A stretch of DNA of 64,000 bases from Desulfurobacterium indicum (lineage in GTDB: Bacteria > Aquificota > Aquificia > Desulfurobacteriales > Desulfurobacteriaceae): assembly GCF_001968985.1 (NCBI RefSeq), contig NZ_MOEN01000001.1, positions 1-64,000 of the forward strand. The letters are read 5' to 3'. Below are positions 1-64,000 of the stretch, in pieces; position 1 is the stretch's first letter; each line of letters opens with the position of its first letter. Under the pieces are notes generated by a model. The model had not been told where the DNA came from and ran no database searches. It worked only from the letters and a program-made list of their open reading frames with translations. Made by a program: the position numbers and the translations under genes.

Positions 1-357
1 GCCTCTACGGAAGAAGAGGCTCTGAGGGGTTTTGAGAAGTTCAAGGAGAAGTGGGAATTAAAGTATCCTAAGGTTGTAAAGTCATGGGAGCAAGAGCTTT
101 ATAAACTCCTTACGTTCCTCAAGTATCCTGAGTCTGTCAGAAGAGTGATATATACAACAAACCTGATAGAAAGGACGATAAAGGAAATAAGGAAGAGGGT
201 TAAGGTCATAGGTGCTTTACCATCAGTTAGAGCTGTTGAAAAATTTGTTTATTTAAGAGTTGCAGTGCTTAATGATAGATGGACTAACAGAGTAGTAAAT
301 GGATTCCTTGAGGCTAAGGAAGAACTTCAGGATATGTTCTCCAGGAGGTACTCCTAA
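1..357 (+). pseudogene. IS256-family transposase, C-terminal part (cut by window edge)
   Basis: The frame is open from base 1, giving about 118 residues that end at the TAA at 355-357. The segment with YTTNLIERTIKEIRKR followed by a basic V-x-G stretch matches the C-terminal catalytic region of Mutator/IS256-type DDE transposases, including the Glu of the triad in NLIER. The ATG at 145 is internal, not a real start. The rest of the gene lies left of the window, so whether the element is intact cannot be judged; it is typed as a partial gene only because of the edge. A terminal-repeat-like sequence follows 3 bases after the stop. Confidence 0.85.
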
Positions 358-360
358 TGG

Positions 361-386
361 TTTACACAAAATTATTGACACAACCA
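361..386. mobile_element. Likely terminal inverted repeat of the IS256-type element
   Basis: The sequence starting TTTACACAAAATTATTGACA lies just after the transposase stop, where the right end of an IS256-family element is expected. Ends of this family often resemble it. It contains TTGACA at 375-380 pointing rightward toward ebfC. The partner repeat and target duplication lie outside the window, so this is inferred. Confidence 0.5.
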
Positions 387-422
387 AATTCGGCACTTTC
401 AGTTAATTTTCCTTGTGAAATT

Positions 423-452
423 TTTACAAATTTTTTACAATTAGATTACATT
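423..452 (+). promoter_or_regulatory. Possible promoter of the ebfC-por unit
   Basis: TTTACA (423-428) and TACATT (447-452) are separated by 18 bases, upstream of an AGGAGG ribosome site at 468-473. The boxes are weak and the region is very AT-rich. A hybrid promoter using the TTGACA of the IS end is an alternative. Confidence 0.3.
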
Positions 453-481
453 TATTTTATTGATATCAGGAGGTTTTTTTA

Positions 482-811
482 ATGTTTAAAGGTGGCATGG
501 GAAATATGGGCAATCTTATGAAGATGGCGAAACAGCTGCAGAAGCAGGCAGAGAAGATGAAGAAAGAGATTGAAGAGATGGAATTTAAAGGGAGTGCCGG
601 TGGAGTTGTCGAAGTTATCGTTAAAGGCACTGGAAGGCTTGTTAGCGTTAAGATTTCTCCTGAAGTTATAAAAGATTGTGATGTTGGAATGCTTGAGGAT
701 ATGATAGTTGTTGCTGCGAACCAGGCAATTGATAAGGCTAATGAAACGATGGAAAAAGAGATGAAGAAGATTACAGGTGGTCTTGGAATAGATCTCGGAG
801 GTCTGTTTTGA
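482..811 (+). CDS. ebfC: YbaB/EbfC nucleoid-associated protein
   Basis: The 109-residue protein has the size of YbaB/EbfC DNA-binding proteins, which bind DNA as dimers and are usually encoded next to recR. The glycine/methionine-rich start (MFKGGMGNMGNLMKMAKQLQ), a basic helix near residues 15-35 (KQLQKQAEKMKKEIEEME) and the conserved GSAGGVVEVIVKGTG strand region are visible. AGGAGG at 468-473 is well placed for the ATG. Its stop overlaps the recR start by 4 bases (TTGA), implying translational coupling. The ebfC-recR pairing is typical of bacteria; the por genes behind it are not. Confidence 0.93.
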   Translation: MFKGGMGNMGNLMKMAKQLQKQAEKMKKEIEEMEFKGSAGGVVEVIVKGTGRLVSVKISPEVIKDCDVGMLEDMIVVAANQAIDKANETMEKEMKKITGGLGIDLGGLF

Positions 812-1413
812 TATATCCTGAGACTCTTGGGATTGTTGTTGAATTTTTGTCTTCCATTCCCGGAATAAGTGAAAGAGCTGCTGAAAGGGCTGTTCTTTCA
901 CTTTCAAAGCTTCCGGAGAATGATAAACTCAAGATTGTTAATGCCCTTAAAGGACTTGATAGGTTAAAATCGTGCCGCGAATGCGGACTTCCATCAATAA
1001 CGGAGCTATGTCCCATCTGTTCAGATGATAGCAGGAATAAATCTGTTATCTGCGTTGTTGAGCAGCCAAGAGATGCTGTTTCCATTGAAAAGCTCGGAAG
1101 ATTTGAAGGTGTCTATCACGTCTTGGGAGGTGTTATATCGCCTCTTGAGAACGTTGGCCCCGATGATATAAGAATAAGGGAGCTTTTCAGAAGGATTAAG
1201 AAGCATAATGTGAAAGAGGTAATCATTGCTCTTAATCCTACTGTTGAGGGTGAAGCAACGGCAAAGTTTATAATAGATAGGCTTACTGGAAAAAGTATTA
1301 AAATATACCGTATAGCTTATGGAATACCTTACGGTGGCACCATAGATATGGCTGATGAGCTTACGTTAAAACGTTCATTTGAAGATATGAAACTTATAAC
1401 TGGAGGAGACTGA
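808..1413 (+). CDS. recR: Recombination mediator RecR
   Basis: RecR (201 residues, standard length) forms a ring clamp that acts with RecO/RecF to load RecA at gaps. In order: helix-hairpin-helix (FLSSIPGISERAAERAV, about 12-28), a four-cysteine zinc site (CRECGLPSITELCPIC, about 56-71), and a Toprim domain beginning VICVVEQPRDAVSIEK, followed by GGVISPLENVGPDDI. The start is TTG at 808, overlapping the ebfC stop; the overlap and the family N-terminus support this rare codon. Its own TGA overlaps the ATG of porG by one base. Confidence 0.95.
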   Translation: MIYPETLGIVVEFLSSIPGISERAAERAVLSLSKLPENDKLKIVNALKGLDRLKSCRECGLPSITELCPICSDDSRNKSVICVVEQPRDAVSIEKLGRFEGVYHVLGGVISPLENVGPDDIRIRELFRRIKKHNVKEVIIALNPTVEGEATAKFIIDRLTGKSIKIYRIAYGIPYGGTIDMADELTLKRSFEDMKLITGGD

Positions 1414-1979
1414 TGATAGAAATCAGATGGCACGCCAGAGGTGGTCAGGGAGCGGTTACCGCTTCAAAGATTCTTGCAAGTTCTGCAATCAGGGAAGGTA
1501 AATATGCCCAGAGTGCTCCGGACTACGGTGCTGAGAGGGCAGGTGCACCTCTAAGGAGTTTTAACAGGGTTTCCGAAAAACCGATTACTCTTCACTGTCT
1601 TGTTCTCCATCCCGATATTGTGGTTGTTGTTGATCCTACGCTTCTGAAAACGGTTCCGATACTTGAAGGGACATCCGAAAATGCAGTGCTCGTTATAAAC
1701 ACGGATAAGACGCCTGAAGAGATAAGGAACATGCTAGATATAAAGGATAGAAAAATTTACACTGTAAACGCTAGTGCTATTGCGATGGAAGAGTTTGGAA
1801 AACCGTTTATGAACGTTCCTATGCTTGGTGCTCTTGTGAAAGTAATAGAGAATCTCGTTTCTCTTGACAGCGTGAAGGAAGATATTAAAGCCACTTTCGG
1901 CAAAAAAGTTTCAAAGGAGCTTCTTGAGGCGAACCTCAGAGCCCTTGAGAGAGCTTACAGGGAGGTAAAAGGAGAATGA
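1413..1979 (+). CDS. porG: Pyruvate:ferredoxin oxidoreductase, gamma subunit
   Basis: The 188-residue protein matches the gamma subunit of 2-oxoacid:acceptor oxidoreductases. The N-terminal IRWHARGGQGAVTASKILA and DYGAERAGAPLRSFNRVS motifs are family signatures. In the reductive TCA cycle the complex makes pyruvate from acetyl-CoA, CO2 and reduced ferredoxin. The G-D-A-B gene order and the 4-base overlap with porD indicate one cytoplasmic complex. Assignment to pyruvate rather than another 2-oxoacid rests on gene order, subunit type and the presence of a second, Kor-type cluster in this window. Confidence 0.88.
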   Translation: MIEIRWHARGGQGAVTASKILASSAIREGKYAQSAPDYGAERAGAPLRSFNRVSEKPITLHCLVLHPDIVVVVDPTLLKTVPILEGTSENAVLVINTDKTPEEIRNMLDIKDRKIYTVNASAIAMEEFGKPFMNVPMLGALVKVIENLVSLDSVKEDIKATFGKKVSKELLEANLRALERAYREVKGE

Positions 1980-2290
1980 AAGGCTGGAGAGATTTAGAGA
2001 TAGGTGCTCTTATTACAGAGCCGGGAAACAGTGCTGAATATAAAACCGGAGAGTGGCGTGCCTGGAGACCGGTTTTTAACAGGGAAAATTGTATAGACTG
2101 CATGATATGTTGGGTGTTTTGTCCGGACAGTTCAATTATCGTTAAGGATAAAAAAGTTGTAGGTATAGACTATGATCACTGTAAAGGGTGTGGTATATGT
2201 GCTCATGAATGTCCAAAAAGCAAGGGAGACGATGAGTCAAAGAAAGCGCTTGTAATGAAACCGGAATATCTGTTTCGTGAGGAGGACTAA
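1976..2290 (+). CDS. porD: Pyruvate:ferredoxin oxidoreductase, delta (ferredoxin-like) subunit
   Basis: The 104-residue protein carries two 4Fe-4S motifs: CIDCMICWVFCP (about residues 39-50) and CKGCGICAHECP (about 70-81). This is the electron-transfer subunit of four-subunit oxidoreductases. The N-terminal GWRDLEIGALITEPGNS with the K-T-G-E-W-R segment is typical of PorD. The start overlaps porG by 4 bases, and porA starts 2 bases after its stop. Confidence 0.92.
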   Translation: MKGWRDLEIGALITEPGNSAEYKTGEWRAWRPVFNRENCIDCMICWVFCPDSSIIVKDKKVVGIDYDHCKGCGICAHECPKSKGDDESKKALVMKPEYLFREED

Positions 2291-2292
2291 TT

Positions 2293-3498
2293 ATGGCGGT
2301 TACTATGATAGAAGAGAGAAAAGTGGTTCCCTATTCAGGGAACATGGCAGCAGCTGAAGCTTTAAGGCAGATAAACCCTGACGTTGTTGCTGCTTATCCT
2401 ATTACGCCACAAACAGAGATGATGCACTTTTTCGCCGATTTTGTGGCAAATGGTCTTGTTGATACTGAGTTTATTACGGTTGAAAGTGAACACAGTGCCC
2501 TTTCTGCGGTTGTTGGTGCTGCAGCGGCCGGTGCAAGAGCAATGACGGCGACAGCAGGTCCCGGTCTTGCTCTAATGTGGGAAATTTTAGGTGTTGCTTC
2601 AGGGATGAGACTTCCTGCAGTTATAGCTCTTGTTAACAGAGCTCTTTCATCTCCTATTAACATTCACGGTGACCACTCGGATATGATGGGTGCAAGAGAC
2701 CAGGGATGGATTATTCTTGTTTCCGAGAATGCCGAGGAGGAGTATGATAACCTTATTCAGGCTGTTAAGATTGCCGAAGATGAAAGGGTCAGGCTTCCGG
2801 TGATGGTTGGTATGGACGGTTTTATTATCTCTCACTCGATAGAGGGTGTATCTCTTCTCAAAGATGAGGAAGTGAGAGAATTTGTTGGGAAACAGAGAAT
2901 GTTTCATCCTCTTCTTGATGTTGAGCATCCGACAACTCACGGTGCCATCGCCATGTCCGATTCTTACATGGAGTTTAAGCGTCAACAGAGAGAAGCTATG
3001 ATGAATGCCTACAAGGTAATTAGAGAAGTCGGTGAAGAGTTTGCAGCGCTGAGAGGTAAGAAATACGAACATATCGAAGCGTATAAAACTGAGGATGCCG
3101 AATACATTCTTATTGTTATGGGTTCAGCAGCAGGAACCGCAAAATATGTTGTTGACAGGATGAGAGAGAGAGGTGAAAAGGTAGGAATAATAAAGATTAG
3201 AACGTTTAGGCCTTTTCCTTACTATGATCTTGCAGATGCGATTGTTGCTTCAAATGCTAAAGCTATCGGAGTGATGGATAGAGCTGAAACATTTGGCGGA
3301 TACAGCGGTCCTCTTTTCGAAGAGGTTTGCACGGCTCTTTATACAAGAAACAAGTTCTATCCTATTGCAGGTCTTATCTACGGACTGGGCGGAAGAGATT
3401 GCAATATTAACCATATAGAAGAAGCGTTCGATGTTGTCAAGAAAAAGGCAGCAGGAGAGGAAGTTCCGCCTGTAACCTATCTCAATTTGCAAGTATAA
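2293..3498 (+). CDS. porA: Pyruvate:ferredoxin oxidoreductase, alpha subunit
   Basis: This is the 401-residue alpha subunit. AYPITPQTEMMHFFADF near residue 36 is the conserved YPITP substrate-site motif, and ATAGPGLALMWE and INIHGDHSDMMGARDQGW are further family blocks. It forms the active site together with the beta subunit, which binds thiamine diphosphate. Length is normal for the four-subunit enzymes. Confidence 0.93.
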   Translation: MAVTMIEERKVVPYSGNMAAAEALRQINPDVVAAYPITPQTEMMHFFADFVANGLVDTEFITVESEHSALSAVVGAAAAGARAMTATAGPGLALMWEILGVASGMRLPAVIALVNRALSSPINIHGDHSDMMGARDQGWIILVSENAEEEYDNLIQAVKIAEDERVRLPVMVGMDGFIISHSIEGVSLLKDEEVREFVGKQRMFHPLLDVEHPTTHGAIAMSDSYMEFKRQQREAMMNAYKVIREVGEEFAALRGKKYEHIEAYKTEDAEYILIVMGSAAGTAKYVVDRMRERGEKVGIIKIRTFRPFPYYDLADAIVASNAKAIGVMDRAETFGGYSGPLFEEVCTALYTRNKFYPIAGLIYGLGGRDCNINHIEEAFDVVKKKAAGEEVPPVTYLNLQV

Positions 3499-3516
3499 TA
3501 ATTAATGGAGGAAATA

Positions 3517-4503
3517 ATGGCACAGGTATCAGATAAACCAAAGTTTGTTACTAAGGGAGAGATAAAGGTTCCCCCTATTAGAGATTTGACAGATTCAAGA
3601 GAAGGTATAGCTCCAGGTCACAGGCTCTGTACTGGTTGTGTTGCTGGAATAATTCTCAGGCAAATGTTCATGGCGGCAGAGGCAGCCGGCTATACTCTCG
3701 TGATAGCAAATGCAACCGGCTGTGTTGAGGTTTGTACTTCAATTTACCCTCACACTTCCTGGAAAGTGCCATGGATTCACAACGCCTTTGAAAATGCGGC
3801 TGCCACCATTTCAGGCGTTGAAGCTGCCTACAAAGCTCTTAAAAGAAAAGGAATGCTCCCTTCCGATAAAAAAGTAAAGTTTGTGGCTTTAGGTGGTGAT
3901 GGTGGAACCTATGATATTGGTTTTCAGTCTCTTTCAGGGGCACTGGAAAGGGGTCACGATTTTATCTATGTGTGTTACGATAACGAGGCTTATATGAATA
4001 CCGGTATTCAGCGTTCAAGCGCTACACCAAGGCATGCTGCAACGACAACTCAACCTGCCGGTAAAGTTATTCCTGGTAAACCACAGCCCAAAAAGTGGAT
4101 GCCAGAGATAGCAGCTGCTCATGGCATTCCATATGTTGCTCAGGCTGCACCTTCACATTTCAATGATTTTATGAGAAAATTCATTAAAGCTTTAAATACT
4201 AAAGGACCATCTTACTTGAACGTTTTCTGCACCTGTCCGAGAGGCTGGAGGGCAAAAGAAGAAGAGGGAATTCTAATTTCCAGGCTTGCTGTTGAAACCA
4301 ACTACTGGCCGTTGTTTGAAGTTGAAGACGGGAAGTGGAAGATAAACTACAAGCCGAAAGAGAGAAAACCGATAGAGGAGTTTCTCAAGAAGCAGGGAAG
4401 ATTTAAGCATATGTTTAAGCCTGGAAATGAATACCTCATAAAAGAGCTTCAAGAAGACGTTGATAAGCGGTGGGAGAGACTTCTTAAACTTGAGCAGTTA
4501 TAA
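3517..4503 (+). CDS. porB: Pyruvate:ferredoxin oxidoreductase, beta (TPP-binding) subunit
   Basis: The beta subunit (328 residues) binds thiamine diphosphate and a 4Fe-4S cluster. The GDGGTYDIGFQSLSGALERG block with a downstream YDNEAYMNTG is the TPP/Mg site. Cysteines in LCTGC (early), VEVC (middle) and FCTCPRGWR (late) fit the cluster ligands of PorB. I place the start at the ATG at 3517, with GGAGG at 3507-3511, because an upstream in-frame ATG at 3505 lies inside that ribosome site. Confidence 0.92.
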   Translation: MAQVSDKPKFVTKGEIKVPPIRDLTDSREGIAPGHRLCTGCVAGIILRQMFMAAEAAGYTLVIANATGCVEVCTSIYPHTSWKVPWIHNAFENAAATISGVEAAYKALKRKGMLPSDKKVKFVALGGDGGTYDIGFQSLSGALERGHDFIYVCYDNEAYMNTGIQRSSATPRHAATTTQPAGKVIPGKPQPKKWMPEIAAAHGIPYVAQAAPSHFNDFMRKFIKALNTKGPSYLNVFCTCPRGWRAKEEEGILISRLAVETNYWPLFEVEDGKWKINYKPKERKPIEEFLKKQGRFKHMFKPGNEYLIKELQEDVDKRWERLLKLEQL

Positions 4504-4514
4504 GGAGAGAGAAA

Positions 4515-4988
4515 GTGTTAAGCATTAGACCCGAAGAGGATAAAAAGTTACGAGAGGTTCTTACAGCCCTTTGCAGTGAAAGCAGAGCAAAGGTGGTATT
4601 TTTAATAGATAAAGCGGGTCAATTAATAAGCCGGAGTGATGCTCCGGCTTATACTTCTAATGATATAACTTTTGCATCACTTACCGCAGGTAACGTTGCG
4701 GCTTCTGAAGCTCTTTCAAAATTACTTGGCGATAAAACTTTAAATCATGCCTTTACTGAAACTGAGGACGAAGGTATCTATATGTCTCTTCTTGACAGGA
4801 AGTTGATTCTTGTGATAATTTTCGAGAAATTTGCGTCAAATCTTGGCATAATTCGTGTGAAACTTAAAAAGTATCGTCCCATTCTTGAGGAAATAATACG
4901 TAAGATAGAAAGGAAATCCGAGCAGGAACAGCAGATTGGAAAAGAGATTAATTTTGATGAGATAGATATAGATAATCTGTTTGAATAA
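4515..4988 (+). CDS. mglB: Roadblock/LC7 domain protein, MglB-like
   Basis: The 157-residue protein has a Roadblock/LC7 fold pattern: a helix at the start (KLREVLTALCSES), a strand VVFLIDKAGQLISRS, then a helix SLTAGNVAASEALSKLLG, and later strands around IYMSLLDRKLILVIIF. MglB proteins are GTPase-activating partners of MglA, which is encoded next. The start is GTG at 4515 behind AGGAGAG. The C-terminal 40 residues are charged and probably flexible. The pair suggests control of cell polarity; its target in this organism is not visible here. Confidence 0.85.
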   Translation: MLSIRPEEDKKLREVLTALCSESRAKVVFLIDKAGQLISRSDAPAYTSNDITFASLTAGNVAASEALSKLLGDKTLNHAFTETEDEGIYMSLLDRKLILVIIFEKFASNLGIIRVKLKKYRPILEEIIRKIERKSEQEQQIGKEINFDEIDIDNLFE

Positions 4989-5007
4989 AGGAAGGCGGAG
5001 TCATTAA

Positions 5008-5589
5008 ATGCCACTAATAAACTTTGCGACAAAAGAGATTAACTGTAAGATTGTTTATTATGGTCCTGGATTGAGCGGTAAGACTGCCAACATAAAGTGG
5101 ATATATGATCATATCAGACCGGAGAACAAGGGAGAACTTATTACACTTGCTACGGAAACAGAGCGAACGTTGTTTTTTGATTTTGTTCCGATAGAGGTAG
5201 CAACAGTTAAGGGTTTTAAGGTCAGATTTCATCTTTATACCACTCCCGGGCAGATTATCTACAAGATAAGTAGAAAACTAATTTTAAAGGGTGTTGACGG
5301 TATTGTTTTTGTTGCTGATTCTCAAGAAGAGAGACATGATGCCAATCTTGATACTCTTGATGATATGTTGAATAACATGAAAGAGCTCGGTATTAAGTTT
5401 GAAGATACTCCACTGGTTTTCCAGTATAATAAAAGGGATTTGCCTAATATTTTACCTGTTGAAGTTTTAAGAAAAGATCTCAATAAGTGGAATTATCCTG
5501 ATTTTGAAGCAATTGCCATTAGAGGGGTAGGTGTAATAGAAACATTTAAAGAAATAACGAAGTTAGTCGTTCAAAAATTGAAAAAATGA
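5008..5589 (+). CDS. mglA: MglA-type small Ras-like GTPase
   Basis: The 193-residue protein is a bacterial MglA GTPase. The P-loop GPGLSGKT is at residues 19-26, the switch II TTPGQ replaces the usual DxxG as in other MglA proteins, and NKRD provides guanine specificity near residue 143. In Myxococcus and Thermus, MglA with MglB sets cell poles for type IV pili and motility. Minor pilin genes elsewhere in this window give it a plausible target (inference). Its stop overlaps the bioB start (ATGA). Confidence 0.9.
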   Translation: MPLINFATKEINCKIVYYGPGLSGKTANIKWIYDHIRPENKGELITLATETERTLFFDFVPIEVATVKGFKVRFHLYTTPGQIIYKISRKLILKGVDGIVFVADSQEERHDANLDTLDDMLNNMKELGIKFEDTPLVFQYNKRDLPNILPVEVLRKDLNKWNYPDFEAIAIRGVGVIETFKEITKLVVQKLKK

Positions 5590-6515
5590 AGTTAGAAATT
5601 AACGATATTTTGACAACAAAACCTGAAGAGATTCTTTTTCTTTTTTCTAATGTCTTAAAATTCAAACTTTCCTTCTCAGGCCGTTTTATAGAGACATGTG
5701 CCATCTTAAATGCCAAAAGTGGAAGGTGCCCTTCTGACTGTAAGTTTTGCGCTCAGTCGGAAAAGAGCAAAGCGAACATAAAAGTATATCCTCTTCTATC
5801 TGAAGAAGAGCTCTATAATTCAGCCATTTCAATGTTTTCTAAAGGTGTAGATAGATTCAGTTTCGTGTGTAGCGGAATAAGGCCTACTGTGTCTGAAATC
5901 AAGAGAATTGGAAAAGTAGCGGAAAGGATAAAGGCTGATTATCCGAAAGCTAAACTTTGTGCCTCTCTGGGACAGCTTGATGGAGATTCTCTTTCTTATC
6001 TTAAGAAAAGTGGAATAGACAGATATCATCACAATCTGGAAACTTCAAAAGAGTTTTATCCTTATGTTTCGTCTGTTCAAAGGTGGGAGGACAGATACAG
6101 AACGATTGCAAGAGCCAAGGAATTGGGATTTTCTGTTTGCAGCGGCGGAATTTTTGGGCTTGGAGAATCAGTAGAAGATATCGTTTCTTTTTTAACGTCT
6201 TTAAAAGAGTTGGCTGTTGATTCCATACCATTAAATTTTCTTTATCCAATAAAGGGTACTAAATTTGAGTATAATAATTTCTTGACACCATTGAAAGTTT
6301 TAAGGATAATTTTTGCTGCAAGGGTGTTTTTTCCGGATACATTCATCCGTATCTGTGGCGGTCGTGAGTATAATTTAGAACAACTGCAACCTTTCGCAGT
6401 TGCAGTTGTAGACGGGCTTATGGTAGGTAATTACCTTACCACCAGGGGAAGAAGTTTAAAAGACGATATGGAACTTATCAATAACCTTGGGTTAAAGTGC
6501 AGCCTGAAGATTTAA
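5586..6515 (+). CDS. bioB: Biotin synthase
   Basis: This radical SAM enzyme inserts sulfur into dethiobiotin, the last step of biotin synthesis. The C-x3-C-x2-C cluster (CPSDCKFCAQS) lies near residues 48-58. The remaining [2Fe-2S] ligands are also present: Cys in FVCSGIRP, Cys in LCASLGQL, Cys in VCSGGIFGLGE and Arg in CGGREYN. At 309 residues it is slightly shorter than the E. coli enzyme, from a short C-terminus. It overlaps mglA by 4 bases; no other bio gene is in the window. Biotin would serve carboxylases of carbon fixation (inference). Confidence 0.95.
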   Translation: MKLEINDILTTKPEEILFLFSNVLKFKLSFSGRFIETCAILNAKSGRCPSDCKFCAQSEKSKANIKVYPLLSEEELYNSAISMFSKGVDRFSFVCSGIRPTVSEIKRIGKVAERIKADYPKAKLCASLGQLDGDSLSYLKKSGIDRYHHNLETSKEFYPYVSSVQRWEDRYRTIARAKELGFSVCSGGIFGLGESVEDIVSFLTSLKELAVDSIPLNFLYPIKGTKFEYNNFLTPLKVLRIIFAARVFFPDTFIRICGGREYNLEQLQPFAVAVVDGLMVGNYLTTRGRSLKDDMELINNLGLKCSLKI

Positions 6516-6556
6516 CGGCAATTGTGATAAAATGGAATAACTTTTCTTGCAAGCTG

Positions 6557-6565
6557 TGTTATAAT
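6557..6565 (+). promoter_or_regulatory. Extended -10 promoter (TGTTATAAT) for the heptaheme cytochrome
   Basis: A consensus TATAAT at 6560-6565 is preceded by TGT, an extended -10 element; no good -35 is seen. An interrupted inverted repeat, TTTGC-N7-GCAAA (6565-6581), sits over the expected start of transcription and could be an operator. Confidence 0.5.
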
Positions 6566-6637
6566 TTGCATGTTTAGCAAACAAGTTTATTAGAACTTTT
6601 TGAATATCTGAAACCAAAACCTGCAGGGAGTAGAAGA

Positions 6638-7417
6638 ATGAGGATAGGGAGAGTATTTGTAGCCATCGTCATCGGTTTGATGGTGGGGGGAAATGTCTCT
6701 TTTGCAGCTGAGTGTGGAGGGAAAGGTTATACGGGTACGGATAGTTCTTATTGTTTAAAATGTCATAAGCCCTGTGTAACCTCAACTTTATGTAAGGGCA
6801 AACCTTCAGGTTGTGTTCATGTTCCTTCGACGTTTCCTCTTGTTAACGGTGAAGTTAGTTGTGTTACCTGCCATGATATGAACGGTGAGCAGGATAACAT
6901 GTTTTTAAGGGGGAATTTCTCAAAAAAGCAAACGCTTGCTTTTTGTATGAACTGTCACACAAAAGAGTGTTATGCCAAGTTTAATCCTCACGAGGGTATG
7001 TGGCTCTATTCGGGTAAGAAGTTAAGGCAGACTTGTGCTTACTGTCACGGAAAGAATAATACAGCTGATCCGAGAAGGGTTTGTATCGGTTGTCATACAA
7101 AAAATCCACATCCAGGTGCTCTTGAGCATGTTGGACAGAGATGTGCTGTAACTAATCTTCCATCTGTTAATGGAAAGATTCATTGTATTACATGTCATAA
7201 TCCTCACCCAACTTCATTTGATAAGCATGAGGGTAAGCTTCTTTCGGGCATAGGGGAGCAGGTTGCTAAAGCAGATTTTGAAGCCACACTTAAAACAATT
7301 TCATTCAGGAATCTGGAACATGTTGAATTTAATAATGGTCCTCGTCAGCTTATGAGGATGAAAACTGAAAACGGTGAGCTCTGTTTGAATTGTCACGAGA
7401 ATATTCCAGATAATTAA
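6638..7417 (+). CDS. Periplasmic heptaheme c-type cytochrome
   Basis: The 259-residue protein has an N-terminal signal peptide (hydrophobic VFVAIVIGLMVGGNVSFAA, cleavage likely near residue 24) and seven CxxCH heme sites at about residues 39, 75, 103, 133, 149, 183 and 249. Extra histidines (for example in NPHEG, NPHPG and FDKHEG) could be distal ligands. A block of the form LP/PL-VNG-x3-C-x-TCH occurs twice (around 67-79 and 175-187), suggesting internal duplication. It is probably a periplasmic electron carrier. It sits alone between its own promoter and a strong terminator, so neighbours do not reveal its partner. I cannot assign a named family. Confidence 0.85.
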   Translation: MRIGRVFVAIVIGLMVGGNVSFAAECGGKGYTGTDSSYCLKCHKPCVTSTLCKGKPSGCVHVPSTFPLVNGEVSCVTCHDMNGEQDNMFLRGNFSKKQTLAFCMNCHTKECYAKFNPHEGMWLYSGKKLRQTCAYCHGKNNTADPRRVCIGCHTKNPHPGALEHVGQRCAVTNLPSVNGKIHCITCHNPHPTSFDKHEGKLLSGIGEQVAKADFEATLKTISFRNLEHVEFNNGPRQLMRMKTENGELCLNCHENIPDN

Positions 7418-7446
7418 AGAAATGACTGAGTAAGAAGGTTATCTTG

Positions 7447-7476
7447 AAAAGCCCGCTTTAAAGCGGGCTTTTTTAT
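7447..7476 (+). terminator. Rho-independent terminator after the cytochrome gene
   Basis: A perfect 13-base-pair palindrome, AAAAGCCCGCTTT with its complement (7447-7472), is followed by a T run. Confidence 0.9.
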
Positions 7477-7507
7477 TTTTTTTCTAACAGATTTGGTAGA
7501 AAGCGTG

Positions 7508-7513
7508 TATAAT
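7508..7513 (+). promoter_or_regulatory. -10 box (TATAAT) of the secDF-lptFG-nfi unit
   Basis: A consensus TATAAT lies just after the preceding terminator; only a weak -35 (TAACAG, 7485-7490) is present. Transcription would begin near 7520, which excludes the in-frame TTG at 7493 as the secD start and favours the ATG at 7550. Confidence 0.5.
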
Positions 7514-7549
7514 AAGTCCTTGATTTCAGCCAAGAGGCAGGAGAGAAAG

Positions 7550-9088
7550 ATGAAGAATTTAAAATGGAGAATCTTCCTTATTCTTGCAGTTTTGATAGGA
7601 GCTGTATATGTAAGCCTAACGAAGAAAGTTAATTTAGGTCTTGATCTTCAAGGGGGAACACATCTTGTTCTTCAGGTGGATACTGAGAAAGCACTTGAGG
7701 ATGAGACTTCTTCTTATATGAGAGAAATTAAAATGCTATTTCAGAGTGAAAATATTCCGATACTTGATATTAAAAGAGAAGGCACGTCCATTACTATTGA
7801 GTTACTTGATGCTGATAAAATGTCTCAGGCTGAGAAGCTTTTAAAGAAGGATTACGGTGATATTTTTAACATTCAAAAGGTAGGAGAGACCACGCTTAAA
7901 CTTTCCATGAAAGAGATGTATAAACAGAAAGAAGTTGATAGACTTTGTAGTCAGGCTCTGGAAACTATAAGAAACAGGATTGATGAACTTGGCGTTGCCG
8001 AACCTGTTATAGTAAGAAGCGGTAAGGATAGAATAATAGTTGAACTTCCAGGGATAAAAAATCCAGAAAGGGCGAAAAAGATTCTCGGTAGGGTTGCCAA
8101 ACTGGAATTTAAACAGGTGATAGATGTTGCACCTTCTAAAGAAGAGCTTCTTAAGAAGTTAGGCGGAAAAATTCCTGACGATGAAGAAATCCTTGTACAG
8201 GAAATTAAAAAGAAAGGAAAAGTTGTCGGCAAAATGTATTACCTTGTAAAAAGAGAACCTATTCTTACAGGTGCCTATCTAAAAGATGCGTATCCGAGTG
8301 TTGATGAATACAACATGCCGGCTGTTAGTTTTGAGCTTAAAAGTCAGGGAGCGAAAATATTTGAACAGTATACAGCTTCTCATATAGGAACAAGACTTGC
8401 AATTGTTCTTGATAATAAGGTTCAATCAGCTCCTGTAATCCGTTCTCAAATAGGCGGTAAAGGACAGATAACAGGTCAGTTTACATATCAAGAAGCGAAA
8501 GATCTGGCTATTGTTCTCAGAGCCGGTGCCTTGCCTGCTCCTGTGAAGATTATAGAAGAAACAACGATAGGTCCTTCTCTTGGCCATGAATCTATCTCAA
8601 AAGGTATAAAGTCTGCAATTGCAGGTTTGATTATTGTTATGCTGTTTATGATAGTTTATTACAAGTTTGCTGGCTTTGTAGCTGATGTTGCTTTGATGAT
8701 GAACGTTATTCTTCTCTGGGCACTTCTTGCGCTTCTTGGAGCAACGCTAACGCTTCCAGGTATTGCAGGATATATCCTTACTATCGGTATGTCCGTTGAT
8801 GCTAACGTAATCATCTTTGAAAGGATAAGAGAGGAACTCAAAAAGGGCCGTTCTCTTATATCCGCTATTGAAGTTGGATTTTCTTCGGCGTGGGGAACGA
8901 TACTTGATGCAAATGTGACAACGCTTGCATCGGCTGCAGTTCTTTTCCAGTTTGGAACAGGGCCAATTAAAGGTTTTGCCGTTACACTTTCTTTGGGTAT
9001 TCTTTGTAGTATGTTTACTGCCGTTTTTGTAACTAAGGTTATTCTTGACATAGTAGTGAGATATAAACCTCAACTTTTCAGCATTTAA
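7550..9088 (+). CDS. secD: Protein translocase subunit SecD
   Basis: SecD is an inner-membrane RND-type protein that, with SecF, uses the proton motive force to pull exported proteins through SecYEG. One N-terminal membrane segment (IFLILAVLIGAVYVSL) is followed by the conserved LGLDLQGGTHLVLQV, a large periplasmic region, and five membrane segments from about residue 345 on, including SVDANVIIFERIREELKKG. The ATG at 7550, with AGGAG upstream, gives 512 residues. secF follows after 13 bases. Confidence 0.95.
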   Translation: MKNLKWRIFLILAVLIGAVYVSLTKKVNLGLDLQGGTHLVLQVDTEKALEDETSSYMREIKMLFQSENIPILDIKREGTSITIELLDADKMSQAEKLLKKDYGDIFNIQKVGETTLKLSMKEMYKQKEVDRLCSQALETIRNRIDELGVAEPVIVRSGKDRIIVELPGIKNPERAKKILGRVAKLEFKQVIDVAPSKEELLKKLGGKIPDDEEILVQEIKKKGKVVGKMYYLVKREPILTGAYLKDAYPSVDEYNMPAVSFELKSQGAKIFEQYTASHIGTRLAIVLDNKVQSAPVIRSQIGGKGQITGQFTYQEAKDLAIVLRAGALPAPVKIIEETTIGPSLGHESISKGIKSAIAGLIIVMLFMIVYYKFAGFVADVALMMNVILLWALLALLGATLTLPGIAGYILTIGMSVDANVIIFERIREELKKGRSLISAIEVGFSSAWGTILDANVTTLASAAVLFQFGTGPIKGFAVTLSLGILCSMFTAVFVTKVILDIVVRYKPQLFSI

Positions 9089-9101
9089 GGAGTAAAAGAG
9101 C

Positions 9102-9983
9102 ATGGAAAGACAGTTTGATTTTATAGGAAAAAGATACATAGCTTATGCTATTTCTCTACTTTTGATTATAGGGACCTGGGCTTACGGCCTTTACAAAGGT
9201 CCTCGTTTCGGAATTGATTTCACTGGTGGTGTTCTGGTTCAGATAAAAGTAGAGGGAAATGTTAACGCTGAAAAGTTGCGGGAGATTTTTAAAGAGACAG
9301 ATATCGGTAATGGGATTACCGTTCAGCAGATTCAAAATGCTAACGAATATATACTGAAAGTACCTGCTGCAAGTAATGTTAATCGTATTGTTGAAGAGAT
9401 AAAAACTACTCTTATGAGTAAACTTAAAGATAAAGTTCAGATTTTAAGAGTTGAAATGATAGGTCCTGCTGTTGGAAAAGAGCTAAAAGAAAAGGGGCTG
9501 TTAGCAGTTCTATATTCTTTTATTGCTATATTGATATATGTGGCCTGGCGGTTTGAACCTGTGTTTGCTGTTACTTCCGTTCTTGCGCTTATTCATGATG
9601 CGCTCATAACGGTAGGTTTTCTTATGGTTACAGGTAGAGAGTTTAATCTACCTGTTGTTGCTGCGATTCTTACGGTTATAGGTTATTCTATTAACGATAC
9701 TATCGTTGTTTTCGACAGAATTAGAGAGAATATGCAGATATATAAAAATTCAAAGCCTTTTGAGGAGCTTGTGAATGAAAGTATCAACCAGACACTTTCA
9801 AGGACGATAATTACGTCGCTTACTACATTCTTTGTTGTCCTTTGTCTCTTTCTTTTTGGCGGTAGCACCATAAATAACTTCTCTTTTGCACTGCTTGTCG
9901 GAATTATAACTGGAACCTATTCGTCTATCTTTATAGCAAGTTCTCTTGTTGTTGATTGGTACAGGATAAGAAAGAGAAAATGA
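9102..9983 (+). CDS. secF: Protein translocase subunit SecF
   Basis: SecF (293 residues) partners SecD. It has an N-terminal membrane segment, the GIDFTGGVLVQIK motif near residue 42, then five membrane helices with GYSINDTIVVFDRIREN near residue 195, which matches the RND signature in SecD. Length is normal. Its TGA overlaps the ATG of lptF (ATGA), so export and lipopolysaccharide-transport genes are translationally coupled. Confidence 0.95.
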   Translation: MERQFDFIGKRYIAYAISLLLIIGTWAYGLYKGPRFGIDFTGGVLVQIKVEGNVNAEKLREIFKETDIGNGITVQQIQNANEYILKVPAASNVNRIVEEIKTTLMSKLKDKVQILRVEMIGPAVGKELKEKGLLAVLYSFIAILIYVAWRFEPVFAVTSVLALIHDALITVGFLMVTGREFNLPVVAAILTVIGYSINDTIVVFDRIRENMQIYKNSKPFEELVNESINQTLSRTIITSLTTFFVVLCLFLFGGSTINNFSFALLVGIITGTYSSIFIASSLVVDWYRIRKRK

Positions 9984-11041
9984 AAGTTCTACACAGGTAT
10001 GTTTTTACTGAAGTTGTAAGGCTTTTTTTGCTTTTACTGGTTGTTTTTATCTTGATTATAGTGATGAATCGCGCTTCTTTTATCGCCGAGACCATTCTTG
10101 GGTATGGTGTACCGGTCTCTTACCTTTTTGTAATTTTGTTTAAAATGATCCCTTCTTTTCTGGGGCTCTTAATCCCCATGTCTTTAACATTTGCAGTTCT
10201 GATAACTTTTTTTCTCATGAATGGAAGGAATGAAATAGTAGCCATAAAATCTTGTGGGATAAGTGTGGAGGAGCTTTTAAAACCGATTTTTTTGATTTCT
10301 CTTGTTTTGACTTTTTTGAATTTTTTCTCTGTAATGTTTGTTATGCCCGCCAGTAATGTCTCTATTAAGAGGCAGATTCAGGAGCTTGTTAGAAAAAAAC
10401 TTTCTCTTAGTATTACTCCCGGCAGTTTCACCTCTAATTTTCCTGGGGTAACCTTTTATGCAGAAAAGGTTTTCCCGGAAAGGGGAATTTTAGGTGATTT
10501 TATGGTTTCCGTGGATAAAAAAAATGAGAAGATAACAATATTTGCCAATTATGGCAGGATAAGGATGGATAACGGCACTGTTTATCTTGATATTAAGGAT
10601 GGTGTCGGTCAGTTTTTAGACTGGAATAAACCGGAAAATTTGAAACTTCTAAATTTCAATACATATACGCTTGTTGTCTATAAATTCGTTAAAGGAGAGA
10701 CATTTTCTTCCTCGAAATATCTAAATTTGATTCAGCTGATTAGAAGGTGGAATCTTGAAGATAAAGTTGAGTTTTTCAAGAGATTGGCCATATCTTTAAC
10801 ACCGTTAATAATGGGACTTTTAGCATTTACTATAGCTGCTTCTATGCCTAAAGGTTCAATAGGAACTGCAGTTCTTTTAGGTTTGTTTATGATTGTTGTT
10901 TACTATGTCTTATATACCGTTGCCAAAAAGCTTGCCATGAAATCGGGATTTTTTGCTCTTCCTCTTGTTGTTGATTTTGTATTTGTTGTTTTATTTTTTG
11001 TTTTTTATAGAAGGGTTATGTCTGAAGCTTATTTAGAGTAG
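9980..11041 (+). CDS. lptF: LPS export permease, LptF/LptG family (first copy)
   Basis: The 353-residue protein has three N-terminal membrane helices, a periplasmic beta-rich domain (about residues 125-240) and three C-terminal helices, the LptF/LptG (YjgP/YjgQ) layout. These form the ABC permease that extracts lipopolysaccharide for LptB. The ATG at 9980 overlaps the secF stop and begins MKVLHRYVFTEVVRLF, typical for the family; an upstream TTG at 9956 is unlikely. Which of the two tandem copies is LptF is inferred from order only. Confidence 0.85.
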   Translation: MKVLHRYVFTEVVRLFLLLLVVFILIIVMNRASFIAETILGYGVPVSYLFVILFKMIPSFLGLLIPMSLTFAVLITFFLMNGRNEIVAIKSCGISVEELLKPIFLISLVLTFLNFFSVMFVMPASNVSIKRQIQELVRKKLSLSITPGSFTSNFPGVTFYAEKVFPERGILGDFMVSVDKKNEKITIFANYGRIRMDNGTVYLDIKDGVGQFLDWNKPENLKLLNFNTYTLVVYKFVKGETFSSSKYLNLIQLIRRWNLEDKVEFFKRLAISLTPLIMGLLAFTIAASMPKGSIGTAVLLGLFMIVVYYVLYTVAKKLAMKSGFFALPLVVDFVFVVLFFVFYRRVMSEAYLE

Positions 11042-11047
11042 GTGTCG

Positions 11048-12106
11048 ATGTTTAAAAAATTGGATATCTATACTTTTAAAAGGGTTTCAAAATACTTTTT
11101 TCTGATTTTTTCTGTTCTTGTTATTCTTTTTCTTGTCATAGATTTTGTAGGTAAAGTTGATCAGATTGGCGGCGGACATTTAAGCGATGTGCTGCTTTTA
11201 GTGCTTTCAAGATTGCCTCTCTATGTTGTAAGAATGCTTCCTGTTGCTGTTCTGGTTTCTGTTATGGTTACAGTGGCGGATTTTTCTTCTACAAATGAAC
11301 TTCTTGTAATAAAAGCTTTGGGGATAAGTCTTTACAGATTTTCCATTCCTTTTATCGTTTTTGCGTTTTTTATTGCAATTTTTGCTTTTTCTGTTGAGGA
11401 AACAGTTGTGCCTGCTGCGGCGAAGATAGAAAAACATGTTTTAATAAATTCGGGAAAAAAGAAACCTCTTGTAATAGGGTCTCAAATATGGAGTAAGGCG
11501 GGTAATAAGTTTGTTTCTATTGAAAAACTTAACTTTGCAACCGGTGAGGGGAAACATTTTTCGATGATAGAGGTGGATAAAAGGTTTAAACCTATAAAAA
11601 GAACGGACGCCATAAATGTTAAGTATTTGGGAAATAATGTGTGGATGCTCAAAGATGTATACATAAGAGACTTTTCGAATAAAGTCTTCCGTCATCAGGA
11701 GGATTTAAAGGTAAATTTGCGCGTTTCTCTTCGTGATTTGAAAGTTTACTCTGCTGAACCTGAAAAAATGGAAATTTTTTCTCTTATCAGAATGATAAAG
11801 CACCTCAAAGCTCTCGGTTATAATGTGACGGCCTACCAGGTTGAACTTTACAATAAAATAGCATTACCGCTTGTTTCTGTTGTGGTTGCTTTTATAGGCA
11901 TACCTTTGGGAGCTTTTAATCCTCGGAACCAGAAAAGTTATACTGCTGTAGTTGCTATTGTTATTACTGTTTTAATGTGGATTACAATTTCTTTCTTTAA
12001 CAGTTTGGGTAAGAGCGGGGTTTTGCCGCCTATTTACGCAAGTTTTGCACCAGAGTTTATTTTCTTTTCATTAGGGTTGATGCTGTTTTCAAGGAGTCAT
12101 ACTTAG
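11048..12106 (+). CDS. lptG: LPS export permease, LptF/LptG family (second copy)
   Basis: This second family member (about 352 residues) has the same 3+3 membrane-helix layout. The start KKLDIYTFKRVSKYFFLIF is typical, and IALPLVSVVVAFIGIPLGAFNPR is the conserved cytoplasmic-loop region near residue 275. It begins only a few bases after lptF; the start is either the ATG at 11048 or the GTG at 11042, neither with a strong ribosome site. Tandem lptF-lptG supports an outer membrane in this organism. lptB is not in the window. Confidence 0.85.
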   Translation: MFKKLDIYTFKRVSKYFFLIFSVLVILFLVIDFVGKVDQIGGGHLSDVLLLVLSRLPLYVVRMLPVAVLVSVMVTVADFSSTNELLVIKALGISLYRFSIPFIVFAFFIAIFAFSVEETVVPAAAKIEKHVLINSGKKKPLVIGSQIWSKAGNKFVSIEKLNFATGEGKHFSMIEVDKRFKPIKRTDAINVKYLGNNVWMLKDVYIRDFSNKVFRHQEDLKVNLRVSLRDLKVYSAEPEKMEIFSLIRMIKHLKALGYNVTAYQVELYNKIALPLVSVVVAFIGIPLGAFNPRNQKSYTAVVAIVITVLMWITISFFNSLGKSGVLPPIYASFAPEFIFFSLGLMLFSRSHT

Positions 12107-12107
12107 G

Positions 12108-12773
12108 ATGTTTGATTATAGAAAAGCAGCGTATGCTCAGGAAATTTTAAAAAAGAAGATAAAATTACAACCTTTTAAAGGTTCGATTAATCTGGTGGCG
12201 GGTTGTGACCTAACGTTTTTAAATCCTTTTAAGACGCCGACAGAAGGTATAGCTGCTTTTGTTATTTTGAAGTATCCGGAGCTTGAGGTTGTTGAAAGAG
12301 TTTATGCTACGGGAAAGATTACGATTCCTTATGTTCCTGGATTTTTAGCCTTTAGGGAGATACCTTTACTTATTAGAGCTTTCCGCATGATAAAGAAGAA
12401 ACCAGATGTTATCATAGTTGATGGCCATGGTATCGTTCATCCAAGAGGTCTCGGAATTGCTGCTCATCTTGGTGTTGTTCTGAATGTACCTACAGTAGGG
12501 TGCGCTAAAAAGCCTTTATACGGAAGATTTAATATGCCAGGTAAACAAAAAGGAAATTATTCTTACATTTTTGATAAATATACCAATGAAAAACTTGGAG
12601 TGGTTTTACGGACAAAAGACAATGTTAAACCTGTTTTTGTTTCTCCTGGTAATTTAACAGATATCGAGACTGCAGGAAACCTGGTTTTTTCTACTGTTAC
12701 GAGCTATAGATTACCTGAACCTACACGGCTTGCTCATAATTTTCTGAGAGAAATTAGAAAAAAATTTCTTTAA
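12108..12773 (+). CDS. nfi: Endonuclease V (deoxyinosine 3'-endonuclease)
   Basis: Endonuclease V nicks DNA near deoxyinosine, the product of adenine deamination, which heat accelerates. The 221-residue length and the three acidic metal-site regions fit the family: AGCDLTF (about 34-40), the FREIP glutamate (about 84) and VDGHGIVHPRGLGIAAHLG (about 104-122). GCAKKPLYG is also conserved. It begins one base after the lptG stop, so it is probably transcribed with secDF-lptFG. Confidence 0.93.
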   Translation: MFDYRKAAYAQEILKKKIKLQPFKGSINLVAGCDLTFLNPFKTPTEGIAAFVILKYPELEVVERVYATGKITIPYVPGFLAFREIPLLIRAFRMIKKKPDVIIVDGHGIVHPRGLGIAAHLGVVLNVPTVGCAKKPLYGRFNMPGKQKGNYSYIFDKYTNEKLGVVLRTKDNVKPVFVSPGNLTDIETAGNLVFSTVTSYRLPEPTRLAHNFLREIRKKFL

Positions 12774-12849
12774 AAAACAAAATTTATTTTCAACAAAATA
12801 ATGAATATCAAGTGTAGCTTGCCTTTTCTCTAATTTACAATATAATTTA

Positions 12850-12855
12850 TATAAT
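12850..12855 (+). promoter_or_regulatory. -10 box (TATAAT) of the PilX-like gene
   Basis: Two TATAAT hexamers (12841-12846 and 12850-12855) lie in an AT-rich stretch about 40-55 bases before the start codon. No convincing -35 was found. They are consistent with independent transcription of the single gene that follows. Confidence 0.4.
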
Positions 12856-12895
12856 GATTATTTGTATTGTTTGTATTGTTTTGCAGGAGGAGGAG

Positions 12896-14509
12896 ATGGA
12901 AAGAAAAAGAAAAGGAGTGGTTTTAATTACACTTCTTGGCGTAATTACGGTTCTTTCTGTTGCAGGTGGAATCGCAGCTTACGTCATTACTAAAGAAACT
13001 AAGAGTACAAGAACGACAAAAGATGCACAGCAGGCATTACTTGCTGCTGAAGCAGGTGTTCAAAGGGCTATATCTCGTATTAAATGGGAAGGAAATTTCT
13101 CTGCCTTTTCTGGAAGTTTAGGTAAATCTGGTTATGATGTTGCGGTTGTTTATGATCAAACTTCAGGTTCAGGAAGAATAGTTTCGAAAGGTTCTTCAAA
13201 CAGTGCCAATAGGGCTGTTGTTGTAAACTTCTGGACATCTGGAACATTTTCTTCGTTTGCTGCCAAAGAAAATTTCACAATGGATTATCTTTCTATTGAA
13301 GAACCTTTCCCAGATGTTACAGCTTTTAGAACGGGAGGCCAGTTTAAAACTTCTCCCGGTAATAGGTTGGAATTTAATGGAACTGCTTACAATGTAACTT
13401 TTATCTCTAAGTCGCCTACGCTTGGGGAAAATGTTATTCTTAAACCTTTTACAGGTGGTGCTGCTATTCCGTTTATTCCTTCGGTTACAGATACAGTGTT
13501 TAATCCGGGAACCTGTGATTATATGGATGTGACTAGAGTGCAGGGAGATGTGGTTTATTTCTCAAATGGAACTTCTGTGACTCTTACAGATATAACTGGA
13601 GATGGGACGGTTGTTCTGTGCAATACCAACGGTGGTATAGAGTCTAACGGGATAAGTTATACAGGTGAACCTGTGGTGGTTTACGCTAAAGATGACATAG
13701 ATATTACAGGTAGCCGTGGTCATAGATTTAGGGGAGGTGAAACAGAGGTTACCTATGTTTCCCTCTATGGTGATATAAAGGTGGATGAACAGATACATCT
13801 TGGTTGTGGCTGTTGGAAGAGGAGTGGTAACAGGACAGCTGGATTGATAGCACTTAATGGTGATGTTGAGTTAAACGCTCCGATAAACATAAAAGGTAAG
13901 GGTTACGATTACAATGTTCTTATCTATGCGGGTGGGGATATTATTGGAAGTCCATCAGATTCTACTTTAAGGAGAGGAGGAGGGCATGGTGGTTATATGG
14001 GTAATGCTCTAATAAATGTGATGGAAAAGAACTGTGGTCGCTGGGGTTCCTTAAATGTAACGAATGGGAATATAATGATAGCTGCAAAAGGTGAGATAGA
14101 CCTTGGTGATTGGAATGTCCTTTCCCTTTCTCATAAAGGGGGGAGAGGTGGAAGTATATCTGAAAACATTAATCTTTTGTTATGGTCAAATGGCGATATG
14201 AATCTCGGTTCTCTCGATCTTGAGGTTTCTTCAAGAGGTGGACACGGAAGGCGTTGGCTTGCGGAGAACGGTAATCTTGTTACGCTTGGTATATTGACAG
14301 GTGGGAAGTTGAATATAGGGGATCTGATATTAAGTGGAGCTGTTACGGGTATTTCTGAGGAAGAGGTTGACAAGTGGATTGCTCTTCTTTCAAATGGAAC
14401 AGCTGCAACAGATGATCCGGAACTTTACCTTCTTGAGCAGTTTGTAGGCCAACTTCAGAATAATGTTGGAAGGTATGATCTGATTATAGGTAATTGGAAG
14501 TATTATTGA
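12896..14509 (+). CDS. Large PilX-like surface protein with beta-solenoid-like repeats
   Basis: I do not recognise a named family for the whole 537-residue protein. Residues 1-30 (basic RKRKG, then one hydrophobic helix) resemble PilX/GspK-type prepilins that lack Glu5. The AEAGVQRAISRI segment continues the pilin helix. From about 265 to 490 short strand repeats recur with GD/GN turns (SLYGDIKV, ALNGDVELN, YAGGDI, TNGNIMI, SNGDMNL, NGNLVTL), suggesting a beta-solenoid. Glycine/arginine loops (RGGGHGG, GGRGG, RGGHGRR) occur between them. The protein ends IIGNWKYY. AGGAGGAGG precedes the ATG at 12896. The pilus gene at 32363-33703 shares both ends. It is probably exported and attached to a type IV pilus or pseudopilus (inference). 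Confidence 0.7.
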   Translation: MERKRKGVVLITLLGVITVLSVAGGIAAYVITKETKSTRTTKDAQQALLAAEAGVQRAISRIKWEGNFSAFSGSLGKSGYDVAVVYDQTSGSGRIVSKGSSNSANRAVVVNFWTSGTFSSFAAKENFTMDYLSIEEPFPDVTAFRTGGQFKTSPGNRLEFNGTAYNVTFISKSPTLGENVILKPFTGGAAIPFIPSVTDTVFNPGTCDYMDVTRVQGDVVYFSNGTSVTLTDITGDGTVVLCNTNGGIESNGISYTGEPVVVYAKDDIDITGSRGHRFRGGETEVTYVSLYGDIKVDEQIHLGCGCWKRSGNRTAGLIALNGDVELNAPINIKGKGYDYNVLIYAGGDIIGSPSDSTLRRGGGHGGYMGNALINVMEKNCGRWGSLNVTNGNIMIAAKGEIDLGDWNVLSLSHKGGRGGSISENINLLLWSNGDMNLGSLDLEVSSRGGHGRRWLAENGNLVTLGILTGGKLNIGDLILSGAVTGISEEEVDKWIALLSNGTAATDDPELYLLEQFVGQLQNNVGRYDLIIGNWKYY

Positions 14510-14530
14510 TGGTTAATACAGTTTTTTCAT

Positions 14531-14566
14531 AATGCGGCGACCTTCCGGTTGTCGCATTTTTATTTT
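14531..14566 (+). terminator. Rho-independent terminator after the PilX-like gene
   Basis: AATGCGGCGACC and GGTTGTCGCATT pair over 12 positions with two G-T pairs and a TTCC loop, and are followed by TTTTATTTTATT. Confidence 0.85.
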
Positions 14567-14622
14567 ATTCTTTAATAACTTGTGTAATTCTCGATATATT
14601 TGGTAATATTATTTATTAATTC

Positions 14623-14651
14623 TTGACATAATATCAGAATTTTCTTATACT
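14623..14651 (+). promoter_or_regulatory. Near-consensus sigma-70 promoter of the hydrogenase operon
   Basis: TTGACA (14623-14628), a 17-base spacer and TATACT (14646-14651) lie about 35 bases before the first hydrogenase gene. This is the best housekeeping promoter match in the window and suggests strong, perhaps constitutive, expression. Confidence 0.75.
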
Positions 14652-14684
14652 AAATCTGTTCCAATTCCCCAACAGGAGGGTATG

Positions 14685-15773
14685 ATGAACTTTCAGCTTG
14701 AAAAGGCGAAAATCCTTCCGAAAGAAAATCTTTCACAATTTCTGGAAGGTGTTAGACAATTCGGAAGGTTGATTGCGCCTGTTAAAAAGAAGGAAAAGTA
14801 TATCTTCTCTGAGATTGATGATGTTTCAAAGGTGGAAACGGACTATGTCAGGACGATTCTGCCGCCGAAAAAATTTATTCTCGGTTACTTAAGAGAGAGG
14901 TTTGAGTATAGCCCGGAAAGGATGGAGTTTGTGGAAAATTTCAAACCTCAGCCTCAAGTGATTTTCGGAGTTCACTCTTGCGATCTTCACGGTATAGCCA
15001 TTCTGGATGCGGTTTATCTCAAAGGGGATAATCCTGATCCTCGTTATTTGGCAGCCAGAAAGGAGACTACACTGATAGGTATTTCCTGTGTTCCGGATGA
15101 CGATTGTTTTTGCATTTCTACGGGAACTGCTTTTCCTGACGGCACAAGCTGGGATCTGTTTTTCACGGATATTGGAGACAGTTATTTCGTTTCAATAGGA
15201 AGCGTTAAAGGTGATGAAATTATTCATTCTTTGGAGTCTATTTTCAGAGAAATTTCCAAGAAGGAGTTGTCTCTTTATAAGAGAGTTACGGCAGAGAAAA
15301 AGCATTTGTTTAAGGATAAAAATATTCCTGATCTTGAAAGGATTACTCAGGTTATTGAGCTTGAGTATGATTCTGAGATCTGGGAGGAAGAGGCAGAGAG
15401 GTGTTTTAGCTGCGGAACCTGTACCAATACGTGTCCTACTTGCTTTTGTTATACCAGTGTTGATATGCCTTCGATAGATGGGAAAGTTGTTACGAGAATA
15501 GAGTTTATAACATCCTGTCAATATCCTTACTATTCTCTTGTTGCGGGTGGACACAGATTTCATGAAAACATTAAAGAGCGCTTTAGAAACCGCTACTATC
15601 ACAAGTTTGTCGGTTATCCTTATCAGATAGAAAGGTTTGGATGTGTTGGTTGTGGTAGATGTCAGCATGAATGCCCGGCAGGTATAAGAATTGTTGATAC
15701 ACTTAAAAAATTGAGAGGAGCGGGAGATGAAGAAGAGCCTGGAAAAGTTACTAACGATATCCACAGTGCATGA
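14685..15773 (+). CDS. hydB: NAD(P)-linked [NiFe] hydrogenase, beta (iron-sulfur) subunit
   Basis: The 362-residue electron-transfer subunit resembles sulfhydrogenase beta and AsrA-type proteins. Two 4Fe-4S motifs are clear: CFSCGTCTNTCP (about residues 240-251) and CVGCGRCQHECP (about 320-331). FGVHSCDLHGIAILD and the Y-L-A-A-R region are family blocks. It carries electrons between the flavoprotein HydG and the hydrogenase module. AGGAGG at 14674-14679 favours the ATG at 14685; the ATG at 14682 is a close alternative. The coding end overlaps hydG by 47 bases. Confidence 0.9.
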   Translation: MNFQLEKAKILPKENLSQFLEGVRQFGRLIAPVKKKEKYIFSEIDDVSKVETDYVRTILPPKKFILGYLRERFEYSPERMEFVENFKPQPQVIFGVHSCDLHGIAILDAVYLKGDNPDPRYLAARKETTLIGISCVPDDDCFCISTGTAFPDGTSWDLFFTDIGDSYFVSIGSVKGDEIIHSLESIFREISKKELSLYKRVTAEKKHLFKDKNIPDLERITQVIELEYDSEIWEEEAERCFSCGTCTNTCPTCFCYTSVDMPSIDGKVVTRIEFITSCQYPYYSLVAGGHRFHENIKERFRNRYYHKFVGYPYQIERFGCVGCGRCQHECPAGIRIVDTLKKLRGAGDEEEPGKVTNDIHSA

Positions 15774-16605
15774 TCCTTTTAAACCTCAAAAGGTGAGGAT
15801 AACAGATATAGAGGAACTTGCACCTGATCATAAGAAGTTTTCCTTTGTCTTTCTGGAGGATGAACTTAACGAAAAATGGAGTCACAAGCCTGGGCAGTTT
15901 GTTATGTTGACTGTTCCTAAGGCTGGAGAAATTCCGATTTCAATATGTTCTTCTCCAACAAGAAAAGGAACAATTGAATTAACAGTCAGGAAAGTGGGAA
16001 GAAAAACGGAAGTTCTTCACAGTATGAAATGTGGAGATATTCTTGGTTTAAGAGGTCCTTATGGTAACTCTTTTCCTGTTGATTTGATGGAAGGCCACAA
16101 TGTGCTGATTATTGCAGGCGGCCTTGGGATGGCGCCTCTTCGTTCTCTTGTATGGTATGTACTGGATAAGAGGGAGAAGTATAAAGAGGTTTATCTCCTT
16201 TACGGAACAAGAAATTATGAAGCTGTTCTTTATAAGGATGAGCTCAGAAGGTTAAAAGAGAGAGATGATATTAGATGTCTCTATATCCTTGATAGAGTGG
16301 AAACAGAAGATGATAAAGCCTGGACGGAAAAAGAAGGACTTATTACATCTCTAATTCCTGAAGTTGATCTTGATCCTTCCGATACATATGTGGCTGTTTG
16401 TGGACCACCTGTGGCTTATAGATTTATCGGAGCTGAACTTATAAAGAATGGTTATCAGGAAAGTAAAGTTTTTGTTTCTCTTGAGAGAAAGATGGAATGT
16501 GGAGTGGGTAAGTGCGGCCATTGTCAGGTTGGTTACAAGTTTACATGTGTTGACGGTCCTATTTTCCCACTCTGGGATACGAAAAATCTACCAAAAATGA
16601 TTTAA
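15727..16605 (+). CDS. hydG: NAD(P)-linked [NiFe] hydrogenase, gamma (FAD/NAD(P)-binding) subunit
   Basis: The 292-residue flavoprotein of the diaphorase module resembles ferredoxin-NADP reductases. PISICSSP near residue 78 binds FAD, GGLGMAPLRSLV near 134 binds the nucleotide, and a C-terminal cysteine cluster (CGVGKCGHCQVG with a later Cys in FTCVDGP) holds a 2Fe-2S centre. It passes electrons to or from NAD(P)H. The ATG at 15727 lies inside the end of hydB; a GTG at 15766 would remove the long overlap but also the family-like N-terminus. Confidence 0.92.
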   Translation: MKKSLEKLLTISTVHDPFKPQKVRITDIEELAPDHKKFSFVFLEDELNEKWSHKPGQFVMLTVPKAGEIPISICSSPTRKGTIELTVRKVGRKTEVLHSMKCGDILGLRGPYGNSFPVDLMEGHNVLIIAGGLGMAPLRSLVWYVLDKREKYKEVYLLYGTRNYEAVLYKDELRRLKERDDIRCLYILDRVETEDDKAWTEKEGLITSLIPEVDLDPSDTYVAVCGPPVAYRFIGAELIKNGYQESKVFVSLERKMECGVGKCGHCQVGYKFTCVDGPIFPLWDTKNLPKMI

Positions 16606-16615
16606 GAGGTGCGGT

Positions 16616-17383
16616 ATGGCAAAGCCAAAAATTGGAATAATGTATCTTACAAGCTGTGCAGGATGTCAGTGTGAGATACTTAACTATGAAGAAGCGCTCT
16701 TAAAACTTCTTGATTTAACAGAGATTAAATATTTTCCAATAGGCAGCAGTGCCAACACTCTTGATGAGGAGCTTGATGTTCTTTTTGTTGAAGGCTCTGT
16801 TTCTACATCTCTTGATGAAGAAATGGTTAAAAAGGGAAGGGAAAAAGCCAAGGTTCTCGTTGCAATAGGAACCTGTGCTTGCTTTGGCGGTGTTCAGGCA
16901 AACAATAATGATGTTCCTGTTGATGAGCTTCTGGAAACGGTTTATGGGACTACAGATATGCCTTTTAAGATTACTCATGCAAGACCTGTTGAGGAGGTTG
17001 TAAAGGTTGATTATTCTCTTCCTGGATGCCCTGTTGATGGAAAACAGTTCGTCTATGCAACAGCTTTTCTTCTAAATGGTGTTAAACCGTTCTTTCCGAA
17101 AATGGCTGTTTGTTACGAGTGTAAGCTTTCAGAGACAGAATGTAGAACACTTCAGGGACTTTTCTGTCTTGGTCCTATTACTACAGCTGGTTGTGGTGCT
17201 CCATGTACGTCAAAGGGGCTTGGTTGTCAGGGATGTCGTGGTGATCATGATGCTCCGAACTATAAGGAGATGGTGGAAGTTCTCTCAGAGAGGGGACTTA
17301 AAGGTAAAGATATGATTAATTTCATGAAAGTTTTCCGCGGCAACTACCTGAAAGAAAAACTTAAAGATGCAGGGGTCGAATGA
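16616..17383 (+). CDS. hydD: NAD(P)-linked [NiFe] hydrogenase, delta (small) subunit
   Basis: The 255-residue small subunit carries the cluster next to the active site. SCAGCQCEIL near residue 13, ATGIGTC-like AIGTCACFGG near 81 and SLPGCPVDG near 139 are the conserved cysteine positions. Further cysteines (CYECKLSETEC, GCGAPC and GCQGCRG) are typical of the group 3 small subunit. There is no twin-arginine leader, so the enzyme is cytoplasmic. It overlaps hydA by 4 bases. Confidence 0.92.
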   Translation: MAKPKIGIMYLTSCAGCQCEILNYEEALLKLLDLTEIKYFPIGSSANTLDEELDVLFVEGSVSTSLDEEMVKKGREKAKVLVAIGTCACFGGVQANNNDVPVDELLETVYGTTDMPFKITHARPVEEVVKVDYSLPGCPVDGKQFVYATAFLLNGVKPFFPKMAVCYECKLSETECRTLQGLFCLGPITTAGCGAPCTSKGLGCQGCRGDHDAPNYKEMVEVLSERGLKGKDMINFMKVFRGNYLKEKLKDAGVE

Positions 17384-18687
17384 TGAAGAAAGAGATAAAG
17401 GTGGATCACTTAACGAGGGTTGAAGGTCATGGTGCCATAGAGATAATTTTTGAAGGGGATAAGGTAAAAGATGTTAAAGTAAGGATAACTGAAGGGCCGA
17501 GATTTTACGAATACACTGTAAGAGAAAGACTCTGGACAGACATTCCAAAAGTCGTTTCGAGAATATGCGGTATTTGTTATGTCTCTCACCGTATAGCTTC
17601 TGTAAGGGCTATTGAAGATGCGTTTGGTGTTAAGGTTCCAGAACCTATAGAACTTTTGAGGAAGCTTCTTATAGTCGGTGAATTTTTTGAGAGTCATTCA
17701 CTTCACGTTTATTTTCTGGCACTTCCAGACTACATGGGATATGATTCTGCCCTTGCTATGGCTAAAGAGTATCCTAACGTTGTTAAGCGTGCGTTTAAGA
17801 TGAAAAACCTGGGTAATACCATAATGAAGACAATCACGGGGAAACATTTCCACGGAGAAAACATTATTCCTGGAGGTTTCGCCACTTATCCTACGAAAGA
17901 GGAACTTCTTGCTTTAAAGGAGCAACTTGAAGAGATAATGGTAGATGTTGAAGATACGGTTAAACTTTTTGATTCTCTTGATTATCCTGAGCTGAATGAT
18001 CCGCCTATGTTTCAAATGGCAATATCAAAAGATAAGCTTGCATTCGTCGGTAATGAGATATATCTGTCTGATGGGACTGTGTTTACCAAAAACGAGTTTG
18101 AGATGTTTGTTATTGAAAGTTTTAACGGCTATTCTATGGCAAAGCAGTCAACAATAGAAGGGAAGCCGTTTTTAGTAGGTCCTCTTGCAAGAGTTAATCT
18201 TCATCTTGATTCTTTGAGACCTAAGACGAAGGAAATTATGAAAAATATGAGAATTAAGTTCCCTTCAAACAACAGTCTACATCAAAATGTTGCAAGGACA
18301 ATAGAACTTATGGAACTTACACAGGAAGGTATTGAGCTTATAGATGCTATACTTGCTGATTATCCTTCGATTTCAAGAGTAGAAATTAAGCCGAAAGCCG
18401 GAACAGGTTTTGGACTTAAGGAAGCACCGAGAGGAACTCTCTATCATAAGTATTCCTTTGATGAAAACGGCAGATGCATCAACGCAAATATAATTACACC
18501 GACAGCTCAGCTACAGGCGAACATGGAGAAGGATTTAAAATCGCTTGCTGAAAGGCTTTCTTCCGAGGATGAGGCTACTGTCAAAAAGTATGCCGAGATG
18601 ATGATAAGGGCTTATGACCCATGTATTTCCTGTTCAGTTCATATGTTTGGTGCCAGGTTTGAGACCTTGAAAGTTATTCGTCTGTAA
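17380..18687 (+). CDS. hydA: NAD(P)-linked [NiFe] hydrogenase, alpha (large, catalytic) subunit
   Basis: The 435-residue catalytic subunit holds the NiFe centre. The L1 motif RICGICYVSHR (about residues 61-71) and L2 motif DPCISCSVH (about 412-420) provide four cysteines. Fifteen residues follow the L2 histidine, so C-terminal processing by a maturation protease is expected; none is encoded in the window. The beta-gamma-delta-alpha order is that of the Pyrococcus sulfhydrogenase (group 3b), reversible with NAD(P)H and able to reduce sulfur in some species. The direction used here is inferred to be NAD(P)H supply from H2. Confidence 0.93.
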   Translation: MMKKEIKVDHLTRVEGHGAIEIIFEGDKVKDVKVRITEGPRFYEYTVRERLWTDIPKVVSRICGICYVSHRIASVRAIEDAFGVKVPEPIELLRKLLIVGEFFESHSLHVYFLALPDYMGYDSALAMAKEYPNVVKRAFKMKNLGNTIMKTITGKHFHGENIIPGGFATYPTKEELLALKEQLEEIMVDVEDTVKLFDSLDYPELNDPPMFQMAISKDKLAFVGNEIYLSDGTVFTKNEFEMFVIESFNGYSMAKQSTIEGKPFLVGPLARVNLHLDSLRPKTKEIMKNMRIKFPSNNSLHQNVARTIELMELTQEGIELIDAILADYPSISRVEIKPKAGTGFGLKEAPRGTLYHKYSFDENGRCINANIITPTAQLQANMEKDLKSLAERLSSEDEATVKKYAEMMIRAYDPCISCSVHMFGARFETLKVIRL

Positions 18688-18700
18688 AAGATTACTTTTT

Positions 18701-18736
18701 AAAAACGCCCCCCTTTCAAAGGGGGCGTTTTTATTT
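18701..18736 (+). terminator. Rho-independent terminator of the hydrogenase operon
   Basis: AAAAACG plus a C run, TTTCAAA, then a G run and CGTTTTT form a long GC-rich hairpin with one unpaired C, followed by T-rich sequence. Confidence 0.92.
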
Positions 18737-18740
18737 TAAA

Positions 18741-18749
18741 TGGTAAAAT
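18741..18749 (+). promoter_or_regulatory. Extended -10 promoter (TGGTAAAAT) upstream of the thioredoxin-like gene
   Basis: TGG followed by TAAAAT lies 5 bases beyond the hydrogenase terminator. Transcription would start near 18756, so the ATG at 18756 cannot be used and the ATG at 18780 is favoured. Confidence 0.5.
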
Positions 18750-18779
18750 CAATCAATGATAAAAAATCCCGGAGGGTTT

Positions 18780-19202
18780 ATGGATACAGCTATAAGAATT
18801 TTCTATTATATTGCCAGGGTGTTTTTCTTCATAGCTTTTCTGTATCTCTCTTTTATTATTCTTCTCAGGATTTACTGGGGATTTAAGTCTAAAAGAATGA
18901 AGGGAAAGCCGCTTCCTTTACTTGATGGGGAATTTGCCCGTCTAAAAAAAGGGAAAGGGCTTGTCTATTTCTACTCACCTACCTGTCAGCCGTGTAAAGC
19001 AATGGAGCCGATTATAAAGAAGCTTGTTAAGGATGCGAAGATAAAAGTTGTAAGAGTTAATGTTACTGAGAAACCGGAACTTGCCAGAAAATTTGGTGTT
19101 CTTGCTACTCCTTCTGAAATTCTGGTTGAGGACGGTAAGATTGTTAAAGTTATTTTAGGGCCTGCGACTGAAGGAGATATAAGAAAAGGATTAGGGTTAT
19201 GA
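18780..19202 (+). CDS. Membrane-anchored thioredoxin-like protein
   Basis: The 140-residue protein has one N-terminal membrane helix (about residues 6-32) and a thioredoxin domain with the redox motif CQPC in YSPTCQPCKAMEP (about 60-72) and the cis-proline region VLATPSEILV. GGAGGG at 18771-18776 supports the ATG at 18780. The orientation of the domain is uncertain: few positive charges precede the helix and several (KSKRMKGK) follow it, which by the positive-inside rule favours a cytoplasmic domain. It overlaps the next gene by 4 bases; its substrate is unknown. Confidence 0.8.
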   Translation: MDTAIRIFYYIARVFFFIAFLYLSFIILLRIYWGFKSKRMKGKPLPLLDGEFARLKKGKGLVYFYSPTCQPCKAMEPIIKKLVKDAKIKVVRVNVTEKPELARKFGVLATPSEILVEDGKIVKVILGPATEGDIRKGLGL

Positions 19203-20569
19203 AAATAATGTTTTGTGGAGCAGCACAGGTTGTTACGGGAAGTTGCCATCTTATAGAAACAGGTAATTCGAAATTTCTTCTTGATTGCGGTCAGTTTCAG
19301 GGAGCTATGGAGCTTGAGGATCTTAACTATACCTTTCCTTTCAGGCCTTCTGATATTGATTTTGTTATTCTTTCCCACGGCCATCTTGATCACTGTGGTC
19401 GTCTTCCTCTGCTTGTAAAGGAAGGTTTTTCTGGAAAAATATATGCTACACCTGGAACAATAGATATTGCAAGATTAATACTGATGGATGCCGCTCAAGT
19501 TCAGGAAGAATCGATAGAAACTGTAAATAGAAAACGGGAAAGGGAAGGATTACCTCCTGTTGCTCCACTCTTTATTCTTGATGATGTATTTGATGTTTTC
19601 GATCTTTTTGAGCCTATTCCTTACGGTGAATGGGTTGGTATAAAGGATTTAAAATTCAGATTCAGCGATGCGGGCCATATTCTCTGTTCTTCTTTTATAG
19701 AGATGGAAATTGAAGGAAAAAGGGTCGTCTATTCAGGAGATCTCGGAAATAAAGGAAAACCTTTTGTTCGTGATCCTTTCTATCCAGAAAAGGCGGATGT
19801 TCTTATTGTTGAATCAACCTATGGAAACAGAGTTCATAAATCGGTTGTAGAATCTGTTAGAGAATTAAAAGAAGCTATACTGGACACCTTTAAAAGAGGT
19901 GGTGTTGTTCTTATACCTACTTTTGCCCTTGAAAGGGCACAGGATATTCTTTACTTTTTAAAGCAGTTTATAGAAAAGAGGGAAATTCCAAAATGTAAGG
20001 TTTTTCTGGATAGTCCTCTTGCCATTTCGATTACCAGAACGTTCAAAAGACATAAAGAATGTTTTGATAAAGATACTCTTGAAATGTTCAAAAAAGGAGA
20101 TCCGCTGAACTTTCCCGGTTTAACTTTCACAAGAACGGTTGAAGAGTCTATGAGGATAAATCAGGTAAAGTCTCACGCCATAATAATTGCTGGAAATGGT
20201 ATGTGCACTGCAGGTAGGATTGTTCACCATTTAAGGCATCATCTATGGGATAGGAACAGTTCCATAGTATTTATAGGTTATCAGGCAGAAGGAACTACTG
20301 GAAGAGAAATTATTGAAGGGAAGAAAAAAGTTAAAATTTTCAATGAGTATATAAAAGTAAATGCAAAGGTTTATACGATAAACGGTTTTTCTTCTCATGC
20401 CGATAAACCGCAACTTATTGATTGGATAAAAAGAGGGACTAAAAAAGATACCAGAATTGTTCTTGTTCATGGTGAAAAAGATGTGATGAAGGATTACGGA
20501 GAGGCTATATTAAAAGATATAGGAATTAAACCGATTATTCCTGAACTTTATGAGACATTAACCTTCTAG
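19199..20569 (+). CDS. Metallo-beta-lactamase/beta-CASP family RNA nuclease
   Basis: The 456-residue protein matches the bacterial CPSF-like group (Ysh1/YSDC type). It starts MKIMFCGAAQVVTGSCHLIE, has the zinc motif SHGHLDHCGRLP near residue 59, an SDAGHILCSS histidine near 159, VESTYGNR, then the beta-CASP region with AGNGMCTAGRIVHHL, and ends with FSSHADKPQLIDW and VHGEKD. Members cleave RNA; the specific substrate here is unknown. Its start overlaps the thioredoxin-like gene by 4 bases, and polX follows after 13 bases. Confidence 0.88.
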   Translation: MKIMFCGAAQVVTGSCHLIETGNSKFLLDCGQFQGAMELEDLNYTFPFRPSDIDFVILSHGHLDHCGRLPLLVKEGFSGKIYATPGTIDIARLILMDAAQVQEESIETVNRKREREGLPPVAPLFILDDVFDVFDLFEPIPYGEWVGIKDLKFRFSDAGHILCSSFIEMEIEGKRVVYSGDLGNKGKPFVRDPFYPEKADVLIVESTYGNRVHKSVVESVRELKEAILDTFKRGGVVLIPTFALERAQDILYFLKQFIEKREIPKCKVFLDSPLAISITRTFKRHKECFDKDTLEMFKKGDPLNFPGLTFTRTVEESMRINQVKSHAIIIAGNGMCTAGRIVHHLRHHLWDRNSSIVFIGYQAEGTTGREIIEGKKKVKIFNEYIKVNAKVYTINGFSSHADKPQLIDWIKRGTKKDTRIVLVHGEKDVMKDYGEAILKDIGIKPIIPELYETLTF

Positions 20570-20582
20570 AAGGAAGAAAACA

Positions 20583-22307
20583 ATGAAAAATAAAGAGCTT
20601 GCCAGAATATTTGATGAATGGGCTGATATACTTGAATTTAAAGGAGATAATCCCTACCATATTAGAGCTTATAGAAATGCAGCAAGAATAATAAATGACC
20701 TGTCAGAGGATATAGAAGTTCTTGCAAAAGAAGGAAAACTTTCTTCCCTTCCCGGTATAGGAAAACGCCTGCAGGCAAAGATTCTTGAGTTTTTGAAAAC
20801 AGGAAAGATTGAAGAATTTGAGAAGCTTAAGACAGAAGTGCCGGACACGATTTTTACTCTTCTTGATATTCCTGGTGTTGGTCCGAAAACTGTTAAGCTC
20901 CTCTATGAGCAGCTTGGTATTAGGAGCCTTGAAGACCTAAAAAGGGCTATAGAACAGGGAAAACTTTACCAGCTTCCTGGTTTCAGACAGAAGAAAGTTG
21001 AGAAAATACGTAAAGGCATAGAGCTTCTTGAAAAATCCCATGGCAGGATTTTGCTTGGTGTTGCGGTTTTTATCGTTGATAGGATAATTGAACAGCTTAA
21101 AAGTCAGGCGTTTGTTGAGCATATTTCTGTTGCCGGATCAACAAGACGTATGAAAGAAACTGTTGGAGATATTGATATTCTCGCGACCGGTAAAAATCTT
21201 GAAATTATAGAAGCTTTTGTTTCTCTTCCTAACGTGAAAGAGCTTTTATGGAAGGGCACAAAGAAGGCTACGATAATTGTTGAAGAGGGAGAACAGGTTG
21301 ACCTGAGGGTAACGGAACCTGATTGTTACGGTGCAGCGCTTCAGTATTTCACCGGCTCTCGTGCCCATAATATTCATCTCCGCACTATATGTGTTAAGAA
21401 CGGACTTAAACTTAACGAATACGGCCTTTTTAAAGGGGAGCAAAGAATTGCAGGGAAAACGGAAGAGGAGATATATGCGGCTCTTGGTATGGATACGCCT
21501 CCGCCGGAAATAAGAGAAGATACTGGAGAGATAGAAGCAGCGTTTGAACATAAACTTCCGGATCTTGTTGAACTTTCTGAAATAAAAGGGGATCTTCATA
21601 TTCATTCCAACTGGTCTGATGGTGCGTCTAAAATAGAGGATTTGATTGATGAAGCTCTGAAAAGGGGATACGAATACATAGCTATAACGGATCATTCAAA
21701 ATCTTTGAAGATAGCTTCTGGACTTTCTGAAGAGGACCTTATGAGGAGAAACTACGAGATAGATAAATGGAATGAGAAATTAAACGGAAAACTTGTTCTT
21801 CTTAAAGGGACAGAGGTAGATATACTTCCTGATGGAAGGCTTGATTACGATGACGAGGTTTTAAAAACACTTGATTTTGTCGTTGCTTCCGTTCACTCAA
21901 GATTTAATGAAGACAATACGAATAGGATACTTAAAGCCATAGAAAATCCCTATGTTAATGTTATAGGCCATCCGACGGGAAGGGTTATAGGTGCAAGGGA
22001 AGCCTATCCGCTGGATCTTGAGAAAATATTTAAAGCGGCTGCTGAAACAGGAACGGCAATGGAGATAAACTGCTACTATAACAGGCTTGATTTGAAAGAT
22101 TCTAATTGCCGTCTTGCAAAACGATTCGGTGTCAGATTTTCTTTAGGAACCGACTCCCATCACAGGGATCACATGTGGATGATAAAGCTTGGTGTTGGAA
22201 CTGCACGTAGAGGCTGGGTGGAGAAAAGGGAGGTTATTAATACCTTGACTTTGAGTAAGTTGAAAGATTTTGTTATGGCAAAGCGGAAGAAATTTGGAGT
22301 TGTTTAA
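20583..22307 (+). CDS. polX: DNA polymerase X with PHP domain
   Basis: The 574-residue protein has the bacterial PolX layout. An N-terminal helix-hairpin-helix part (LSSLPGIGKRLQAKI near 56 and DIPGVGPKTVKLLYE near 96) precedes a nucleotidyltransferase palm (GSTRRMKETVGDIDILATG near 185, with an Asp at QVDLRVT). The C-terminal PHP phosphoesterase begins KGDLHIHSNWSDG near residue 336 and has later metal ligands (HSRFNED, GHPTGR, GTDSHH). It functions in gap-filling repair, and the PHP part gives 3'-5' exonuclease activity in characterised members. Key palm aspartates are present. Confidence 0.94.
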   Translation: MKNKELARIFDEWADILEFKGDNPYHIRAYRNAARIINDLSEDIEVLAKEGKLSSLPGIGKRLQAKILEFLKTGKIEEFEKLKTEVPDTIFTLLDIPGVGPKTVKLLYEQLGIRSLEDLKRAIEQGKLYQLPGFRQKKVEKIRKGIELLEKSHGRILLGVAVFIVDRIIEQLKSQAFVEHISVAGSTRRMKETVGDIDILATGKNLEIIEAFVSLPNVKELLWKGTKKATIIVEEGEQVDLRVTEPDCYGAALQYFTGSRAHNIHLRTICVKNGLKLNEYGLFKGEQRIAGKTEEEIYAALGMDTPPPEIREDTGEIEAAFEHKLPDLVELSEIKGDLHIHSNWSDGASKIEDLIDEALKRGYEYIAITDHSKSLKIASGLSEEDLMRRNYEIDKWNEKLNGKLVLLKGTEVDILPDGRLDYDDEVLKTLDFVVASVHSRFNEDNTNRILKAIENPYVNVIGHPTGRVIGAREAYPLDLEKIFKAAAETGTAMEINCYYNRLDLKDSNCRLAKRFGVRFSLGTDSHHRDHMWMIKLGVGTARRGWVEKREVINTLTLSKLKDFVMAKRKKFGVV

Positions 22308-22319
22308 GGGGAGGTATCT

Positions 22320-23930
22320 ATGTTTGTTCTTAAAGCTTCCGAGATGGGAATTATGGATAAAGAGACGATAGAAGGTGTCGGTATTCCGGGTATTGTTTTG
22401 ATGGAAAATGCTGCCCGTGGTGTCGCTTCTGTTATAAAGAAGAAGATACCCGGAAGGAAAGCTGTAATTGTTTGCGGTAAAGGTAATAACGGAGGTGATG
22501 GCCTTGCCGTTGCCAGAAATCTTATAAACAGCGGTTACGATGTTAAAATTTTTCTGCTTTCTGAACCGGGGAATTTAAAAGGTGATGCAAGGATTAATTA
22601 CGATGTTTTGCGTGGAATGAAGGTTCAAATTGTTTCTGTTAAAAGGGAGATAGATTTAGGTGATCTATTTTCCGAATGCGAAAATGCCGATTTTATAGTA
22701 GATGCAATTTTTGGAACAGGTTTATCAAAACCTGTTGAGGGATTTTACGCTGCTGTTATAGATATAATAAACAAAAGCAGAACGCCAGTTATTTCTGTTG
22801 ATATACCTTCAGGACTTTTTGCAGATACCGGAGTTTTACCGGAAGGTACTTTTATTAAGGCAAATGTAACTGTTACTTTTGCTTTTCCAAAGCTTGTTCA
22901 TATTATGGCTCCTGCCTGTAAATATGTAGGAGATGTGTTTGTCGTTGACATTTCAATTCCGGCGAAAATTTCAGAGAGGCATAATCCCGGAAGGTATGTT
23001 TTAACCAGAGATAAAGTTTTTGACGTTTTTCCTGGGAGAGATATTAACAGCCATAAGTATAATTTTGGTTTTTTGGCGGTCGTCGGTGGTTCTTGTGGAA
23101 AAACTGGTGCTCCTTCAATGAGTGCACTGGCAGCACTTAGAACAGGGGTTGGCCTTGTTTCGGCTATCGTTCCAAGAGACCTTAATTTTGTCTTTGAAGT
23201 TAAACTTACAGAGCCTATGACGATTCCTATAATGTCAGCAGAGAGGGGACATTTTAACGCTAATTCTGTTGATGAGGTTGTTACTTCTCTTAAAAACAGC
23301 AAATTTACGGCAGTTGCAATAGGTCCGGGTCTTGGATGGAACAGGGATACAGAAGTGTTTGTTAAGGAGATTCTGGAAAATGTTGACCTGCCGTTTGTTA
23401 TAGATGCAGATGGTTTGAATTCGCTTTCAAAAAATGTTGATATTTTGAAAAATTTAAAGAAAACGGCAATTCTTACACCTCACGGTGGGGAGTTTTCAAG
23501 GCTTACCGGCCTTCCAACCTCAGAAATAGTCGCAGATCCTGTTACTCATGCTGTTAATTTTGCAAAAGAGCATGGCGTTGTTGTTGTTTTAAAAGGAGGT
23601 AGAACCGTTGTTGCAACTCCCGAAGGGAAAGCATTTATAAACATTATAGGAAATCCGGGTATGGCTACGGCAGGGACCGGAGATGTTCTCACGGGAATTA
23701 TAGGAGCGTTTGTAGCAATGGGTATTTCTGCAGAAAAAGCTGCCACAGCGGGGGTTTTTCTTCATTCCCTTGCTGGAGATATGGCGAAAGAAAAGTTTGG
23801 TCAGGAATCCCTGGTGGCTACAGATTTAATTGAGCTTTTACCAGAGGCAATCAAGTTACTAAAACAACCTCTTTCAGAGGGAACAGAGATACCTTTTGTT
23901 AGCTCGATGAGAGAGATAGTAGGTGTTTAG
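22320..23930 (+). CDS. nnr: Bifunctional NAD(P)H-hydrate epimerase and ADP-dependent dehydratase
   Basis: The 536-residue fused enzyme repairs NADHX/NADPHX, hydrated nicotinamide cofactors that form faster at high temperature. The N-terminal epimerase half (about 1-215) contains ENAARGVA, CGKGNNGGDGLAVAR and DAIFGTGL. The C-terminal dehydratase half contains VVGGSCGKTGAPSMSALAALRTGVGLV, AIGPGLG, LTPHGGEFSRL and NPGMATAGTGDVLTGIIGAF. The length is normal for the fusion. GGGGAGG precedes the ATG. The kinase gene begins 8 bases before its end. Confidence 0.94.
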   Translation: MFVLKASEMGIMDKETIEGVGIPGIVLMENAARGVASVIKKKIPGRKAVIVCGKGNNGGDGLAVARNLINSGYDVKIFLLSEPGNLKGDARINYDVLRGMKVQIVSVKREIDLGDLFSECENADFIVDAIFGTGLSKPVEGFYAAVIDIINKSRTPVISVDIPSGLFADTGVLPEGTFIKANVTVTFAFPKLVHIMAPACKYVGDVFVVDISIPAKISERHNPGRYVLTRDKVFDVFPGRDINSHKYNFGFLAVVGGSCGKTGAPSMSALAALRTGVGLVSAIVPRDLNFVFEVKLTEPMTIPIMSAERGHFNANSVDEVVTSLKNSKFTAVAIGPGLGWNRDTEVFVKEILENVDLPFVIDADGLNSLSKNVDILKNLKKTAILTPHGGEFSRLTGLPTSEIVADPVTHAVNFAKEHGVVVVLKGGRTVVATPEGKAFINIIGNPGMATAGTGDVLTGIIGAFVAMGISAEKAATAGVFLHSLAGDMAKEKFGQESLVATDLIELLPEAIKLLKQPLSEGTEIPFVSSMREIVGV

Positions 23931-25887
23931 AACAAAGAGTTCGAGAGACAGAGCTTTAAAAATAGCTGGATTATCTTTGCTTTTTGTTATCCTGCTGTTT
24001 TACGGCACAAGGTTTATTTCCGGTATTTCCGGAAAATTCTATTTAAGTAATCCGACATTTCACATTCTTTTCTCTCTCAATTTGCTTGTTCTTTTGGTTA
24101 TTTTTGTTTTTTTAATTAGAAATATCTTTCTGTTTTTCATCCCTCACCGCTCCACAAGATTGAGATTTAAACTTGTTACTGCCTTTTCTCTTCTCATTTT
24201 AGGTCCTTCTCTCTTTGCGGTGATAATATCAACAAGTTTTGTTAATAAAGGTCTTGATAGGCTTTTTCGTCTTCAGATGAAAAGGAGTGTTGAAACTTCT
24301 CTTTTACTTGCAAGGGAAAGTTTAAATCTTGTTGCTGATGATATTGCTCGATTTCTGAAGACTTTTCCGTCGTTCAAAAGGGTAAATCCTGTGGAAGAAG
24401 GGTTTGAAGGTATTTGCCGTATTGGTAAAAGTGTGGAGTGTAAAGGGAATATAGAGGTAGAGCCTTTAACTGTTAAAAAAGTTCTTGAAGTTGAAAGTAT
24501 CTATTCAAGGTTTGATGTGAAAAAAAGGGAGTTGACCGTATGTGTAAAAAGAAGAGGGCGTATATACTGTGCTTCCAGGAAGATTCCTTCATCTTTTGTT
24601 AAAAATTTTTCTCAGCTTGAACAGCTTCAAAAAGATTATAATATGCTAAAAACTTATGAAAGGCCCATAAAAGGTATTTATACTGCCACGTTTTTGATAA
24701 TGGCGTTTCTTGTCCTTTTTGGAGCTTTATGGTTTGCCAGATATTTTGAGAAGAGGATTAATATTCCTGTGGAATCTCTTTACAGAGCCACTAAAAAGAT
24801 TTCAAGGGGAAATCTTGATGTTAAGGTGGAGGAAGAGGGAACCGATGAGCTTAAAAATGTTATAGTGGCTTTTAACTATATGGTAGAGCAGCTTAAAGCT
24901 TTAAAAGAAAAGCTTGAAAGTGAAAAAAACTATGTTGAGAAAGTTATAAACAGTATTTCCCCTGCAGTTATTACTGTTTCTAAAGACGGAGAGGTTATTT
25001 CTTACAACCTGGCTGCTCTTTCTATTGTTAAAAATCTTGAAGGACGGAAGCAATTTATGGAAGTGTTTTCTCCTTATCCAGAAATAAAAGCAACAGTTCA
25101 GGAACTTCTTTTATACGGCGGAGGAAGGAGAGAAATTTCAGAAATCGTTGATGGGAATGAGAGATTTTTATCTGTTGAAGTTATTCCGTTTCCTGACGGA
25201 GAAGGTAGCGTCGTGATTATTGAAGATTTTACAGAGATGGTTAATGCTCAAAAGATGTCTGCATGGAAAGAGGTTGCTCAGAGACTTGCTCACGAAATTA
25301 AAAATCCTCTTACACCTATTTCTCTTTCCGCAGAACGTGTTAGGAGATTAATTTCAAAGCAAGATGTTCCGGAAGAGTTAAAACGCGCCGTTGATAAAGC
25401 CGTTTCTTTGATTGTTGAAGAGGTTGAGATAATAAGGCGTCTTGTTGATGAGTTTAGAACTTTTGCAAGGCTTCCTCTTCCTGAGAAAAAGATGGAAGAC
25501 TTAAATAGATTGATAGAAACTTATGCTCTTGCTTACGGTGAAAAAATAAAAATTAATTTTGATTTCGGAGATATTCCTGAAATTCCGGTGGATAAGAAAC
25601 TTTTTAGAGAAGTTTTTCTTAATTTGATGGAAAATAGTATTGACGCTGGTGCTACTGCCGTTTCCATATCAACGTTCTATAAAGACGGAAGGGTCTATAT
25701 CTCTTTCAGGGATAACGGTCCCGGTATTCCGGAAAATTTAAGAGATAAGATTTTTTCTCCTCACATGTCTACAAAAAAGAGTGGTTGGGGACTGGGTCTT
25801 GCCATTGCTAAAAGAATAATAGAAGACCATGGAGGAAAGATATATCTTGTTGATGGCAATACTTTTGTTATAGAGCTTCCGGCTTAG
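23923..25887 (+). CDS. NtrY-like membrane sensor histidine kinase
   Basis: The 654-residue kinase has three N-terminal membrane helices (the third around VTAFSLLILGPSLFAVIIS), an extracytoplasmic region with four cysteines (about 120-250), a further helix near 255-280, HAMP (about 283-335) and PAS (about 345-440). HisKA contains the phospho-acceptor His in RLAHEIKNPLTPISLS near 460, followed by the ATPase domain (NLMENSIDAGA, DNGPGIP and GWGLGLAIAKRI). This layout matches NtrY-type kinases of nitrogen regulation. The start is GTG at 23923, overlapping nnr. No response regulator is nearby, so its output is unknown. Confidence 0.85.
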   Translation: MFRTKSSRDRALKIAGLSLLFVILLFYGTRFISGISGKFYLSNPTFHILFSLNLLVLLVIFVFLIRNIFLFFIPHRSTRLRFKLVTAFSLLILGPSLFAVIISTSFVNKGLDRLFRLQMKRSVETSLLLARESLNLVADDIARFLKTFPSFKRVNPVEEGFEGICRIGKSVECKGNIEVEPLTVKKVLEVESIYSRFDVKKRELTVCVKRRGRIYCASRKIPSSFVKNFSQLEQLQKDYNMLKTYERPIKGIYTATFLIMAFLVLFGALWFARYFEKRINIPVESLYRATKKISRGNLDVKVEEEGTDELKNVIVAFNYMVEQLKALKEKLESEKNYVEKVINSISPAVITVSKDGEVISYNLAALSIVKNLEGRKQFMEVFSPYPEIKATVQELLLYGGGRREISEIVDGNERFLSVEVIPFPDGEGSVVIIEDFTEMVNAQKMSAWKEVAQRLAHEIKNPLTPISLSAERVRRLISKQDVPEELKRAVDKAVSLIVEEVEIIRRLVDEFRTFARLPLPEKKMEDLNRLIETYALAYGEKIKINFDFGDIPEIPVDKKLFREVFLNLMENSIDAGATAVSISTFYKDGRVYISFRDNGPGIPENLRDKIFSPHMSTKKSGWGLGLAIAKRIIEDHGGKIYLVDGNTFVIELPA

Positions 25888-25898
25888 AGGAGGAAAAA

Positions 25899-27221
25899 AT
25901 GCTTTTCAGACACAGAAATGCCAAGATACACAGACTTTATAAAGAAAAATTGGGACTCAAGGAACTTATTGCTATCGGTGTAGGTGGAATGATAGGTGGT
26001 GGTATATTTTCTGTACTTGGGATAGCTGTCGGCCTTGCTGGAAACGGTGCTCCCATATCATTTCTTATAGATATGTTAATTGCTCTTGCCGCAGGTTATC
26101 ACTATGTGAAACTGTGCCTTACTTTCAGAGATGATGGGGCAAGTTACACTTATCTTAAAAGAGCATTTCCCGATAAGCTGTTTATTTCTTCTATTGAAGG
26201 TTGGGTAGTTATCTTGGGTTATATCGGAACTCTGGCTCTTTATTCTTTTACCTTCGGTGCTTACGGTGCTGATCTTCTTGGTTATCCATCTTCGAATCTT
26301 GTTAGAATGGTTCTATCTGTTCTTGTTCTTCTCTTTTTCTATTATGTTAATGTTAAAGGTGTCAGGTCTTCAGGTGTAACTGAGGATATTATTGTTTATG
26401 TGAAAATCCTAATTCTTTCTCTGTTTGCTGTTATAGGGATTGCAAGAGTTGACGTTCACAGATTTGTTCCCCTTATGAATAAAGGTGTTCTTCCCGTATT
26501 TTTGGGAGCAGCTGTTATTTTTGTTGCCTATGAAGGATTTCAGCTTATTACAAATGCAGTTGCAGAAACGGAAAATCCTGATAGAGATATTCCGAGAGGT
26601 ATTTACGGTTCAATAATGATAACTGGATTAATTTATTTTCTTTTAGCAGTAATAGCCGTTGGAACATTAAGCTATCATCAGATAGTTACAGCAAAAGAGT
26701 ATGCCCTTGCTATGGTTGCACAGCCAGTTCTGGGTGTTTTTGGAAGAGTTCTGATAGGTATTGCAGCTCTTATGGCAACAAGTTCGGCTATTAATTCGAC
26801 TATGTTCGGTGCTTCACGAATGATGGCAGAAATGGGAGAACAGGGAATAATGCCCAAATTTTTATCTAAAAGAAATAAAAAATTGGTTCCTGTAGCTGCT
26901 CTTACCGTTCTCTTTATACTTTCTCTCCTGTTTTCCATGCTTGGCAGTTTAAGTATAATAGCTGAATTTTCAAGTTTGACCTTTTTAATGGTTTCAATAG
27001 GGGTCTCAATAGCAAATATAAAATTAAAAGAGAAAACACATGCTCATAAAGGTATTGCTCTTGCTGGCCTTATTCTTATGGCGATTACATCAACAACTAT
27101 AATAGGGTATTTATTGAAGACAAACCCGCAGGAAATTCTGGTTATTTTTGGACTTTATGTTTCTGTTTCGGTTGTGGCTGTTACATACATGAGCAAACCA
27201 TTTGAAATTAGACAACAATAA
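25899..27221 (+). CDS. APC-superfamily amino-acid permease
   Basis: The 440-residue protein has about 12 membrane helices. The first helix carries the APC signature GVGGMIGGGIFSVLG near residue 29, and AYEGFQLITNAVAETENPDRDIPRGI near 205 is the conserved helix-6/loop region of amino-acid permeases. The substrate cannot be read from sequence. It begins 11 bases after the kinase stop, so the kinase and transporter are probably co-transcribed and may share a nitrogen-related role (inference). Confidence 0.88.
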   Translation: MLFRHRNAKIHRLYKEKLGLKELIAIGVGGMIGGGIFSVLGIAVGLAGNGAPISFLIDMLIALAAGYHYVKLCLTFRDDGASYTYLKRAFPDKLFISSIEGWVVILGYIGTLALYSFTFGAYGADLLGYPSSNLVRMVLSVLVLLFFYYVNVKGVRSSGVTEDIIVYVKILILSLFAVIGIARVDVHRFVPLMNKGVLPVFLGAAVIFVAYEGFQLITNAVAETENPDRDIPRGIYGSIMITGLIYFLLAVIAVGTLSYHQIVTAKEYALAMVAQPVLGVFGRVLIGIAALMATSSAINSTMFGASRMMAEMGEQGIMPKFLSKRNKKLVPVAALTVLFILSLLFSMLGSLSIIAEFSSLTFLMVSIGVSIANIKLKEKTHAHKGIALAGLILMAITSTTIIGYLLKTNPQEILVIFGLYVSVSVVAVTYMSKPFEIRQQ

Positions 27222-27285
27222 TGAAACTTTAATATTTAAGGCTCTCCCTGCGAATGTATAAATGTTAAAAAAATGTAAAAATTTT

Positions 27286-27294
27286 TGGTAAAAT
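27286..27294 (+). promoter_or_regulatory. Extended -10 promoter (TGGTAAAAT) of the sucCD-kor operon
   Basis: TGG plus TAAAAT lies 30 bases before the sucC ATG in an AT-rich tract without a clear -35. It is identical to the element at 18741-18749. Confidence 0.55.
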
Positions 27295-27323
27295 AATTCC
27301 AACCATAAGCAGGGAGGAAAAAG

Positions 27324-28493
27324 ATGAAGATTCATGAGTATCAGGCTAAGGAAATATTTAAAAAGTATGGCCTGCCGGTCCCACTTGGAATTGTTGCCCA
27401 CTCAGCTCAAGAAGCAAAACAAGCCGCAGAAGAGCTTGGAACTCCGATAGTTGTTGTTAAAGCACAGGTTCATGCCGGAGGAAGAGGAAAAGCAGGCGGA
27501 GTTAAGCTTGCAAAATCACCTGAGGAAGCTGCTGAAATAGCAGCCCAGATGATAGGTAACCGTCTTAAAACTTATCAGAACCCGGAAGGACTTCCGATAA
27601 ACGTTGTTCTGATAGAAGCTGGAGTAAATATAGATAAAGAATTTTATGTGGGAATGACACTTGACAGAGAAGTTTCAAGGCCGGTTTTGATGGTCTCTGC
27701 CGCCGGAGGAATGGAGATTGAGGAAATTGCCAAAACCAATCCGGAGTTGATTATAAAAGAGCATGTTGATCCTGTAACAGGTCTTATGCCTTTCCAGGCA
27801 AGAAAGATAGCCTTCAAAATAGGTCTTACAGATAAAAAGGTTATATCTCAGTTTGTTAAATTGGCAATGACTCTAAGTAAAATGTATTTTGACCTTGATG
27901 CATCTCTCATAGAGGTGAATCCCCTCGTTCTTACAAAAGAGGGAGATCTTATCTGCCTTGATGCGAAGATTGACTTTGATGACAATGCACTCTTCAGACA
28001 TAAAGATATTCTTGAACTGGAAGACACCACGCAAATCGATCCCCTTGAGCTTGAAGCTAAAAAGTGGGATCTCAACTATGTAAAACTTGATGGAAATATC
28101 GGTTGTATGGTTAACGGTGCCGGTCTGGCGATGGCTACTATGGATACAATTAAGTTTTATGGCGGTGAGCCTGCTAACTTCCTTGATGTTGGTGGTGGAG
28201 CTACTGTTGAGAGAGTTGCGGCAGCATTTAAACTTCTCCTGTCAGATGAGAATGTTAAAGCCATTTTTGTAAATATTTTCGGCGGTATCGTGAGATGTGA
28301 CAGAATTGCCGGGGGTATTGTTGAAGCTGCCAAGCAGGTTGAGCTTGATAGACCTCTTATAGTTAGGCTTGAAGGAACAAACGTTGAACTTGGTAGAAAG
28401 ATGCTGGAAGAAAGTGGACTGAATATCATTCCGGCAAAGGATATGGCTGATGGAGCTCAAAAAGCTGTTAAAGCTGCAAAAGGTGAACTTTAA
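27324..28493 (+). CDS. sucC: Succinyl-CoA synthetase, beta subunit
   Basis: The 389-residue ATP-grasp subunit starts [38 protein letters not shown] near residue 46 and EVNPLVLT near 198 are the nucleotide and metal-binding motifs; [13 protein letters not shown] and [13 protein letters not shown] belong to the ligase domain. In the reductive TCA cycle it makes succinyl-CoA from succinate, CoA and ATP. The adjacent genes for 2-oxoglutarate synthase use that product. AGGGAGG precedes the ATG. Confidence 0.96.
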
Positions 28494-28510
28494 TTAACAG
28501 GGAGGATGAG

Positions 28511-29413
28511 ATGAGCGTTCTTATAGATAAAAACACAAAAGTTGTTGTTCAGGGACTTACCGGCAAGGAAGGTTCTTTCCATGCAAAACAGTGTCTTGAT
28601 TATGGCACACAGATTGTTGCCGGTGTTACACCTGGTAAAGGTGGAATGACATGGCAGGACGATGAAGGAAAATATAGTGTTCCAGTTTTTAATACGGTCG
28701 AAGAAGCTGTTAAAGAAACTGGTGCTAATGCTTCTTTAATTTTTGTTCCGCCACCGTTTGCCGCAGATGCAATACTTGAAGCTGCAGATGCAGGAATAAA
28801 AATAATTATCTGTATTACAGAGGGTATTCCTGTTAACGATATGATTAAGGTAAAAAGGGCGTTAGAGGGGACAGGTGTTAGATACGTTGGGCCGAACTGT
28901 CCCGGTGTTATAACACCCGGTGAGTGTAAGATGGGAATTATGCCAGGACACATTTTTAAAAAAGGTAGAGTTGGAATTGTTTCAAGGAGTGGAACACTTA
29001 CCTATGAAGCTGCCTATCAGTTAACAACGAGGGGAATCGGACAGTCAACGGTTGTCGGTATAGGTGGAGATCCTGTTCCGGGAACGACTCACAGAGAAGC
29101 TGTTGAAATGTTTAACAACGATCCAGATACAGACGCAATAGTTCTCATAGGTGAAATTGGCGGAACGATGGAAGAGGAAGCAGCTGAATATATAAAAAAT
29201 AATGTTTCCAAGCCAGTTGTTGCCTACATTGCCGGTGTAACTGCTCCTCCGGGAAGAAGAATGGGACATGCAGGTGCCATCATTTCCGGTGGAAAGGGAG
29301 ATGCAAAGAGCAAGATGGAAGCATTAAGAGCTGCTGGTGCTTATGTATGTCAGACACCTGCTGAAATAGGTGAAACTGTTGAAAAAGCTCTCAAAGAAAG
29401 AGGTCTTTTATAA
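28511..29413 (+). CDS. sucD: Succinyl-CoA synthetase, alpha subunit
   Basis: The 300-residue alpha subunit binds CoA and carries the phosphorylated histidine. [18 protein letters not shown] near residue 12 is the CoA-binding start, [20 protein letters not shown] near 117 is conserved, and [21 protein letters not shown] near 252 contains the active-site His. Length is normal. It lies 17 bases after sucC and 10 bases before korD. Confidence 0.96.
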
Positions 29414-29423
29414 GGAGGAAAAG

Positions 29424-29663
29424 ATGTCAAAGCCAAAGGGAATAGTTGAGATTAACGTTGATTGGTGCAAGGGATGTAACGTTTGTGCCGCTATCTGTCC
29501 TACAAATGTTCTTGAGCTTGACAAAATAAAGGCAATTATGACTGTCAAGTATCCTGAAAAGTGCATCGGCTGCAAGCAGTGCGAACTTGTATGTCCTGAC
29601 TTCTGTATCTTTGTTTTCACACCGGAAGAGTTTGAAGAAATTACTGGAAGTAAAAGTGCATAA
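29424..29663 (+). CDS. korD: 2-oxoglutarate:ferredoxin oxidoreductase, delta (ferredoxin-like) subunit
   Basis: The 79-residue protein contains two 4Fe-4S motifs, CKGCNVCAAICP (about 14-25) and CIGCKQCELVCP (about 45-56). I place the start at the ATG at 29424, preceded by AAGGAGG; a longer frame from 29370 would overlap sucD and lacks a ribosome site. The D-A-B-G order is typical of KorDABC/OorDABC. Confidence 0.92.
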   Translation: MSKPKGIVEINVDWCKGCNVCAAICPTNVLELDKIKAIMTVKYPEKCIGCKQCELVCPDFCIFVFTPEEFEEITGSKSA

Positions 29664-29674
29664 CGGAGGTTGAA

Positions 29675-30838
29675 ATGGCAAAGCTTGAATTAAAGTATGG
29701 TAACCATGCCTGTGCTGAGGCGGCAATTATCGCCGGTTGCAGGTTCTATGCAGGATATCCTATTACTCCGTCTTCAGAAGTTGCAGAGAAGATGGCCGAA
29801 TTACTGCCGAAAGTTGGTGGTGCGTTTATTCAAATGGAAGATGAGATCGCTTCAATGGGGTGTGCCATTGGTGGTGCTTTTGCCGGTAAGAAATCAATGA
29901 CTGCAACTTCAGGTCCCGGTTTTTCTTTGAAACAGGAAAACATCGGATATGCAGTGATGTCAGAAGCTCCTGTAGTTATTGTAAACGTTCAGAGGGGCGG
30001 TCCTTCAACAGGTCTTCCTACACAGGTTGGTCAGCAGGATATTATGCAGACTCAGTGGGGAACTCACGGTGACAAACTCATTCCTGCCTTTTGCCCTGCT
30101 TCTGTTGAAGAGGTGATGGAAGAGACGATAAGAGCTTTCAACTGGGCAGAAGTTTTAAGAACGCCGGTTGTTCTTCTTATGGATGAAGTTATCGGACACA
30201 TGAAAGAGTCTGTTGATATGGATAAGTTTAAAAATCCTGAAATCTGGAACAGGAAAAAGCCTAAGGTTCCACCGGAAGAGTACCTTGCATATAAACCTGA
30301 AGAGGATGATGTTCCGGCTCTTGCCGATTTCGGAGACGGTTACAGATATCACGTGACGGGACTTATGCATGACTATACGGGTTTCCCAACAACAAATCCT
30401 GTAATGTGTCAGGAGCTTGTTGAAAGACTTATAAGAAAGGTCAAAAGAAGGGCTAAAGAGCTTGAGAAAAACGAAGAATTCATGCTTGATGATGCGGAAT
30501 TTGCCATTGTTGCTTTCGGTTCAACAGCAAGATCTGCGAAACTTGCGGTTAAACTTGCAAGGGAAAAAGGTATAAAAGTAGGACTTTTCAGACCTATAAC
30601 TCTCTGGCCTTCTCCTGAAGAGACACTTTACAGGCTTGCAGGGAAGGTTAAAGCAATTCTTGTTCCTGAGCTTAACATGGGACAATATGTTCTTGAGGTT
30701 GAAAGGTGTACTAAAGGACAGTGTCCAATATTCAGAATGAACAGAGCCAACGGGCAGATGATTTATCCGTTTGAGATTCTTGAAAAGATAGAAGAAATTG
30801 CAAGTGGAAAAATAGTAATTCCCGTTTCAAAAGCTTGA
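29675..30838 (+). CDS. korA: 2-oxoglutarate:ferredoxin oxidoreductase, alpha subunit
   Basis: The 387-residue alpha subunit has the substrate motif AGYPITPSSEVAEKMAE near residue 27, TSGPGFSLKQENIGYA near 82, and NVQRGGPSTGLPTQVGQQDIM near 107, a block typical of the 2-oxoglutarate type. With KorB it carboxylates succinyl-CoA to 2-oxoglutarate using reduced ferredoxin. Placement directly behind sucCD supports the 2-oxoglutarate assignment over the pyruvate one. Confidence 0.93.
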   Translation: MAKLELKYGNHACAEAAIIAGCRFYAGYPITPSSEVAEKMAELLPKVGGAFIQMEDEIASMGCAIGGAFAGKKSMTATSGPGFSLKQENIGYAVMSEAPVVIVNVQRGGPSTGLPTQVGQQDIMQTQWGTHGDKLIPAFCPASVEEVMEETIRAFNWAEVLRTPVVLLMDEVIGHMKESVDMDKFKNPEIWNRKKPKVPPEEYLAYKPEEDDVPALADFGDGYRYHVTGLMHDYTGFPTTNPVMCQELVERLIRKVKRRAKELEKNEEFMLDDAEFAIVAFGSTARSAKLAVKLAREKGIKVGLFRPITLWPSPEETLYRLAGKVKAILVPELNMGQYVLEVERCTKGQCPIFRMNRANGQMIYPFEILEKIEEIASGKIVIPVSKA

Positions 30839-30854
30839 TTTTAGGAGGTAAATG

Positions 30855-31715
30855 ATGCTTCAACCGATAGATATTTCGCTTGAAAAAGCGTTAGAGAAAA
30901 AGCCATACTTTAAGTATCTTAGAATTGATAAAATGCCCCACATCTGGTGCCCCGGTTGTGGTAACGGTCAGGTTTTAAAAGCCATATGTATAGCGCTTGA
31001 TAAGCTTGGTATTGATAACAACGATGTTTCTATGGTTTCCGGTATCGGTTGTTCTTCAAGAACACCCGGATACTTTGACGGTTACACCCTTCATACAACT
31101 CACGGAAGAGCACTTGCTTTTGCAACAGGTGTGAAGCTTGCGAGGCCGGAGCTTACAGTTATTGTTACAACTGGAGATGGTGACTGCACGGCTATTGGTG
31201 GAAACCACTTTATCCATGCATGCCGCAGGAATATTGACATTACTGTTCTTCTTTTTAATAACTGGATTTACGGTATGACCGGCGGTCAGGTTTCACCTAC
31301 GACGCCGAGTGGTTCATACGCTACAACAACTCCTTACGGTAACTATGAGCCGAACTTCTCAATTGCTGATCTTGCAATTGGAGCTGGCGCAACGTTTGTT
31401 GCAAGAGGAACCGCTTATCACGTTACAGAGCTTGTAAATCTTGTAGAGGCAGGTATTAAACATAAAGGTTTCTCTCTCATAGAGGTTCTTACACCTTGCA
31501 CTATTCAGTATGGGAGAAAAAATAAAATGGGTATTGTTGATATGTATATGTGGCTTAAAGAAAATACAATTCCTCTCAAGGCATGGGAAAAGCTTCCCGA
31601 AGAGAAAAGACAGGGTAAACTTCCAAGAGGTATCCTCCATCATGTTGATAACAGAGAGGAGTACACAGAGAAGTATTATAGTGTTGTTGAAAAAGTAATG
31701 GGAGGGAATAAGTAA
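30855..31715 (+). CDS. korB: 2-oxoglutarate:ferredoxin oxidoreductase, beta (TPP-binding) subunit
   Basis: The beta subunit (286 residues) starts with the conserved region PHIWCPGCGNGQVLKAI near residue 28. SGIGCSSRTPGYFDGYTLHTTHGRA and the TPP/Mg site TTGDGDCTAIGGNHFIHA followed by NNWIYGMTGGQ are also present. AGGAGG at 30843-30848 has better spacing to the ATG at 30855 than to the one at 30852. It overlaps korC by one base. Confidence 0.93.
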   Translation: MLQPIDISLEKALEKKPYFKYLRIDKMPHIWCPGCGNGQVLKAICIALDKLGIDNNDVSMVSGIGCSSRTPGYFDGYTLHTTHGRALAFATGVKLARPELTVIVTTGDGDCTAIGGNHFIHACRRNIDITVLLFNNWIYGMTGGQVSPTTPSGSYATTTPYGNYEPNFSIADLAIGAGATFVARGTAYHVTELVNLVEAGIKHKGFSLIEVLTPCTIQYGRKNKMGIVDMYMWLKENTIPLKAWEKLPEEKRQGKLPRGILHHVDNREEYTEKYYSVVEKVMGGNK

Positions 31716-32332
31716 TGAGATACGAAATTAGAGTTATAGGTTCTGCCGGGCAGGGTTCTCTCCTTGCTGCTTATGTTCTTGCTGCGGCAGCTGTTCAGGA
31801 AGGTTATCACGTTACGCAGACGGCAACCTATGGTGCTGCTATGAGAAGTGGAACTTCAATGGGTGATGTTGTAATTTCAAATGAACCTATTGATTTTCCA
31901 AAAGTTTTTAATCTTGATGCTGTTGTTATTCAATCTCAAGAGGCTTATGATGAGATGGTTGGTGGAAAACCCATAAGACTTGATCCGGAGTGTGGCGAGA
32001 AAGATGCTGATGTTCTTGTAAATGTTAAGGATGGTGCAATTGTTGTATTTGATGCTGACCTTGTCCAGTGTGATCTTGATGCAAACAGGTACAGACTGAT
32101 TGCTGCGCCTATAGCAAGAACAGCTACAGAAATTGTAGGTAAAAGACAGACAATGAATATTGTTGCTCTTGGTGTTCTTCAGGTTGCTCTTGAAGATAGC
32201 GAATGTCCGATTTCCGAAGAATCTTTCATAAAAGCCATAGAAAAAGCTGTTCCTTCAAGGTTTGTTGACCTTAACAAGAAAGCCTTTGCAGAAGGTGTAA
32301 AAATAGGAAAAGAAGCTCTCAATAAAGCATAG
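31715..32332 (+). CDS. korC: 2-oxoglutarate:ferredoxin oxidoreductase, gamma subunit
   Basis: The 205-residue gamma subunit starts YEIRVIGSAGQGSLLAAYVLAAAAVQEG and carries the TATYGAAMRSGTSMGDVVIS block, matching PorG/KorC. It is the last gene of the sucCD-kor unit, ending directly before a strong terminator shared with the convergent pilus genes. Confidence 0.93.
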   Translation: MRYEIRVIGSAGQGSLLAAYVLAAAAVQEGYHVTQTATYGAAMRSGTSMGDVVISNEPIDFPKVFNLDAVVIQSQEAYDEMVGGKPIRLDPECGEKDADVLVNVKDGAIVVFDADLVQCDLDANRYRLIAAPIARTATEIVGKRQTMNIVALGVLQVALEDSECPISEESFIKAIEKAVPSRFVDLNKKAFAEGVKIGKEALNKA

Positions 32333-32362
32333 AAAACGGGGGATCAATCCCCCGTTTTTAAA
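32333..32362. terminator. Bidirectional terminator between korC and the pilus operon
   Basis: AAAACGGGGGAT and ATCCCCCGTTTT pair perfectly around a CA loop (32333-32358). A-rich and T-rich flanks serve both convergent transcripts. Confidence 0.93.
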
Positions 32363-33703
32363 TTAATAAACTTTCCACTCTTTTATAATTATTTTTCCAC
32401 CGGTGCCCGCATTGTCAATTTGCTTTTTGAGTTCACAGTAAAAATTCTTATAGAATAAAGGTATTCCAAGAGAGGTTCCGTTTAGGCAGTAGTTCTTAAT
32501 CTCTTCATATGTAAGACCGCTGGGATGTGTGTTTTTCTTAAAATCCAAATCTTTCATGTGAACATCTCCATCGGCAACTATAAATGCAAAGTTTCTTTCA
32601 TATCCATCAGGACAGGAGCCAGTTAAATGAATGCTTTTTGAATCATTTATATTTACACCTTTATCTGCCCATATTACAAAGTTTGCTCCTTGTTTTGTGG
32701 AACCTGTATCCCATAGAAAAGAGGAATCTACATTAATAGCACCTGGTGTTATAAAAAAAATGGATGATGTTTTTGTTGCATCTTGATTTCCTGTGACAGT
32801 TATAACGCCTTGGGGAAACGTATTTGCGTCTATTTCATTTCCTGCATAAACGAGTAAATTATAGCCACCTTTTGTTTTTCCAGTAAATTTTATTTTATCA
32901 TCAAATATTACTTTGTCTTTTGCAGCTATAGTAACGTTCCAGTCTGTTTTCATTCCTTTGTCTCCCAATTCATCTTTTACATAAATATCGTTTTCTGCCA
33001 GCAGTTTAACATTGTCTACATCAATGGATGTATCTATAAATATGTTTTTCCCACAAATGGTTTTCCCTTCTATATTTGAAAGTGATGATAAATATACATC
33101 TGATGAGGGATTTCCTATATCACAAGTTTCATTATCAAGTGGGGCGAAAATAGTTGAAGTATCCATATCTGCGGCTTTAGGAGGTTCAAGGCTACTGAAT
33201 TTGTGGACAGTAAAGTTTGCATTTGTAAGGAGATTTTCTGCTGTACTACTGATATTAACCACACCCATTTCTGCTTCTGTCCATGGCGTGCTATCCATGC
33301 CAGTTATATCAAATGTTCCGTTTATAGAGAATGGAAAGAACGGACCTCCTTCAATTTTAATGATTACTTTTACTTCTCTTGATATATCTTTAATTTTTCC
33401 CACTGAATCTACTTTTATTGTGCCATCCGGATTTTTGACAACTGTTACAATGTATGTTCCGTTTGCAAATGTTGCTGTAGCGGTTTGAGGACTTGTTGTA
33501 GGTTTTAAATTTCCACTTTTAATATCGGCAAGAACTCTTTCTACTCCGCTTTCAGCAATTTTAAGTGCTTCAACTGAATATTTTGTGCTACCGGTTCCTT
33601 GTGATTCTTTCTGAATCATATAGGTTGTTATGCCGCCCAACATCGTTAAAAGGGCAATTACACCAAGAGTAACTTCTAAAACTAATGCTTTTCTTTTTTT
33701 CAT
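32363..33703 (-). CDS. PilX-like pilus-associated protein with long secreted domain
   Basis: The 446-residue protein starts MKKRKALVLEVTLGVIALL, a basic tip plus one hydrophobic helix as in PilX/GspK-type prepilins, followed by an AESGVERVLADI helix. The rest (about 80-446) is predicted extracytoplasmic and strand-rich, with blocks such as LLVYAGNEI and VADGDVHMKD, and ends IIIKEWKVY. It is the last gene of a four-gene minor-pilin unit, in the position PilX would occupy, but it is much longer than ordinary PilX. Its ends match the protein at 12896-14509. The C-terminal domain has no family I can name; adhesion or pilus-tip function is inferred. AAGGGGGA precedes the ATG. Confidence 0.75.
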   Translation of the reverse strand: MKKRKALVLEVTLGVIALLTMLGGITTYMIQKESQGTGSTKYSVEALKIAESGVERVLADIKSGNLKPTTSPQTATATFANGTYIVTVVKNPDGTIKVDSVGKIKDISREVKVIIKIEGGPFFPFSINGTFDITGMDSTPWTEAEMGVVNISSTAENLLTNANFTVHKFSSLEPPKAADMDTSTIFAPLDNETCDIGNPSSDVYLSSLSNIEGKTICGKNIFIDTSIDVDNVKLLAENDIYVKDELGDKGMKTDWNVTIAAKDKVIFDDKIKFTGKTKGGYNLLVYAGNEIDANTFPQGVITVTGNQDATKTSSIFFITPGAINVDSSFLWDTGSTKQGANFVIWADKGVNINDSKSIHLTGSCPDGYERNFAFIVADGDVHMKDLDFKKNTHPSGLTYEEIKNYCLNGTSLGIPLFYKNFYCELKKQIDNAGTGGKIIIKEWKVY

Positions 33704-33722
33704 AAAATCCCCCTTTAAAGGT

Positions 33723-34289
33723 TTACCAGTTTCTGCAAATTACTTTATCACCTATAGAAAAAGTTTCATTTCTCACTTTTCCAGTTATTGTGTAGGAAAC
33801 AGTATGATTGTTGGAGTCAACCGAGGCATTGAATGTATTTATCGTTACGATGTTTCCATCAAACATTGAAGCAGCAGTTCCGCTCCCGATAGCTCCTCGA
33901 TAGACCTTTCTAATAATATTATTGTTATTCAGATAATATTCAATCTTATATTTGCATGTTAAACTTGCGTTTGTCCATGTCTGGTTATCACATCCTGTTT
34001 TAGTGTAGTCAATAAAATATATCGTTAGAGGATCGGCCAATGTTCCAGTTCCGCTTACGGGAATTAGGCCAGCAGAAGCTACACCTCCGTATCCTGCTTT
34101 TCTCAGGTCGGAATCTATTATTTCTATGACGTTAAATACAGATATGTTGCCTCGAGAAGTTTTCATAGTTGTGTCCATCTGCCTGTATCCAAATGAAAAG
34201 AAGATGACAGCAGCGGCCATAATGATTAGGGCTATTATTGTTCCTACTATGAGTTCTATGAGTGTAAAACCGGCTCTGTATTCTTTCAT
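33723..34289 (-). CDS. pilW: PilW-like minor prepilin
   Basis: The 188-residue protein has a class III prepilin signal: MKEYRAG, then FTLIELIVGTIIALIIMAAAVIFF, with cleavage expected after Gly and Glu at mature position 5. The downstream region fits PilW-like minor pilins in length and in the SDLRKAGYGG motif near residue 65. I start at 34289 because the longer frame puts 39 residues before the signal. The ATG overlaps the stop of the preceding pilV-like gene by one base. Confidence 0.82.
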   Translation of the reverse strand: MKEYRAGFTLIELIVGTIIALIIMAAAVIFFSFGYRQMDTTMKTSRGNISVFNVIEIIDSDLRKAGYGGVASAGLIPVSGTGTLADPLTIYFIDYTKTGCDNQTWTNASLTCKYKIEYYLNNNNIIRKVYRGAIGSGTAASMFDGNIVTINTFNASVDSNNHTVSYTITGKVRNETFSIGDKVICRNW

Positions 34290-34681
34290 TACCAATTCCC
34301 TTTGATATATTCTAGTGTAACGTTTCCATGGTAGTTCTGATATGAAAAACTGCTGATTACCTTTATCTTTTTGGTATTTGGATCTACCCCATTTTCTACT
34401 ATCCATTCGATATTGGCATCACCGCTAAATCCATCGCAGCATGTATCAGGATCGTTGTTGCAAGTTTCATCAATTCCCACAGTTAAGCAGGAATCAGTGT
34501 AGTTAAGGCTTACAAGATGTTCAAGAACTTTGTTGGCTTTATAGAGAGCTGCTTCTCTTTCTTGATTTATTTTTGAATATTTAATATTGAATATGATAAG
34601 CATACCTATTCCAAGCATGGCGATAGTGAATATTGCCATTGCTATTAAAGTTTCAATAAGTGTAAAACCTTCCTTTTTCAA
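34289..34681 (-). CDS. pilV: PilV-like minor prepilin
   Basis: The 130-residue protein begins MKKEG followed by FTLIETLIAMAIFTIAMLGIGML, a canonical type IV prepilin N-terminus with Glu5. REAALYKANKVLEHLVSL is the extended helix. Four cysteines in the middle (SCLTVGIDETC and DTCC) could form disulfides. It lies between the fimT-like and pilW-like genes, 1-2 bases apart. The name rests on order and size rather than on specific residues. Confidence 0.82.
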   Translation of the reverse strand: MKKEGFTLIETLIAMAIFTIAMLGIGMLIIFNIKYSKINQEREAALYKANKVLEHLVSLNYTDSCLTVGIDETCNNDPDTCCDGFSGDANIEWIVENGVDPNTKKIKVISSFSYQNYHGNVTLEYIKGNW

Positions 34682-34682
34682 T

Positions 34683-35126
34683 TTATAACCTCTGTAAATA
34701 GATTCTTCCGCTTATTGCGCTGATCGTTATTTTGTATGAAATTCCATATCCGGACACTGTTATATTTCCATTTTGAACAGGTAATTTGTTCCGTTTAAAA
34801 TTTATGTAGTTTGTTCCTCCTGAGAAACTTGGAGTTAAAGTGATAGGAGAATCTATTGAAATGGTTTTTATTGGAGTTGAGTTTGTTGCTGGTGCATAAA
34901 TTTCATAATTGTCTGAATTTATTACTACTTTGCTGCTTCCTTTTTCCATGGCAAGACTTTGGCTCCAGATAAGGTCAGATGTTAGTTCTTCTGCTGCTTG
35001 CCTCACTTTTGAATAGTGTATCCAGGTAATAATCTTTGGGATAGCTATGATAGAAAGAATTCCAGCTATAACTATGCTTACAATAAGTTCTGTTAAAGTA
35101 AAGCCTTTTCTTTTCAGTATTTTCAT
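34683..35126 (-). CDS. fimT: FimT/GspH-like minor prepilin
   Basis: The 147-residue protein starts MKILKRKG then FTLTELIVSIVIAGILSIIAIP, a class III prepilin signal. The HYSKVRQAAEELTSDLIWSQSLAMEKGS helix is typical of GspH/FimT pseudopilins, which prime pilus assembly. I place the start at 35126 because a longer frame adds 28 residues before the signal. It is the first gene of the pilus unit. Confidence 0.85.
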   Translation of the reverse strand: MKILKRKGFTLTELIVSIVIAGILSIIAIPKIITWIHYSKVRQAAEELTSDLIWSQSLAMEKGSSKVVINSDNYEIYAPATNSTPIKTISIDSPITLTPSFSGGTNYINFKRNKLPVQNGNITVSGYGISYKITISAISGRIYLQRL

Positions 35127-35174
35127 AGTTGATTTCCCAAAAGTAAAATAGCCATTCAATCTACATATATATAT

Positions 35175-35203
35175 AATATATAGGAATTTAGCCTTTAAAA
35201 CAA
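35175..35203 (-). promoter_or_regulatory. Possible promoter of the minor-pilin unit
   Basis: On the minus strand TTGTTT (35198-35203) and TATATT (35175-35180) are 17 bases apart, about 50 bases before the first pilin ATG. The region contains an alternating AT run, so chance matches are likely. Confidence 0.35.
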
Positions 35204-35249
35204 CTATCAACTTACTAAGGTTAAAATCTAAAAAAATGTTTTAAATTTC

Positions 35250-35278
35250 TTGACAACTCGATTCAAAAATCCTAAATT
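35250..35278 (+). promoter_or_regulatory. Promoter of hspR-clp
   Basis: TTGACA (35250-35255), a 17-base spacer and TAAATT (35273-35278) precede hspR. A partial inverted repeat CTTGA-N9-TCAAA (35249-35267) overlaps the -35 region. It resembles the HspR operator half-sites but has the wrong spacing. Confidence 0.6.
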
Positions 35279-35301
35279 TCTAATCAGAAGGAGGCAGTGA
35301 T

Positions 35302-35673
35302 ATGAAAGATGAACACACACCGGTGTATATGATAAGTGTTGTAGCTAAATTAGTAGGTGTTCATCCTCAAACACTAAGATTTTATGAAAATGAAGGGCTT
35401 TTAAAACCTTCCAGAACGAAAGGTAAAACAAGGCTCTATTCTGAAGCAGACTTAAAGCGGTTGAGGAGGATTGTTTCTCTTACTCGTGATAAAGGAGTAA
35501 ATGTAGCTGGTGTTGAACTCATATTAACGATAGAGGATGAACTTGATCGTTTGTTTGAGATGCTTGCTCAGTTTCTTGACGAAACTTTAAAAGAAGCGTT
35601 AATCGAAAAGTTGGAAAATGAGCAGTTTAAAGAGTTGAATGTGAAAAAGTTTATTGAGATTCTTTCCGAGTGA
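35302..35673 (+). CDS. hspR: HspR-type MerR-family heat-shock repressor
   Basis: The 123-residue protein is a MerR-type DNA-binding protein of the HspR group. YMISVVAKLVGVHPQTLRFYENEGLLKPSRTKGKTRLYSEADLKRL is the winged-helix domain (about residues 9-55), and a coiled coil follows. HspR proteins repress chaperone genes such as dnaK and clpB by binding HAIR elements. Here the Clp gene follows after 70 bases on the same strand, so autoregulation with the chaperone is likely. AAGGAGG precedes the ATG. Confidence 0.9.
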   Translation: MKDEHTPVYMISVVAKLVGVHPQTLRFYENEGLLKPSRTKGKTRLYSEADLKRLRRIVSLTRDKGVNVAGVELILTIEDELDRLFEMLAQFLDETLKEALIEKLENEQFKELNVKKFIEILSE

Positions 35674-35743
35674 TTCGGTGGGTTTGTCCACCTTGCGTTA
35701 TGCGAAAAAACAAAATAAAAATTTTTCTATAGGGAGGTAGATT

Positions 35744-38296
35744 ATGAACATCTGGGATCTTTTAAGTGGAAGGGCAAAGGATTCTATTATGCTTTCACAG
35801 GAAATAGCAAGGCAGCTTGGTGAGAGGTATGTTGATACAGAACATTTACTTCTTGCACTTGTTGAACTTCCAGGCTCACCTGTTATAGATATTTTTACCA
35901 TAGCCGGTTACGATCCGATCAAAGTTAAAAAATTTATAAGAGAACATGTTGATAGGCTTGGGAGACTTGGACTTTCTGCCGGTTATACCGGATATGAGGA
36001 AATTTACATTACACCAACTCTTAAAAAAGTTCTTGATTCGGCGATAGATGAAGCAAGAAATATGAAAGCGAGAAATGTTGATGTTGAACATCTTTTCCTT
36101 GCACTGTTTAATGTTCCTGAAGGCATGGCTGCAAGGATTCTGAACAAACTTGGTATAACCAAAGAGGAAGCTGTTAAAGCGGTTGAGAAGTATAGATCCG
36201 GTAAGAAGAAAGTTTCAAGAGATATTACTGGCAAGAGGGCAGGCAGGCAGCTTCCGGAGATTTTGAGAAAGTATGCTATTGATCTTACAGGACTGGCAGA
36301 AGAGGGCAAGCTTGATCCTGTAATTGATAGAGAAACTGAAATGAAAAGGGTTATTCAGATTCTTTCAAGGAGAACGAAAAACAACCCTGTTCTTGTTGGT
36401 CCTGCTGGTGTTGGTAAGACAGCAATTGTTGAGGGCGTTGCTCAGAAAATCGTTAATGGTGAAGTGCCTGATGATCTAAAGGATAAGAGGATAGTCGCCC
36501 TTGATATGGCTGCTCTTGTTGCAGGAACAAAATATCGTGGTGAGTTTGAAGAGAGATTAAAGCAGGTGCTTGATGCTGTTAAAAATGAAGGTAACATCAT
36601 CCTCTTTATCGATGAGCTTCATACGGTTATCGGTGCAGGAGCGGCTGAGGGTTCAATGGATGCTGCTAATATCATGAAACCTGCACTTGCAAGAGGTGAG
36701 TTTAGAGTCATAGGTGCTACGACAACTGATGAATACAGAAAGCATATAGAAAAAGATCCTGCCCTTGAAAGAAGGTTTGCTCCGGTTTGGGTCGATGAAC
36801 CTGATGTAGATACTGCAATTCTTATGTTGAAAGGTCTAAGGCCGAAACTTGAAGAGCATCATAAGGTTAAGATAACAGATGAAGCTATAGAAGCAGCTGT
36901 TAAGCTTTCCAAAAAGTATATTCAGGGAAGATACCTGCCTGATAAAGCTATTGATGTTCTTGACGAAGCTTGTGCAAGAAAGAGAATTCAGGCAACCTAT
37001 GTTTCACCTGAAATGCATGAGCTTAAAGAAAAGCTTCATGAATTAAGGGCTGAACTTGATGAAGCTGTTAAAAAGGAAGAGTTTGATAAGGCTGCTAAGT
37101 TAAAAGCTGAAATCAAGAAAATTGAAGAGAAGATTAAGGAACTTGAAGAGAAGCAGGCTAAAATGAAAGAAGAATCTAAAGGTGACAAACCGGTTGTAAC
37201 TGCAGAAGACATTGCGGAAGTTATATCTGAGATGACGGGAATTCCTGCTTCTAAACTTCAGGAAGAAGAGATACAGAAGCTTTTGAGAATGGAGAAAGAG
37301 CTTCACGAGAGAGTTATCGGCCAGGAAAGAGCTATAAAGGCTATTTCAGAGGCTATAAGAAGGGCAAGAGCAGGACTTCAACCTGCAAACAGGCCGCTTG
37401 GAAGTTTCCTGTTCCTGGGACCAACAGGTGTTGGTAAGACAGAACTTGCTAAGACGCTTGCCGAATATCTCTTTGGTGATGAGACGGCAATTATAAGACT
37501 TGACATGTCTGAGTACATGGAAAAACATGCGGTTTCAAAACTTATCGGTGCACCTCCAGGATATGTTGGCTACGACGAAGGTGGGCAGTTAACGGAAGCT
37601 GTTAGAAGGAAACCTTACAGTGTTATCCTTCTTGATGAGATTGAAAAAGCACATCCTGACGTGTTTAACATCCTTCTCCAGATACTTGATGATGGAAGAT
37701 TGACAGATGCGAAAGGTAGAACGGTAGATTTTAGCAACACGGTGATAATTATGACTTCTAACGTTGGATCAGAATATCTTATGCATCTTTCCAAGGAAGA
37801 GTTTGAGAAGAACTATGACAAGATTAAAGAGCAGATAATGAATGAACTCAAGAAGAGATTTAGACCTGAGTTCCTCAACAGGATAGACGAAATTATTATT
37901 TTCCATCCTCTTGCAGAGGAAGAGATTAAGCAGATTGTTGATCTGCTAATCAGACAGCTTAATAAGAGACTTGCGGAAAGAGGTATTAAAGTACAGCTTA
38001 CCGAAGAAGCTAAGAAAGAACTTGCAAAACGCGGTTATGTTCCTGAGTTTGGTGCGAGACCTCTTAAAAGGACCATACAAAGAGAAGTTGAGACACCGCT
38101 TTCTGTTGAGATACTTAAAGGTAACGTTCAGGAAGGTGACACCGTTAAGGTTGATTACGATAAGGAGAAAGGTGAATTTACCTTTAGCGTTGAAAAACCT
38201 GAGCTTCCAGAAGCCACAAAAGCTGAGATAAAAACAGAAGGTGAAGAAGAGAAGAAAGCTGGTGAAGGCAAGGAAGAGAGTGAAGATAAAGAGTAA
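35744..38296 (+). CDS. ClpC/ClpB-type AAA+ unfoldase (Hsp100)
   Basis: The 850-residue protein has two N-terminal Clp repeats (about 1-150), a first AAA+ domain (Walker A GPAGVGKT near 220, [13 protein letters not shown] near 288), a short middle segment with a UVR-like [18 protein letters not shown] near 445, and a second AAA+ domain (GPTGVGKT near 560). The short middle region is ClpC-like rather than the long ClpB type. However, the VGF/IGL-type ClpP-docking loop is not seen after TSNVGSEYL, so it may act as a ClpB-like disaggregase. The last 40 residues are a Glu/Lys-rich tail. It lies behind hspR and is probably heat-induced. Confidence 0.9.
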
Positions 38297-38318
38297 TTAA
38301 TATTGTTCGTGGAAATTG

Positions 38319-38346
38319 AAAGGGGGCTTTTAAGCCCCCTTTTTTA
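38319..38346. terminator. Bidirectional terminator between clp and hemY
   Basis: AAAGGGGGCTT and AAGCCCCCTTT form an 11-base-pair perfect stem (38319-38342), with T run to the right and A-rich flank to the left, between convergent genes. Confidence 0.92.
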
Positions 38347-39711
38347 TTCTGAAGTTACCATTTCTGCTGTTTTTAGTGAGTTATAAACACAATCGTTGAC
38401 ACCGACGCCTCTGTAAGCGTTAGAGTTTAAAAATAACCCACTATGGTTTGAGGCAAGTTTAAAGATTTCATTTACCTTTTCGACATGTCCTACAGTGTAG
38501 TGGGGGATGCCCTTTGGATGTTTAAAGACGGCTGTCATAATGGGTTTGTGGCGGATTTTCATGATTCTTTTGATATCTTTGTAAGCTATTCTTGCTATTT
38601 CATCTTCTCCAGCAAGTGCAAGGTGAGGTTGCCTTGCTCCGCCGACCATTGCTCTTATCAGTGCTTTTCCTTCAGGTGCCCTGTTGGGAAAAACGCTTGA
38701 ATCCCAGAGAGCACCTAATATTTTTCTCCCTTCGGACCTCGGGACGAGAAAACCAAAACCGTCAAGGTCGTGTCCCAGTCCTCTTTTTATAAATCCAAAG
38801 GCTACAACTGCTATCGGTGAATACTCTATTTCGTAAAGTTTCTCCGCAAGCTTTTTATCAAACTTTTTGACAAGGGCGGCTGTGATGTAAGAAGGTGTTG
38901 AAAGAACAACTTTGTCGAAGGTTTCCTCAAATATTTCATCACCTTTTTCATAAACAATTTTCCACTTTCCGTTTTCCGGAAGCAGCTTTTTAACATTAGC
39001 CCCGAGGTAAATTTCTCCTTTTATGTTGGAAACGAGAGCGTCTATCAGGTCTTTGACACCGCCTTTAAAAGATGTTAGAACACCGCCCGGACCCGCTGTA
39101 GCGTCTTTTTTCTCTTTCTTCATTGCTAAAAGACCTTTTATCAGGCCTCCATATTTTTTTTCAAGGTGCCACACAGCAGGAAAAGCTGCCTTTATGCTTA
39201 GCTTATCAGGATCCCCTGCGAATATGCCTGCTGCCATCGGATCTATAAGTTTTTCAAGGGATTCTTCTCCTATTCTTCTTTTAACAAATGCCGAGAGACT
39301 TTCATCAGAGTCGTCCTTTTTAGGTGGTATGAAATATTCTGCTGCAAGTCTCAACTTACCTTTAAGAGACATAACGTATGATGATAAGAAGGCTATTGGA
39401 TTTTCAGGAAGGCGAACAAGTTTACCGTTAACAAACACAAAACGTTTTCTTGCTTTGTCTGAGCTTTTGTAAACTTTATCCTCTATCTTTAAGTCTTTTA
39501 CAAGGTCAAGTGTGTAAGGTTTATTGTCTAAAAAGCCGTTCGGTCCTGTTTCTATAATAAAACCACTTTTCAGGACAGTTAACATTTTGCCGCCCGGCAA
39601 GTTTTCCTTTTCGAAAACAGTAACTGAAACGTCATCTTTTCTGAGTTTTTCAATGTAAAATGCTGTTGAAAGACCTGAAACTCCTGCACCGACAACTGCA
39701 ACTTTTTCCAT
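38344..39711 (-). CDS. hemY: Protoporphyrinogen/coproporphyrinogen oxidase (HemY type)
   Basis: The 455-residue FAD enzyme starts with the dinucleotide-binding motif VAVVGAGVSGLSTAFYIEK and has ETGPNGFLDN near residue 54, ALWDSSVFPNRAPEG near 340 and the C-terminal FAD segment LFLNSNAYRGVGVNDCV. It oxidises a porphyrinogen late in heme synthesis. Whether the substrate is protoporphyrinogen or coproporphyrinogen cannot be told from sequence by eye. It begins 3 bases after hemH, in the same unit. Heme is needed for the cytochrome at 6638-7417. Confidence 0.9.
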   Translation of the reverse strand: MEKVAVVGAGVSGLSTAFYIEKLRKDDVSVTVFEKENLPGGKMLTVLKSGFIIETGPNGFLDNKPYTLDLVKDLKIEDKVYKSSDKARKRFVFVNGKLVRLPENPIAFLSSYVMSLKGKLRLAAEYFIPPKKDDSDESLSAFVKRRIGEESLEKLIDPMAAGIFAGDPDKLSIKAAFPAVWHLEKKYGGLIKGLLAMKKEKKDATAGPGGVLTSFKGGVKDLIDALVSNIKGEIYLGANVKKLLPENGKWKIVYEKGDEIFEETFDKVVLSTPSYITAALVKKFDKKLAEKLYEIEYSPIAVVAFGFIKRGLGHDLDGFGFLVPRSEGRKILGALWDSSVFPNRAPEGKALIRAMVGGARQPHLALAGEDEIARIAYKDIKRIMKIRHKPIMTAVFKHPKGIPHYTVGHVEKVNEIFKLASNHSGLFLNSNAYRGVGVNDCVYNSLKTAEMVTSE

Positions 39712-39714
39712 CTT

Positions 39715-40632
39715 TTAACCTCTTAAAAGTTTTTGACATTCTTGAGATATAGCTGTTATTAAATCTTCGTCCTTGTGGTTAAGCGGTACTCTAATATATC
39801 TATCAATTCCAGCCTTTTCTGCCACCTCTTTATATTCTACATCAAGTTCAAACAGTGTTTCTATGTGTTCTGATATAAAACTTACTGGAAAGACAATAAG
39901 TTCTCTGATGTTTTCTTTTCCCAGTTTTTTTATTGTTTCTTCTGTTGTTGGCTCAAGCCATTTTATAGGTCCCACCTTACTCTGATAAGATATGGAAAAC
40001 GGGACGTTAAGTCCGTCCATTACAAGAGAAACAGTTTCCTTGACTTCTTTTACGTAAGGATCCCCTGATTCTATTAAATATGCAGGCAGGCTGTGAGCAC
40101 TAAAGAGAATGTAAGGATTTTTAGTATTTTTAATGCTTTTTTTTAATTGTTTTCTTATCCATTTTATATAGTGGGGGTTTTTACACCACGATTTCACCAT
40201 TTTTGCGTTTTTAAAGTATTTTTTTACATCTCTTATGCAGGCACCTGCTGTTGCGAATGAGTAGTGAGGGTAGAGAGAAATGGCTGCTATTTCTTCGGCA
40301 CCGTAGTTTTTCATCTCTTCAGCTACTTTTTCAAGCAGCGGTTCGGAGTAAAGCATCCCAACAAACGTCTTTACACCTGTTTTCTGCTCAACCGCTTCTG
40401 CTATTTCAAGAGAATATTTTACTGTCGGAGAACCGCCTCCGATAGCTTTGTAGTTGGGAGCCACTTTTTTTGAACGGATAGTGGCTATCATGTAAGCGAG
40501 TGGTTTTTGTAAAAATTTGGGAACTCCGAAATTTATTAAATCCCTGTCAGAGAATAGGCGGTAAAGGAAAGGTTTAATTTCCTGCAGGTTAGATGGACCT
40601 CCCATGTAAACGATTAAGTTGGCTTTCTTCAA
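39715..40632 (-). CDS. hemH: Ferrochelatase
   Basis: The 305-residue protein inserts iron into the porphyrin. NLIVYMGGPSNLQEIKPFLYRLFSD at the start is the ferrochelatase signature; the histidine in LFSAHSLPAYLIESGDPYVKEV near residue 180 and the glutamate of FVSEHIETLFELDVEY-like FPVSFISEHIETL near 257 are the metal-site residues. The start codon is TTG at 40632, with GAGGTG upstream; the first in-frame ATG would cut into the conserved N-terminus. Confidence 0.93.
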   Translation of the reverse strand: MKKANLIVYMGGPSNLQEIKPFLYRLFSDRDLINFGVPKFLQKPLAYMIATIRSKKVAPNYKAIGGGSPTVKYSLEIAEAVEQKTGVKTFVGMLYSEPLLEKVAEEMKNYGAEEIAAISLYPHYSFATAGACIRDVKKYFKNAKMVKSWCKNPHYIKWIRKQLKKSIKNTKNPYILFSAHSLPAYLIESGDPYVKEVKETVSLVMDGLNVPFSISYQSKVGPIKWLEPTTEETIKKLGKENIRELIVFPVSFISEHIETLFELDVEYKEVAEKAGIDRYIRVPLNHKDEDLITAISQECQKLLRG

Positions 40633-40663
40633 GCTTCACCTCTTAAAATCTTGAATAAGAGGA

Positions 40664-40692
40664 ATGATAGCAGTTTTTAGAGTATATTTAAA
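40664..40692 (-). promoter_or_regulatory. Promoter of hemH-hemY
   Basis: On the minus strand TTTAAA (40687-40692), a 17-base spacer and an extended -10 TGCTATCAT (40664-40672) precede the TTG start of hemH. Confidence 0.5.
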
Positions 40693-40719
40693 TGTAAGCT
40701 ATCGGTGTTTGGAGGGGGT

Positions 40720-42687
40720 ATGAGATTTTTGTCAGAAGATAAGGTCTATGAGATGCTTGATGCTGCAGGATTGCCTGTTTTAAAACATAAAGTTTTTCAC
40801 TCTTATGACAAGATTGATTGGGATTTGTTTCCGGCTGTTGTTAAGCCTCTTTTTGAAAAACCTGTTCATAAAACAGAGATGAATGCTGTTTTTGAGTGTT
40901 TGGATAAGAAAGAGCTGCTAAAAACTATTTCTGTTATTACAAAACGTTTTCCCGATATAGATAATTTTATTGTTGAAGAAAAATTACATGGTATAGAGGT
41001 GTTTTTAACCCTTAAAAGGGATTCCTCTTTTGGGTTTGTTGCTGGTTTTGGCACGGGAGGCTTCTGGGTTGAGTTTTTGAAAGATGTTGTGTTTGTACCG
41101 AATTCTGCTACTAAATCTCAAATTATACAGGCTCTTCATAAAACAAAACTTTTTAAGCTTCTGACCGGATACAGGAATGTAAAAGGGAATATAGAACTTT
41201 TTGTTGATTTTGTTTTGAAATTTTTAAAGATCCCTGAGAAATATCCAGAATTAATGGAAGTTGAGATCAATCCTCTTTTCGTAAGTGAAAATTTTGTTCT
41301 TCCAGCTGATGGTAAAGGTTTTACAGGAGATATATTATTTAGAAATAGAAAGAAAACCTCATATATTGATCCTGGCCTCTTTTTTCCTGAAAGGATTGCT
41401 GTTATAGGGGCTTCTAAAAAGAGGGATTCTGTTGGTTATGCTGTTTTGAAAAATCTCTCGTCTTTTACAGGTAAAATTTTTCCTGTTAATCCGAAATATG
41501 ATGAAATACATGGAAAAAGATGCTTCCCGTCAATTTCATCTATTCCTGGAAAAGTGGATTGTGCTGTCATCGCTATTCCTGCCTGTTTAGTTCCTGAAGT
41601 TTTGAAAGAGTGTGGTGAGAAAGGTGTTAAACTTGCTGTTATCATTTCAGCAGGATTCGGTGAGAGGGGGGAAGAAGGAAAGACACTTGAGAAGAGGATA
41701 AGGAAGATATCTGAAAAGTTTGATATAAGGATTTTGGGTCCAAATACGCTCGGATTCATAATTCCTTCCATCAGGTTGAATGCTTCGTTTTCAAAAATTA
41801 TGCCGGAAAAGGGAGATGTTGCTTTTATTTCTCAGAGCGGAGCGATTATTACGGCTGTTTTAGATAAAGCTGTTGAGAAAGATTTTGGTTTCTCCTCAGT
41901 GTTTAGTCTTGGAAACCAGTTGGATATTTCAGTTACTTCTCTTCTTTCTTCGCTTTCAACCAGAAGAGAAAACAAAATTTTTATAGTTTACGTTGAAGAG
42001 GTAAAAGATGGATATCTCCTGTTTCCCATTTTGAAAAGGAATCCTGTAATATTTATAAAGGCAGGGAAAAGTTCTGAAGGGAAAAAGGCAACATATTCTC
42101 ATACAGGTGCTCTTGCTGGCGATTACAGAGTTTTTAAAGATATTGTTACAATAGAAGGAGGTATTGTCGTAGATAGTATTGATGAAGCTCTTGAATGTTC
42201 GCGAGTTCTCTCCTGTTATGGAAGATTGAAAGGTAACAGGGCCGTTGTTATTACCAACGCGGGCGGTTTTGGGGCTCTTCTTGCTGATTATCTTTCAAAC
42301 TACGGTTTTTCACTTGTCGATATAGCTTCGATTAAGGATAAACTGGACTCTTTCCTGCCTGAAGGGTGGAGCCATATAAATCCCGTGGATATATTAGGTG
42401 ATGCTACGTCTTTAAGATATGAGAAAACTTTTGAAGTTATGGAAAACCTTGATTGGGATGTTGTTTTTGTGGTGGTAACACCTCAATATATGACGGATAT
42501 TCATTCTATAGCCCGTGAAATAGTTGAGTTTCATAAAAGGGTGAAAAAACCTGTTTTCCCGTGTTTTATAGGTGGCTATTCTATTAAAAACGGTATAGAG
42601 TATGTTGAAAGAAATAACATACCCGCATTTGATGAGCCGTTGTTTATGGTGAAAATTGCTTCGTTTTTAAAAGTAGAACCGTGTTGA
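40720..42687 (+). CDS. NDP-forming acyl-CoA synthetase, ATP-grasp domain first
   Basis: The 655-residue protein belongs to the acetyl-CoA synthetase (ADP-forming)/succinyl-CoA synthetase-like superfamily. The N-terminal 215 residues are ATP-grasp-like (PVHKTEMNAV resembles the HKSDVGG histidine motif; EVEINPLFV is the metal site). A CoA-binding domain follows (ERIAVIGASKKRDSVGYAVLKNL near 225), then the ligase domain with the phospho-His motif YSHTGALAGDY near 460. The order is beta-alpha rather than the usual alpha-beta. It may interconvert acyl-CoA and acid with ATP; the substrate is unknown. The GTG at 40705 contains the GGAGGGGG ribosome site in its reading, so the ATG at 40720 is chosen. 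Confidence 0.82.
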   Translation: MRFLSEDKVYEMLDAAGLPVLKHKVFHSYDKIDWDLFPAVVKPLFEKPVHKTEMNAVFECLDKKELLKTISVITKRFPDIDNFIVEEKLHGIEVFLTLKRDSSFGFVAGFGTGGFWVEFLKDVVFVPNSATKSQIIQALHKTKLFKLLTGYRNVKGNIELFVDFVLKFLKIPEKYPELMEVEINPLFVSENFVLPADGKGFTGDILFRNRKKTSYIDPGLFFPERIAVIGASKKRDSVGYAVLKNLSSFTGKIFPVNPKYDEIHGKRCFPSISSIPGKVDCAVIAIPACLVPEVLKECGEKGVKLAVIISAGFGERGEEGKTLEKRIRKISEKFDIRILGPNTLGFIIPSIRLNASFSKIMPEKGDVAFISQSGAIITAVLDKAVEKDFGFSSVFSLGNQLDISVTSLLSSLSTRRENKIFIVYVEEVKDGYLLFPILKRNPVIFIKAGKSSEGKKATYSHTGALAGDYRVFKDIVTIEGGIVVDSIDEALECSRVLSCYGRLKGNRAVVITNAGGFGALLADYLSNYGFSLVDIASIKDKLDSFLPEGWSHINPVDILGDATSLRYEKTFEVMENLDWDVVFVVVTPQYMTDIHSIAREIVEFHKRVKKPVFPCFIGGYSIKNGIEYVERNNIPAFDEPLFMVKIASFLKVEPC

Positions 42688-42699
42688 CGGCTCTACTTT
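42670..42699. terminator. Hairpin overlapping both stop codons of convergent genes
   Basis: AAAGTAGAACCGT and ACGGCTCTACTTT pair around GTTG with one mismatch. The stop codons of the acyl-CoA synthetase (42685-42687) and the ferritin-like gene (42693-42695) both lie inside it. The T runs on either side are short. Confidence 0.7.
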
Positions 42700-43190
42700 A
42701 TGAATTTTAGATTTTCGATATCTTCAAGTAGTGCTTGAAGATCTTCTTCGTGCTCAACTTCGTCAGTTAATATCTGAAGGACAAGATTATAAGTAATAGG
42801 GTCTATGTCCTTTGTAAATTTTAATATCTCACTGTAAGTGTCAATGGCACACTGTTCTCCTTTGACATTTTGTTCCAGAATTTTTCTGACGAATGGATCA
42901 TTTGGGGCATCATATCCGCAATTTGTCTTTTCAAACCATTCTTTCGGTGTCAATATTGGTGTTCCGCCGAGTTCAAGGATTCTTGTTACAAGCATATCCG
43001 CATGTCTCAATTCATCAGTTGCGTGCTCAATCAGCTCCGCTATTACCGCATCTTTCATAGGTCCTTTTACAACTTTGGAGCCTATCCAATATTGATAATA
43101 AGCCAGCCATTCATCGCAGAGAGCCTTATTCAACATTTCAACGATTTTGTCAGCATGTTCGCCAACGAGTGCTCTTCCTTTTGTTCCCAT
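42693..43190 (-). CDS. Ferritin-like (bacterioferritin/DPS-related) protein
   Basis: The 165-residue four-helix protein has diiron-type residues: EWLAYYQYWIGSK near 29, ELIEHATDELRHADML near 53 (ExxH), a Glu in EQNVKGEQCAIDTY near 107 and EVEHEEDLQALL near 143. It probably stores iron or protects against peroxide; the exact subfamily is not certain. I use the ATG at 43190, preceded by AAGGGGG, rather than an upstream frame start at 43223. A TTGACA-containing promoter may lie upstream. Confidence 0.82.
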   Translation of the reverse strand: MGTKGRALVGEHADKIVEMLNKALCDEWLAYYQYWIGSKVVKGPMKDAVIAELIEHATDELRHADMLVTRILELGGTPILTPKEWFEKTNCGYDAPNDPFVRKILEQNVKGEQCAIDTYSEILKFTKDIDPITYNLVLQILTDEVEHEEDLQALLEDIENLKFIK

Positions 43191-43221
43191 GATTCCCCCT
43201 TTTTCTTGTAGTCTATATTTC

Positions 43222-43250
43222 AACTTAAAAGACTGGTTCTAAAATGTCAA
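43222..43250 (-). promoter_or_regulatory. Possible promoter of the ferritin-like gene
   Basis: On the minus strand a perfect TTGACA (43245-43250) and TAAGTT (43222-43227) are 17 bases apart, overlapping the end of the LysE gene. The -10 is poor. Confidence 0.4.
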
Positions 43251-43850
43251 CTCATATCCTCCGAGAAGTATTAAAACAAGGTTTGCCATAAACAGAATTT
43301 CTTTTTCTATTTTTGTTAATTTGCTGAGGATGTATTTATTGCCGAGGAGCAGAGAGACTATGTTCCACATTATGAAACTTGTAGCTACGATTTCCATTCC
43401 GAATAGAATTTTAATGTGGGTTGGTGTTTGAGGAGGAATTAACTGTGTAAATATTCCCAGTAAAATTAGAGGAAGCTTTGGATTTAATATATTGCAGAAG
43501 AAACCTTCCCTGAAACTTTTTTTTGCAGGTGTGTTTTTTTCTTCCTCTATATTGAGACTTTCCTGTTGTTTTTTCATCTGATAAAATCCGGAAATTCCTA
43601 TATATATCAGGTATAGAGAACCGACAGTTTTCACAATTTTAAACAGTGTTGGATTTTGAGAGAGAATGCAAATGCCAAAAATGGCGGTCAAGGTATGAAT
43701 AACTATTCCTGATGTTATTCCTAAAATAGTTAAAAACCCGTTTTTGTATCCACCGCTGATTGTGTTTTTCATAACCAGTATGAAATCAGGGCCGGGAGTT
43801 AAAAGCAAGAGTGTCCATACTATAAACAGCGTAAAAGCTATTTTGATCAT
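43239..43850 (-). CDS. LysE/RhtB-family amino-acid exporter
   Basis: The 203-residue membrane protein has about six helices. LLLTPGPDFILVMKNTISGGYKNGFLTILGITSG near residues 16-49 is the LysE/RhtB signature, and FFCNILNPKLPLILLGIF near 117 is the second conserved block. Members export amino acids or related compounds; the substrate is not predictable. It overlaps the HAD gene by 4 bases (ATGA). Confidence 0.88.
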   Translation of the reverse strand: MIKIAFTLFIVWTLLLLTPGPDFILVMKNTISGGYKNGFLTILGITSGIVIHTLTAIFGICILSQNPTLFKIVKTVGSLYLIYIGISGFYQMKKQQESLNIEEEKNTPAKKSFREGFFCNILNPKLPLILLGIFTQLIPPQTPTHIKILFGMEIVATSFIMWNIVSLLLGNKYILSKLTKIEKEILFMANLVLILLGGYELTF

Positions 43851-44644
43851 TTGAGTAACCTTTCACATTCTTTGATGTTTTTAAACACATAGTCCGGCCT
43901 TAAATTTTCATCTATGGAGTCAAGTATATCCGGTGATGAGTATTTTCCGGAAAGGACGAAAACTGTTTTAAAACCGACTGTTTCTTTGCCGCCTGCAAGG
44001 TCTGAGAAAGGATCATCACTTACCATATAAATTTTTGCAGGGTCTTTTATTCCTACAAGTTCAAATGCCCTTTCAAAGTAGAGTTTTGACGGTTTGCCAA
44101 AGGATACAATAGGGCAATTTCCTGCATACGAAAGACATGTTGCTATTGCACCAACGCTGGGACTTACAAAACCATCTCTATCAAGAATTATTCTGTTCAT
44201 GTGGTATGAGTAAAGTTTCGCTTTATTTAATACAATCGCTGATGTGGCAGTTTTTAGTTTTTTAAAATTAACCTCTTTATCTCTTCCTACCACAACTGCA
44301 TCGACTTTATAATCGTCTTTTACTTTAAAACCACTTTCTTGAAAAAATGATTTTATTTTCTCTGTTCCAAGGAAGTAGATGGATTTGATACCTTCTTTCT
44401 TAAGCGTATCTACTGCGAGGAATGATGGAGATAATAGTTTTTGTTCATTTACATTAAAACCTTTGCCTTTAAGAATCTCTATGAGTTCTAAAGGTTTTTC
44501 TGTTGAATTATTGGTTGCAACTATCCACGGTATTCCCATGGAGTCAAGTTTTTCTGTGAATTCAAGAGCTTCCGGGAATGGTGTGTAAGATTTGTCTTTT
44601 ACCAGTGTTCCTTCAAGGTCAAGCAGGAATGCTATTTCAGCCAT
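43847..44644 (-). CDS. HAD-superfamily (NagD-like, class IIA) phosphatase
   Basis: The 265-residue protein follows the HAD-IIA plan: motif I LLDLEGTLVKD near residue 6, VATNNSTEKP near 40 (motif II), a cap with VVVGRDKEVNFKKL, FGKPSKLYFERAFE near 185 (Lys motif) and VSDDPFSDLAGG near 209 (motif IV). In motif I the second acidic residue is Glu (D-L-E-G) instead of Asp. I chose the ATG at 44644, with GGAGG upstream, over a longer frame. Substrate unknown; coupled to the LysE exporter. Confidence 0.85.
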   Translation of the reverse strand: MAEIAFLLDLEGTLVKDKSYTPFPEALEFTEKLDSMGIPWIVATNNSTEKPLELIEILKGKGFNVNEQKLLSPSFLAVDTLKKEGIKSIYFLGTEKIKSFFQESGFKVKDDYKVDAVVVGRDKEVNFKKLKTATSAIVLNKAKLYSYHMNRIILDRDGFVSPSVGAIATCLSYAGNCPIVSFGKPSKLYFERAFELVGIKDPAKIYMVSDDPFSDLAGGKETVGFKTVFVLSGKYSSPDILDSIDENLRPDYVFKNIKECERLLK

Positions 44645-44691
44645 AAATCGTCCTCCAAATAGTTGCATATGGTGGAGTGTATAGCGATGAA

Positions 44692-45228
44692 TTAGTAATC
44701 TATGAGTTTCAAACGTTCTTCGGGGGTTACTATCTGTGTTATTTTTATTCCGTATTGGTCTTCTACCACGTATAGCTCGCCTTTTGCAACAAGTTTCCCA
44801 TTTACTTTTATATCAACTGGTTCGTTTATATGTCTGTCAAGTTCTACTATACTGTTAGGATGAAGATTAAGAATATCTTCCAGCTTCATTTCTGTATTGC
44901 CAACCTCCACAGAAATTTCCACCGGGATATCGGCTAAAAGCTCCATTTTTTCAAGCTCGGGACAGGCCATCTTTTCGGTTGCCTGCTGCTCTGCCAGTGC
45001 TTGAGACCAGTCAGCCATTACGTCTTCAGCAGGTGTTTCGGTAGTCGTATTTGCAGAGGCTTCGTCCCTTCCCTCTTGCTGCTCTCCTGATTCCGTCTGT
45101 TGTTGGGCAAGTGCTTGTTCCCATTGGGCAGCAAGGTCCTCTTGGGAAGGTTCACTGCTCTGCTGATTTTCTGTCGTCTGGTTCTGTTCCGTTTCCTGTT
45201 GAGGTTGGTTTTGCTTCTCTTCTGTCAT
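44692..45228 (-). CDS. fliN: Flagellar motor switch protein FliN
   Basis: The 178-residue protein has a C-terminal SpoA domain (about 95-175): LLADIPVEISVEVGNTEMKLEDILNLHPNSIVELDRHINEPVDIKVNG is typical FliN. The N-terminal 90 residues are Gln/Glu/Thr-rich and contain two copies of a W-x-QALA-x-QQ motif (AAQWEQALAQQQ and MADWSQALAEQQ), which resembles the single W-x-x-AL-x-EQ motif of other FliN proteins. FliN forms the base of the C-ring and binds the export apparatus through FliH. The ATG at 45228, with GAGG upstream, lies 77 bases inside fliM. Confidence 0.92.
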   Translation of the reverse strand: MTEEKQNQPQQETEQNQTTENQQSSEPSQEDLAAQWEQALAQQQTESGEQQEGRDEASANTTTETPAEDVMADWSQALAEQQATEKMACPELEKMELLADIPVEISVEVGNTEMKLEDILNLHPNSIVELDRHINEPVDIKVNGKLVAKGELYVVEDQYGIKITQIVTPEERLKLIDY

Positions 45229-46189
45229 TTCCGTTCCTCTCAATAGCTATGTCTGTTATAAGTGCTGCATATTTATCTTTTATTTTACCCATTTTGGCTT
45301 TAAATTTGGGTCTGTCTTCAACGTAAAGAAGAATTTCGTCTCCCTTCATTACGGAAAGGGAAATTTTATCCCCAACCTGCCAGTTAATGAGTTCCTTAAC
45401 TTTAACCTTTTTCCTTTCCAGTTCAAGGTGTAAGTTGAGCTTTAGATGTTTGAGTTTTCTTATAAGTTCTCTATCCCATATTGGATCTTTTTTAGTAAAG
45501 CCTGTTTCGGAGAAGATCATATCTTTTATCGGCAAAAATAGATCCTGAGGAAAACAGAAAAAGAAAGGTGCTTCATAGCCTTCGATATCCATGTTGCATT
45601 CCACTACTATAACTTTGTCGTTAGGTGATACGATTCTTGCAAGCGAAGGGTTTAGCTCTATTGATTTCAGCTCTATTTTTACCAGGTAAAACTCTTTCCA
45701 GATACTTTCAAATGTTTCGAGAGCTATATCGACGAAATCACTAATGATTTTTGTTTCAAGTCTTGTAAAGTCTCTACCTTCTACTTTAAATGGCTTGGCA
45801 GGCCCACCGAACATAACGCTTATAATTACAAATACCAGTCGTGAATCCAGGACAAAAAGAAAATTTTCTTTTAAAGGCTTCATGCTTACTATACTGTAAC
45901 TTGAGGGAAGGGGGATTTTTGACATAAAGTTATCAAATTTTGTTATGTAAATACTGTCTTTACTTACCATAGAAATTCTTGGAACCAGTGTTCTTATCCT
46001 TTCACTAAAAATTTTGATCCAGCGTTCAAATATTAGCTCCAGGCCCGGAACATCTCCCTTTTTTATCTGTTCGAGTTCAGAAAAGTCAAAAGGTCTTATT
46101 TTCTGGGCTTCAAAACTTTCTTCCTTATCGCTTTTATCTTCCCCAAGGAGAGCATCTATCTCTTCCTGGGAGAGGAAATCTTCTGCCAC
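45152..46189 (-). CDS. fliM: Flagellar motor switch protein FliM
   Basis: The 345-residue protein starts with the CheY-phosphate-binding peptide FLSQEEIDALLG (about 5-16), followed by the CheC-like middle domain and a C-terminal SpoA domain (HLELERKKVKVKELINWQVGDKISL near 250). It transmits chemotaxis signals to rotor direction, so a CheY system is expected elsewhere. The start is GTG behind AAGGAGG. The last 26 residues are polar and encoded in the region shared with fliN in another frame. Confidence 0.94.
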   Translation of the reverse strand: MAEDFLSQEEIDALLGEDKSDKEESFEAQKIRPFDFSELEQIKKGDVPGLELIFERWIKIFSERIRTLVPRISMVSKDSIYITKFDNFMSKIPLPSSYSIVSMKPLKENFLFVLDSRLVFVIISVMFGGPAKPFKVEGRDFTRLETKIISDFVDIALETFESIWKEFYLVKIELKSIELNPSLARIVSPNDKVIVVECNMDIEGYEAPFFFCFPQDLFLPIKDMIFSETGFTKKDPIWDRELIRKLKHLKLNLHLELERKKVKVKELINWQVGDKISLSVMKGDEILLYVEDRPKFKAKMGKIKDKYAALITDIAIERNGNDRREAKPTSTGNGTEPDDRKSAEQ

Positions 46190-46198
46190 ACTGCCTCC

Positions 46199-47242
46199 TT
46201 ATACCAGTTCTTCAGAACCACCTATGTCTATTTTACCTTCAGCTGCAAGTTGTTTTATGACCATAATGATTTTCTTTCTTGCTTTTTCAACATCAGATTT
46301 TCTAACAGGTCCGAGGGCTTCCATATCTTCCATAAGCATTTGAGCGGCACGTTTTGACATGTTGGAAAGAAATTTATTAACAATCTCTTCAGGTGCACCT
46401 TTGAGAGCAAGAATGAGATCATTTTTCTCAACAGCTTTGAGAATTTCGATAATTGCACGATTGTCAAGTTTGAGAATATCTTCAAATTTAAACATTCTCT
46501 CTTCAATGGAGTCTGCCAGACTTTCATTTTCTTTCCTAATGTCTTCCAGAATTTCATTGGCAAGTTCTTTCGGCAATGCGTTGACAATTTCGGCAGCTAT
46601 ATCAACACCGCTTAGTGTCTGTTCTTTTCCGGCACCTACTGTTATGAGTTCTTCTTCTAACGCTTCTGTTACAAGTTTCAGAGTGTTGGTTGATATTTTT
46701 TCGAGGGTTGCCAGCCTCTTAATTACTTCGTCTCTAACATTCGTAACTCCTAACCGTTTAGGCAGGTATTGAATTATTTCAGCGGCTTTTTGTGGCTTTA
46801 TCTGGGATAAAACAATGGCAATTATTTGTGGATGTTCCTTTTCTATTAGTTTAGCTATGAATTTAGGATCAAGCTTTTCAAGTTCTTTAAATACCATTTT
46901 TTTGTTTTCTGAAAACATTGTGCTTTCTAACAGTTCTCTATATTTTTCGGGAGGTAGGGCTTTTTCAAGTAGCTTTCTGAGGTTATCGGGAGCGACTTTT
47001 AATGGGGCAAGCTGTGTCAATTTTCCGTAAGCCTCTTCGAGAACAAGCTTTACGAGCTCTTTGTTAACAGGTCCCAGAGAGAACATGGATTTTACAAGTT
47101 TTTCTATTTCATGCTCTTTCATCTTTTTTAGAACATTGGCTGCTTCGTCCTCAGGTAGAGAAAGTATGAGAATGGCTGCTTTTTGTGCGCCTGTAATCCT
47201 CCCTGTTGACTTTACATCTTTCTTTTCTGTGTTTTCAGCCAT
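46199..47242 (-). CDS. fliG: Flagellar motor switch protein FliG
   Basis: The 347-residue switch/torque protein has the N-terminal domain that binds FliF (GAQKAAILILSLPEDEAANVLKKM near 18), the EHPQIIAIVLSQIKPQKAAEIIQYLP block near 134 with the EHPQ motif, and a C-terminal torque domain with charged residues (FEDILKLDNRAIIEIL near 250 and LSNMSKRAAQMLMEDME near 292). It heads a fliG-fliM-fliN unit. No other flagellar genes are in the window. Confidence 0.95.
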   Translation of the reverse strand: MAENTEKKDVKSTGRITGAQKAAILILSLPEDEAANVLKKMKEHEIEKLVKSMFSLGPVNKELVKLVLEEAYGKLTQLAPLKVAPDNLRKLLEKALPPEKYRELLESTMFSENKKMVFKELEKLDPKFIAKLIEKEHPQIIAIVLSQIKPQKAAEIIQYLPKRLGVTNVRDEVIKRLATLEKISTNTLKLVTEALEEELITVGAGKEQTLSGVDIAAEIVNALPKELANEILEDIRKENESLADSIEERMFKFEDILKLDNRAIIEILKAVEKNDLILALKGAPEEIVNKFLSNMSKRAAQMLMEDMEALGPVRKSDVEKARKKIIMVIKQLAAEGKIDIGGSEELV

Positions 47243-47281
47243 AAGCCACCCGGTGGTTGTTTTTGAAACTGCTAGAAAAAT

Positions 47282-47290
47282 ATTATAACA
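47282..47290 (-). promoter_or_regulatory. Extended -10 promoter (TGTTATAAT) of fliG-fliM-fliN
   Basis: On the minus strand TGTTATAAT lies 40 bases before the fliG ATG with no clear -35. The sequence does not resemble sigma-28 or sigma-54 flagellar promoters. Confidence 0.5.
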
Positions 47291-47380
47291 ATTAAATCAA
47301 CGTTTGAAGAGTTTAGAAAGTGAAAAGTTTTCAATTGGTTGTATATTACAAGCATAAAAGAAATTTTGAGAGAGGTAAAG

Positions 47381-49555
47381 ATGCCGATTTTAATAAATGG
47401 TGTTACAGATGAGAAGAGGTTATACAGAGAGTTGAAAAAGATAGGATTGAGGAAACACGATATCAAAGAAGTTTTTATAGCTAATCTTTCGGCGCTTGTC
47501 TATCTGAAAGATGAATTACTTGTAAAAGCTTATGGAGACTTTGTACCTGATAAAGAAACTGAAAAAGAGATAAAGACGGTTCACAGCTATGTAGAGCGTT
47601 TTAAGCATCTTATCGATGTTGAACGACTTGCCGAAATGGAATTCCAGGAAGAGGAGATTAGAAGATTATCTGGAAGAGAAAGAGAGCTTTTAGGAAGGGC
47701 TATTCTTGATTTGAAAGGCACACGTGCCGGGATGAAATTTCATCTTCACCTTGTCAGATTTTACAGAGAAAAGCCTATTGAAACGGAGATAGGAAACGGT
47801 GATATCGTTCTGGTAAGCCGCGGTAATCCTCTCAAAAGTGATCTCCTAGGGACAGTTATAAGGGTGACGGAAAAAACAGTTACTGTTGCATTTGATAACA
47901 AACCACCTCAGTGGGTTTATAAAAAAGGTGTTAGACTTGATCTTTATGTAAACGATGTTACCTTTAAACGGATGGAGGAAAATCTGGAAGAGTTTCGTCA
48001 TGCGTTTGGTAGAAAAAGAGAGTTGAGAAATATTATTTTAGGTTTAAAGAAGCCGACACTTTCAGAAGAAGGATCTTTTGTGCCCGTTAACAAAAAGTTG
48101 AATGACTTTCAGAAATTGGCTGTTAGTCACGCATTAGGTTCTCCAGACTTTTATCTTGTTCACGGTCCCCCGGGGACGGGAAAAACAAGTACTATAACGG
48201 AGTTGATCGTTCAGCTTGTTAGAAGGAAAGAGAGAGTTTTAGCCACTGCGGATTCCAATATTGCAGCGGACAATATTCTGTTAAATTTATCAAAATATTC
48301 TGATTTAAAGCTTGTTAGAATAGGTCATCCTGCAAGAGTGCTGGAAGAGTTGGAGAAATTTTCTATTTTTGCTCTTTTTGAAGAGCATGAAAAAAGCAAA
48401 ACCATAAGAAAGGGATGGGAAAAAGTAAGAGAATTGATAGAGAAAAGGGATAAATTTCTCAAACCTGTTCCTTCGCTGAGAAGAGGTATGACAGATGAAG
48501 AGATTATTCATTTAGGAAAAAAAGGGAAATCATTCAGAGGAGTTCCTGCTAAGAAAATCCGTTCTATGGCAAATTGGCTTTTAGCCAACTATGAGATAGA
48601 TATAAGAATAAAAGCACTTAAAGAGATGGAAACACAGCTTTTCAGAGAAATCATTGCCGACGCCGATGTTGTTATATCAACCAATTCGATGGTTAAATCG
48701 GATCTACTTGAGGATTTTGAATTTGACGTTGCTGTAATAGATGAAGGGAGTCAACAGGTTGAACCATCCACTCTTATACCTATTATGAGAGCTAAAAGGT
48801 TTTATATTGCTGGTGATCACAAGCAACTCCCGCCTACTGTTACAAGTGAAGAAGCCAAAGAGCTTGAAAAGACTCTTTTTGAAAGACTGATAGATAACTA
48901 TAAAGAGCTTTCAACTATGCTTACTGTTCAGTATAGGATGAATGAAAAGATAATGAAATTTCCTTCCGAAGAGTTTTATGACGGTAAACTTGTGGCGGAT
49001 GATTCTGTTAGAAATCATACATTAAAAGATTTGATTTTAGGTAATGTGAAGATCCCGGATTCATATAAAGCTATTTTAAATCCAGAAGAAGCGTTAACCT
49101 TTGCAGACACATCACAGATAAATGCCTTTGAATTTAAGCCCTCTGGTAGTACCTCTTACGAAAATTATGAGGAAGCAAAACTTGCAGTAAATTTTGTTTT
49201 CCATCTTGTAGATATGGGGATCTCAAGGAAAGATATAGGGATAATCGCTCCTTATGCTAATCAGGTTAAGCTTATTAAAGAACTTTTACTTGAAAGGGAT
49301 TTAAAGGTTGAAGTGAACTCTGTTGATGGTTTTCAGGGAAGGGAAAAAGAGGTTATAGTCATCTCTTTTGTGCGTTCAAACGATACCGGTGAAATAGGAT
49401 TTTTAAAAGATATAAGAAGACTTAACGTTGCTATTACGAGAGCACGCAGAAAGCTTATTTGTGTCGGTAATAGTGACACTCTCTCTTCTCATGATGTTTA
49501 TAGACGTTTTATCTCTTACGTAAAAGGAGAGGGGACGTTTGTTAGTCTTAATTAA
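47381..49555 (+). CDS. Upf1/IGHMBP2-like superfamily 1 helicase
   Basis: The 724-residue protein has an N-terminal region (about 1-250, including a strand-rich part near 130-200) and an SF1B helicase core: Walker A VHGPPGTGKTSTITELI near 265, VISTNSM (motif Ic), VIDEGSQ (motif II) near 455, GDHKQLPPT (III), VQYRMNEKIMKFPS (IV), VDGFQGREKEVIVISFVRSN (V) and NVAITRARRKLICVGN (VI). This matches the Upf1/IGHMBP2 group, which unwinds RNA or DNA. The cellular role in bacteria is not established. The ATG at 47381, with GAGAGG upstream, is preferred to a TTG at 47339. Confidence 0.88.
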   Translation: MPILINGVTDEKRLYRELKKIGLRKHDIKEVFIANLSALVYLKDELLVKAYGDFVPDKETEKEIKTVHSYVERFKHLIDVERLAEMEFQEEEIRRLSGRERELLGRAILDLKGTRAGMKFHLHLVRFYREKPIETEIGNGDIVLVSRGNPLKSDLLGTVIRVTEKTVTVAFDNKPPQWVYKKGVRLDLYVNDVTFKRMEENLEEFRHAFGRKRELRNIILGLKKPTLSEEGSFVPVNKKLNDFQKLAVSHALGSPDFYLVHGPPGTGKTSTITELIVQLVRRKERVLATADSNIAADNILLNLSKYSDLKLVRIGHPARVLEELEKFSIFALFEEHEKSKTIRKGWEKVRELIEKRDKFLKPVPSLRRGMTDEEIIHLGKKGKSFRGVPAKKIRSMANWLLANYEIDIRIKALKEMETQLFREIIADADVVISTNSMVKSDLLEDFEFDVAVIDEGSQQVEPSTLIPIMRAKRFYIAGDHKQLPPTVTSEEAKELEKTLFERLIDNYKELSTMLTVQYRMNEKIMKFPSEEFYDGKLVADDSVRNHTLKDLILGNVKIPDSYKAILNPEEALTFADTSQINAFEFKPSGSTSYENYEEAKLAVNFVFHLVDMGISRKDIGIIAPYANQVKLIKELLLERDLKVEVNSVDGFQGREKEVIVISFVRSNDTGEIGFLKDIRRLNVAITRARRKLICVGNSDTLSSHDVYRRFISYVKGEGTFVSLN

Positions 49556-49565
49556 ATAAGGTTTG

Positions 49566-49594
49566 TTTAAAAAGATTTTTTAATGTATTAAAAT
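49566..49594 (+). promoter_or_regulatory. Possible promoter of the sulfate permease-cysC-sat unit
   Basis: TTTAAA (49566-49571), 17 bases and TAAAAT (49589-49594) precede the permease gene by about 30 bases. Both boxes are weak and the region is AT-rich. Confidence 0.35.
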
Positions 49595-49624
49595 AATGGC
49601 AATTGGCATTCAGGAGAAAAATGT

Positions 49625-51385
49625 ATGAGTGTTCACGCGCTTATTTTACTTGTTTCGATTGCTGTTTTGATTTTTTTGCTTTATAGGGAAATTTTTCATC
49701 CTGCTGCCTCTTTTACTATTGTTGTTTCTTTCCTGGTAGTTGTTGGAATTTTGACACCTCATGAAGCACTATCAGGTTTCTCAAATGAACAGATTGCACT
49801 AATAGCTCTTTTGCTTGTTGTAAGTTCAATTATTAAAAACTTTCGCATAACCGGGTATATTTTTAGCAAACTTATGGATGAGAAGCTTTCGTATAGGCAG
49901 TTTTTATTTCGTTTAATGGGGACGGTTTCTTTTTTCTCGGCATTTCTAAATAACACACCTATAGTGGCTGCTTTAATTCCATATGTTTATGATTGGGGAA
50001 AGAAAAAGGGGATAGCTCCTTCTAAACTGCTTATTCCACTTTCTTATGCTGCCATCTTAGGTGGAACAGTCACTCTTATAGGCACTTCTACCAATCTTGT
50101 AGTTAATGGTCTTGTGGTTAGTGCAGGTCTTAAACCATTTAAGATTTTTGATTTTAGTTATGTAGGAATTCCTGCTGTTTTTGCCGGGATGGGTTATATG
50201 TTAATTTGGGGACACAAGTTACTTCCAGAGAGGAAGGATGCGGTATCTGCATTTCTTGAGAAAAAAAAGGAATATCTGGTTGAAACCATAGTTCCTTCAG
50301 GATCTAACATAATAGGCAAAACAGTTGAAGAAGCAAAGTTAAGAAATTTGAAAGGCCTTTTTCTTGTTGAAATCATAAGAGAGAAAGAGAGAATAACTCC
50401 CGTTTCTCCGAAAGATGTTATTAAAGAGAACGATGTTTTGATTTTTGCAGGTGAAACAGAGAAGATAATTGAGCTTGTAAATGGAGAGGCTGGATTTAAA
50501 CTTCCGCCTGTTTGCTCTTTTGGAGATGATAAAGTAGAGCTTGTTGAAGCTCTTATTCCTCAGAATTCTTCTCTCATTGGTAAAAAAGTAAAAGCGACAA
50601 ATTTTCGTGGACGTTTTGATGCGGCCATTGTAGCTGTTCACAGAAATGGAGAAAGATTAAAGGGGAAAATAGGAGACATTGTTTTAAAACCTGGTGATTT
50701 GTTACTGATTCTTGCAGGAAAAAGTTTCTGGGACAGAGTTTCTGATTCTGATGATATTTACGTTATTTCAAAAGTTAAAGAAATAATCAATATTGATCAG
50801 AAAAAAGCGTTACCGGTTCTTGTTGGATTTTTATTAGCTATTTTACTTTCTGCTCTAAAAATCGTGCCTTTATTCGAATCTCTTTTGTTGCTTATCTCAA
50901 TCTTTGTTATTTTTAAGATAGCTTCTTACAGTCAGATTAAGAAAAGTTTTGATCTTAACATTATTATAATTGCTGCTCTTTCCATTGCCATCGGTAAGGC
51001 AATGGTTAACACAGGTCTTGCCAATGCTATCGCAAATACACTTGTTCCTGTTTCAATCCCTTTTGGTATAACCGCTGCTCTTTTATTTGTTTATCTTACA
51101 ACGAACGTTTTGACCGAATTTATAACTAACCTTGCAGCGGCTTCCATAACGTTCCCTATAGCGCTATCTGTTGCTCAAAAATTGTCTGTTGATCCTAAGG
51201 CTTTTATTTTGGCTGTTGCTTTTGCGGCTTCTGCAAGTTTTTTAACTCCTATAGGATATCAAACCAACCTTTTGGTATATGGTCCTGGTAATTATCGATT
51301 TAAAGATTTCTTTAAGGTTGGATTGCCTTTATCGTTAATATACATGTTTGTTACAATTGCCGTGTTGAAATTGATGTTTTTATGA
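49625..51385 (+). CDS. SLC13/DASS-type permease with two TrkA-C domains, likely sulfate uptake
   Basis: The 586-residue protein has membrane helices at both ends around a cytoplasmic middle. [15 protein letters not shown] with [12 protein letters not shown] (about 100-160) and [18 protein letters not shown] with [15 protein letters not shown] (about 500-560) are the two pseudo-symmetric SNT-type motifs of sodium/anion symporters. Residues about 205-370 hold two TrkA-C (RCK-C) domains ([15 protein letters not shown] and [26 protein letters not shown]). The following cysC and sat genes suggest sulfate as substrate (inference from context). Confidence 0.85.
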
Positions 51386-51404
51386 AGAAATTCTGGAGGT
51401 GGTT

Positions 51405-52016
51405 GTGACTCAACGCTTTATTATTCCTCATAAAGGGCGTATTACACGGGAAGATAGAGAGAGAATGAAGAATCATAAATCTTTTATCCTCTGGTTTACA
51501 GGACTTTCCGGGTCAGGAAAATCAACACTTTCTCATCGTGTTGAAGAAAAGCTCTATAAAATGGGTGTTCACACGTATGTTCTTGATGGTGATAATGTGA
51601 GGATGGGTTTGAATAAAGATTTAGGATTCTCTGAAGAGGATAGAAGAGAAAATATCCGTAGAATAGGAGAAGTGGCGAAGCTTTTTGTCGATGCCGGTAT
51701 AGTAGTGCTTACGGCTTTTATTTCTCCTTATAGGAAAGATAGGGATTTCGTTAGAGGATTGGTAAAAGAAGGAGATTTTATAGAAGTTTATGTTAAATGT
51801 CCTATTGAGGTTTGTGAAAGTAGAGATCCGAAAGGTCTTTATAAAAAGGCAAGAGCCGGGATAATTAAAAATTTCACAGGTATTGATGATCCTTACGAAG
51901 AGCCTTTAAATCCTGAAATAGTTGTTGAAACAGATAAAGAGTCTCTTGATGAGTGTGCAGATAAGATAATTTCCTATCTGATAGATAGAAGATTGATAAA
52001 GGGGGAAGATAGATGA
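51405..52016 (+). CDS. cysC: Adenylylsulfate (APS) kinase
   Basis: The 203-residue kinase phosphorylates APS to PAPS. The P-loop [11 protein letters not shown] lies near residue 32, [34 protein letters not shown] near 60, and [15 protein letters not shown] and [25 protein letters not shown] are conserved APS-kinase blocks. GGAGG at 51395-51399 places the start at the GTG at 51405. It overlaps sat by 4 bases. Sulfur assimilation is more likely than sulfate respiration, as no aprAB or dsr genes are present in the window. Confidence 0.93.
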
Positions 52017-53167
52017 TAGCACCACATGGAGGAGAGCTCATAAACAAACTGCCAACACCGGAAGAGAGAGAAGAGCTTTTAAAAAAAGTTGAATCTTTGC
52101 CAAAGATTGTTGCTGGAAACAGATATGTAGGTCACTGTGAGATGATAGCCATAGGAGGTTATTCTCCTCTTGAAGGTTTTATGACTAAAGAAGAGGTTGA
52201 ATCTGTCATTAAAGATGTTCACCTGCCTAACGGTCTTTTGTGGTCAATTCCTATTGTTCTTCCGGTTCCGGAGAATTTCTGGAAGAGCGTAAAACTTGGT
52301 GATGAGATAGCCATTTACGATGTTCATAATAGACCTATAGCCGTTGTGATTGTTGATGATAAATATACTCTTGACCTTGACTTTTACTGTCAAAATGTTT
52401 TTAAAACTACTGATGAGAACCATCCTGGTGTTGCTTTTATAAAGAGTGCAGGTGATAAATTTATCGGTGGTGAGATAGTAAGACTTTTAAATAGACCTGT
52501 AAGAGAAGGTATTGAGGAACATTATTATCAAGATCCTGCTGTTGTAAGAAAAATTATTGAGAATAAAGACTGGAAAAATGTTGTAGCATTTCAGACCAGG
52601 AATCCAATTCACAGGGCTCATGAATACATAATAAAATGTGCTCTTGAAACAATGGACGGTGCACTTATCCATCCTCTTGTTGGAGAGACAAAAAAGGATG
52701 ATATTCCTGCTCCTGTTAGAATGCAGTGTTACGAAGTTCTTATAGAGAATTACTTTAACAAAAGTCGTGTTCATCTTTCCGTTCTTCCGGCGCCTATGCA
52801 CTATGCAGGTCCGAGAGAGGCGGTTCATCATATGCTTATGAGAAAAAATTACGGATGCACACACATGATAATTGGTAGAGATCATGCTGGAGTAGGTGAT
52901 TATTACGGAACGTATGAGGCGCAAGAGTTTGTTGAGCAGTTCGTGGATGAGCTTGGAATTAAGCCTTTGAAATTTGAACATGCTTTTTACTGTGTTAAGT
53001 GTGAAAATATGGCAACTGCGAAAACATGTCCTCATGGGAAAGAAGACCATATTCATTTAAGCGGGACAAAGGTAAGAGCTATGCTCAGAGAAGGAAGGAA
53101 ACCTCCTAAACAGTTTTCAAGGCCTGAAGTTGCTGAGATTCTTATAAAATGGGCAACAAAAGCTTAA
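52013..53167 (+). CDS. sat: Sulfate adenylyltransferase (ATP sulfurylase)
   Basis: The 384-residue enzyme makes APS from ATP and sulfate. [16 protein letters not shown] near residue 194 is the QxRNPxHRAHE active-site motif and [14 protein letters not shown] near 285 the second. A four-residue zinc site appears as [16 protein letters not shown] near 325, as in thermophile enzymes of this type. [18 protein letters not shown] is the C-terminal signature. It is the last gene of the sulfate unit and is followed by a terminator. Confidence 0.95.
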
Positions 53168-53195
53168 AAGGTTTATAAAGTTTTTAATTAGATTG

Positions 53196-53224
53196 AAGGC
53201 GGCTTTAAAGCCGCCTTTTTTTAT
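53196..53224 (+). terminator. Rho-independent terminator after sat
   Basis: AAGGCGGCTTTAAAGCCGCCTT (53196-53217) is a perfect palindrome followed by seven or more T. Confidence 0.92.
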
Positions 53225-53227
53225 AAT
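53222..53227 (+). promoter_or_regulatory. Possible -10 (TATAAT) of the reverse gyrase-ATP synthase unit
   Basis: A consensus TATAAT begins in the T run of the sat terminator, 28 bases before the GTG start of reverse gyrase. No matching -35 is seen; it would fall inside the terminator stem. Confidence 0.4.
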
Positions 53228-53255
53228 AAGGTAATGCCTTTTAAGGGAGGTTACT

Positions 53256-56200
53256 GTGAAAACGGCTATTTTCCGTAATCTTTGTCCTAACTGTAGAGGT
53301 GATGAAGGGAGCGATAGATTAGATAAAGGGCTTCCCTGCGAAAAATGCCTTCCGGAATTTGATTGTTCTATGTCTCAGAAAGATATATGTAAAATTTTAA
53401 AAGAGAGAAGAAAACTAAGCCACTACAAGAATATATGCGACGTAATTGGTTTTGTTAATGAATTTTCACAGTTTTTCAGAGAGAAAACAGGTTTTATTCC
53501 ATGGTCTCTTCAACTTACATGGGCTAAAAGGGTTGCCCTTAAGCGTTCATTTTCTTTGATAGCTCCTACCGGTATAGGGAAAACAACATGGGGAATGGTA
53601 ACCTCATCTTTCTTAAAAGGAAAATCCTACATTGTTGTTCCTACACGTATTCTGGTTCAGCAGGTTTATGAGAAACTTACAAAATTAACCGATAGAGAGG
53701 TTCTGGCTTATACAGGTAAAAAATCAGAAAAAGAAAGGATATTTTCGGGTGATTTTGAAATTTTAGTAACAACTACCAACTTTCTATACAAAAACTGGAA
53801 TAAAATTCCTGTAGATTTTGAATTTATTTTTGTTGATGATGTAGATTCTGTATTAAAAAGCGGAAGAAATATAGATAAGATTTTAAAACTTGTCGGATTT
53901 GACGATGATGCCTTATCTATTGCCATAGAAATTATTGATATTAAACAAAAGCTTGCAAAGGTTTCTTCGGAAAAATCTAAACAATTTTTTTTAAAGAGGT
54001 TGAATTATCTAGAGAAAAAGTTAACAGTTTTTAAACAAAACATTAAAACTGTTCTGGTAGTTTCTTCAGCCACAGCTGCTCCTCGTTCTAAAAAGATAAA
54101 ACTTTTTAGAGAACTTTTGGATTTTGAAGTAGGAAAGACAGGAACCTCTCTTAGAAATGTTGAAGATGTCGCAGTTTTTCCGGAAAAGGGACTTTTAGAA
54201 GAAAGTTTGGGACTTATTAAAATGTTTGGTAGAGGCGTTTTTGTTTTTGTTTCCGAAGCTTACGGTAAAGACTATGTAGATAAAGTTGTTTCATTTTTAA
54301 ACAGTAAAGGTATTGTTTCCGTATCTTATGAAGATTTTTCAGTTGACAAATTCGATGAATTTAGAAAAGGGCAGATAGAAGCGGTTGTTGGTATCGCAAG
54401 TTACAGGAATCCTCTTGCCAGGGGTATTGATATTCCGGATGCTGTTAGATATGTTGTTTTTATAGGTGTTCCTCGTATGAAGTTTCCGTTTGAAGTTTCT
54501 CTTTCCCCCTCCCGTTTATTTACTTTTATTCTGGTGTGTCGAGAGTTTCTGGAGCAGGATAAGGTAGCCGCTTATTTACCATTTTTAAGAAGGTATCTAA
54601 CCTTAACAGAGGATAAACTTGATAGTTATCCACCTGTTAAAGAAAAGATTGAGGAAATTGCCCGATATTTGAGAGAAAATCTTTCCGATGAAAGTTTTAT
54701 TGATAAAATTAAAAAAAGTGATTCTGTATTTTTGGAAGAAGAAAACGGAAAATTCTTTATCGTTGTCGGTGACTCTACCGGGTATATCCAGGCTTCTGGT
54801 AGAGCATCGAGAATGTTTGCTGGAGGGCTTACAAAAGGTGTTTCTTTTCTTCTTGTTGATAATCTGAAAGCTTTTAACTCTTTGAGGAAGAGGTTGCTCC
54901 TTTATCTTGAAGATATCAACTTCAAAGTTTTTGATAACGAATTGGGCAGGGAAGTTGCCAGAAAAAAAGGCTTTGAAATTATAACTATTGACGAACTTGA
55001 CGAGATTTTTAAGCAAGTAGACAAGGATAGAGAAAGAGTTAAAGCTATTTTTGAAGGAAAGATTAGAGTAGAAACTGGAGAACTGGTTAAGCCTACACTG
55101 GTAGTTGTTGAATCTCCTCACAAAGCAAAAACGATAGCCTCTTTTTTTGGAAATCCAACGAGAAGAAGAGTTGGAATTATAGACGCTTATGAGGTTAATA
55201 CAGGTGATATGCTTTTCATTATTACTGCGTCAAAAGGTCATGTTTTTGATTTGACTATAAAAGATGGTGTGTGGGGAGTCATTCCGGAGGACGGGTTTTT
55301 TGTTCCTGTTTACGGGACAATAAAAAAGTGTTCCCGCTGTGGTTACCAGGGAATTGAAACTTTTTGTCCCAGATGTGGAAAGCCTATGGATGTTGATAAG
55401 ATGGAAATTATTTCTGCTTTACGATTGCTTTCTCTTGAAGTAGATGAAATTTTTGTGGCTTCTGATCCGGATACTGAAGGAGAAAAGATAGGTTGGGATA
55501 TAGCTCTTTCTTTAAAGCCTTATCAAAGGAATATAAAGCGGGCTGAGTTTCACGAGATTACAAGAAAGGCTTTTAGAGAAGCAGTGTCTAATCCGAGGAT
55601 GATTGATGAAAATCTTGTTAAAGCACAAATAGTAAGAAGAATAGCCGATAGATGGGTTGGTTTTTCCCTCAGTCAAAATTTGCAGAAATATTTCGGTAAA
55701 AAATGGTTGTCGGCAGGAAGGGTTCAGACGCCTGTTTTAGGATGGGTTATAGAAAGAGAAGAAGAAAGTAAAAAAAAGAAAACGATCCTTGAAATTTATA
55801 CTGATGAAAGTGTCCTTGAGTTTTTCGTTGATAGTGCAGATGAAAAAATAAAAGATTTAAAGCTTCAATATAAAGTTCTTGAAAAGGAAATTGCTGATAG
55901 GGTTCCTCCTCCTCCGTTTAACACAGGAGAAATGATAAAGACTGCTTCTTTCGAACTTGGCTTTTCTGCAGAAAAAGTTATGTCACTTGCTCAAGAACTA
56001 TTTGAGAGCGGTTTTATAACTTATCACAGAACAGATTCCATTAGAGTATCTTCGGCTGGTATTTTGGTTGCTAGAGAGTTTATTCTTGAAAGGTTCGGTG
56101 AAGAATTTTTTAAGCCGAGAAAGTGGGGTGAAGGCGGAGCTCATGAATGTATAAGACCTGTTAGATCGATGTCAGCAGATACTCTTAGAGCTTCTATTTC

Positions 56201-56822
56201 TGTTGTTGGGGGTGCTCTTTCAGATGATCATTTTAAACTTTATGATCTTGTTTTCAAAAGATTTATTGCTTCTCAGATGATTCCGTTTTCCGTTGAAGTT
56301 TTTAAAGTTTTGCTAAAAGTATTACCGTTGGATATTAAGGAAGAAAAAGATTTTTATGGTAGGATTTTAAAAAATGGGTGGAATCTGATATTACCAGTTT
56401 CTCTTCCTCGTTTTCCTTTTGATTCTGATAAAGGGGAAATAATGATTAAAAGGTTTAAGATTAAAAAAGTTCCGGTAGTTTACCCATTTACACAAGGAGA
56501 GCTGGTCGAAGAGATGAGAATAAGAGGTATAGGGCGGCCTTCCACATACGCGAAAATTGTTCAAACACTTCTTGACAGAAAATATGTTGTTGAGAGAGGA
56601 AAGTTTCTCTATCCCACTTCTTTAGGAAAAGAGGTTTACAACTATCTTTCAACGAGATTCGGTGATTATGTGAGTGAGTCATTTACGAGAGAGCTCGAAA
56701 AATTAATGGATATGGTTGAAGAAGGAAAAGTGAATTATCAAAATATCATAAAGGAATTTAAAGAAGTTCTGAAGTTTGCCGATTTCACTGTTGAGATTGC
56801 TGTTGACGAGGGAGATAATTAA
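53256..56822 (+). CDS. rgy: Reverse gyrase
   Basis: The 1188-residue enzyme fuses an SF2 helicase-like half to a type IA topoisomerase and introduces positive supercoils with ATP; it is found in hyperthermophiles. Zinc site 1 has Cys at 10, 13, 28 and 31. Walker A APTGIGKTTW is near 103 and the DEAD-like VDDVD near 191. The topoisomerase half begins VVESPHKAKTIASFF near 615 (Toprim, with SDPDTEGEKIGWDI near 740); zinc site 2 CSRCGYQGIETFCPRCGKP is near 691. The active Tyr lies in ITYHRTDSIRVS near 922. The start is GTG with GGGAGG upstream. mnmA overlaps its stop by one base. Confidence 0.96.
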   Translation: MKTAIFRNLCPNCRGDEGSDRLDKGLPCEKCLPEFDCSMSQKDICKILKERRKLSHYKNICDVIGFVNEFSQFFREKTGFIPWSLQLTWAKRVALKRSFSLIAPTGIGKTTWGMVTSSFLKGKSYIVVPTRILVQQVYEKLTKLTDREVLAYTGKKSEKERIFSGDFEILVTTTNFLYKNWNKIPVDFEFIFVDDVDSVLKSGRNIDKILKLVGFDDDALSIAIEIIDIKQKLAKVSSEKSKQFFLKRLNYLEKKLTVFKQNIKTVLVVSSATAAPRSKKIKLFRELLDFEVGKTGTSLRNVEDVAVFPEKGLLEESLGLIKMFGRGVFVFVSEAYGKDYVDKVVSFLNSKGIVSVSYEDFSVDKFDEFRKGQIEAVVGIASYRNPLARGIDIPDAVRYVVFIGVPRMKFPFEVSLSPSRLFTFILVCREFLEQDKVAAYLPFLRRYLTLTEDKLDSYPPVKEKIEEIARYLRENLSDESFIDKIKKSDSVFLEEENGKFFIVVGDSTGYIQASGRASRMFAGGLTKGVSFLLVDNLKAFNSLRKRLLLYLEDINFKVFDNELGREVARKKGFEIITIDELDEIFKQVDKDRERVKAIFEGKIRVETGELVKPTLVVVESPHKAKTIASFFGNPTRRRVGIIDAYEVNTGDMLFIITASKGHVFDLTIKDGVWGVIPEDGFFVPVYGTIKKCSRCGYQGIETFCPRCGKPMDVDKMEIISALRLLSLEVDEIFVASDPDTEGEKIGWDIALSLKPYQRNIKRAEFHEITRKAFREAVSNPRMIDENLVKAQIVRRIADRWVGFSLSQNLQKYFGKKWLSAGRVQTPVLGWVIEREEESKKKKTILEIYTDESVLEFFVDSADEKIKDLKLQYKVLEKEIADRVPPPPFNTGEMIKTASFELGFSAEKVMSLAQELFESGFITYHRTDSIRVSSAGILVAREFILERFGEEFFKPRKWGEGGAHECIRPVRSMSADTLRASISVVGGALSDDHFKLYDLVFKRFIASQMIPFSVEVFKVLLKVLPLDIKEEKDFYGRILKNGWNLILPVSLPRFPFDSDKGEIMIKRFKIKKVPVVYPFTQGELVEEMRIRGIGRPSTYAKIVQTLLDRKYVVERGKFLYPTSLGKEVYNYLSTRFGDYVSESFTRELEKLMDMVEEGKVNYQNIIKEFKEVLKFADFTVEIAVDEGDN

Positions 56823-57847
56823 TGTCACAAGAAGTTCTATTAGGATTTAGTGGTGGAGTTGATAGTTTTTACTCAGCCTATTTGTTAAAGAAACAGGGTT
56901 TTAAAGTTCATCCAGTTCTGTTTTTACTTTCTGGTAAAGAGAATGTTGAAAAAGCAAAGAGAAGTGCTGAGCTTTTAAATCTTTCATTGACAGTAGTCGA
57001 TTATAGAGAATTGTTTCTTGAAGAAGTGATTGAGCCGTTTATTGATTATTATAAAAAAGGATTAACTCCCAATCCCTGTGTGATGTGCAATAAGAAAATA
57101 AAAATAAAAAAACTCTACGAGTTATCTGAGAATTTTGGAATGCCGTTTATAGCTACCGGTCACTATGCACGGATTGTTCACTCTGAAGAGTTTGGTCAAA
57201 AAGTCATTAAACGAGGAATTGATTTCGGGAAAGAGCAGTCATACTTTCTATCCACGATTGAAAAGTCAGCTGTTCAAAAATTGATTTTACCTCTTGGAAA
57301 TTTAACAAAGAAACAGGTTATAAAGAAAGCAAAAGATGTAGGATTTGATTTTAAAGGGGAAAGTCAGGATATATGTTTCATTGACGGCAGTGTGGTATCT
57401 TTTCTATCTAATTTTATAGAAAACGGTTCCGGGAAATTTGTTCTAACAGATGGAACTGTTCTTGGGAAATTTGATGCGTTCTACAAATACACAGTTGGTC
57501 AAAGGAGAGGATTGGGAATTCCGTATAAATACCCTCTTTATGTTTTAAATATCGATGTTAAAAATAGAAAGGTCGTTCTAGGCAAAAGGGAGGAACTTTT
57601 AAGAAATTCTTTTTATATAAAAGATGTTGTCTGGCATGTGTCGCCGGAAAAATTTCGGGATAAAACCGTTGAGATTCAGATTCGATATCGTGGCAAAACA
57701 GCGGTAGTTAAAGAGTTTTCACTATTGAAAAATGATAGAATTTTTGTAAAATTACAGCCGAGTTTAGACGCACCTACTCCGGGGCAGGTGTGCGCCTTCT
57801 ATAATGGTGACACACTCCTTGGAGGAGGAGAGTTAACTACATTGTGA
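56822..57847 (+). CDS. mnmA: tRNA-specific 2-thiouridylase MnmA
   Basis: The 341-residue enzyme thiolates U34 of Glu, Gln and Lys tRNAs. The PP-loop GFSGGVDSFYSAYLLKKQG lies near residue 8, the first catalytic Cys in NPCVMCNKKIK near 80, ATGHYARI near 101 and the second catalytic Cys in GESQDICFI near 178. VGQRRGLGI is also conserved. At 341 residues it is slightly short but complete. It is transcribed between reverse gyrase and the ATP synthase genes. Confidence 0.94.
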   Translation: MSQEVLLGFSGGVDSFYSAYLLKKQGFKVHPVLFLLSGKENVEKAKRSAELLNLSLTVVDYRELFLEEVIEPFIDYYKKGLTPNPCVMCNKKIKIKKLYELSENFGMPFIATGHYARIVHSEEFGQKVIKRGIDFGKEQSYFLSTIEKSAVQKLILPLGNLTKKQVIKKAKDVGFDFKGESQDICFIDGSVVSFLSNFIENGSGKFVLTDGTVLGKFDAFYKYTVGQRRGLGIPYKYPLYVLNIDVKNRKVVLGKREELLRNSFYIKDVVWHVSPEKFRDKTVEIQIRYRGKTAVVKEFSLLKNDRIFVKLQPSLDAPTPGQVCAFYNGDTLLGGGELTTL

Positions 57848-57860
57848 GAGGGGTTAGGCT

Positions 57861-58298
57861 ATGGAAGGAAATATTGTAAGTCTCAACGCCACGGTCATCG
57901 TTCAGATGATCAACTTCCTTGTTTTTATGGTGATTATGGACAAAGTCCTGTTTAAACCTATGATCACCCATCTCGCCAAGAGAGAAGAGGAGCTTAATGT
58001 TCTGAAGCTTGAGGCGGAGGAGTTACGAAAGAGTGCTGAGAAGTTTTTACAAGAGTATCAGGCTGTAATAGCCGAAGCTAAAGAGAAAGCCAAAGAGCTT
58101 CTCAACGCTGCTCTTAAAGAAGCCAAAGAAGAGAGAGAAAGGATTATCTCTCAGGCTCAAGAAGAGATGCAGGCTAAAGTTGAGAAAGCCAAAGCTGAAA
58201 TCTGGGCATCTTTCGAGCAGGAGAAAGAGAAGCTTGCTAAAAGAGTTGATGAAATCGCCAACGAAATTGTTGAAAAGCTTCTTAAGAAAGCGGCGTAA
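57861..58298 (+). CDS. atpF: F-type ATP synthase subunit b' (peripheral stalk)
   Basis: The 145-residue protein has one N-terminal membrane helix (TVIVQMINFLVFMVIMDKVLFKP) and a long charged coiled coil rich in Glu, Ala and Lys. The early position and LF-x-P-M motif fit subunit b or b'. Two b-type genes in tandem imply a heterodimeric stalk; which is b and which b' is a convention. Confidence 0.88.
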   Translation: MEGNIVSLNATVIVQMINFLVFMVIMDKVLFKPMITHLAKREEELNVLKLEAEELRKSAEKFLQEYQAVIAEAKEKAKELLNAALKEAKEERERIISQAQEEMQAKVEKAKAEIWASFEQEKEKLAKRVDEIANEIVEKLLKKAA

Positions 58299-58310
58299 GG
58301 GGGTTTTAGT

Positions 58311-58793
58311 ATGGATTCTATGCTTATGTGGAAAACTATTAATACCATTATTCTTATCGCGCTCCTCTACAAGTTTCTAAAAAAACCGCTTGGAAACATG
58401 ATTTCCCAGGGTATAAGCGGTATTGTTGAAAAATTTGAGTCAGCTCAAAAAGAGAAGGAAGATGCGCTTCAGCTTTTGAAAGAGGCTGAGAGAAAGGCAA
58501 AGGAAGCCAGGGCAGAAGCTGAAGAGATCATCAAGCATGCTGAAGAAGTGGCAGAAAAGCAAAAAGCTCAAATGGTTGCAGAAGCCAAGGAAATGGCAGA
58601 GAGAATTCTTTCTGCTGCTGACGAAGAGATAGAAAGAGAGCTTTTAAAGGCTAAGAAGGAACTTCAGGCTTATGCTGCTGCTCAAGCGGTAGAGCTTGCT
58701 AAGGAAAAGATAAAAGGTCAGGTTGATGAAGAGTTTAACAAGAAAATCATCAAAACAAGCCTTTCCCAAATCGCTAAGGAGGGAGTGCTTTGA
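58311..58793 (+). CDS. atpF: F-type ATP synthase subunit b (peripheral stalk)
   Basis: The 160-residue second b-type subunit has a membrane helix (MLMWKTINTIILIALLYKFLKKPL) and a coiled coil to about residue 145. KPLGNMISQ is the conserved loop after the helix. It overlaps atpH by 4 bases (TTGA). Confidence 0.88.
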   Translation: MDSMLMWKTINTIILIALLYKFLKKPLGNMISQGISGIVEKFESAQKEKEDALQLLKEAERKAKEARAEAEEIIKHAEEVAEKQKAQMVAEAKEMAERILSAADEEIERELLKAKKELQAYAAAQAVELAKEKIKGQVDEEFNKKIIKTSLSQIAKEGVL

Positions 58794-59323
58794 AAACGGA
58801 TGTGAGAACAGCCAAAAAGTACGCTAAAGAGCTTGTAAATAAGCTTTCCAAAGAAGAACTCGAGGAGGTTCACGAGGAGCTTTACGAGGTAGCTTCTCTC
58901 TTTGATGAAAAAGCTATAAAGTATCTGGCAAGTCCTGCGGTTGACAAGAAAGAAAAATTTGAATTCGTTAAGAAAATACTCGATAAGATCGATGTTACTA
59001 TTGAACTGAAAGAAGTTCTTCTTGAAATGGCAGAAAAGGGAGATTTCTATCTTATCAAGCTTGTTGAGAAAGAGTTTAAAAAGTATGTTGACTTTATACT
59101 TGGTAGAGTTCAGGGAGAACTTATAAGTACCACCAAGCTTGATAAAGAAACAATAAAGTTTGTTAAGCAGCAGATAGAGAAGATTTCAGGTAAGAAAGTC
59201 GGTCTTGAAGTTATTATAGATCCTTCAATTATAGGTGGCTTCATAGTAAAGGTTGGCGATAGGGTTATTGATGCTTCCATAAAGACACAACTTGAAAACC
59301 TGAAAAAAGAACTTGCAGAATAA
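58790..59323 (+). CDS. atpH: F-type ATP synthase subunit delta
   Basis: The 177-residue subunit connects the stalk to F1. Its C-terminal region GRVQGELISTTKLDKETIKFVKQQIEKISGKKVGLEVIIDPSIIGGFIVKVGDRVIDASIKTQLENLK is typical of OSCP/delta. The start is a TTG overlapping the atpF stop, with AAGGAGGGA upstream. Confidence 0.92.
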   Translation: MKTDVRTAKKYAKELVNKLSKEELEEVHEELYEVASLFDEKAIKYLASPAVDKKEKFEFVKKILDKIDVTIELKEVLLEMAEKGDFYLIKLVEKEFKKYVDFILGRVQGELISTTKLDKETIKFVKQQIEKISGKKVGLEVIIDPSIIGGFIVKVGDRVIDASIKTQLENLKKELAE

Positions 59324-59340
59324 GATAGAGAGGTGAAGGG

Positions 59341-60849
59341 ATGCAGGTGAGATCAGAAGAAGTATTGGAGCTGATAAAAAAGCAGATTGAAGAGTTTGAG
59401 TACTCCATAAAATTTGAAGAAACAGGTATTGTTATTAAAGTTGGCGATGGTGTTGCCAGAGTTTACGGTCTTGATGATGTTGAGTATGGGGAAGTTGTTG
59501 AATTTGAAGATGGAACGGAAGGTGTTGCCTTTAACCTTGAAGAGGACAACGTCGGTATCGTTCTTTTAGGTGAGGGAAGAGGAATTGTCGAAGGTGGAAA
59601 AGTAAAGAGAACAGGAAGGATCCTTGATGTTCCTGTTGGAGATGCTCTTATAGGAAGAGTTGTTGATGCTCTTGGAAATCCTATAGACGGAAAAGGCGAT
59701 ATCGATTATGCTGAGAGAAGAGCGGTTGAGAGAATTGCTCCCGGTATCGTTACCAGGAAACCTGTTCACGAACCTCTCCAGACGGGAATTAAAGCTATTG
59801 ATGCTCTGATTCCTATCGGTAGAGGGCAAAGAGAGCTTATTATTGGTGATAGACAGACAGGAAAAACAACAATTGCTATTGATACAATTCTTAACCAGAA
59901 AAGAGAAAATGTTATCTGTGTTTACTGTGCAGTTGGACAGAAAAGGTCAACTGTTGCTCAAACAATAGAACTTTTAAGAAGATTAGGTGCTCTTGACTAT
60001 ACTATCGTTGTTTCTGCTACTGCATCTGAACCTGCCGCTCTCCAATATCTTGCACCGTTTGCAGCAGTAACAATTGCTGAATATTTTAGAGATACCGAAA
60101 GGGCAGCACTTATAATATATGATGACCTTTCCAAGCAGGCTGTTGCTTACAGGGAAATGTCACTTCTCTTGAGACGTCCTCCAGGTCGTGAAGCTTATCC
60201 TGGTGATGTTTTCTATCTTCACTCAAGACTTCTTGAAAGAGCTGCGAAGCTTAATGATGAGCTTGGGGCAGGTTCTCTTACAGCTCTTCCAATTATTGAA
60301 ACAAAGGCTGGTGATATTTCAGCATACATTCCAACAAACGTTATTTCTATTACTGATGGTCAGATCTTCCTTGAAACAAACCTGTTCTACAAGGGTCAGA
60401 GACCTGCTATTAACGTTGGTCTTTCTGTTTCAAGGGTCGGTGGTGCGGCCCAAATAAAGGCTATGAAGCAAGTTGCCGGTAAGCTCCGTCTTGAGCTTGC
60501 AAGATACAGGGAACTTGAGGCCTTTTCACAGTTTGCTTCCGATCTTGATCCTGCTACGAGAGCTCAGCTTGAGCGTGGTAGGAGAATGATGGAACTTCTC
60601 AAGCAACCCCCTTACAATCCTATTCCTGTCGAGAAGCAAATAGTAGCTTTCTTTGCAGCTATCAACGGTTACATTGATGACATTCCAGTGGAGAGCGTTA
60701 CAAAGTTTGAGAGAGAGCTTTACGCATTCATGGATGCTGAATATCCTGAAATTCTCAATGAAATTCTTGAGAAGAAGAAGATTGATGACGAGCTTGAGAA
60801 AAAACTCCATGAAGCTATAAGGAAATTCAAGGAGACCTTTGAAGCCTAA
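59341..60849 (+). CDS. atpA: F-type ATP synthase subunit alpha
   Basis: The 502-residue non-catalytic nucleotide-binding subunit has Walker [14 protein letters not shown] near residue 170, [46 protein letters not shown] near 260, and the [17 protein letters not shown] block near 360. The N-terminal helix [18 protein letters not shown] matches the delta-binding region. Length is normal. Confidence 0.97.
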
Positions 60850-60863
60850 GAGAGGGTATAACA

Positions 60864-63181
<2,318 letters not shown>

Positions 63182-63197
63182 ATTAAGGAGCTGATTG

Positions 63198-63626
63198 ATG
63201 GCTGCTAAAAATACATTAACGGCATTAGATGTTCGCATCGCTTCAATGACAGGAAAACATATTGCAAGTGCTGCTAAAGAAGTATATGTGGATATGGATG
63301 ATTCTGCTGTTGGTATTCTTCCTGGACACCAGCCAGAATTTTATAAATTTGCTGCTGCAGCGGTATTGGTTATAACACCTGAAAATAAAGAAGAAAATTG
63401 TTTTGTTTATGATGGATTTCTTGAAATTGAGCAGGATCAGGTGCTTATAGCTGCAAAAGACATTTTCCGTCCTGGAGAGATAACAGCGGAAGAGATAGAA
63501 GAAGAGATTAAAAAACTTGAGAAAGAGCTTAAGAGCCTTCCTGAAGAGGAAGCTGTTAAGAAGGCAAAACTTGAAAGTGAAATTGAAAAGAAGAGGTATC
63601 TTCTTAGAAAAGTTCTCGGTAAGTAA
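63198..63626 (+). CDS. atpC: F-type ATP synthase subunit epsilon
   Basis: The 142-residue subunit has the beta-sandwich typical of epsilon (DVRIASMTGKHIASAAKEVYVDMDDSAVGILPGHQPEFY) and a C-terminal helical hairpin (EEIEEEIKKLEKELKSL onward). AAGGAG at 63185-63190 supports the ATG at 63198 over an in-frame TTG three bases upstream. It is the last gene of the unit; subunits a and c are absent from the window. Confidence 0.94.
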   Translation: MAAKNTLTALDVRIASMTGKHIASAAKEVYVDMDDSAVGILPGHQPEFYKFAAAAVLVITPENKEENCFVYDGFLEIEQDQVLIAAKDIFRPGEITAEEIEEEIKKLEKELKSLPEEEAVKKAKLESEIEKKRYLLRKVLGK

Positions 63627-63646
63627 CCCCATTTTTTGAATGCATT

Positions 63647-63675
63647 AAAAGCCCCGCCTTTGCGGGGCTTTTTGT
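63647..63675 (+). terminator. Rho-independent terminator of the ATP synthase unit
   Basis: AAAAGCCCCGC and GCGGGGCTTTT pair around a short loop and are followed by a T run. Confidence 0.92.
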
Positions 63676-63693
63676 TTAATTTTCTTTTCCCCC

Positions 63694-63722
63694 TTGTTAC
63701 TCAGTTTCTCTAGGAGTAAAAT
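63694..63722 (+). promoter_or_regulatory. Promoter of the GGCT-like gene
   Basis: TTGTTA (63694-63699), 17 bases and TAAAAT (63717-63722) lie about 30 bases before the ATG. Confidence 0.45.
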
Positions 63723-63753
63723 AAAATAGTCAATTTTGTATGTGGGGAAAAAT

Positions 63754-64000
63754 ATGTTTCATCTTCTTTTTGTTTATGGGACTTTAATGTCAGGATTTTC
63801 GGCAAATATATTCTTATCTGATAATCACTTTGTCGGTTACGGTGTTCTTTACGGTGCCCGGTTATTGCATCTTGAAGATGGATATCCTGCGGTTATAGAT
63901 GGTAGCGGAAAGGTTTTTGGTGAGCTTTATCAGGTGGATACTTGGACGCTTAAAGCCATTGATTTTTTCGAAGATTTCTTTGAATCTTTACCAGAAAGAA
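63754..64000 (+). CDS. Gamma-glutamylcyclotransferase-like protein (partial, runs off the window)
   Basis: The first 82 codons are present. The protein starts MFHLLFVYGTLMSGFSAN, the YGTLM signature of the GGCT/AIG2-like family, followed by GARLLHLEDGYPAVI, VFGELYQVD and AIDFFEDFFE, where the family's catalytic Glu is expected. Members cleave gamma-glutamyl amines or peptides. A GGGGAAA ribosome site precedes the ATG. The 3' end lies beyond the window. Confidence 0.82.
   Translation, partial: MFHLLFVYGTLMSGFSANIFLSDNHFVGYGVLYGARLLHLEDGYPAVIDGSGKVFGELYQVDTWTLKAIDFFEDFFESLPER

Follow-up and report, generated by a model that had tools for sequence, protein, structure and literature searches.

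A probable minor pilin of a large PilX family with a predicted ComZ-like β-solenoid and arginine-rich loops, encoded apart from the minor pilin operon

The window, i.e., the whole stretch of 64,000 nucleotides analyzed here, contains a complete open reading frame (ORF) for a large PilX-like protein, hereafter the orphan, which is flanked by endonuclease V on one side and by sulfhydrogenase genes on the other and does not follow a FimT-PilV-PilW series. The following features were recognized at the gene:

12819–12846, plus strand: promoter-like TTGCCT-16-TATAAT, with 10 of 12 positions matched in a consensus scan (a consensus match only)
12885–12890, plus strand: ribosome-binding site AGGAGG, 5 nt ahead of the ATG, read from the sequence
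12896–14509, plus strand: coding sequence of 537 aa, a complete open ORF; orphan large PilX, putative ComZ-like modular minor pilin
14531–14558, plus strand: intrinsic-terminator-like hairpin followed by a T tract, from a 12-bp stem scan (a consensus match only)

The promoter-like site and the terminator-like hairpin, both consensus matches, are in line with the earlier note, in which the gene was described as standing alone between its own promoter and terminator. An alternative ATG at 12854 would add 14 residues; the start at 12896 was preferred because the AGGAGG and a prepilin-type leader are found there. The neighboring sulfhydrogenase-like genes form a four-gene operon (β, γ, δ, α; 14682–18687), each falling under its NCBIfam cut-off, with a promoter-like TTGACA-17-TATACT at 14623–14651.

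The prepilin-like N-terminus proposed for the protein was borne out. A short, basic leader ending in Gly (MERKRKG, followed by VVLITLLGVITVLSVAGG) precedes a hydrophobic helix, as expected for a putative class III signal, and residues 6–55 matched PilX_N (PF14341) with an E-value of 1.8e-4, scoring 21.9 bits in the protein scan, just below the family cut-off of 25.5 bits, and 26.5 bits, above it, in the genome scan. Mature position 5 is Thr (VVLIT) and not Glu. No sequence family beyond PilX_N covered the orphan in Pfam, NCBIfam or, with the family profile, PDB sequences, and because PilX_N was its only match the protein falls outside any named sequence family. The NCBIfam scan gave just a chance FliL match, a phmmer search with the orphan and family-profile searches of PDB sequences yielded nothing useful, and a DUF7305 candidate was dropped for want of a Pfam match. 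No PHROG family or plasmid matched the orphan, nor did any viral structure in BFVD match its model at E ≤ 0.001, and a reading as a phage tail fiber or viral β-helix was rejected on the PHROG and BFVD results.

Whole-genome searches placed the orphan in a "large PilX" family of 444–841 aa; proteins in the PilX position are therefore not always small, as had been supposed. The other members with a readable context occupied the PilX position of FimT-PilV-PilW-PilX minor pilin operons. Nor is the orphan an isolated oddity: a paralog of 446 aa was found in such an operon 18 kb away in the window:

34683–35123, minus strand: FimT/GspH-like minor pilin, Glu5 present (PF12019 GspH above cut-off)
34289–34681, minus strand: PilV-like minor pilin, Glu5 present (TIGR02523 PilV, E 1.8e-6, under its cut-off)
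33723–34319, minus strand: PilW-like minor pilin, Glu5 present (N_methyl Pfam, TIGR02532)
32363–33703, minus strand: 446-aa large PilX paralog, last gene of the minor pilin operon (homology search; its model matches ComZ)

Large PilX genes followed FimT, PilV and PilW, with one to three copies per operon, in six other searched genomes of the taxonomic family and in Thermodesulfatator. The order FimT-like, PilV-like, PilW-like, large PilX was constant and recurred in Thermodesulfatator autotrophicus, and no PilY1-like ORF was present in the retrieved flanks of these operons. Glu5 was found in no member of the large PilX family, and was present in the accompanying FimT, PilV and PilW proteins. 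Copies per genome ranged from one to four, with divergent inserts: the operon paralogs numbered three in tandem in each of two genomes (G001 and G003) and one each in G005 and G007, with versions of 680 aa, at least 412 aa (cut off) and 841 aa in G010 and G004. The 680-aa (G010, L020:7161–9203) and 841-aa (G004, L064:6125–8650) proteins also occupied the PilX position, and the former contained 16 GD/GN turns versus 5.2 expected (reached in 0 of 2000 shuffles), which indicates that solenoid length varies widely within the family.

An ortholog with 89% identity was found at the same site, between endonuclease V and the sulfhydrogenase genes, in G001, a genome of the same genus. The orphan was present in two of the four searched genomes of the genus and is thus dispensable to it, since at the syntenic site of the other two the hydrogenase genes come directly after endonuclease V. 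A long stem carried the orphan pair in the tree, where it grouped with the leading copies of the tandem arrays (support 88/86, not starred), for which an old duplication followed by relocation would be the simplest reading. A single-sequence search of genome contigs retrieved no relative of the orphan; an alignment-based search of the contigs retrieved three loci. One of these (L046, JAMOVR010000329.1) belongs to a metagenome-assembled genome labelled Candidatus Heimdallarchaeota; its contig carries bacterial-type genes, among them PilV-PilW-large PilX and, after these, genes resembling RluD and TrmH, and is probably mis-binned.

The orphan was modelled with AF2 from an alignment of 12 rows, with a pLDDT of 75 and a pTM of 0.73; pLDDT fell below 50 in the N-terminal 39 residues and in most of the arginine/glycine/histidine loops described below. 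The model was divided as follows:

12896–13090, plus strand: residues 1–65, predicted class III leader (MERKRKG before VVLIT) and pilin α-helix (sequence, PilX_N match and model helices, placed by DSSP at residues 10–38 and 42–65)
13106–13240, plus strand: residues 71–115, four predicted pilin-type strands (AF2 DSSP)
13256–14350, plus strand: residues 121–485, predicted β-solenoid insert (repeated long-short-short strands in AF2 DSSP; Foldseek match to ComZ)
14357–14506, plus strand: residues 488–537, two predicted helices and the final strand (528–536), with the family motif WKYY at the end (AF2 DSSP)

In the family alignment, W534 was invariant and Y537 nearly so. The model of the 446-aa paralog was better (pLDDT 84, pTM 0.75) and showed the same plan, with clear triplets of long, short and short strands. 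Repeated GD/GN turns had been described for the second half of the protein; while the turns themselves were recovered (seven in the insert, against 3.05 ± 1.63 in composition shuffles), the predicted solenoid begins near residue 121. This enrichment, reached in 46 of 2000 shuffles, is modest on its own, and the two nearest paralogs showed 8 and 10 turns (reached in 7 and in none of 2000 shuffles, respectively).

A Foldseek search against 350,542 PDB chains, with significance set at E ≤ 0.001, returned the three ComZ chains of 6qvi as the sole significant matches to the orphan model (E 3e-7 to 9e-6, prob 1.00), aligned across most of its length. The earlier note would have taken the return of no close named family as support; instead, this single match was obtained, and ComZ was again the sole significant PDB match when the paralog model was used (E 1.6e-6 to 7.4e-5). 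Below significance, the paralog model next matched ice-binding solenoids and type II secretion system (T2SS) pseudopilins, the same fold relatives that were reported for ComZ itself (PMC6561018). The similarity of the solenoid to ice-binding β-solenoids (FfIBP and relatives) was weak and not significant (E 0.07 or worse); those proteins have no pilin domain, and there is no basis for ice binding by the orphan.

ComZ of Thermus thermophilus is a competence pilin that binds DNA and is probably located at the pilus tip, and it consists of a pilin domain resembling GspK, into which approximately 380 residues of solenoid are inserted between the penultimate and last strands (PMC6561018). Like the orphan, it is a large minor pilin without Glu5 (Gly5 in ComZ, Thr in the orphan), and in both AF2 models the order of elements likewise places the solenoid ahead of the last pilin strand, that is, between the penultimate and last strands. 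The ComZ gene adjoins small minor pilin genes, as do those of the paralogs, whereas the orphan gene stands alone. However, identity to ComZ was 9–12%, and ComZ was absent from the family-profile search of PDB sequences at E-values up to 5, so that the confident match to a characterized protein, which the earlier note had named as a refutation, was one of structure and not of sequence. Since rigid superposition gave TM-scores of 0.18–0.23 and rmsd values of 14–22 Å, short of the TM > 0.5 taken for a globally superposable fold, the match is local and topological. On the models, then, the likeness to ComZ is one of architecture, in plan and local structure, and with TM-scores of about 0.2 and no sequence-profile match common descent is not established.

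A further feature that sets the orphan apart from ComZ is the series of arginine/glycine/histidine loops in its solenoid. The loops are delimited as gaps between model strands:

13706–13741, plus strand: loop 271–282, TGSRGHRFRGGE
13802–13831, plus strand: loop 303–312, GCGCWKRSGN
13949–14005, plus strand: loop 352–370, SPSDSTLRRGGGHGGYMGN, low pLDDT
14027–14059, plus strand: loop 378–388, KNCGRWGSLNV, low pLDDT
14135–14161, plus strand: loop 414–422, KGGRGGSIS, low pLDDT
14222–14275, plus strand: loop 443–460, EVSSRGGHGRRWLAENGN, low pLDDT

These loops, to which the earlier note had drawn attention, stood up to shuffling: seven RGG-like motifs were counted in residues 241–480 versus 1.2 expected, a number reached in none of 5000 shuffles. 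Over its full length the insert is acidic (net charge −17), and its basic part consists of the long loops only. Of the 12 solenoid arginines, 11 fell within the seven inter-strand loops of greatest length (88 of 238 residues), and the net charge was +8 in these loops and −12 in the rest (Fisher p ~1e-4). Because the loop mask was set with the sequence already in view and the circular-shift control gave 7/238, we regard the pattern as suggestive. Judging by strand order, five of the basic loops connect one coil's last strand to the long strand that opens the next coil, and could therefore line up along one edge of the solenoid, in a model in which several of them have low confidence.

The loops were present in the ortholog pair and missing from every paralog. 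Between the two orthologs, they were approximately 96% identical, compared to 74.5% for the pilin strands, and dN/dS was 0.14 overall and 0.088 over residues 241–480; the orphan and its ortholog are under purifying selection. The position outside the pilin operon, the absence from two relatives and the long stem in the tree might point to a functionless, decaying gene copy whose loops are of low complexity; this is the least credible of the readings considered, as the ORF is intact in two species and the pattern of selection largely refutes a pseudogene. RGG-box RNA-binding proteins characteristically have a disordered tail in the cytoplasm where RGG repeats are clustered; this class was rejected for the orphan in view of its export signal and the spread of the motifs over the solenoid loops.

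Canonical PilX works together with PilY1. In the same genome, a second minor pilin cluster on another contig (G000:C2, L024:6083–11698) is the PilY1-type counterpart of the window operon and encodes PilY1 (1138 aa) and, after it, FimT-, PilV- and PilW-like pilins together with a PilX-like pilin of 136 aa, which, unlike the orphan, has no solenoid. The window operon lacks PilY1, and no PilY1 is encoded beside the orphan. The N-terminus of the orphan is a borderline PilX_N match, and with PilX/PilK core minor pilins it shares the absence of Glu5 and, through its family, the last place after FimT-PilV-PilW. The modelled order in PilY1-type pili is FimU, PilW, PilV, PilX and PilY1 at the tip, with PilX and PilY1 joined by strand complementation (PMC13190605), and a subunit without Glu5 caps minor pilin tip complexes (PMC10191384). 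Also encoded in the genome are PilB, which scored above cut-off, and two ATPases of the PilT/PilU type.

Taken together, the orphan is probably a modular minor pilin of the PilX/GspK type that caps a type IVa pilus, with the solenoid as a binding head. After export and processing by prepilin peptidase, it would take the very tip of the pilus, above FimT-PilV-PilW-type minor pilins, the place held by the separate PilY1 protein in PilY1-based pili. The solenoid would be held outward and contact something in the surroundings, and retraction by PilT-type motors would pull back the bound ligand. The proposed place and job resemble those of the PilY1/PilC tip adhesins, whose large, variable heads sit at the end of the pilus; PilY1, however, has a β-propeller and is not a pilin, whereas in the orphan pilin and head are one protein. 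A head built into PilX would be expected in a PilY1-less cluster if it replaces PilY1. In PilB and PilC of Streptococcus sanguinis, likewise predicted to be at the tip, the pilin carries a grafted ligand-binding module, but the modules are of the vWA or lectin type and end-attached, in contrast to a solenoid inserted in the sheet (PMC8179133). As to the ligand, the solenoid loops hold nearly all of its arginines, which makes a polyanion the most likely candidate; that they bind extracellular DNA, acidic polysaccharide or mineral is our tentative guess. Of the previous proposal of a pilus adhesin, a PilX-like, solenoid-bearing and probably pilus-borne protein, which may act as adhesin or receptor through its basic loops, was retained; its being undescribed in kind was not, as ComZ is known.

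The alternative that survives best is that the protein tips the pilus as a surface adhesin for minerals or extracellular polysaccharide and serves in attachment, with the paralogs providing pili with different tip heads. Modular pilins generally are ligand-binding heads grafted on a pilin (PMC8179133), and several tip complexes have been proposed to serve differing adhesion demands in Myxococcus (PMC13190605), which would suit the one to four divergent copies per genome. An attached lifestyle has also been suggested for Thermovibrio ammonificans, presumed to be of the same family (PMC5441870). The gene content of the genome would fit a Desulfurobacterium-like thermophile, whose habitat is likewise presumed. 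Scans of Pfam, NCBIfam and PHROG, however, detected no carbohydrate- or mineral-binding signature in the orphan, and we consider this function possible, with the balance somewhat against it.

We find it unlikely that the orphan is the ComZ-equivalent DNA receptor of a competence pilus, whose arginine loops would hold dsDNA for retraction to pass it on to ComEA/ComEC-type uptake. An architecture like that of DNA-binding ComZ, the arginine-rich loops, and the ComEC-type Competence domain, DprA and PilT-type ATPases encoded in the genome are consistent with such a role. Nevertheless, Competence and DprA domains were also found in most control genomes, including Escherichia coli, and so do not indicate competence, while no clear ComEA candidate was found in the genome, where the best HHH_3 match was the GspK-like ORF of the T2SS. 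Furthermore, the paralogs have no arginine loops, and the DNA-binding lysines of ComZ lie between its domains and not in solenoid loops (PMC6561018). Given the ComEA, ComEC and DprA results, competence was not accepted as an established role.

A T2SS pseudopilin, as opposed to a type IV pilus subunit, is a good deal less probable still. A GspE-like ATPase is indeed encoded in a T2SS-type cluster of the genome, Foldseek detected a weak resemblance of the pilin domain to minor pseudopilins, and GspK likewise combines a capping role with an inserted domain in its pilin sheet. That insert, however, is α-helical and lies between strands 3 and 4, and is not a solenoid before the last strand (PMC6561018); moreover, relatives of the orphan sit by FimT/PilV/PilW-type genes and not by gsp genes. 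T2SS membership was rejected because a separate GspK-like ORF is already present within the T2SS cluster.

Returning to the tip-capping modular pilin, a more far-reaching and rather doubtful proposal is that a pilus lineage of these thermophiles dispensed with PilY1 at the tip by building a ComZ-like head into PilX and diversified this head through duplication (one to three tandem copies plus the relocated orphan), an arginine edge along successive coils of the orphan providing a distinct polyanion surface. The modular design of tip pilins was known already; what is new here is the ComZ plan in a different sequence family, in PilX position and in multiple copies, together with an orphan whose solenoid bears arginine loops. 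ComZ has hitherto been described as an unusual pilin, and its architecture in multi-copy PilX-position pilins of other thermophiles suggests that solenoid-headed tips occur more widely as an alternative to PilY1-capped pili. The arginine-loop orphan, in turn, offers a specific, testable idea of how a solenoid head grips its ligand.

Comparison of the window operon (32363–35210) with loci L016, L017, L018, L019, L020 and L047 showed that the C-termini of each minor pilin class are alike across most genera, with GNW in PilV-like, CRNW in PilW-like and WKxY or similar in large PilX proteins; judged from the sequences, these shared ends may mark contacts at the pilus tip. Locus L018, from G005, additionally contains a gyrase A-like ORF (2541–6314) of 1257 aa, where relatives have 807–812 aa; its N-terminal part contains a possible intein junction (GECFVKGTKV).
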